From: Clostridiaceae bacterium
GTDB taxonomy: Bacteria; Bacillota; Clostridia; Oscillospirales; Acutalibacteraceae
Direction: 5' to 3'
DNA length: 33,263 nt
Assembly: GCA_016290515.1 (NCBI GenBank)
Contig: JAEEUJ010000004.1
Location: 1-33,263, forward strand
Shown: piece after piece, positions 1 to 33,263 of the stretch
How the letters are laid out: each line of letters starts with the position of its first letter
Position numbering within the stretch: position 1 is the first letter of the stretch
The notes under the pieces: generated by a model
Seen by the model: the letters and a program-made list of their open reading frames with translations, nothing else
Told to the model about the DNA's origin: nothing
The model's database searches: none
Position numbers and translations under genes: made by a program

Positions 1-481
1 TAATGAACTTATCGCCCGCCTGCAGACCGTACTGCTCGCTGACGGCGTCGGGGTAGAATTCCTTGATGGTATTCGTACCTATAAGCTCGGAGGAAGTCGA
101 AAGCGTGATTGCCATTATGACAAGTCCGAGTATCAGATTCATGGTAGCGCCGGCAATTACGATAATAATCTTCTGCCAGACCTTCTTGTTGTTGAAGGCT
201 CTCTCGTCGTCGGAGTCCTCGTCCTCGCCCTCCATGCTGACATATCCGCCTATCGGGAGCGCGCGAAGGGAATACTGAGTCTCACCCTTCTGCCGTTTGA
301 AAACAGCCGGGCCCATACCGATAGAGAATTCGTTTATCTTGACGTCAAAAAGCTTTGCCGTGATAAAATGGCCGAATTCGTGAATTATAATAATTACGCC
401 GAAGAATAAAATTGCAACGGCTATTGTCCAGATTTTTGAGAAAACGGCGGAAGCCGTAATTGCCAACAGTATCTTAATCAC
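1..481 (-). CDS. rseP: RIP/site-2 protease family zinc metalloprotease (M50, RseP-like), C-terminus runs off window start
   Basis: Reverse-complement translation from GTG at 481-479 gives VIKILLAITASAVFSKIWTIAVAILFFGVIIIIHEFGHFITAKLFDVKINEFSIGMGPAVFKRQKGETQYSLRALPIGGYVSMEGED..., with an HEFGH zinc motif and the conserved G-GP-L..R-LPIGGYV region; follows dxr as usual in Firmicutes. Confidence 0.85.
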   Translation of the reverse strand, partial: MIKILLAITASAVFSKIWTIAVAILFFGVIIIIHEFGHFITAKLFDVKINEFSIGMGPAVFKRQKGETQYSLRALPIGGYVSMEGEDEDSDDERAFNNKKVWQKIIIVIAGATMNLILGLVIMAITLSTSSELIGTNTIKEFYPDAVSEQYGLQAGDKFI

Positions 482-1615
482 CTCTGACTATTTCGCGCGA
501 AAGAGCGTCAATTTCCATTACGTCGTCAAGCGTGTAATCCGTATATTCGGGCACTCTGCCGAAAACTCTCTCGACGCGTTCGGCTATTTCAAGGAAGCCT
601 ATCTCGCCCTTGCGGAACATAAGATTAGCCTGTTCGTTTGCGGAGTTCACCGCAGCGGGCATAAGACCGCCCATTGAAATTGCCTTCTTACATAAGTTTA
701 TGCAGGAGAATGTACTATAATCGGGATTGTAAAAAGTTAATTTACCGATTTGCGCCAGATTAAGCTCCTCAACGGGAGACTCAAATCGCTCGGGATAGGT
801 CAGCGCGTACTGAATCGGTATTCTCATATCGGGTACGCCGAGCTGGGCAATAACCGAATTGTCGTCATACTCAACCGCCGAGTGAACTATGCTCTCGCGG
901 TGAACGACTATATCTATGTCCTCGGGTTTTACCTTAAAGAGCCATACCGCCTCGATAAGCTCGAGTCCCTTGTTCATCATTGTAGCAGAGTCAACGGTTA
1001 TTTTTGCACCCATTGCCCAGTTCGGATGATTGAGTGCATTTTCAACCGTGACATTCTTAAGCTCGTCTCGCGTTTTGCCGAAGAACGGACCGCCCGAAGC
1101 GGTGAGTATAATCTTCTTGAGCGCCTTGTTGGAAGGCCTGCCCTGAAGGCACTGGAAAATCGCAGAATGCTCGGAATCAACGGGCAGGATATCCACGCCG
1201 TATTTTTCGGCTTCGGAATAAACGAGCTGACCGCCCGCAACAAGCGTCTCCTTATTAGCGAGCGCAATTTTCTTCTTTGCCTTTATTGCCGCAAGTGTGG
1301 GCTTAAGTCCCGCCATACCTACAACGGAATTAAGCACCGTGTCTGCACTCTCAAGCGCGGCGCATTCGCACACGCCATCAACACCGGCAAGCACCTTTGT
1401 ATCGGTGTCGGCAAGCCTTGTTTTCAAATCACCTGCGGCGTTCTCATCAACGAGCGCGACAAGCTCGGGCTTGAATTCCCTCGCCTGCTTTTCAATTTCG
1501 TCAACGCTTGAAAAAGCAGTCAAAGCCTTGACTTTGTAACCGCATTTGCGGCATACGTCAAGACTTTGCTTACCTATCGAGCCGGTTGAACCTAATATCG
1601 ACAGATTTTTTGTCA
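474..1615 (-). CDS. dxr: 1-deoxy-D-xylulose 5-phosphate reductoisomerase
   Basis: MTKNLSILGSTGSIGKQSLDVCRK...; GSTGSIG N-terminus, VDSEHSAIFQCLQG and HPNWAMGAKITVDSATMMNKGLELIEA motifs. Start placed at the ATG overlapping the cdsA TGA rather than the longer ORF start. Confidence 0.95.
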
Positions 1616-2485
1616 TACGCTGATATTCCCCGTTACTGTAACTATAACCCAAAGCATCGCAAGTACGAACAGTCCCGAATCAAAGCGGTCCATAACGCCG
1701 CCGTGGCCGGGCAGTATGTTGCCGAAGTCCTTGACGCCGAAGTTGCGCTTAACCACCGAAGCGGTAAGGTCGCCGCACATACCGACTATTGAAAGGACGA
1801 GCGAAACAACTATAACCCATACGAGCGAAAGCGCGTGAGTGGTGAAATAGAATTTGTCAAAAATGATAAACAGAATAACACAGCTGAGTATTCCGCCGAG
1901 TACGCCGCCTATCGCGCCCTCAACGGTTTTCTTCGGGCTGATGTTCGGGCACATCTTATGCTTACCCAGAAAGCGTCCCGTGAAATAGGCAAAGGTGTCT
2001 GTCAGCCATGCGGCAAACAGACCGAACAGTATAAAGAACAGGTCGTAGTGCTTGTCGCCGCCGAAGAATTCGGGATAGGTTTCCGACATATCGTTCAAGA
2101 AAACAATCGTCGAAAACGCAAACGGAACGAGCGCGCTTGCAACTATAACCGAAGCAACCTGCTCGAACTTGGTGTTTTTGAAGTCGGTGAGCATCAGAAT
2201 AAAGACGAGCATCGCGTAAACTGCGAAAACAGCCGTTGTCGGAACAGTTATGCCGACCGAAGCGAGTTCGGCTCTGTATTCATAAAAAGCAACCACACCG
2301 CCCGAGAAAATAAGACTGATAATGAAAATCGCCTTATTCTTAAGACCTATAACCTTTTCTATCTCCCAAGTCGCGATTACCGACAGAGCGCCGACAACCA
2401 CTACGAGCGCCGGAGTGTCCCTGAAAACGATAATCGTGATACCGAACAACGCGGCAAGAATGCCCGCAACTGTTCTTTTAAGCAT
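1613..2485 (-). CDS. cdsA: Phosphatidate cytidylyltransferase
   Basis: Multi-pass membrane protein ending in the CdsA signature ...GDLTASVVKRNFGVKDFGNILPGHGGVMDRFDS; located between uppS and dxr. Confidence 0.9.
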   Translation of the reverse strand: MLKRTVAGILAALFGITIIVFRDTPALVVVVGALSVIATWEIEKVIGLKNKAIFIISLIFSGGVVAFYEYRAELASVGITVPTTAVFAVYAMLVFILMLTDFKNTKFEQVASVIVASALVPFAFSTIVFLNDMSETYPEFFGGDKHYDLFFILFGLFAAWLTDTFAYFTGRFLGKHKMCPNISPKKTVEGAIGGVLGGILSCVILFIIFDKFYFTTHALSLVWVIVVSLVLSIVGMCGDLTASVVKRNFGVKDFGNILPGHGGVMDRFDSGLFVLAMLWVIVTVTGNISV

Positions 2486-2501
2486 AAAAATCAAGTACCT
2501 T

Positions 2502-3236
2502 TCACACACCGCCGAAGCGACGGTTTCTTTGCTCGAAGCTTCGCAGAGCTTCGACTAAATCCTCCTCGGTGAAATCCGGCCAGAGCACGTCGCTCGACCA
2601 GAATTCCGAATAAGCCGCCTGCCACAAGAGGAAGTTTGACAGCCGCTTTTCGCCGCTGGGTCTGATAATCAGATCGGGATCGGGCATACCCGCCGTATAA
2701 AGATGATCCGAAATCATATCCTCGGTAATGTCGTCGGGACTGAGCTTACCCTTCTTGACCTGCTTTGCAAGCTCCTTGACCGAGTGGACTATCTCCTCGC
2801 GTCCGCCGTAGTTTATCGCAATATTGAGATAAACCTTATCCTTTTTTCTGGTAATGCTCTCGGAATACTTCATAGCCGCGAGTATATCCTTGGGCAGACC
2901 TTTTTTGTTTCCGATGAACTTGATCTGAATTCCCTTTTCCTCGTTTTCGGCCTTGCGGTCGTCGAGCTCCTTAAGGTAATCCCTGAAAAGGTCCATTATA
3001 GCGGAAACTTCCTCGGGAGGACGCTTCCAGTTCTCGGTTGAGAATGCGTAAAACGTCAGGTATTTTATACCCAGGTCACCCGCAAACTCACCGATTTTTC
3101 TGAAGGTTTTTGCACCCTCGATATGACCCTTGTAGCGTGGCAGACCTCTCTGCTTCGCCCATCTGCCGTTGCCGTCCATAATGAAGCCAATATGCTTCGG
3201 CAGAACTTCAAAGGTTGGTAAATTGTTGTAATCCAT
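2502..3236 (-). CDS. uppS: Isoprenyl transferase / undecaprenyl diphosphate synthase
   Basis: HIGFIMDGNGRWAKQRGLPRYKGHIEGAK, YLTFYAFSTENWKRP, PDPDLIIRPSGEKRLSNFLLWQAAYSE. Confidence 0.95.
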   Translation of the reverse strand: MDYNNLPTFEVLPKHIGFIMDGNGRWAKQRGLPRYKGHIEGAKTFRKIGEFAGDLGIKYLTFYAFSTENWKRPPEEVSAIMDLFRDYLKELDDRKAENEEKGIQIKFIGNKKGLPKDILAAMKYSESITRKKDKVYLNIAINYGGREEIVHSVKELAKQVKKGKLSPDDITEDMISDHLYTAGMPDPDLIIRPSGEKRLSNFLLWQAAYSEFWSSDVLWPDFTEEDLVEALRSFEQRNRRFGGV

Positions 3237-3259
3237 ACTGAAACCTCGTAAGAGTTAAC

Positions 3260-3814
3260 TCAGATTTCCATGATTTCCTTTTCTTTTTTGTTGGCAAGCT
3301 CTTCAATCTTCTTGATATACTCGTCAGTGATATCCTGAGCTTCCTTTTCGCCGTCCTTAAGGTCGTCCTCAGTGATGACGGAATCTTTCTGCATCTTCTT
3401 TATCTTGTCGATAATGTCACGTCTTGTCGAACGGATGGAAACCTTAGCCTCCTCGGCGTACTTGCTGACGTCCTTTGCAAGAAGCTTTCTTCTCTCCTCG
3501 GTAAGAGGCGGGAAGGTAAGGCGGATAACCTTGCCGTCGTTCATGGGATTGATGCCCAGATCGGAAGCCTGAATAGCCTTCTCGATAGGCTTTATCTGTG
3601 TAACGTCCCAGGGCTGAATAACAAGAATTCTGCCCTCCTGAACGGATACGGCAGCTATCTGCTGAATGGGAGTGGGAGTGCCATAGTAGTCAACCGCAAT
3701 CTTGTCGAGTACCGACGCGCTTGCCTTGCCCGCTCTCATGGTGGCAAATTCGTTGTGAAGCGCCGTTAAAGTCTTTTCCATTTTGGCCTTAGCCTGTTCA
3801 AACACCTGATCCAT
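3260..3814 (-). CDS. frr: Ribosome recycling factor
   Basis: 184 aa; RAGKASASVLDKIAVDYYGTPTPIQQIA, LTEERRKLLAKDVSKYAEEAKVSIRSTRRD. Confidence 0.97.
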   Translation of the reverse strand: MDQVFEQAKAKMEKTLTALHNEFATMRAGKASASVLDKIAVDYYGTPTPIQQIAAVSVQEGRILVIQPWDVTQIKPIEKAIQASDLGINPMNDGKVIRLTFPPLTEERRKLLAKDVSKYAEEAKVSIRSTRRDIIDKIKKMQKDSVITEDDLKDGEKEAQDITDEYIKKIEELANKKEKEIMEI

Positions 3815-3849
3815 AAATAAATCCTCCGTTATAAAAGTTTATTGTTTGT

Positions 3850-4551
3850 TTATTTAACCAATGTGCCGACCTTCTCGCCCCTGAGAGCTCTGATGATATT
3901 CTCGGGGTCCGAAAGATTGAACACAAGGATTTTTATACCGTTGTCCCTGCACAGCGACGCGGCAGCAGCGTCCATAACCGCAAGTCCCTTAGCGAGAACT
4001 TCGGAGTGAGTCAGCTCGTCGTACATAACCGCATCGCTGAACTTGTTGGGGTCCTTGTCGTAAACGCCGTCAACGTTGGTCGCCTTGAAGATAACGTCGG
4101 CGCCGATTTCCGCAGCTCTGAGCGCCGCGGCGGTGTCGGTTGAGAAGAACGGACTGCCCGTTCCGCCGCCGAATACGACTACCCTGCCCGCTTCGAGATG
4201 TCTTACCGCCTCGTCTCTGACAAAGGGTTCGGCAACGTTGGTCATTTCGACCGCGCTCATAACCCTCGCCTCTACGCCGAGACCGTTGAGAGTGTCGGCA
4301 AGCGCGATGGAATTCATAACCGTCGCGAGCATTCCGATACTGTCGGCCTTCGTGCGGTCCATAGAGCCGCTCGAACGTCCGCGCCAGAAGTTGCCGCCGC
4401 CGACAACTATGGCGACCTGAACGCCTTCCTCAACACAGCGCCTGATGTACGAGCAGACATTCTCGATAACGTCAAAGTCGAAGCCGTGCTTCTGTTCACC
4501 GGCGAGCACCTCGCCGCTTAATTTCAAAAGAATTCTTTTATAAACAGCCAA
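3850..4551 (-). CDS. pyrH: UMP kinase
   Basis: [71 protein letters not shown]. Confidence 0.97.
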
Positions 4552-4709
4552 TTTTACGTCCTCCGTTTCGGTAAAAATATGCTAATTTTTAACAGTTATA
4601 TTTTACCCTAAACGCTCGGTTATGTAAAGAGATATTTGATAAATAAGATGTAATTTAATATATTATTAACACTTACAGATAATTATTAACTTAAATCCGC
4701 GTGTTTTCA

Positions 4710-4738
4710 TTGACGAACCGCTGTTTTGATAATATAAT
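4710..4738 (+). promoter_or_regulatory. Sigma70-type promoter for the NahK-like/GH35 operon
   Basis: TTGACG (4710-4715), 17-nt spacer, TATAAT (4733-4738), 31 nt upstream of the ATG at 4769 (RBS CGGAGGTG). Confidence 0.7.
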
Positions 4739-4768
4739 GAACTTGTATTTTCGCTCGGAGGTGAAAAA

Positions 4769-5851
4769 ATGTCACAGCCTTTCAAGGCGGATTTTATAAT
4801 CGACAGCTTCGCGCTCGAAGGCACTTACAAGGGCTTTTCCGTCAAGAACGACGGCAATATAAACTCCACCTTTGTTATAAGTCTTGAAAACGGCGCTAAG
4901 ACCGATAAATATACGCTTCAGAAGATTAACACAAACGTCTTTCGCAGGCCCGACGAGCTTATGCGCAATCTCGTCGGCGTTACCGCTCATATAAAGCAGA
5001 AGGGCGGTATGCAGACGCTCGATTTTATGCCCTGCAGAGACGGGAAATACTACTGTGTTGACGGCGGGGAATATTGGCGCTGCTACCGTTATATTGACAA
5101 CGTTTACACCTGCAATATCATTGACAGTCCCGACGTTTTCAGAAGCGCGGGAAGGGCGTTTGGCAAATTCCAGAGCATTCTCTCTGACTACCCGATTGAC
5201 TCGCTTTTCGACACCATCCCCGACTTTCACAATACGGCGAAAAGGTTTGAAACCTTCAAAAAATCCGTTGCCGAAAACAGGGCTGGCAGGGCCGCCGGCG
5301 TAAGGCGTGAAATCGACTTCATTTTAAGCCGTGAGGACGATATGAGCCGTCTTACAGGGCTGCTTGAAAACGGAATTCTGCCGCTCAGAGTAACCCATAA
5401 TGACACCAAACTCAACAACATACTTTTCGACGAAAAAACTAACGAGGGCGTTTGCATAATCGACCTTGATACCGTTATGCCGGGGCTTTCGCTTTACGAC
5501 TTCGGCGACAGCATTCGCTTCGGCGCAAACACCGCCGCAGAGGACGAAAAGGACACGTCAAAAATCTCGCTGAATCTTGATTTGTACCGTGCATATACCG
5601 AGGGTTATCTCTCTGCCGCGGGTAGCAGTCTTACCGACGCGGAAATCGAATATCTTCCCTTCTCTGCAAAGTTGATGACGCTCGAGCTTGCGATGCGGTT
5701 TTTAACAGATTATCTTGACGGCGACGTCTATTTTAAGCTCAATTATCCCGAACACAATCTTGTGCGCACAAGGGCTCAGCAGACGCTTGTTTCGGACATT
5801 GAAAAAAAGCTTGACAAAATGAAAACGATAACGGCAAACGCCGTAAAATAA
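4769..5851 (+). CDS. Aminoglycoside-phosphotransferase-fold sugar kinase, N-acetylhexosamine 1-kinase (NahK)-like
   Basis: VTHNDTKLNNILFDEKTNEGVCIIDLDTVMPGLSLYDFGDSIRFGANTA: APH-type HND..N and DxD motifs in the style of the NahK family; immediately upstream of GH35. Confidence 0.7.
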   Translation: MSQPFKADFIIDSFALEGTYKGFSVKNDGNINSTFVISLENGAKTDKYTLQKINTNVFRRPDELMRNLVGVTAHIKQKGGMQTLDFMPCRDGKYYCVDGGEYWRCYRYIDNVYTCNIIDSPDVFRSAGRAFGKFQSILSDYPIDSLFDTIPDFHNTAKRFETFKKSVAENRAGRAAGVRREIDFILSREDDMSRLTGLLENGILPLRVTHNDTKLNNILFDEKTNEGVCIIDLDTVMPGLSLYDFGDSIRFGANTAAEDEKDTSKISLNLDLYRAYTEGYLSAAGSSLTDAEIEYLPFSAKLMTLELAMRFLTDYLDGDVYFKLNYPEHNLVRTRAQQTLVSDIEKKLDKMKTITANAVK

Positions 5852-5861
5852 GGAGAAAACC

Positions 5862-7616
5862 ATGCTTGAAACAAGAGGCAACGACTTTTATCTCGACGGC
5901 AAAAAATTCAATATCTACGCGGGTGCGGTACACTATTTCCGCTCATTTCCCGAGTACTGGCGCGACATATTGCTTAAACTGAAGCTGTGCGGCTTCAACA
6001 CGGTCGAAACCTATGTCTGCTGGAACCTTCACGAAATGAAGGAGGGCGAATTCGACTTCTCGGGCAATCTTGATATAGTAAAGTTTCTCGAAACAGCGAA
6101 GGAACTCGGACTTTACGCAATAGTGCGTCCCGGTCCGTATATCTGCTCGGAATGGGATTTCGGCGGTCTTCCGTCATGGCTGCTCAAGGACAGAAACCTC
6201 AGAATCCGCTGTATGTATCAGCCTTATCTTGACGCGGTAAAGCGTTATTATACCGAGCTTTTCAGGCGCATCTCACACCTTCAGTATTCCAACGGCGGCA
6301 ACATTATCGCCATGCAGATTGAGAACGAATACGGCAGCTACGGCAACGACAAAAACTACCTTGCATACATACGTGACTTAATGCTTGAATGCGGCTGCAC
6401 GGAGCTTCTTTTCACAAGCGACGGCGCCGAGGACAATATGCTCTCGGGCGGTATGCTCGACGGCACGCTCGCAGTTGCCAATTTCGGTTCACGAGTCAAT
6501 GAAGCGTTCGGCACGCTGCGTAAATATCAGCCCGAAGGACCGCTGATGTGCGGTGAATTCTGGAACGGCTGGTTCGACCACTGGGGCGAAAATGCAATTC
6601 ATCACTCGCGCGCTCCCGAGGAGGTTGTCGCGGAGCTTAAGGAAATGCTTAAGCTCGACGCTAATTTCAGCTTTTATATGTTCCACGGCGGCACGAATTT
6701 CGGTTTCAATTCGGGCGCCAACAATTACGGACAGTATGAGCCGACCGTCACGAGCTACGACGACGACGCGCTCTTAAACGAATGGGGCGGCTACACGCGT
6801 AAATACCATGAGGTGCGCAAGGTTCTGCTTGAGCATCAGGGCATCGCACCGACCGAGCTTCCGCCCGAGCCCGAGCTTCAGAACATAGGCGCGGTTAAGC
6901 TGACTCAATGCGCTTCGCTTCTTGACAGCCTTGACAGAATTGCAACAAAAATTGAAAGCGTCAACCCCGAATGTATGGAGTATTACGGTCAGCACGGCGG
7001 ACTTATTCTCTATCATAAGCACCTTAATGGCAATTATCACGGCAAGCTTTTCCTCGACGGTCTTGCGGACAGAGCGCATATCTTTATCAACAAGGAGTTA
7101 AAGGGCATTATCTACCGCAACGACGAGAACAATTACATTACAATAGACGGCCTCGAGGGTGAAAACGATATCGACATTCTGGTCGAGAATATGGGCAGAG
7201 TAAACTACGGCCCGAATATGCTTGAGGGCAAGGGAGTCAGGCAGATACGCATAAACGTTCAGCTCTTAAACAACCTTGACGTTTACCTCATCCCGCTTGA
7301 CAATCTCAACCGTCTTGAATATTCAGGCGCAAAGTCCTGCCCCGAATTTCTCAGAGGAAGCTTCAGCGCCGAGCCCGGCAAGGGCTGCTTCGTGAACATG
7401 GCGGGCTTTGGTAAGGGTTACGTCTTCGTAAACGGCTTCAATCTCGGCAGATACTGGAATATCGGACCTCAGAGGTCGCTGTATATACCCGGTGTTCTTC
7501 TTAAGGATCAAAACGAGGTTGTCGTGCTTGAACTTGACGGCAGCACGTCCGACACGGTGAACATAAGCGACAGACACGATATCGGCTCCGGTGTCAGCCA
7601 GTCGCTGTTGGGTTAA
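5862..7616 (+). CDS. GH35 beta-galactosidase
   Basis: FNIYAGAVHYFRSFPEYWRDILLKLKLCGFNTVETYVCWNLHE, GLYAIVRPGPYICSEWDFGGLPSWLL, IIAMQIENEYGSYGNDKNYL, FYMFHGGTNFGFNSGAN: hallmark GH35 motifs. Confidence 0.92.
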   Translation: MLETRGNDFYLDGKKFNIYAGAVHYFRSFPEYWRDILLKLKLCGFNTVETYVCWNLHEMKEGEFDFSGNLDIVKFLETAKELGLYAIVRPGPYICSEWDFGGLPSWLLKDRNLRIRCMYQPYLDAVKRYYTELFRRISHLQYSNGGNIIAMQIENEYGSYGNDKNYLAYIRDLMLECGCTELLFTSDGAEDNMLSGGMLDGTLAVANFGSRVNEAFGTLRKYQPEGPLMCGEFWNGWFDHWGENAIHHSRAPEEVVAELKEMLKLDANFSFYMFHGGTNFGFNSGANNYGQYEPTVTSYDDDALLNEWGGYTRKYHEVRKVLLEHQGIAPTELPPEPELQNIGAVKLTQCASLLDSLDRIATKIESVNPECMEYYGQHGGLILYHKHLNGNYHGKLFLDGLADRAHIFINKELKGIIYRNDENNYITIDGLEGENDIDILVENMGRVNYGPNMLEGKGVRQIRINVQLLNNLDVYLIPLDNLNRLEYSGAKSCPEFLRGSFSAEPGKGCFVNMAGFGKGYVFVNGFNLGRYWNIGPQRSLYIPGVLLKDQNEVVVLELDGSTSDTVNISDRHDIGSGVSQSLLG

Positions 7617-7630
7617 AAAGAAAAAGAATT

Positions 7631-7658
7631 AAGGGCAACCAATCGGTTGCCCTTTTTT
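7631..7658. terminator. Intrinsic terminator, probably bidirectional (between convergent genes)
   Basis: AAGGGCAACC-AATC-GGTTGCCCTTTTTT: 10-bp stem with T-tract. Confidence 0.85.
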
Positions 7659-7686
7659 ATTAAATCGTTCCGATTCCTTTAGTAAT

Positions 7687-8280
7687 CTAAAACTTAATCG
7701 CAGTGTCATCAACATACAAAGTGTAACTGTCAACATCAAAACTATCAATATATGCATAGTAAGTGTAGAACTCTTTGTTTAGTTGCTCATTTTTATAATT
7801 CAAATAAGCAAAGTTGGAGTTGCAAGTATCTGAAACAACCACTGAACCGCCTTCAGTATTTAATACCGTGACATAATAATCTGCCGTACCTTTGCACTTA
7901 TAAACACTTATCACTATACTGTTTTCTGATTTATGGTTAATCAGTTGAGTTGCAAATCCCAAATCCGTTTTCCATTTTCCGTTACTCTTTGGAATAATTA
8001 CATAATCTTTCTTTTCGTTATGACTTTCAACCAAAAAGCTCGATTGATTTCCCTCCGCAACAACAGTCGCTGAGCCAATGTGATTATACCGATAAGAAGA
8101 CTCGGGCGTTGAAAATGAAACAAAATAATTATCAACAGGAAACAAAAAAGAAATAATCACTATGAATATAGCTGTTGCAAAATAAATTTTTTGGATTTTG
8201 GGTGTCAGTCTTTTACGAACGACTAAGAACAAACCTAACGCTATCAACAAAAAGCATATCCTTGTTAAATAGTATAACAA
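7687..8280 (-). CDS. Small membrane-anchored protein of unknown function (N-terminal TM segments, extracytoplasmic beta-rich C-terminal region)
   Basis: ORF 7687..8373; a TTG at 8280-8278 lies 9 nt after a strong AGGAGG (minus strand, within 8291-8297) and is a better start than 8373, which lies inside the hairpin array. Hydrophobic N-terminus LLYYLTRICFLLIALGLFLVV...IYFATAIFIVIISFLF. Confidence 0.55.
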   Translation of the reverse strand: MLYYLTRICFLLIALGLFLVVRKRLTPKIQKIYFATAIFIVIISFLFPVDNYFVSFSTPESSYRYNHIGSATVVAEGNQSSFLVESHNEKKDYVIIPKSNGKWKTDLGFATQLINHKSENSIVISVYKCKGTADYYVTVLNTEGGSVVVSDTCNSNFAYLNYKNEQLNKEFYTYYAYIDSFDVDSYTLYVDDTAIKF

Positions 8281-8299
8281 ACTCCAAAACCTCCTTAAA

Positions 8300-8507
8300 A
8301 AGCAAGCGTTGCTTGCGATATATTGCTTTGCAATGCGATATAATTTACTTTGCAAATTGCGATATACACTCACTGCGTTCGCGCGCGATATGACCTAAAT
8401 CCTTATCGTGCCGAAAGGCACATATCGCATTCTCAGAATATATCGCGTTTACAAAGTAAACATATAGCAAATCCGTAAGGATTTATATCGCTGCGACCTT
8501 CGGTCGC
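8300..8507. repeat. Array of ~9 short dissimilar hairpins joined by a conserved GCGATATA / TATATCGC linker
   Basis: Hairpins: AAGCAA-GCG-TTGCTT; ATTGC-TTT-GCAAT; AATTTAC-TTT-GCAAATT (one mismatch); GCG-TTCG-CGC; GTGCC-GAAA-GGCAC; ATTC-TCA-GAAT; GTTTAC-AAA-GTAAAC; AAATCC-GTAA-GGATTT; GCGACC-TTC-GGTCGC. Linkers GCGATATA at 8315, 8335, 8359; GCGATATG at 8385; reverse-orientation linkers ending at 8428, 8446, 8468 (variant ATATAGC) and 8491. Confidence 0.8.
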
Positions 8508-9311
8508 TCAGCCTAAATGCTCAACCTCGCCGGAAGTGACGGTCTCTATATCAACAGGTCCGCGAACTACAAGTCCGCCGTTTTCGTCTATGTCGAGCGC
8601 CCTTGCATCGTACTCGGTGTCGGGCTTCTTAACCCTTACCATCTGACCGACGGTTGCCGAGTATTTCTTAAGTCGGTTAATAAGGTCGGTGCTGTCGTAT
8701 TCCTTGGTCAGCATACCGCTTCTGATTACATAACGGTCGAGATTGTTGACTATATCAACGAGTATTTCGTTTTCGTCGAGCTCGACTTCGCCCGTGTAAA
8801 CGTTACCGACTGACGTTGCGATATAGTGAAGCTCGTCGGGGAATTCGCCCTTTGCGATATTCACGCCGATACCAACAACTACGTATTTAGGCTTATTGTT
8901 CTCGTTAACTATTTCGCAGAGTATGCCGCAGATTTTTTTGTCCTCAACCATTATGTCGTTGGGCCATTTTATCCTGGCGTCGATATTGAAAATATTATAG
9001 AGCGTATCCCTTACGGCAACTCCCGCCGCCGACGAGATAAGATCAAGATTGACCGCGTTATCGTCAAGCTCGTAAACGACCGAGAAGTATATTCCGCCCT
9101 TGGGCGAGTAAAAGCTTCTGTCAAGTCTGCCTTTACCCTGAGTCTGTGAAGCGGCTGCCACTATTAGACCGCGCGCATTCTGCTTGCGGCAGAAATCCTT
9201 GGCAATCTCGTTGGTCGAGCCTGTTTCCCCGTAAAAGCGGACATATTTCTTGAACTTGTATTGCTTGAGATGATATATTATGCTTTTTTCGTTTAATTTA
9301 AGATTATCCAT
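8508..9311 (-). CDS. birA: Biotin--[acetyl-CoA-carboxylase] ligase (BirA-type catalytic domain)
   Basis: GSTNEIAKDFCRK, VAAASQTQGKGRLDRSFYSPKGGIYFSVV, IKWPNDIMVEDKKICGILCE, VVGIGVNIAKGEFP. Confidence 0.88.
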   Translation of the reverse strand: MDNLKLNEKSIIYHLKQYKFKKYVRFYGETGSTNEIAKDFCRKQNARGLIVAAASQTQGKGRLDRSFYSPKGGIYFSVVYELDDNAVNLDLISSAAGVAVRDTLYNIFNIDARIKWPNDIMVEDKKICGILCEIVNENNKPKYVVVGIGVNIAKGEFPDELHYIATSVGNVYTGEVELDENEILVDIVNNLDRYVIRSGMLTKEYDSTDLINRLKKYSATVGQMVRVKKPDTEYDARALDIDENGGLVVRGPVDIETVTSGEVEHLG

Positions 9312-9394
9312 AATCGCTCCGTATTGATTTTTGTATTTTTAAGTGCTAATATCTATACAGTTATATTTTACTATATTTTCAGCGGAGGTCAAGT

Positions 9395-10306
9395 ATGAAA
9401 TTAACGACTGTTGATTTATATAAAAGCTTCGGCGACAAGCCCGTCTTAAACGGCGTGAACCTTACCGCCGAGGGCGGCAAAGCGCTCGGTCTTTTAGGCC
9501 GAAACGGCGCCGGAAAAACCACTACAATCAGAATTATAATGCGCGTTTTCTCGGCCGACAGCGGGCAGGTTCTGCTCGACGGGGAACCGCTCGACACCGA
9601 CAAAATAAAGATAGGCTACCTGCCCGAGGAGCGCGGTCTGTACCCCAAAAAAGAAGTTATGACTCAGCTTGTTTACTTCGGTGAGCTCGCAGGTCTTTCA
9701 AAAAAGCAGGCGCGCTCGAGTGCCGAGAGGCTTCTCGAAAAGCTGCAGGTTTCGCAGTACGCAAATCAGAAGCTTGAAACCCTTTCAAAGGGTAATGCTC
9801 AAAAAATCCAGCTTGCGGCAACGCTGCTTGCAGACCCCGATATAGTTATACTTGACGAGCCGTTTTCGGGACTTGACCCCGTCAACGCGATGCTGCTCAA
9901 GGATTTGATTAAGGAAACAATCGCCAAGGGTAAAATCGTATTTTTCTCGTCGCATCAGATGAACTATATCGAGGAATTCTGCGACGATATAGCTATTATG
10001 AGCGGCGGCAAAATCGTTCTTTCGGGCAATATTGATGACATCAAGCGCGAGTATGCCAGAGCGGAAATCGACATCGCCGCCGACAATGCCGCGTCGATAC
10101 TTGACTACTTAAAGACCGTTCATGCCGACCGTATTGTACGCGGTGAAATTGAAGGCGACACAATTCATCTCAAACTTGAAAAGGAGAGCGACAAGGCGTT
10201 TATCTTCTCGTCTTTAAGCCAGTTTGCAGGCGAAATTAAGTCGTTCGGCGACCGCGAACCGTCGCTCAACGAAATCTTTGTGAAATTTACGGAGGACAGA
10301 ATATGA
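9395..10306 (+). CDS. ABC transporter ATP-binding protein (NatA-like)
   Basis: LLGRNGAGKTTTIRII Walker A, LSKGNAQKIQLAATLLADPDIVILDEPFSGLDPVN signature/Walker B. Confidence 0.92.
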   Translation: MKLTTVDLYKSFGDKPVLNGVNLTAEGGKALGLLGRNGAGKTTTIRIIMRVFSADSGQVLLDGEPLDTDKIKIGYLPEERGLYPKKEVMTQLVYFGELAGLSKKQARSSAERLLEKLQVSQYANQKLETLSKGNAQKIQLAATLLADPDIVILDEPFSGLDPVNAMLLKDLIKETIAKGKIVFFSSHQMNYIEEFCDDIAIMSGGKIVLSGNIDDIKREYARAEIDIAADNAASILDYLKTVHADRIVRGEIEGDTIHLKLEKESDKAFIFSSLSQFAGEIKSFGDREPSLNEIFVKFTEDRI

Positions 10307-11550
10307 AACAGTTTAAGACAATTTTTTCCTTCGAATACCTCGGTTATTTCAGAAACAAGGTTATCATAGGTCTGACACTCTTTATAGTAATCGGTATGGG
10401 CATATTGCTCTTTTCCCCGCGTGTTACCCATGAAGAAAAGGGCGTAGATATAGACAATATGATTACCTATTCCCAGAAAATCGCGCTTAAAAGCGAGTGT
10501 GAGGTTGACGCCGAAGCGGTTGCCAACAAGCTCGTTGACGAGCTGGGCGAAATTATAGTCGAAATTACAGACAAGGACGAGGAAACGCTAAAAGCCGATA
10601 TTGAAAACGGCGAATATGACTCAGCAGTTATAATAACCGCTCCGCTGAAATATATCTACCTCGTTGAAAACATCGGACTTACCGACATTACAACGGGTTC
10701 GGTTAACAACGCCGTAACCGACGTTTACCGCGAAACCGCGTTTAAGGCGGCGGGTCTTGACGACAGTCAGGTCGAAGAAATCCTCGGCAGCGCCGCCGAG
10801 GAGGAGCTTCATTATTTCGGCAACGACAACACCCAGAGCTTTTTCTACACCTATATACTTATGTTTTTAATGTATATGGCGGTTATCATTTACGGTCAGT
10901 TCGTTTCACAGAGCGTTGCGCTTGAAAAGAGTTCAAGGGCTATGGAGCTTCTCATAACCTCGGCAAAGCCCGTCAATCTTATGTTCGGCAAGATACTCGG
11001 TGCGGGCGCAATGGGACTTACGCAGATACTGATTATACTCGGCAGTGCCGTGGGCTTCTATGCGCTTAACAAGCAATACTGGCAGGACAATATGCTGATC
11101 AATTCAATCTTCGGTATGCCGGCCAAGCTTATGGTCTATACGGTTGTATTCTTCGTGCTCGGTTTCCTGCTGTACGCGTTTATGTACGGCGCGCTCGCTT
11201 CTATGGCGACTAAGCTCGAGGATGTCAACACCCTCACCCTGCCCGTAACATTTATAATGATTATTACGTTTATGGTTACAATGTTCTCAATGACGGGCAA
11301 CACCGACAACGTGCTTCTCAAGGTCGCGTCGTTTATTCCGTTCTCGGCGCCTATGGCTATGTTCACGCGTATTGCGATGGGCAGCGTAACAAGTATTGAA
11401 ATCGCAATTTCAATAGCCGTGCTTGTTGTAACTACCGTTGTTATCGGATACATAGCGGCGGGCATCTACAAGGTCGGCGTGCTCATGTACGGCAAGCCGC
11501 CGAAGCTAAACGAAATATTCAGGGTTATTGAAAACAACAAGGTAAAATAA
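10303..11550 (+). CDS. ABC-2 type permease (NatB-like)
   Basis: N-terminal TM, large extracytoplasmic loop, then ...QSVALEKSSRAMELLITSAKPVNLMFGKILGAGAMGLTQ... typical of NatB-like ABC-2 permeases; overlaps the ATPase stop. Confidence 0.88.
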   Translation: MKQFKTIFSFEYLGYFRNKVIIGLTLFIVIGMGILLFSPRVTHEEKGVDIDNMITYSQKIALKSECEVDAEAVANKLVDELGEIIVEITDKDEETLKADIENGEYDSAVIITAPLKYIYLVENIGLTDITTGSVNNAVTDVYRETAFKAAGLDDSQVEEILGSAAEEELHYFGNDNTQSFFYTYILMFLMYMAVIIYGQFVSQSVALEKSSRAMELLITSAKPVNLMFGKILGAGAMGLTQILIILGSAVGFYALNKQYWQDNMLINSIFGMPAKLMVYTVVFFVLGFLLYAFMYGALASMATKLEDVNTLTLPVTFIMIITFMVTMFSMTGNTDNVLLKVASFIPFSAPMAMFTRIAMGSVTSIEIAISIAVLVVTTVVIGYIAAGIYKVGVLMYGKPPKLNEIFRVIENNKVK

Positions 11551-11565
11551 AACAGTATAAAACGA

Positions 11566-11598
11566 AAGCCTCCCGTCAAACGGGAGGCTTCGCTTTTT
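11566..11598 (+). terminator. Intrinsic terminator downstream of the NatAB-like operon
   Basis: AAGCCTCCCG-TCAAA-CGGGAGGCTT followed by CGCTTTTTG. Confidence 0.8.
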
Positions 11599-11756
11599 GT
11601 TGTTAATTAGGGGAAGAAAAGGGATAAATGAAAAAGTATCTCGTAAAGTATTATTCTGTTTTCCTTTACTCGATGGCTTAAGTATAATCAATAATTATTT
11701 CAAAACAATAGAATTTCGTTGAACAATCTGTAAATAACTGTTAATAAACTATTAAC

Positions 11757-12902
11757 TCAGACCGACTCGGAATAGCTGCCAAGATACACAAAGCTCTGGG
11801 TGGAATACGGCAGCTCGTCTATCATCTGAAGGAATTTTTCCGAATAGACCGAGCCCTCGACGTCGAAATAGAACATAAACTCGAAGTCGCTGCCCTCAAG
11901 CGGTCTGCTCTCAAGCTTAAGAAGATTTATATTGAGCGCGGCAAACATACTTAAAAGCGTGTTAAGCGAGCCCGCTTTGTGCGGCAGAGTGAGCATCAGG
12001 CTCGTTCTGTCGGCACCGGGATAAATCTCAAGCTGTTTTGAAATGAGAATAAACCTCGTATAATTGTCCTCACGGTTCTGAACCGAGTTTTCAAGCACGT
12101 CAAGACCGTAAAGCTCAGCGCACTCAATGCTCGAGAGCGCGGCAACGCCCTCCTCGTTACTCTCGGCAACCGCCTTTGCAGCCATAGCCGTGTTCTCACA
12201 CGGGATTGCCTCCACGCCCTCAAGCGAGGAGAGGAAATCCGTTGACTGCGCTAAAGCCATAGCGTGCGAATAGATTTTCTTAACGTCTTCAAGCTTCGTT
12301 CCTTTTTTGGCAAGAAGCGAGTGATTTATCTTAAGACGAATGCACTTGACAATATAAAAATTGTATTTCTTCATAAGGTCGTAAACCTTGTTCACCGAAC
12401 CCGCCGTACTGTTTTCAACGGGCAGTACGCCGTAACGGCAGAAGCCGTTTGAAACTGCAGAAAACACGCTGTCAACGGAGTTGAAATACATAATATTCGG
12501 CAGCTCAAGCAGTTTTTCGCATGCGAGCGACGAATATGCGCCCTCAACGCCCTGACAGGCAACCGTTGCCTTTTCGGGAAGCTGCGCGTTCATACCCGCT
12601 TCTGTCGCCGCCCTGATTTTTTCAGCCAGATCGGATTTGCCGTCAATGCGATGATGCTGATAGGTTTTCGACAGTTCAAGTATCTGCTGATAAAGACGTA
12701 CGCCGTAGTTTTCGTATTCCTCGCCGCAGAGCTCTGCGATTTTGAGCAACAGCTCACGTTCCCTGCCCTTGTCAAGCACGGGCAGATAATTCGCACTTTT
12801 GTAATCCGCTATATCGGCAGATGTTTTCATACGCTCGATGAAAAGCTCAACGAGTTGTCTGTCGATTCCGTCTATTTTATTTCTGTATTCCTGTAAATCC
12901 AT
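11757..12902 (-). CDS. pheA: Bifunctional chorismate mutase / prephenate dehydratase
   Basis: N-terminal chorismate mutase (MDLQEYRNKIDGIDRQLVELFIERMKTSADIADYK), prephenate dehydratase (VACQGVEGAYSSLACEKL, GVLPVENSTAGSV, NREDNYTRFILI), C-terminal ACT-like region (SLMLTLPHKAGSLNTLLSMFAALNINLLKLESRPL). Confidence 0.95.
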   Translation of the reverse strand: MDLQEYRNKIDGIDRQLVELFIERMKTSADIADYKSANYLPVLDKGRERELLLKIAELCGEEYENYGVRLYQQILELSKTYQHHRIDGKSDLAEKIRAATEAGMNAQLPEKATVACQGVEGAYSSLACEKLLELPNIMYFNSVDSVFSAVSNGFCRYGVLPVENSTAGSVNKVYDLMKKYNFYIVKCIRLKINHSLLAKKGTKLEDVKKIYSHAMALAQSTDFLSSLEGVEAIPCENTAMAAKAVAESNEEGVAALSSIECAELYGLDVLENSVQNREDNYTRFILISKQLEIYPGADRTSLMLTLPHKAGSLNTLLSMFAALNINLLKLESRPLEGSDFEFMFYFDVEGSVYSEKFLQMIDELPYSTQSFVYLGSYSESV

Positions 12903-12911
12903 ATTATTACC

Positions 12912-13982
12912 TCACAATAATAAATCCAATACCGTGATAGCCGCAACCGCCTCAACAACGGGCACTGCGCGCGGAACTATACACGGGTCGTGTCTGCCGT
13001 GGATTGTTATTTCTTCTTCCTTCATCGTCTTTAAGTTCACGCTTGTCTGAGGTATGCCTATCGACGCGGTGGGCTTGACAGCCGCTCTGAATATTATCGG
13101 CATACCCGAGGTGATGCCGCCCAGAGCTCCGCCGTGATTGTCGGTTACGGTAACGACCTTGCCGTCCTTAACGGTGAAGGGATCGTTATTCTGACTGCCG
13201 TATTTTTCGGTTCCCGCAAAGCCAGAGCCGAACTCAACGCCCTTTACGGCAGGAATACCGAAAATGTTTTTTGCTATAAGATTTTCAATACCGTCAAACA
13301 TAGGCTCGCCGAGTCCTGCCGGCATACCCAGCACGGCACATTCTATAATACCGCCGACGGAATCGTTGTTTTCCATAGCGATTTCAATGACCTGCTTCAT
13401 TCGGTCGCCCTTGAAGCGTGAAACGGTCGGGAAAAACGGATCGTACTGAATCTCGTCGTCGTATAAGTTTTCAAGGTCAAACGGCTCGTCAAAGGTGTCC
13501 TTGATTGAATAGATATGACTCTTTATTGTAACGCCTTTACTCTTTAATATCTGTATGCAGACAGCCCCTGCGAAGCAAAGCGGAGCGGTAAGCCGACCCG
13601 AGAACTGACCGCCGCCCGCGATATCGTTGTTGCCGCCGTATTTGACATAGGCGGTGTAATCGCTGTGAGAGGGTCTTGGCACGAGTTTAAGCTCGTCGTA
13701 ATCCTCGCTTCTCGCGTTCTTATTATCAATCTTAATCGCAACGGGAGCGCCGCAGGTTTTGCCGTCGACAAGTCCCGAAATGATTTCGGGCTTATCGCTC
13801 TCCTTACGCAGTGTGGAAAACACATTCTGCCCCGGCGCTCGGCGCGCCATAAATGCGCTGACCCAATCGTTATCAATCTCAATTCCCGCGGGCAGTCCGT
13901 CGATTACCGCGCCAATGGACGGTGAATGCGACTGACCGTAAACGCTTACGGTGAGCTTGTTTCCCTTAATCGTCGATGACAT
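12912..13982 (-). CDS. aroC: Chorismate synthase
   Basis: VSVYGQSHSPSIGAVIDGLPAGIEID, RPSHSDYTAYVKYGGNNDIAGGGQFSGRLTAPLCFAGA, DNHGGALGGITSGMPI, GRHDPCIVPRAVPVVEA. Confidence 0.97.
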   Translation of the reverse strand: MSSTIKGNKLTVSVYGQSHSPSIGAVIDGLPAGIEIDNDWVSAFMARRAPGQNVFSTLRKESDKPEIISGLVDGKTCGAPVAIKIDNKNARSEDYDELKLVPRPSHSDYTAYVKYGGNNDIAGGGQFSGRLTAPLCFAGAVCIQILKSKGVTIKSHIYSIKDTFDEPFDLENLYDDEIQYDPFFPTVSRFKGDRMKQVIEIAMENNDSVGGIIECAVLGMPAGLGEPMFDGIENLIAKNIFGIPAVKGVEFGSGFAGTEKYGSQNNDPFTVKDGKVVTVTDNHGGALGGITSGMPIIFRAAVKPTASIGIPQTSVNLKTMKEEEITIHGRHDPCIVPRAVPVVEAVAAITVLDLLL

Positions 13983-15234
13983 CTGCTTTTCCTCCTAACG
14001 CTCTGTAATCCTCAAAAAAAGAGGGGTATGATTTGGCGACCGCTTCGGCATTTCTTATGACAATGTCGCCCGTGGCAACACCCGCCGCAACAGCCATGGA
14101 CATTATAATACGGTGGTCGTTGAACGAGAATACCTCGCCGCCGTACAGCGGCTCGCCCGACCAGATTATAAGTCCGTCGTCGGTTTCGGCGTTGACGCAG
14201 CCGATATTGTTAAGGCACTCGCTTATGGCGCCGAGCCGGTTGCTCTCTTTAAGTCTCAGACGCTCGGCTTTTGTAACTACCGTCAGTCCGGATTTTGCCG
14301 AAGCTCCCGCGACTGAAAGCACGGGCACGAGGTCGGGTATATTCTCAGCCGAAAACGATATTCCGTGAAGCTCGCCTCCCGTTACACGGACGCTGTCGCC
14401 GCTTTTTTCGACGCATGCGCCCATTTCGGAAAGTCTGTCAATTACAGCTTTGTCACCCTGAAGGGAGTCAAAGTTCAGTCCCGTGACGGTGACGTCGCCG
14501 CCCAGAGCGCCCGCGGTAAGGAAGAACGCCGCGTTCGACCAGTCTCCCTCTGCCTCAACCTCTTTGGGCGTAACGTATTTCTGATTTCCCTTTATTGAGA
14601 AAACATTGTCGTTCTCTTCGACATTGATACCGAATTCTTTAAGCGTGCCGAGCGTCATATCGATATACGGTCTTGACTCAACGGGCGGTATCAGTCTCAA
14701 ACTGCTGTCGCCGCCGAGAAGCGGCAGGGCAAAAAGCAGTCCCGTTATAAACTGTGAGGATACGTTGCCGTGAAGCTGGTATTTTCCGCTCTCAAGCTTA
14801 CCCTTTATTTCAACGGGAAACTGCCACGGCGGAGTGAATTCAATTTCGTGCGACTCCAGCTCACGCCTCAGCGGCAGTATCGGTCTTGACTGAAGCTGTT
14901 TTGAACAGACGAACTTCGTCTCGGTGCCGAGCGCCGCCGCAACGGGCATAAGAAATCTCAGCGTTGAGCCGCTGTCACGGCAGTTAAGCTCCGCCTTTTC
15001 GGCAGGCTTTTCGATAGGTCTTACGGTAATTTTTCCGTCGGATATTTCAATTTTTGCACCCAGCGCGTTAAGGCAGTCTGCCGTCGCCTCAATATCGTCG
15101 CAGATTCCGTTGCAGCGTATGACGGTTTCGCCGTCGCTCAACGCGGCAGCAATAAGCAGTCTGTGCACGTCGGATTTAGACGACACGGCGGCTACGGTTC
15201 CCTTAAGTTTTGCGGGTGAAAGCTTGATTTTCAT
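13966..15234 (-). CDS. aroA: 3-phosphoshikimate 1-carboxyvinyltransferase (EPSP synthase)
   Basis: SKSDVHRLLIAAALSDG, NCRDSGSTLRFLMPVAAALG, EGDWSNAAFFLTAGALGG, KAERLRLKESNRL, FNDHRIIMSMAVAAG. Confidence 0.95.
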   Translation of the reverse strand: MKIKLSPAKLKGTVAAVSSKSDVHRLLIAAALSDGETVIRCNGICDDIEATADCLNALGAKIEISDGKITVRPIEKPAEKAELNCRDSGSTLRFLMPVAAALGTETKFVCSKQLQSRPILPLRRELESHEIEFTPPWQFPVEIKGKLESGKYQLHGNVSSQFITGLLFALPLLGGDSSLRLIPPVESRPYIDMTLGTLKEFGINVEENDNVFSIKGNQKYVTPKEVEAEGDWSNAAFFLTAGALGGDVTVTGLNFDSLQGDKAVIDRLSEMGACVEKSGDSVRVTGGELHGISFSAENIPDLVPVLSVAGASAKSGLTVVTKAERLRLKESNRLGAISECLNNIGCVNAETDDGLIIWSGEPLYGGEVFSFNDHRIIMSMAVAAGVATGDIVIRNAEAVAKSYPSFFEDYRALGGKADVIDD

Positions 15235-16289
15235 TACTCGGTTCCCTTTTCGATTATATTAAGAAGCTCGTTAAAGTCGGTCTTGTAAAGCCTGCATTTG
15301 CCTATAGCTTCGGGCAGTACAAGCGTAATACCGTCCGCACCGCTCTTTTTGTCATGGCGGCAGACCTCAAGCAGTTCGGCTGCCGAAAAGTCGGTTGAAA
15401 CGGGCAGGCTGTATTTATTGTAAATGTCAATTATTTCGCTGCTCAGATCATATTTGCAAAGTCCGCATTTATAAGCGCCCCTTGCAATAATTACGGTACC
15501 TATCGCCACCGCCGAGCCGTGAGAAACGCCGTAATCCGACAGCTTCTCAATCGCGTGGCCTACGGTATGCCCTAAGTTAAGAAGGCCGCGGACTCCCCTG
15601 TCCTTTTCGTCCTCGTCAACTATATCGCGCTTGAAGCAGACGCATTTTTCAACTATGTATTCAAGATTGAGACGGGCTTCGTTTTCATTTAAGAAGCTGA
15701 AAAATTCCCTGTCAAAAAGTATGCCGTACTTAACCGTTTCCGCCATACCGTCAGCGAAAATGTTTCCGCTCAAAGTTGACAGTGTATCGGTGTCCGCGAT
15801 AACAAGCTTCGGCTGATAAAATGCGCCGACGAGGTTTTTTCCGCTCTGAAGATCAACTGCGGTTTTACCGCCTACGGACGAATCCACCATAGCCAGAAGC
15901 GTTGTCGGCACCTGAACGTACGCTATGCCGCGAAGATACGTTGCCGCCGCAAAGCCGGTAATATCGCCGACCACTCCGCCGCCCAGCGCAACCATACAGT
16001 CGTCGCGCGTCAGTTTCTTCGAAGCCGCGAATTCAAGTATATCAGTGTAGGTCTTTATGTTTTTCGAGCCCTCGCCGTTTTGAAAAACGAACTTAAAGCA
16101 CTCAAAACCCGCCTTAACAAGTGAAGCCTCAAGCGCTTCGCCGTAAAGCGAATTAACAATATCGTCGGTGACGATAAGGGCGGTCTTTGAACTGACCGTC
16201 TGCCTTATCAGAGTGCCCGACTGTTCAATTAAGCCTTGACCGATAAGCACCTCGTAGGGCGCGTCGGTTTTTACTTCAATTCTTTTCAT
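15234..16289 (-). CDS. aroB: 3-dehydroquinate synthase
   Basis: ALGGGVVGDITGFAAATYLRGIAYVQVPTTLLAMVDSSVGGKTAVDLQSGKNLVGAFYQP; LNLGHTVGHAIEKLSDYGVSHG. Confidence 0.96.
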   Translation of the reverse strand: MKRIEVKTDAPYEVLIGQGLIEQSGTLIRQTVSSKTALIVTDDIVNSLYGEALEASLVKAGFECFKFVFQNGEGSKNIKTYTDILEFAASKKLTRDDCMVALGGGVVGDITGFAAATYLRGIAYVQVPTTLLAMVDSSVGGKTAVDLQSGKNLVGAFYQPKLVIADTDTLSTLSGNIFADGMAETVKYGILFDREFFSFLNENEARLNLEYIVEKCVCFKRDIVDEDEKDRGVRGLLNLGHTVGHAIEKLSDYGVSHGSAVAIGTVIIARGAYKCGLCKYDLSSEIIDIYNKYSLPVSTDFSAAELLEVCRHDKKSGADGITLVLPEAIGKCRLYKTDFNELLNIIEKGTE

Positions 16290-16290
16290 A

Positions 16291-17136
16291 TCAATCCCTA
16301 TAGTCTCCGTCTATGCGTTCCTTGCATTCTCTGCCCTCTTTGAGCAGTTGTCTGAGAGCGTCGGAATCCCTTGCCTTTATAGCGTCGGAATACTGTTTAA
16401 GATTTTCAATAATATAATCAATTTCCTCGGTGAGATTGTCTGCATTTTCGAGGAAAAGCTCGGTCCACATCTCCTCGTTAAGCTTGGCAACTCTCGTTAA
16501 ATCCTTATAGCTACCTGCCGAAAAACCAGCGTGAACCTTAGCGTTCGGGCTCTTGACGTAGGCGTTTGAAACGACGTGCGCAAGCTGAGACGTGAATGCG
16601 ATAATTCTGTCGTGCTCCTCGGGAGTTGAGAACTGAATGTTAGTAAATCCGATGTCACAGAACAGCTTTTTGAGCGTTTCAAGGTCGTTGATGTCCGCTT
16701 CGCCGTCGGGAATAAGTATCATTGACGCGTTCTCAAACAGGTTGACAAGCGAGTAATCAAAGCCCGACAGATGGCGGCCCGCCATGGGATGCGCGCCGAT
16801 GAACTTAAAGCCGTTTTCCTTTGCAAGCTTCCACATATCCTCGCAGACATAGCCCTTTACGCCGCAGGTGTCAAGCACGAGAGCGCCCTTTTTGAACTTA
16901 TCCGCGTTTTCGGTGATATACTGCTTGGTCGCCTCGGGATAAATGGCGGTGATGACTATATCGCAGTCGCCTATTCTGTCCCGTGTCAGATCGTCATCAA
17001 CCGCGCCGAGCAGCTTTGAACGGAGCAGAACGCCCGCGTTTTTATCATATCCGAGCACGGTGCTGTCGGTATTGTATTTGATTGCCTTGGCAAATGAACC
17101 GCCGATAAGACCGAGACCTATAATTCCGATAATCAT
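16291..17136 (-). CDS. tyrA: Prephenate dehydrogenase
   Basis: IGIIGLGLIGGSFAKAIK Rossmann motif; FIGAHPMAGRHLSGFDYS; HDRIIAFTSQLAHVVSNAYV. Confidence 0.92.
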   Translation of the reverse strand: MIIGIIGLGLIGGSFAKAIKYNTDSTVLGYDKNAGVLLRSKLLGAVDDDLTRDRIGDCDIVITAIYPEATKQYITENADKFKKGALVLDTCGVKGYVCEDMWKLAKENGFKFIGAHPMAGRHLSGFDYSLVNLFENASMILIPDGEADINDLETLKKLFCDIGFTNIQFSTPEEHDRIIAFTSQLAHVVSNAYVKSPNAKVHAGFSAGSYKDLTRVAKLNEEMWTELFLENADNLTEEIDYIIENLKQYSDAIKARDSDALRQLLKEGRECKERIDGDYRD

Positions 17137-17148
17137 TGTTTTTCTCCG

Positions 17149-18153
17149 TTATGCTATAACTTTTCTGATTTCTTCCACGCCCTTGACAACCTCGGCGAAT
17201 TCCTCGGGGCGAAGCGCCTGAGGTCCGTCGCAAAGCGCCTTTGACGGGTCGTTATGTACTTCTATCATAAGTCCGTCCGCACCGCAGGCCGCCGCTGCAA
17301 AGCTCATCGGCTTGACCAGACGGGCGATACCCGCCGCGTGGCTCGGGTCGATAACTACGGGCAGATGCGTTTTTTCCTTAAGCATCGGCACAGCCGCTAA
17401 ATCAAGCGTGTTTCTGGTCGCCGTTTCAAAGGTGCGTATGCCCCTCTCGCAGAGTATTACGTTCGGGTTGCCCTCGCTCATAATGTACTCGGCGCTCATA
17501 AGGAGCTCCTGATAGGTCGCCGAAAGTCCGCGCTTGAGGAAAATCGGTTTGTCGAGTTTGCCGAGTTCCTTGAGCAGTTCAAAGTTCTGCATATTTCTCG
17601 CGCCGACCTGAATTATATCGACATCCTCAAACAAATCTATATGCGAGGCGTCCATAATCTCGGTAACTATCGGCATTCCCGTCTCTTTTTTAGCTTCAAG
17701 CAGAAGGCCCAGGCCCTCGTTTCTCATGCCCTGAAAGGCGTACGGCGAGGTTCTCGGTTTGAAAGCGCCGCCGCGCAGTATAGTCGCACCTGCCGCCTTG
17801 ACCGCCTTTGCAACGGTTATAATCTGCTCCTCGGACTCTATCGAGCAGGGGCCGGCAAAGAACTGAAAGTTTCCGCCGCCTATCTTTATTCCGTCTCCGA
17901 CTGTTATAACCGTGTCGTCGGGGTGGAATTTGCGGTTTGCCTGTTTATAGGGCTCTGAAATTCTCCTTATGCCCTCGACTATTTCAAGACCTTCTATAAG
18001 GTCGGTGTCAATTTTACTCGTGTCGCCGACAAGTCCCCAGATAGTCTGGAATTCACCGGTTGAAGCGTGAATCTCAACATTCTGCTGTTCAAGCCAGTTG
18101 CGCAGCACCTTTGTTTTCTGCTCGGGCGCCTGATTCTTCAAGATAATTATCAT
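17149..18153 (-). CDS. aroF: 3-deoxy-7-phosphoheptulonate (DAHP) synthase
   Basis: [86 protein letters not shown]-terminal extension as in type Ibeta enzymes. Confidence 0.95.
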
Positions 18154-18166
18154 AATCTCAACTCCT

Positions 18167-18199
18167 AAAAAAAGCCCCGCAGTGTTTTCACTGCGAGGC
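18167..18199 (-). terminator. Attenuator-type intrinsic terminator in the aroF leader
   Basis: On the minus strand: GCCTCGCAGTG-AAAA-CACTGCGGGGC-TTTTTTT; 11-bp stem (one T.G wobble), 4-nt loop, 7 T; sits between the leader ORF and aroF. Confidence 0.9.
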
Positions 18200-18243
18200 G
18201 TAACTTACAAAACCTTAAGCAAAACCTTTTTCAGCGAAACTCA

Positions 18244-18312
18244 CTAAACCCTATCACTAAAGCTGATAAAGTAAAAGTAGAAGTATTCAGCTGTAAAAAA
18301 CAAGCGAGTCAT
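18244..18312 (-). CDS. Phe/Tyr-rich leader peptide of the aromatic operon (MTRLFFTAEYFYFYFISFSDRV)
   Basis: Minus-strand ATG at 18312, TAG at 18246-18244; 22 aa with 6 Phe and 3 Tyr including YFYFYF; preceded by a modest RBS (AGCAGG) and a good promoter, followed by terminator 18199-18167 and aroF. Too short for the supplied ORF track. Confidence 0.85.
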   Translation of the reverse strand: MTRLFFTAEYFYFYFISFSDRV

Positions 18313-18342
18313 AGGTTTACCTGCTTAAAAATTGTTGTAAAT

Positions 18343-18371
18343 ATATTAGCATCGCAATATTAATTTGTCAA
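18343..18371 (-). promoter_or_regulatory. Sigma70-type promoter for the aro operon leader
   Basis: Minus strand TTGACA (18371-18366), 17-nt spacer, TAATAT (18348-18343), ~30 nt upstream of the leader-peptide ATG. Confidence 0.8.
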
Positions 18372-18394
18372 TAAACAGAAAAGTGAATATCGGT

Positions 18395-19150
18395 TTATTT
18401 TCTGTCCCTGAAATACATTCTCATTGATTTGAGATGATATTTCAGCAGCTTCAGACTCTTTGAGCTGCCGCCGTCCCAGTTGTGCGTTACGCTGAATTCG
18501 GGATTGTATATGATTTTGCCGTACTGTCTTATTCTGTCGGACAGATCCGAGTCCTCCATATACATAAAGTACTTCTCGTCAAAGCCGCCGATTTTATTGA
18601 AAAGCTCGGTACGCATCAGCATAAAACAGCCCGAACAGAATTCAATTTCGGCAGGCTCTGTAATATTTTCATTTGCGCGCGTGTACTCGTCGCGTATGCC
18701 CCTGAACGCCTTGATATAGCGTGAAAGCCTGCCGAGTATCATATAGCGTTTAGTCGGTTTTCTTTTGGGAAGATGCTGGACGGTGCCGTCGGGATTGAGT
18801 ATCTGCGGAGTGACAAGCGCCGTGTCGGGATTGGCATCAAGATAAGCGCAAAGTCCCGCAAGTACGTCGCCCTCAAAGGTGATGTCGGGATTGACTATCG
18901 CGTGATAAACGCTGTCGGTACCGAGCATTTTGTTGTGTCCCGCGCCGAAACCGCGGTTTTCGCCCGCGTTTATGATATTGACCTCCGGATATGCGGACTT
19001 AACGACCTCGACGGTTTTGTCCGTCGAAGCGTTGTCAATAAGCGTGAGCGTATATTCAATTTGTTTTGTGTTTTCGGTAACGCTTTTTATAACGTTGAGA
19101 ATCTCATTCTCGCTGTTATAGCTTACCACTGCAACGGAAAGCCGAGCCAT
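18395..19150 (-). CDS. GT2-family glycosyltransferase (rhamnosyltransferase-like)
   Basis: LSVAVVSYNSENEILNVIKSVTENT...TLIDNASTDKTVEVV, NRGFGAGHNKM, VNPDITF, CSGCFMLMRTELFNKIGGFDEKYFMYMEDSDLSDRIRQYG. Confidence 0.9.
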   Translation of the reverse strand: MARLSVAVVSYNSENEILNVIKSVTENTKQIEYTLTLIDNASTDKTVEVVKSAYPEVNIINAGENRGFGAGHNKMLGTDSVYHAIVNPDITFEGDVLAGLCAYLDANPDTALVTPQILNPDGTVQHLPKRKPTKRYMILGRLSRYIKAFRGIRDEYTRANENITEPAEIEFCSGCFMLMRTELFNKIGGFDEKYFMYMEDSDLSDRIRQYGKIIYNPEFSVTHNWDGGSSKSLKLLKYHLKSMRMYFRDRK

Positions 19151-19159
19151 ACGCCCACC

Positions 19160-19933
19160 TCACAATCCGAGTCTGTAAAATACGTTTATGTTAAGTTGCC
19201 GTTTAAGCAGATACAGCCTGCCCTGTAAAACTGTTTTTCCGTCACCTGACTGCTGACAGAAATAGCTGTAATCCTTTTTGAAAATACGGAAGCGGCGTTT
19301 TGCCGCATTTATGTTTTTGTGGTCGTTTGCCGAAAAGCTCTGGCAAAGCTCAAGACCTTCGGCAACCGAAATCTTCACATTTTTTGCCTTCATATCTCGC
19401 AAAAATGCGTGGTCGATAAAGTCAAGAAAATAGTTCTCGTCATATCGGTAATCTTCAAAGAGTTTAAGGTTAACCGCCATGCCGCTGTTTATGCCCGAAA
19501 TATTGGTTTCGTTTAACTGCGAAAGGCTGTTGATGCGCTTTGTCAACGCGCCGTCAATGATGCAAGGCGACATAATGCCGACCTTGTCGCGGATGACGGG
19601 CAGAATTATATCTGCGCCGCTCTTTTCAATCTCGCAGTCAAGCTTTTCAAAGTAATCGGAAGGTACCTCGGTATCGTCGTCGAAAAGGCAGACGTAACCG
19701 TTTCTGCCCTTCAGCGAATCAAGTGCGCGGTTATACGCCTTAGCAAGTCCGAGATTGCCGCCCATTGAGATATAGCCGACGCCCCTGTCAGCTATGTTGC
19801 GGTTGGAGTTTTCCTGAGTCGAGTTGTCGCAGACCGTAACGGACACACCGAGCTTTTCAAGGCTCCTGAAGGTAAGGGATTCTTCAATTTTGCGGTTGCA
19901 AATAACCATTACGGCAAAGAAAGTGTTGTTCAT
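19160..19933 (-). CDS. GT2-family glycosyltransferase
   Basis: VTVCDNSTQENSNRNIADRGVGYISMGGNLGLAKAYNRALDSL...VCLFDDDTEVPSDYFEKL: DDD motif and GGNLGLAKAYN. Confidence 0.85.
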   Translation of the reverse strand: MNNTFFAVMVICNRKIEESLTFRSLEKLGVSVTVCDNSTQENSNRNIADRGVGYISMGGNLGLAKAYNRALDSLKGRNGYVCLFDDDTEVPSDYFEKLDCEIEKSGADIILPVIRDKVGIMSPCIIDGALTKRINSLSQLNETNISGINSGMAVNLKLFEDYRYDENYFLDFIDHAFLRDMKAKNVKISVAEGLELCQSFSANDHKNINAAKRRFRIFKKDYSYFCQQSGDGKTVLQGRLYLLKRQLNINVFYRLGL

Positions 19934-19939
19934 ATTCTC

Positions 19940-20632
19940 TTACCCTTTGAAATAAGCCTTTATTATGCCCAGTCTCCACTTAATCATCTGCATAACGCCC
20001 TCGTGCTGCATTTTCGACGAATTGTCGCCGTGTCTGCGCCAGAGTATCAGCGGCTCGTTTATGAGCTTAACCCTGCCATGCTTTTCACACATAAGACCTA
20101 TCCACTGGTCGTGCATGGGCAGGTTTTCGGGAAACGGCAAAATGTAATCAAGAGCCTCTCTTCTGAGCGCCATACAGCAACCCATATAGGAGTTTTTGAT
20201 TATGTTTTTGAGTATTCCCGTTTTTGTGCCCCTGACCTCAAAGAATGATTCGTTAAGCGTGTTAAGCTCACCGTCGGTCACTCTTGCGTCGTGCATAACG
20301 AGAAGCAAATCTCCGTCGGCTTTGAACTCATCTTTAACTCTTTGCACCTTGTTTTCAAGCCATATATCGTCCTGATCGCAAAGAAAAATCAAATCGTTTC
20401 TGCAATTCTTAATTGCGTTTTCAAAGTTCTTTATAAGTCCCTTTCCCTCGCCGTCAACTATACGGATACGGCTGTCGCCGAGAGCTTCGATAAGCTGACG
20501 GGTGCCGTCGGTTGACGGGTCGAGGGACACAACAATTTCGTCGTCCCCGGACAACTGCGGCAATACCGAGCGCAACTGCCCGGCTATATACTTTTCACCG
20601 TTATAAGCCGCGAGGGCAACCGAAACCGTCAT
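19940..20632 (-). CDS. GT2-family glycosyltransferase
   Basis: VSVALAAYNGEKYIAGQLRSVLPQLSGDDEIVVSLDPSTDGT..., DLIFLCDQDDIWLENKVQ, GCCMALRREALDYILPFPENLPMHDQWIGLM. Confidence 0.9.
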   Translation of the reverse strand: MTVSVALAAYNGEKYIAGQLRSVLPQLSGDDEIVVSLDPSTDGTRQLIEALGDSRIRIVDGEGKGLIKNFENAIKNCRNDLIFLCDQDDIWLENKVQRVKDEFKADGDLLLVMHDARVTDGELNTLNESFFEVRGTKTGILKNIIKNSYMGCCMALRREALDYILPFPENLPMHDQWIGLMCEKHGRVKLINEPLILWRRHGDNSSKMQHEGVMQMIKWRLGIIKAYFKG

Positions 20633-20634
20633 AA

Positions 20635-21198
20635 TCAGAATGTATTCTTCTCCTTGAATTCCTTAAAGGACTGATGAACCTTATCCTTTTCGGAAAGCAG
20701 TATTTCCATATCGTCGGGAATTGGCCACTCGATACCGATGTCGGGGTCGTTCCACATAAGTCCCGCCTCGTGAGTGGGATCGTAATAGCGTGTGCACTTG
20801 TAAACGAATTCAGCCTCGCCTGAAAGCACTACAAAGCCGTGAGCAAAGCCCTCGGGAATATAGAACTGCTTCTTGTTCTCAGCCGAAAGAACAACGCCGT
20901 ACCACTTGCCGAAGGTCTCGCTGTTACGTCTTAAATCAACAGCAACGTCAAAGACCTCACCCGAGACAACTCTGACGAGCTTGCCCTGTGAGTTCTCGGT
21001 CTGGAAGTGAAGTCCGCGAAGCACACCGCGCTTTGACTTGGACTGATTGTCCTGAACGAAAACGGCGTCAACGCCGCCTGCGCAGAATTCCTCATACTGA
21101 TAGGTTTCCATAAAGTAGCCTCTGTTATCGCCGAAAACCGTAGGCTCGATAACATATACGTCCTTGATAGGAGTTTTGATAAAATTAAATTTGCCCAT
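20635..21198 (-). CDS. rfbC: dTDP-4-dehydrorhamnose 3,5-epimerase
   Basis: GVLRGLHFQTENSQGKLVRVVSGEVFDVAVDLRRNSETFGKWYGVVLSAENKKQFYIPEGFAHGFVVLS. Confidence 0.95.
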   Translation of the reverse strand: MGKFNFIKTPIKDVYVIEPTVFGDNRGYFMETYQYEEFCAGGVDAVFVQDNQSKSKRGVLRGLHFQTENSQGKLVRVVSGEVFDVAVDLRRNSETFGKWYGVVLSAENKKQFYIPEGFAHGFVVLSGEAEFVYKCTRYYDPTHEAGLMWNDPDIGIEWPIPDDMEILLSEKDKVHQSFKEFKEKNTF

Positions 21199-21265
21199 AA
21201 TTAAACCTCTTTACAGTCAACAACTCAAACCGCCCGAAGACGGTTTGAGTATGAATTTGAGTTTA

Positions 21266-22324
21266 TTATTTATTTTCGTACATCTTCTTGTAGTAATCCT
21301 GATATGCACCGCTGGTTACATTCTTAACCCAGTCCATATTGTCAAGATACCACTTGAGCGTCTTCTTGATACCAACCTCGAAGGTGGTCTCGGGATACCA
21401 GCCCAGAGCTTCCTTAATCTTGGTCGGGTCGATGCCGTAACGTCTGTCGTGGCCCTTACGGTCGGTGACGTACTTGATCATGTGCTCGCCAACCTCGGGG
21501 TCAACGTTTTCTTTGATGTACTGAATAATCGTCTTTACGATGAAGATGTTCGGTCTCTCGTTGTGGCCGCCTACGTTATAGACCTCGCCGTCAACGCCGT
21601 TGCGTACTACCATATCGATAGCCTTGCAGTGGTCCTCAACATAGAGCCAGTCACGAACCTGCATGCCGTCACCGTAAACGGGAAGCTCCTTATGAGCAAG
21701 GGTATTGTTCATAATAAGAGGGATAAGCTTCTCGGGGAACTGATACGGACCGTAGTTGTTCGAGCAGCGTGTGATGTTGATCGGGAACTTGTAGGTGTCG
21801 TGGAAAGCCTTTACGAAGAAGTCAGCAGAAGCCTTACTCGACGAATAGGGGCTGTGAGGATCGAGCGGAGTGGTCTCCATAAAGAAGCCCTCTGCGCCGA
21901 GTGAGCCGTAAACCTCGTCGGTTGAAACCTGAAGATACTTGACGCCCGCCTTGTACTCGTCGTCGCCCGTCTGCCAGGCTTCCTTGGCGCACTGAAGCAT
22001 ATTTACAGTACCGAGAACGTTGGTCTGAACGAAAATCTCGGGGTTGGTGATGCTTCTGTCAACGTGGCTTTCAGCCGCGAAGTTGACAACGTAGTCAACG
22101 TCGTTTTCCTTAAAGATCTTCGAGATGGCTTCCTTGTCGCAAATGTCAGCCTGAACGAAGCTGTAGCGGGGGTTGTTCTCAACGCTCTTGAGGTTCTCAA
22201 GGTTGCCCGCATAGGTAAGCTTATCAACGTTGATGATTTTAACGTCATCGTACTTGTTAAGCATATAGATTACGAAATTTGAGCCGATAAAACCGGCGCC
22301 GCCTGTTACAAGATAAGTTTTCAT
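21266..22324 (-). CDS. rfbB: dTDP-glucose 4,6-dehydratase
   Basis: YLVTGGAGFIGSNFVIYMLNKY, NFAAESHVDRSI, VSTDEVYGSLG, PYSSSKASADFFVKAFHDTY. Start set at MKTYLV (overlaps the rfbD TGA). Confidence 0.95.
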   Translation of the reverse strand: MKTYLVTGGAGFIGSNFVIYMLNKYDDVKIINVDKLTYAGNLENLKSVENNPRYSFVQADICDKEAISKIFKENDVDYVVNFAAESHVDRSITNPEIFVQTNVLGTVNMLQCAKEAWQTGDDEYKAGVKYLQVSTDEVYGSLGAEGFFMETTPLDPHSPYSSSKASADFFVKAFHDTYKFPINITRCSNNYGPYQFPEKLIPLIMNNTLAHKELPVYGDGMQVRDWLYVEDHCKAIDMVVRNGVDGEVYNVGGHNERPNIFIVKTIIQYIKENVDPEVGEHMIKYVTDRKGHDRRYGIDPTKIKEALGWYPETTFEVGIKKTLKWYLDNMDWVKNVTSGAYQDYYKKMYENK

Positions 22325-23229
22325 TGGTCCTTCTCCATTTCGTCTAATTTTATGATATATTCCTTCAGCGCTGTCTGCCAGTCTCTCATTTCGTTGCCGA
22401 CAGTGCATTTCAGCATAAGATTGTTAAGCGAGGAGTAAAGCGGTCTGGGCGCCGCTGCGGGATACTTTGCCGAGTATTCCTCGGTGGTGCATTTTGCAAC
22501 CGTACCCTTGCAGCCTGACAGCTCCATAATCAGAGCCGCAAAGTCTGCCCAGCTGCACTCGCCCTCACCCGTACAGTGATAGACACCGTATTCTTCCGTT
22601 AACGCAAGCTTGAGAATGTGATAGGCAAGGTCGTTTGCGTTGGTGGGATTTCCCCTCTGGTCGTCAACAACGGTTGTGACGTCGTTCATATTACCGAGTC
22701 TTCTCATGGTCTTTACAAAGTTCTTGCCGATAAGCCCGTAAAGCCACGCAGTACGCAGGATAAAATATCTCGTCGAGAATTCCTCAACGTATTTTTCGCC
22801 CAGAAGCTTCGACTTGCCGTAAACGGTGTTGGGCTCGGTTTCGTCCCATTCGCAACGCGGCGTGTTACCGTCGCCCTTGAAAACATAGTCGGTCGAAACG
22901 TGAACGAGCTTTGCTCCGTTTCTCTCGGCAGCCATCGCGAGATTGCGAGGGCCTATCGCGTTGACCTTCATAGTCGCGTCGAAATTCGTTTCGCAGCCGT
23001 CAACGTTGGTCATAGCCGCGCAGTTTATGATAACGTCGGGCTTCTTCTCACCGACAAACGCCATAACCGCTTCGGTGTCGGTGATGTCGAGGTCCTCGAC
23101 GTCAACCGCAATAATCTCACAGCCTGCATATTTGTCGGAAATCCTGCCGATTCCCGCTTCGCCGGTTCTTAGCATGGTCTGAAGCTCGTTGCCGAGCTGA
23201 CCGTGAGAGCCTGTAATCAGTATTTTCAT
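22321..23229 (-). CDS. rfbD: dTDP-4-dehydrorhamnose reductase
   Basis: KILITGSHGQLGNELQTML, DVIINCAAMTNVDGCETN, HVSTDYVFKGDG, VYGKSKLLGEKYVEE. Confidence 0.95.
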   Translation of the reverse strand: MKILITGSHGQLGNELQTMLRTGEAGIGRISDKYAGCEIIAVDVEDLDITDTEAVMAFVGEKKPDVIINCAAMTNVDGCETNFDATMKVNAIGPRNLAMAAERNGAKLVHVSTDYVFKGDGNTPRCEWDETEPNTVYGKSKLLGEKYVEEFSTRYFILRTAWLYGLIGKNFVKTMRRLGNMNDVTTVVDDQRGNPTNANDLAYHILKLALTEEYGVYHCTGEGECSWADFAALIMELSGCKGTVAKCTTEEYSAKYPAAAPRPLYSSLNNLMLKCTVGNEMRDWQTALKEYIIKLDEMEKDQ

Positions 23230-23242
23230 ATTATACCTCTCG

Positions 23243-24118
23243 TCAATCTACAGCCTTACCCGCTACCTTGTAGAGATACTGACCGTATTCGGTAGTGTGG
23301 AGCTTATCAGCCTGAGCAAGAAGCTGGTCGCGGTTGATAAAGCCGTTTGCGTATGCAATTTCCTCAAGGCAGGCAACGTAGAGTCCCTGTCTGGTCTGAA
23401 CCGCCTCAATGAAATTGGCGGCGTCGAGCATCGCTCTGTGAGTACCCGTGTCGAGCCACGCCATACCGCGTCCGAAAAGCTCAACCTTAAGTGTGCCTCT
23501 GCGAAGGTACTCGTTGTTGATGGACGTGATTTCTATTTCGCCTCTTGCGGAGGGCTTTACGTTCTTGGCTATTTCAATAACGTCGTTATCGTAGAAGTAA
23601 AGACCGGGAACAGCGTAGTTTGACTTCGGATGCTCGGGCTTCTCCTCAATTGAGAGAACGTTCCAGTCCTTGTCGTATTCAACAACGCCGAACGCGGTGG
23701 GATTGCTTACGTGATAGCCGAAAATCGTCGCGCCCTTTTCCCTTGCGCTTGCCTTGGCAAGACGCTCGGAAAAACCGTAGCCGTAGAAAATGTTGTCGCC
23801 GAGAACAAGACAAACACTGTCATCGCCGATAAACTCCTCGCCGATAATGAACGCGTCGGCAAGTCCTCTGGGCTTGTCCTGTACGGCGTACTGAATATTC
23901 ATACCTAACTGTGAGCCGTCACCGAAAAGCTCCTTGTAATCGGAGATGTCTCTCGGTGTCGAGATAATCAGAACGTCTCTGATTTTGGCAAGCATAAGCG
24001 TTGACATCGGATAATAAATCATCGGCTTATCATAGACAGTAAGAATCTGCTTTGATACCGCCAATGTTGACGGATAAAGGCGTGTGCCTGCTCCGCCTGC
24101 GAGTATAATACCCTTCAT
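23243..24118 (-). CDS. rfbA: Glucose-1-phosphate thymidylyltransferase
   Basis: [44 protein letters not shown]; start at ATG 24118 behind GGAGGG, not the upstream in-frame TTG. Confidence 0.95.
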
Positions 24119-24160
24119 AGTGTTTCCCTCCAAACACGTTTAATTTTTATGTGAATTTTA

Positions 24161-25534
24161 TTAATTCCCTTCGTCAGCAGGTTGTGTCTGCTCGGGCTGT
24201 GTCTGAGCCGCCGTGGTCTCAGCCTGAGTCTGAGCCTCGGGTACGCGCTCGGTAACCTGAGCCTGCGTAGTGGTCTCGGCCTGAGTCTCAGCCTCGGTAA
24301 CCGCCGCGGTTGTCGTTTCGGGTGCCGTCGTGTTCTCCGAATTGCCGGACGAACCGTCACCCTTTATTACTATCGTACCGTCGCCGTTACGGCTGTTGTC
24401 GGAAGTGTTACCGTTATTCTTGTTTGCAGCTGTGGTTGTCGTCTTTGTTTTGGATGAGCCGGAAGACGAGGCCGAATAATCCGCCGACGGAAGCTCACCG
24501 TAGATAAACATATGAATTCTGTTTGTGGCTTCCTCAAGGTCGTATCTCCATACCCACGCGCCGTCGTAAATGCCGCCCACGGCATTCTCGGGCTCGCCGG
24601 GCACGGTAATCGCCTCTAAGTTGATTTCCTCGTTAATCATCGGAACGAAGCTCATGACCTCCGAGAAGGTAAGCGAGGTTTCGCACAGCGACATAATAGC
24701 CTTGACTACCTCCGGGTACTTAGCCGGGCTGACCTTTCTCGCCTGAGCGAGAAGCGCATTGATAACCATCTTCTGACGGTTTGCGCGCGCCTCGTCGGAA
24801 TCCTGCTTACGCAGACGGCAGAATATAGTCGCCTGATCGCCGTCAAGGTGAACGGGTCCGTAGCTGTTCACGAGCGCCGCACCCTTCTGTGTGCCGCCGA
24901 GAGCCTCGGAGTTAATCTGCTCCATCTCGGACTTGGTAATCTCAATATCAATACCGCCGAGTATATCGATAGCCTCGGCCATTTTGTAGAAGTTGATTGT
25001 CGCGTAATCCGTAATATTCATTTTGAAATTACGGTTAATGGTGTTGATTGCCAGCTCTGCGCCGCCGAAAGCGTAGGCGTGGGTTATCTTCTGATTCTTA
25101 TGGCCTTCGATTTCGACGTAGCTGTCACGCAGTATCGAAGTCAGCTTGACAGTCTTGTTCTTGCGGTCAACGCTGACTATCATAATCGTATCGCTTCTGC
25201 CGTCAAAGGCGTCCTTGTCCCTCGTGTCAACGCCGAAGACGGCAACGTTGAAAATACCGGAATCGTGCGTTTCGCTGAGCGCAAGGTTGTCCTCATTGAC
25301 GTTCTTGCGGAAGCCGCTGTTGTAAACCGCCCAGGTAGTGATAATCGCAGCAAGTAACAGAAGCACAAGCACGGCAACGATAATAATTACCGCCTTCTTC
25401 CACTTTTTCATATTCTTCCATTTGCCTCTGATTCCGCCCTTGGGAGGATTGGTATTCTTATACACCTTGCCCTTCTTACCGCTTAAAGCGTCGGTGATTT
25501 CTATATCTTCAAAGTCTCTCTTTTTGCCTTCCAT
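24161..25534 (-). CDS. LytR-CpsA-Psr (LCP) family cell-wall polymer transferase/attenuator protein
   Basis: Single N-terminal TM, FNVAVFGVDTRDKDAFDGRSDTIMIVSVDRKNKTVKLTSILRDSYVEIEGH, AYAFGGAELAINTINRNFKMNITDYATINF, RLRKQDSDEARANRQKMVI; low-complexity Thr/Gln/Glu/Ala C-terminal tail. Confidence 0.93.
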   Translation of the reverse strand: MEGKKRDFEDIEITDALSGKKGKVYKNTNPPKGGIRGKWKNMKKWKKAVIIIVAVLVLLLLAAIITTWAVYNSGFRKNVNEDNLALSETHDSGIFNVAVFGVDTRDKDAFDGRSDTIMIVSVDRKNKTVKLTSILRDSYVEIEGHKNQKITHAYAFGGAELAINTINRNFKMNITDYATINFYKMAEAIDILGGIDIEITKSEMEQINSEALGGTQKGAALVNSYGPVHLDGDQATIFCRLRKQDSDEARANRQKMVINALLAQARKVSPAKYPEVVKAIMSLCETSLTFSEVMSFVPMINEEINLEAITVPGEPENAVGGIYDGAWVWRYDLEEATNRIHMFIYGELPSADYSASSSGSSKTKTTTTAANKNNGNTSDNSRNGDGTIVIKGDGSSGNSENTTAPETTTAAVTEAETQAETTTQAQVTERVPEAQTQAETTAAQTQPEQTQPADEGN

Positions 25535-25726
25535 CTCTGTTCCTCACAAAAAAACATTTTCAAATGCACATTGCAGTCCATTATAAGTAATCTAATTATA
25601 CTACAAAGAGTATCTTATGTCAATTAAAACAACACATTCCTAAATGGCGTTGAGCGGTATGCTTTTTATTGCAAAAGCAGATTTGATGTGTTAATATTAA
25701 TCAAACTTATTTTACGGGGTGAAAAT

Positions 25727-27265
25727 ATGGCAAAGAAAAAGGGCGCAAAAAAAGCAATCGCAATCACCGCAGCCGTGCTGGCGGTTGTTATAGCTGCTGG
25801 CGCAGTGTGCGTTTACAACTTCGTTCCGAACGTTAAAAAGTACAAAATCAGCGTAAACAAAAAGGACGTTATCAAAACCGTTTACGGCTGGGGAACATCT
25901 GCGTGCTGGTGGAGTCAGAACGTTGCAGACGAAAAGACGAGGGACGAGCTGTCTGGTCTTCTGTTCTCAAAGGACGGACTTGCGCTCAACATTTACCGCT
26001 ACAATATAGGCGGCGGTTTTGACGAAAACGAGCGCACCTCAAACCCGTGGAGAAGGGCGGAAAGTTTCTATGTCCGTAACCCCGAAACGGGCGAATGGGA
26101 ATACGATTTCACCCGCGATGCAAACGCCTACGCATTTCTCAGAAAAAGCCTTGAATACGGCTGTATTGACACGGTCGTGCTCTTTGCCAATTCACCGCAT
26201 TACAGCTTCACCGAATCAGGGCTTGCCTCGGGCAGCTTCGAGGAAAACACCTGCAATCTCAGAAAGGATTGCTATGACGATTTCGTCGATTATTTCCTTA
26301 CTATTACCGAGCATTTTATAGCCGACGGCATACCCGTAAAATTCATCTCGCCCGTCAACGAACCGCAATGGTCGTGGGGCGGCGACTGGGTAGGTCAGGA
26401 GGGCTGTCACTACGAGCCCGACGAGGTAATCGAGCTTATGAAGCTCTTCGCAAAGGGTATAGAGGAAAGAGGTCTTGACGTCAAACTTATGGCGCCCGAA
26501 AGCGGCGAGGTTTCAGCGCTGACGGACGAGTATTTCGAGCGTCTTACCGCTGACGAAACGATTAAAAAGAATCTCGGCTCGCTGGCATATCACAGCTACT
26601 GGACCGACGTTTACGTAAAGCTCAAGCAGGCTCTCGGCGAGGACGTTGACACGAAATATCCGGACCTTCGCGTCGATATGACGGAATGGTGTGAAATCCC
26701 CTGCTGGCACGACATAAACGACGTCGCTTCGGCCGTGCTTATGGCGCGCGTTATTGCCAACGACACCGAGCAATCGCATGTGGATTCGTGGTCGAACTGG
26801 GTTGCCGTCAATCAGGACGGAACCGCTGACGACGGCAGGAATTACTGCGACGGACTTATCTGCGCAAACGACGATTTTTCCGAGTATTCAGTCTGCTCAC
26901 GTTACAATGCGATGGCGCATTTTTCAAAGTTCGTTCCGACCGGTTCAAAGCTGCTGAAGGTCAGCGAGAATATGTCAACCTTAGTCACCGAAACCGACCT
27001 GAGCGTTACCTGGGAAAACGACCCGAAGCGTCAGAAAACCTTCTACCGTGTGAGCTCGGCGGCGTTCCTTACGCCCGACGACAAGGTCGTAATCGTAATA
27101 GTCAACGAGGGCGACTGGAGAACTGTCAAACTCGACGTAAAGGGTAAGCACATGACCGTCGTCACGACCGACGACAAGCAGTCTCTCGCAACGACCTACG
27201 ACGGCAAAAAGCTCCCGAGCATAGAGGTTCCCTGGAACACAATAACAACAGTAATTATCGACTAA
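25727..27265 (+). CDS. Membrane-anchored/secreted glycoside hydrolase, GH30-like (endo-beta-1,6-galactanase-type)
   Basis: N-terminal TM/signal anchor; TVYGWGTSACWWSQNVADEKTRDELSGLLFSKDGLALNIYRYNIGGG, FISPVNEPQWSWGGDWVGQEGCHYEPDEV (acid/base NEP), DMTEWCEIPCW (candidate nucleophile Glu). Start at MAKKK behind a weak RBS. Confidence 0.75.
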   Translation: MAKKKGAKKAIAITAAVLAVVIAAGAVCVYNFVPNVKKYKISVNKKDVIKTVYGWGTSACWWSQNVADEKTRDELSGLLFSKDGLALNIYRYNIGGGFDENERTSNPWRRAESFYVRNPETGEWEYDFTRDANAYAFLRKSLEYGCIDTVVLFANSPHYSFTESGLASGSFEENTCNLRKDCYDDFVDYFLTITEHFIADGIPVKFISPVNEPQWSWGGDWVGQEGCHYEPDEVIELMKLFAKGIEERGLDVKLMAPESGEVSALTDEYFERLTADETIKKNLGSLAYHSYWTDVYVKLKQALGEDVDTKYPDLRVDMTEWCEIPCWHDINDVASAVLMARVIANDTEQSHVDSWSNWVAVNQDGTADDGRNYCDGLICANDDFSEYSVCSRYNAMAHFSKFVPTGSKLLKVSENMSTLVTETDLSVTWENDPKRQKTFYRVSSAAFLTPDDKVVIVIVNEGDWRTVKLDVKGKHMTVVTTDDKQSLATTYDGKKLPSIEVPWNTITTVIID

Positions 27266-27275
27266 AAAACAAGGA

Positions 27276-27300
27276 ATTACCGCCGGATTACGGCGGTAAT
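27276..27300 (+). other. Stem-loop between the GH30-like gene and the MATE gene
   Basis: ATTACCGCC-GGATTAC-GGCGGTAAT, perfect 9-bp stem, no T-tract, immediately upstream of the MATE RBS/ATG. Confidence 0.6.
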
Positions 27301-27310
27301 CAGAGGCAAT

Positions 27311-28657
27311 ATGGTTACTCAGAACAAGTCAGTCAATCTGATGACCGAGGGAAGCATATACAGCAAAATAATAAAGTTCGCAATTCCCATTTTCATCGGT
27401 CAGCTTTTCCAACAACTTTATAACACGGTTGACTCGCTGATAGTCGGCAACATGATAGGCCGTACGGCCCTTGCCGCAGTCAGCTCGACAGGCACGCTGG
27501 TATTTCTGGTTATCGGCTTTTTCTTCGGCTTTTCCATAGGCGCGGGAATAGTCATATCCAAGTACATCGGCGCTAAAGACGACGAAAAAACCACGATGTC
27601 CGTGCATACCGCGGTTGCTATGGGTATAATTCTGTCGGCGCTGATTACATTTTTAGGTGTCTGCTTCTCGCCGTTCATGCTGCGTCTTATCGACACTCCC
27701 GGCGACGTTTTCAGCGAGGCATCTGCATATCTTCGCGTTTATTTTGCGGGTTGTACGGGATTAATTATGTACAACACTCTTGTCGGTATCCTTCAGGCAA
27801 GCGGCGACTCAAAGCACCCGCTTATGTACCTGATAATAAGCTCGGTTACAAACGTTTTTCTCGACGTTTTCTTCATCGGCGTTTTCAAAATGGGCGTTGA
27901 GGGCGCGGCGCTTGCCACAATACTGTCCCAATTCCTGAGTATGTTCCTTTCGCTTCGCAGACTGATGAAATCCGATGAGGTAATCAAAATTGAGCTTAAA
28001 AAAGTCCGTCTTCACGCTCCGATAGTCCGCGAAATCATAAAATTCGGTCTTCCGACCGCGCTTCAGAACTGTATAATCGACGTCGCCAACATTCTCATAC
28101 AGTCGTACGTCAATTCGTTCGGTTCGCTCGCCATGGCGGGCATCGGTGCTTACGTCAAGGTCGAGGGCTTCGCATTTCTGCCCGTCACCTCGTTCTCGCT
28201 GGCGATGTCAACCTATATTTCGCAGAATCTCGGCGCGGGCAAGAAGGACAGAATGCGTAAGGGCATAGCCTTCGGTCTGCTGTGTACGGTGATACTCATT
28301 GAGCTTATAGGCGTAGTTATTTTCATAGCCGCGCCGAGCCTCATAAGTGCGTTCAATTCAGAGCCCGAGGTTGTCTATTACGGCGTAATGCGCGCAAGGG
28401 TTACGGCGCTGTTCTTCTTCCTTATGGGCTTCTCGAACGTAACCGCGTCCATAATGCGCGGCGTCGGCAAACCGATTATTCCGACAGTCGTAATGCTCGT
28501 CTGCTGGTGCGCGGTCAGAGTACTTGTTTTCACCACAATAGGTCAGGTCTATCACGACATACGGCTGACCTGCTGGATTTACCCGATAACATGGGGATTG
28601 AGTACAATCGTTTACATAATCTGTCTTGTCCGTTTGCGTGTGAAAAAGACGATTTAA
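27311..28657 (+). CDS. MATE-family efflux transporter
   Basis: IFIGQLFQQLYNTVDSLIVGNMIGRTALAAVSSTGTLVFLVIGFFFGFSIGAGIVISKYIGAKD; 12-TM MATE pattern. Confidence 0.93.
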   Translation: MVTQNKSVNLMTEGSIYSKIIKFAIPIFIGQLFQQLYNTVDSLIVGNMIGRTALAAVSSTGTLVFLVIGFFFGFSIGAGIVISKYIGAKDDEKTTMSVHTAVAMGIILSALITFLGVCFSPFMLRLIDTPGDVFSEASAYLRVYFAGCTGLIMYNTLVGILQASGDSKHPLMYLIISSVTNVFLDVFFIGVFKMGVEGAALATILSQFLSMFLSLRRLMKSDEVIKIELKKVRLHAPIVREIIKFGLPTALQNCIIDVANILIQSYVNSFGSLAMAGIGAYVKVEGFAFLPVTSFSLAMSTYISQNLGAGKKDRMRKGIAFGLLCTVILIELIGVVIFIAAPSLISAFNSEPEVVYYGVMRARVTALFFFLMGFSNVTASIMRGVGKPIIPTVVMLVCWCAVRVLVFTTIGQVYHDIRLTCWIYPITWGLSTIVYIICLVRLRVKKTI

Positions 28658-28734
28658 CTATCCCCCTTGGGGGCTTGTATAACGAAAGCTTAAAATTATA
28701 TAATTTCAGCATAAAACAAAAGGAGGATTCTACT

Positions 28735-29145
28735 ATGGCATGTTTTGTTGTTCCCGCTGTTGAGGCAGTAGCCGTTACCGCCGCTTATCTCGCAGCCAAG
28801 AAGCACGAGCAGAAAATTTCGGCTCCCAAGCTTGCAAACGGCAACGATGCTCCCAAGGCCGAAGCCAACATCACCTGGTCCAAGAGACTCAGCTGGTTGA
28901 TGGGCCTTCTCTGGGGCGGCGTTCTGCTGCTTGCATTTGAGCACTTCTGGCACGGTGAGGTTGTACCCTTCCCGCCCTTCCTGACGGCGATGGCCGATCC
29001 CGAGGATACCGCGGAAATGCTGCACGAAATGGCAACCGTCGGTGTATCGATGGCAATCAGCGTAACTGCCTTCTGGGGCATTATCTGCGCTGCAGCTCAG
29101 GCTAAGCTCGCAAGCGTTAAGAAGGCCCTTTCGCAGGAGGTATAA
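28735..29145 (+). CDS. Small membrane protein of unknown function
   Basis: ATG at 28735 behind AAAAGGAGGATT; MACFVVPAVEAVAVTAAYLAAKKHEQK...WSKRLSWLMGLLWGGVLLLAFEHFWHGEVVPFPPFLTAM...VSMAISVTAFWGIICAAAQAKL. Confidence 0.8.
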   Translation: MACFVVPAVEAVAVTAAYLAAKKHEQKISAPKLANGNDAPKAEANITWSKRLSWLMGLLWGGVLLLAFEHFWHGEVVPFPPFLTAMADPEDTAEMLHEMATVGVSMAISVTAFWGIICAAAQAKLASVKKALSQEV

Positions 29146-29148
29146 TCA

Positions 29149-29460
29149 ATGACATTACTTATTACGATTATCGCAGCAATCTGCGCGACCGTCGTATGGT
29201 ATTCCTGTGATAAGCGCGACAGCTACAAGCTGGGTACACTTTCGCTCATCTACTGGGGCGCTTCACTTATGTGGCTTATGGATTTTGTGTTTGAGTATGC
29301 CGAGCTCAAAACTGAGTATTTCAATCAGAGCTTTGCCGACATTCTCAACGATTCGCTTCTCGGCGTAACGGTAGTCGCAATAGGACTTATTGCCTGGCTT
29401 GCGATACTGTTAATCAAGGATCCCAAGGGCGTATTCAAGGCAAAATTCAGAAAGCAGTAA
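29149..29460 (+). CDS. Small membrane protein of unknown function, paired with the preceding gene
   Basis: 103 aa, three predicted TM segments, 4-nt gap after the upstream stop, RBS GCAGGAGG in the end of the upstream gene. Confidence 0.8.
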   Translation: MTLLITIIAAICATVVWYSCDKRDSYKLGTLSLIYWGASLMWLMDFVFEYAELKTEYFNQSFADILNDSLLGVTVVAIGLIAWLAILLIKDPKGVFKAKFRKQ

Positions 29461-29477
29461 AATACCTATCAACAACA

Positions 29478-29516
29478 AAAAGGACACCTTGCGGTGTCCT
29501 TTTTTAAGTGTCCTTT
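29478..29516. terminator. Intrinsic (bidirectional) terminator between convergent genes
   Basis: AAAAGGACACC-TTGC-GGTGTCCTTTTTT followed by a duplicated 3' half AAGTGTCCTTTTTT. Confidence 0.85.
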
Positions 29517-29520
29517 TTTA

Positions 29521-30036
29521 TTAGTTTATTACCAGCTTTTGTGCCTGCTTCATCACCTTTACAAGCGGTAAAACAAGCATCGCACAGAAGAAATTGCTCA
29601 GTCCGTGTATCGCGTCGTAAGGCAGTCCCGCGGCTATCCACGCAAGCATACCGTGAAAATCGAGATGGAATGCAAGCGCCTGATACGGAGCGTAAAGCGT
29701 GCCGTACAGCAGTCCGTGAAGCGCACATACGCACATATATACAAACGGCGCAACGTTCTCGGGCATGTCCTTCGGCAGAAGCATTACCGCTCCCCAGAGC
29801 ACCGCCCAGATATACAGGTACGGCCACCACCATATACCGAAACCGTTTAACAGTCCGGTCAGTAATATAAAGGTGTAAATGGGGTACAGCGCCTTTTTGC
29901 GGTAAACCACAGTTTCGGCAGTGATGAACACCGCAATCAGATGCACGTTCGGCAGAAATTCCAGCGCAATTTTTGACGCATACATCAATGCGCCGAGCAT
30001 GCCAAAAAGCGCAATTTCCTTTATGTTAAGCTTCAT
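29521..30036 (-). CDS. ECF transporter S-component-like membrane protein (possible cobalamin-type substrate)
   Basis: MKLNIKEIALFGMLGALMYASKIALEFLPNVHLIAVFITAETVVYRKKALYPIYTFILLTGLLNGFG...; ECF-S-like small polytopic protein; start at ATG 30036 behind AAGG; downstream of a DUF4430-like gene and cobalamin-like leader. Confidence 0.7.
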   Translation of the reverse strand: MKLNIKEIALFGMLGALMYASKIALEFLPNVHLIAVFITAETVVYRKKALYPIYTFILLTGLLNGFGIWWWPYLYIWAVLWGAVMLLPKDMPENVAPFVYMCVCALHGLLYGTLYAPYQALAFHLDFHGMLAWIAAGLPYDAIHGLSNFFCAMLVLPLVKVMKQAQKLVIN

Positions 30037-30050
30037 TGAGCCTTTCAAAA

Positions 30051-30518
30051 TCAGCCTTCTGTCGCTACAAAGCTGTAGGTTGCGCCGTCAACGATTTCCG
30101 TTGCATCAACGCCCTTTTCGGCATAAGCGCCGTCAACATAGAACGCCCAGTACATCTTGTCTGCGTCGTAGTCGAGAGTAGTGCCGTTAACAGTCTTTAC
30201 ATAAAGGCCATAGTCGCTCTCGTCGCCTGCGATAAGTCCGTTGTCAAGAAGAGCTGCGCCTACTGTTGCGGCGTCGCTGGAAATAAGGAAAGTGGTCTCT
30301 TTGCCGTCCTTATCCTTGGCAATAAAGGTAAATTTCTTTTCGCCCTGACCGAGTTCGGTCACACCTTCGGCAGCAGCCTCGGTTGTTGCGGGAGCAGCCG
30401 TGGTTGAGGGCTCTTCGGTTTTCTTGTTAGCACATCCCGTTGCAAATACTGCGATTGCCACAACAAGCGCAAGGCAGAGGAGTACTGACAGAATCTTAGT
30501 GAATTTTGTCATTGTCAT
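30051..30518 (-). CDS. Lipoprotein with DUF4430-like domain
   Basis: Lipobox-type signal (AIAVFATGC), Ser/Thr/Ala linker, then GEKKFTFIAKDKDGKETTFLISSDAATVGAALLDNGLIAGDESDYGLYVKTVNGTTLDYDADKMYWAFYVDGAYAEKGVDATEIVDGATYSFVATE, the DUF4430 pattern (YWAFYVDG..A..G). Confidence 0.82.
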   Translation of the reverse strand: MTMTKFTKILSVLLCLALVVAIAVFATGCANKKTEEPSTTAAPATTEAAAEGVTELGQGEKKFTFIAKDKDGKETTFLISSDAATVGAALLDNGLIAGDESDYGLYVKTVNGTTLDYDADKMYWAFYVDGAYAEKGVDATEIVDGATYSFVATEG

Positions 30519-30544
30519 AGTCTTTTCTCCTGTTAATAATTATT

Positions 30545-30745
30545 ATCTCCGACCGGCGCTCGCAGTCATAACGGAGATTTGTCCGCGGCAGGGTATTTCG
30601 ACTCGGCGCACTTTTTCACCTTCTCAAAGCATTCGCTTCAATGGCTTGTCCCCGAATTTGTGGCTTCGGGCAAGAAAAAGCATTTTTGCGCCTCACGGCG
30701 GCGGGCCCGTACAGGAGTTTCACCTGTTTCCCCTTACTCACGCAA
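30545..30745 (-). ncRNA. Cobalamin riboswitch-like leader (Rfam RF00174 type)
   Basis: Minus strand: AGGGGAAACAGGTGAAACTCCTGTACGGGCCCGCCGCCGTGAGGCG...GAAGCCAC...GAGTCGAAATACCCTGCCGCGG, i.e. the GGGAA..GGTGAAA.TCC..CGGNCCCGCC.C.GTGA core and a divergent B12-box; followed by a CTCCG/CGGAG hairpin and the DUF4430 gene. Confidence 0.88.
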
Positions 30746-30748
30746 AGT

Positions 30749-30777
30749 ATATTATCACATTTTACCGCAATTATCAA
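30749..30777 (-). promoter_or_regulatory. Promoter for the riboswitch/DUF4430/ECF transcript
   Basis: Minus strand TTGATA (30777-30772), 17-nt spacer, TAATAT (30754-30749). Confidence 0.65.
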
Positions 30778-30791
30778 CAGAAACCGTCAAT

Positions 30792-30820
30792 TTGACATAA
30801 ACGCTTTAATATGATATATT
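30792..30820 (+). promoter_or_regulatory. Promoter for the polysaccharide exporter operon
   Basis: TTGACA (30792-30797), 17-nt spacer, TATATT (30815-30820), 49 nt upstream of the ATG at 30870. Confidence 0.65.
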
Positions 30821-30869
30821 TTAAGTTGTTATATTATGTAAATAAATACTTTATTGGTGATGCAGCTAT

Positions 30870-31766
30870 ATGAAAGAATTTTTGATGACAATCGGAGATA
30901 AGCTCAATATCGAGTTAATCCTCATTATTTCAATGAGCGTTTTTCTCGCCGTCGGGCTTATCGTATTTATTTTCGGCTATGCCAAAAAGTGACGTCAGAC
31001 CTACGAGGGCTTCCGTAAATACCGTTATCTGCTGGGTAACCTGATAACGAGAGACCTCAAGGTAAAGTACCGCAGAAGCTTTCTGGGCTTTCTGTGGAGC
31101 ATACTCAACCCCCTGCTGATGGCTCTGGTTATAAACGCGGTTTTCTCTAACATCTTCAAATTCAAGATTGACTATTTCATCGTTTATTACCTGACGGGTT
31201 CGCTTATATTCAACTTTATGAGCGAGGCAACGTCGGGCTCGCTGACCTCGGTTATCAACGCCGCTTCGCTGATTAAAAAGGTCTATATACCCAAGTATAT
31301 TTTCCCGCTTGAAAAGTGCCTGTTCGCGTTCGTGAATATGCTCTTCTCGTGCTTCGCGCTTATCGTCGTTATACTGATAGTCAGAATGCCCGTGCATCTT
31401 ACGGCGCTTCTGTTCTTCTTCCCGATGGTTTGCACGCTTATCTTCAGCTTGGGTATGAGCCTGATACTCTCGTCCGTCAACGTCTTTTTCAGAGACATCG
31501 GACACCTCTACTCTGTATGGACGGTTGCGTGGATGTATCTGACTCCCGTTATCTATCCGGTTGAGGTCCTCCCCGAAAGACTTCTGCCGGTTATGAAGCT
31601 TAATCCGATGTTCCACTACGTCACCTATTTCAGGGACGTAGTTATGTACGGTACAATTCCGAGCCTTAACTCGCATATCATCTGCCTGCTGTTTGCATTC
31701 ACATTCTTAGGCATAGGCCTTGTGATGTTCAAGAAGCAGCAGGACAGATTCATTCTTTACATTTAA
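30870..31766 (+). CDS. ABC-2 permease of a polysaccharide exporter (TagG/Wzm-like), interrupted by an in-frame TGA at 30990-30992
   Basis: ATG 30870 opens MKEFLMTIGDKLNIELILIISMSVFLAVGLIVFIFGYAKK-TGA-RQTYEGFRKYRYLLGNLITRDLKVKYRRSFLGFLWSILNPLLMALV...; the conserved LITRDLKVKYRRSFLGFLWSILNPLL segment lies between the TGA and the first in-frame ATG (31119), with no ATG/GTG/TTG in between. Confidence 0.8.
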
Positions 31767-31778
31767 GGAGGCGTTACT

Positions 31779-32525
31779 GTGGAAAACATTATCGAATTAA
31801 AAGACGTCAGTATGCGCTTCAATATGTCCAAGGAACGCGTTGACAGCATAAAAGAATATCTTATCAGACTTGCCAAGCATCAGCTTCAGTTTGAGGAGTT
31901 TTATGCGCTTAAAAATATCAACCTCACCATAAAAAAAGGTGAAGTTGTCGGCATAGTCGGACTCAACGGTTCGGGCAAGAGCACGATGCTCAAGGTCATT
32001 TCGGGCATACTGCGCCCCTCTACGGGTACAGCCGAGGTCAAAGGCTCGATTTCCCCGCTTATCGAGCTTGGTGCAGGCTTCGACTTCGATCTGACAGCGA
32101 GAGAAAACGTTTTTCTTAACGGTTCGGTGCTCGGCTTCTCAAAGCAGATGATGACCGAGAAAATGGACGAGATTATCGACTTCGCCGAGCTTCGCGACTT
32201 TATGGACGTAGCTATCAAGAACTATTCTTCGGGTATGGTAGCGCGACTCGGCTTCTCGATAGCGACAATCACGCATCCCGACATACTCATTGTTGACGAG
32301 ATACTGTCGGTCGGCGACTTCCTTTTCCAGCAGAAATGCGAAAAGAGAATTTCCGATATGATGAGCGGCGGCACGACGGTTATTATCGTTTCACACTCGC
32401 TTGAACAGATTGAGCGTCTGTGCAACCGCGTTGTTTGGCTGTCAAAGGGCAATATAATTATGGACGGACCTACCAACGAGGTCTGTGAAAAATACAAGCT
32501 TACGGCCGGCAATCCCGCCGAGTGA
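31779..32525 (+). CDS. ABC transporter ATPase of a polysaccharide exporter (TagH/Wzt-like)
   Basis: GTG start behind AAGGAGG; VGIVGLNGSGKSTMLKVISGILRPSTGTAEVKGSISPLIELGAGFDFDLTARENVFLNGSVLG, YSSGMVARLGFSIATITHPDILIVDEILSVGD. Confidence 0.93.
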   Translation: MENIIELKDVSMRFNMSKERVDSIKEYLIRLAKHQLQFEEFYALKNINLTIKKGEVVGIVGLNGSGKSTMLKVISGILRPSTGTAEVKGSISPLIELGAGFDFDLTARENVFLNGSVLGFSKQMMTEKMDEIIDFAELRDFMDVAIKNYSSGMVARLGFSIATITHPDILIVDEILSVGDFLFQQKCEKRISDMMSGGTTVIIVSHSLEQIERLCNRVVWLSKGNIIMDGPTNEVCEKYKLTAGNPAE

Positions 32526-32535
32526 GGTAAAGTAA

Positions 32536-33263
32536 ATGGAAAAGGAAATTACACAGAAAACAACGGAAGAGCTGCAGCAGCGTATCGACGAGTTAACCAA
32601 GGAAAACAAGATACTCGCCGAGAATAATTCAAAGCTCAACACAACTCTTTCGCGCCAGAGCAGCCGCATCTCCGCTTTAAGCGACGAGGTACATCAGCTT
32701 CGCACTTCGACAAGCTGGAAGATCACAAAGCCGATTCGCGCAATTTCAAGCCTCTGGTTGCTTTTTATAAAAGCGTACTATTTCTTTAAGCGCAACGGTC
32801 TTAAGGCTACGGTAAAAAGAATATTCTTCAGAAAGCAGCCCGTCAGCCACTACGTTGCAGACAACTGTGACGCGTTCAATCTCATAACCGATAAGCAGAG
32901 AAAAAAAGAGGAAAAGGAAGTATTTGACAGGGACATAACCTTCAGCATTATTGTTCCGCTTTACAATACGCCCGAAACGCTGCTTAAGGAAATGATTGAT
33001 TCCGTAGTTAATCAGACCTATGCAAAATGGGAACTTTGCCTTGCCGACGGCAGCGACGACGAACACACATACGTGGGCAAATACGTTAACAAGCTTGCAA
33101 AAAGCGACAAGCGTATCAAATATGAGAAGCTTGAGAAAAACGGCGGTATTTCCGAAAATACAAACGCCTGGATTGATATGTGAACCGGCGATTATATAGC
33201 GCTGTTTGACCCCGGCGACCCGCTTCACCCCAGCGCACTCTTTGAATATATCAAGGGTGTCTG
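32536..33263 (+). CDS. GT2 glycosyltransferase with N-terminal coiled coil, partial at window end, in-frame TGA at 33181-33183
   Basis: Coiled coil plus LRTSTSWKITKPIRAISSLW, then FSIIVPLYNTPETLLKEMIDSVVNQTYAKWELCLADGSDD...KNGGISENTNAWIDM-TGA-TGDYIALFDPGDPLHPSALFEYIKGV; GT2 homology continues in the same frame after the TGA. Confidence 0.75.

Follow-up and report, generated by a model that had tools for sequence, protein, structure and literature searches.

The enterobacterial pheL/pheA and trpL attenuators consist of a leader peptide with control codons and of mutually exclusive 1:2, 2:3 and 3:4 stems. The Clostridia leader described here resembles them in its control codons and exclusive stems, with the codons enclosed by the 1:2 hairpin, which is also the classical arrangement, but it carries Phe and Tyr codons jointly, precedes a whole aroF operon, is found in Clostridia and has the closing stem of its 1:2 hairpin upstream of the control codons. 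The mechanism itself is classical, and the Clostridia leader family matches no Rfam family. In Firmicutes, amino-acid leader peptides have been described for hisS paralogues of Bacillus, with some Firmicutes leaders standing in place of T-boxes (PMC2965389), for his operons (PMC9413887), for ilv-leu of S. aureus (PMC5794164), and for the leu/phe leader RF01743 of Lactococcus (PMC2864571); all of these concern other amino acids or genes, or are limited to Lactococcus. The closest published relative, compared by its published description, is uORFC-13-1, which comprises 24 representatives upstream of aroF, reported only from Acholeplasma and unidentified environmental sequences (PMC8632094). It shares with the Clostridia leader the aroF target, a promoter, a uORF containing one or more Phe codons, a downstream terminator and a proposed attenuation mechanism, but the text of the paper names Phe codons and describes neither a Tyr run nor a 1:2/2:3/3:4 scheme (PMC8632094). 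The T-box (RF00230) likewise senses the charging state of tRNA, through the uncharged form, and governs a terminator, but it binds the tRNA directly and has no leader ORF. No description of a Phe/Tyr leader ahead of a clostridial aroF was found in the open-licence literature.

The leader lies on the minus strand of the window, i.e. the whole 33,263-nt stretch of DNA analysed, and all the coordinates of its parts and of the operon refer to that strand. The sequence scan places a sigma-70-type promoter at 18343-18371, with TTGACA (18371-18366) and TAATAT (18348-18343) separated by a 17-nt spacer and with TG preceding the -10 box; both boxes are discernible in the alignment of most genus relatives. 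The likely Shine-Dalgarno core AGG is at 18320-18322, and similar purine-rich sites (AGGA/AGGT-like) are found ahead of the leader ATG in most relatives. The leader ORF, MTRLFFTAEYFYFYFISFSDRV (18244-18312, the TAG stop included), consists of 22 codons, nine of which are aromatic (6 Phe and 3 Tyr), and its control codons Tyr-Phe-Tyr-Phe-Tyr-Phe are located at 18268-18285. The intrinsic terminator (18167-18199), supported by the scan, by the comparison with relatives and by RNAalifold, is composed of an 11-bp stem (18199-18174, -20.1 kcal/mol) and a T7 tract (18173-18167).

The first regulated gene is aroF, encoding DAHP synthase (17149-18153; TIGR01361, NF006421), with its ATG at 18153, ~90 nt downstream of the leader stop codon. 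It is followed by tyrA (prephenate dehydrogenase, 16291-17136, assigned by best model matches under the curated cut-offs), aroB (3-dehydroquinate synthase, 15234-16289, TIGR01357), aroA (EPSP synthase, 13966-15234, TIGR01356), aroC (chorismate synthase, 12912-13982, TIGR00033) and pheA (chorismate mutase/prephenate dehydratase, 11757-12902, best matches of both models slightly under the cut-off). The promoter, the 22-codon ORF, the 11-bp terminator with T7 and the aroF operon were all found where the sequence-only reading of this DNA had placed them. In a 4-kb scan, promoter and terminator matches alone were not above shuffles (6 vs 5.0 and 6 vs 5.4, respectively), and the case therefore rests on the comparison with relatives. 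Upstream of the promoter, at 18395-25534 of the same strand, there is a polysaccharide cluster with RmlC-, RmlD- and RmlB-like rhamnose-pathway genes, glycosyltransferases and a LytR-CpsA-Psr protein.

The aroF loci were drawn from 59 relatives (counting the window's own genome), together with 80 loci from a species-level genome collection. A leader was defined as an ORF starting with ATG, 10-50 codons long, in which five or more of 8 successive residues are Phe/Tyr, at most 320 nt upstream of aroF. Such an ORF is present at 79% of 119 loci, compared with 2.5% for the reverse complement, 1.8% for dinucleotide shuffles and 2% for the region 400-720 nt upstream; with the stricter run of at least six within 8, the value is 67%, against 0%, 0.3% and 1% (reverse complement, shuffles and farther upstream, respectively). 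When the 320 nt upstream were dinucleotide-shuffled 20,000 times, 48 shuffles reached the score of the window leader, 6. Leader and terminator are both present at 97 loci, and every one of these 97 leaders contains both Phe and Tyr. Tyr10 and Tyr12 are the same in all 25 aligned leaders, with variation at the third positions of their codons (TAC/TAT), and codons 11 and 13 show F/Y swaps, being almost always Phe or Tyr.

Loss of the leader ORF in close relatives had been set beforehand as a check on the attenuator proposal; the ORF is retained at 25 of the 26 nearest loci examined (L001-L026), with L023 as the exception. In this genome of the same genus, aroF has no leader and is preceded by the apparent coding tail and terminator of another gene, which suggests a moved gene that lost its attenuator. 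About one-fifth of the sampled aroF loci, L023 among them, are devoid of an obvious leader. Beyond the order, with Trp counted too, 24 of 69 DAHP synthase loci of the phylum score at least 5, and many have no F/Y leader; outside the class, too, some DAHP synthase genes are preceded by aromatic-run leaders, and many of the more distant genes are without. Six of the distant DAHP synthase leaders (L221, L222, L226, L203, L204 and L216) contain Trp besides Phe and Tyr and would perhaps respond to each of these three amino acids. Among the named carriers are Sporobacter termitidis DSM 10068, Angelakisella massiliensis, Yanshouia hominis and Emergencia sp.; since these are cultured, the attenuator idea is directly testable.

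The leader RNA is organised in four segments and one inner hairpin. Segment 1 (S1, TTTTTTACAGCTGAA, 18286-18300), supported by the swap test, RNAalifold and pair counts, is 5' of the aromatic codons and pairs with segment 2 (S2, TTTCGCTGAAAAAG, 18226-18239; swap tests, pair counts). The alternatives for S2 are S1, giving the anti-antiterminator, or S3, giving the antiterminator through 18239-18232. Segment 3 (S3, 18186-18199; swap test, pair counts) comprises the 5' arm of the terminator and its loop, and its part CAGTGAAA (18193-18186) is the partner of S2. The inner hairpin H (18249-18271) is formed by CTTTATCA (18271-18264) with TGATAGGG (18256-18249) and overlaps the 3' end of the aromatic run. 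The control codons thus sit within the 1:2 hairpin, whose closing stem has its S1 arm upstream of them, and the 1:2 fold of the window (S1:S2 plus CTTTATCA:TGATAGGG) has a calculated energy of -19.8 kcal/mol.

In the swap test, the pairing of arms from the same genome was compared with that of arms exchanged between genomes (5,000 permutations, 87 non-duplicate loci; S1 was taken as the stretch from the leader ATG up to the first aromatic codon). The mean energy of the antiterminator S2:S3 is -14.2 kcal/mol for own arms and -11.0 for permuted ones (z -11.8, 0/5000), and that of S1:S2 is -10.8 and -8.3 kcal/mol, respectively (z -10.2, 0/5000). The reversed-arm composition controls gave z values of -2.1 (2:3) and -1.2 (1:2), and on 47 dereplicated loci the values are -9.5 and -6.7. 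RNAalifold, applied to the 25-sequence alignment, independently recovers both S1:S2 and 3:4, and 9 of the 16 pairs show double changes. Set against 500 shuffles, the pair counts of 1:2 and of 2:3 both come out above every one of them in three measures out of five (paired cells, cells with double changes, covariation score), and in the 25 sequences 98% of the S2:S3 cells are paired. For the inner hairpin H the swap z is -8.6 (0/5000), with 85.8% of cells paired and double changes in 5 of 9 pairs. Since coding sequence extends over parts of segments 1 and 2, some of their conservation could be at the protein level.

These results bear differently on the three pairings that had been proposed by eye. 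The 8-bp 2:3 antiterminator is present and conserved (swap z -11.8), and the identity of 3:4 with the terminator, exclusive with 2:3, is borne out by pair counts, swap tests and RNAalifold. The idea of a 1:2 pairing stands (S1:S2, z -10.2), but its proposed arms, 18271-18262 with 18235-18226, do not: the letters are there, but they are not conserved and do not form the predicted fold, 63.8% of cells being paired with no measure beating the shuffles. The element CTTTATCA within them does pair, but with TGATAGGG and not with S2. The region after the aromatic run gave a swap z of -0.2 against S2 and thus shows no S2 matching, and the value for an S2 partner in the 40 nt preceding the leader ORF is 0.2. 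In isolation 3:4 (-20.1 kcal/mol) is more stable than 2:3 (-16.2 kcal/mol for the S2-S3 stretch), and antitermination has to depend, for this reason, on the order of synthesis.

By analogy and from the covariation, the leader is very probably a ribosome-mediated transcription attenuator that would sense charged tRNA-Phe and tRNA-Tyr. The sequences show its parts, their conservation, the three alternative pairings (by covariation) and the match between codons and genes; ribosome stalling, the efficiency of termination and the response to starvation are inferred. In the leader RNA, S1, the Tyr/Phe codons and S2 would form the 1:2 hairpin, with S1:S2 as the closing stem and H inside. With ample Phe and Tyr, the ribosome would pass the codons and reach the stop at or near S2, blocking S2 from S3, or, alternatively, S1:S2 would re-form behind it. 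With S2 unavailable to S3, the 3:4 terminator would form and transcription would end ahead of aroF. When Phe or Tyr is scarce, the ribosome is predicted to stall within YFYFYF, covering S1 and breaking H, so that the freed S2 would pair with S3, no terminator would form, and aroF-tyrA-aroB-aroA-aroC-pheA would be transcribed. The geometry of the leaders speaks for this reading. S2 starts 14-31 nt past the aromatic run (5th-95th percentile), and, judged from the size of the ribosome footprint, a ribosome stalled on the run would leave S2 free and sit on S1 or between S1 and S2. Relative to the end of the stop codon, S2 lies between 55 nt upstream and 14 nt downstream; as it is never farther downstream than this, a terminating ribosome would always reach or cross S2.

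Every feature of the class of ribosome-mediated amino-acid attenuators (trpL/pheL type) that is accessible in sequence is present in the leader. It has a short ORF, predicted to be translated, in which codons for the regulated amino acids abound, and an intrinsic terminator between this ORF and the first gene. The antiterminator 2:3 is exclusive with the terminator 3:4, the 1:2 pairing sequesters S2 (with its disruption by the ribosome predicted), and the codons fit the end products of the controlled genes. The central proposal of the sequence-only reading, a Phe/Tyr leader peptide with exclusive 1:2, 2:3 and 3:4 pairings, is accordingly upheld by the conserved ORF, the compensatory changes, the position of the terminator and codons that track the operon.

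The relation between codons and genes was followed with a covariance model, derived from 25 leaders, that searched 147 genomes of the order with no gene information; the model includes the U-rich codons, hence it is partly sequence-driven. The 45 places found comprise 37 before aroF (two by coordinates), two before tyrA, one before a TrpB-like gene and one before ilvB. Four matches of the model (L185/L274, L263, L268 and L272) have no recognisable leader or target and were taken as false. Where the aroF-pheA operon has no intervening tyrA (L270, L357), the leaders contain Phe and no Tyr (MNARFFNGFFDFSFFGKSDLCCREK and MNARFFNGFFGFSFFERSDLCCRES). Stand-alone tyrA genes (L261, L262, L335) are preceded by nearly Tyr-only leaders, YYYLGFVYYY, YYYLSLVYYYYYY and YYYGFAYYY. 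The TrpB-like gene of L264 has a KYWYFYF leader (Trp+Tyr+Phe, ~52-114), and ilvB of L189 has an Ile/Leu/Val leader, LFVSLIVFLIGIIVII (~1498-1596), with the same four-segment layout. The latter is alike in logic to the ilvB uORF of Corynebacterium, which is reported to have Ile/Leu/Val codons and a terminator/antiterminator (PMC10272879, via PMC11109978); the phylum and the sequence are different. All of these codon-swapped leaders retain the terminator and the complementary segments, with weaker 1:2 and 2:3 in L335 and L264, and weaker 1:2 with an indistinct S1 in the Phe-only L270 and L357. Most of the 40 regions upstream of stand-alone tyrA or pheA have no convincing leader, and leaders are therefore the exception there.

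Across these loci the codon content, as predicted from the translated leaders, follows the controlled genes, and the natural swaps offer a ready test of which amino acids the leader senses. The interest of the system lies in its breadth, its dual amino-acid content and these swaps. More tentatively, and with the balance leaning somewhat against it, one ancestral scaffold (alternating GCAGC/GCTGC-like S1-S4) may have been repeatedly recoded in Clostridia for Phe+Tyr, Phe, Tyr, Trp+Tyr+Phe and Ile/Leu/Val, moving between or staying with aroF, tyrA, the TrpB-like gene and ilvB and being swapped with T-boxes, as a modular clade-wide family outside Rfam.

The structured and conserved S1:S2 and S2:S3 would also be expected of a riboswitch, and an ordinary 5'UTR terminator run by an RNA-binding protein or a small-molecule riboswitch would make the short ORF incidental. 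This is highly improbable, as the aromatic run is preserved at the level of amino acids (invariant Tyr10 and Tyr12 with TAC/TAT variation, F/Y swaps), the identity of the codons shifts with the regulated gene in the same layout, and the weak Rfam matches are far under the cut-offs, with no family at gathering score. Given the ~90 nt between the leader stop and the aroF ATG, control could instead be mainly translational, with the leader ORF coupled to aroF or a stalled ribosome exposing the aroF ribosome-binding site and the terminator being secondary; with a GC-rich hairpin and T-tract between leader and aroF at 97 loci, and with S3 forming the 5' arm of the terminator and not the aroF ribosome-binding site, we give this very little credence. 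An arrest peptide or other small protein, in which the nascent chain and not the codon supply sets the arrest, is the least probable reading, because, although an AEYFYFYF-like core is discernible in many relatives, F and Y are freely varied in order and number (YYYY, YFYFSF, FYFSFYFF) and the core turns into YYY, FF, YWYFYF or I/L/V depending on the target gene, neither of which fits a fixed arrest motif, and the ORF ends anywhere between 55 nt past the first position of S2 and 14 nt short of it.

Attenuation by a leader peptide would share the aromatic pathway of Clostridia with the T-box. The Rfam search gave no T-box (RF00230) match in the window, the region upstream of aroF included, in agreement with the earlier remark that no T-box signature is visible there. 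Elsewhere in the same genome there are nine T-box matches, preceding asnS-, valS-, thrS-, TrpB-like and other genes (translations read by eye). The accompanying statement that the aromatic genes of Firmicutes are more often linked to T-box or TRAP control holds in general as regards the T-box, but this lineage uses both devices: in L040 and L042 a T-box is found directly upstream of aroF in place of the leader peptide, and the TrpB-like gene follows a T-box match in the genome of the window (L157) and a leader in L264. For aroF and the TrpB-like gene, then, one device is used in some relatives and the other device in others. An exchange of leader peptide and T-box has been documented for hisS (PMC2965389). 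Attenuation of the pheL/trpL type would accordingly be a widespread control of this pathway in Clostridia, side by side with T-boxes in the same lineages.

For the aroF leader no Rfam family was found at gathering score, and this applies also to the Phe_leader, Trp_leader, Thr_leader and leu-phe_leader models (Thr_leader, 13 bits with a cut-off of 55). A match to Spot 42 at a permissive threshold (27.6 bits vs a cut-off of 80, E 0.0017) is attributed to chance, arising from poly-U and the terminator. A glmS ribozyme (RF00234) is located at 655-809 of L031, close to the aroF region of this relative, and a Cobalamin riboswitch (RF00174, 57.4 bits) is found in the window at 30570-30784 of the minus strand.
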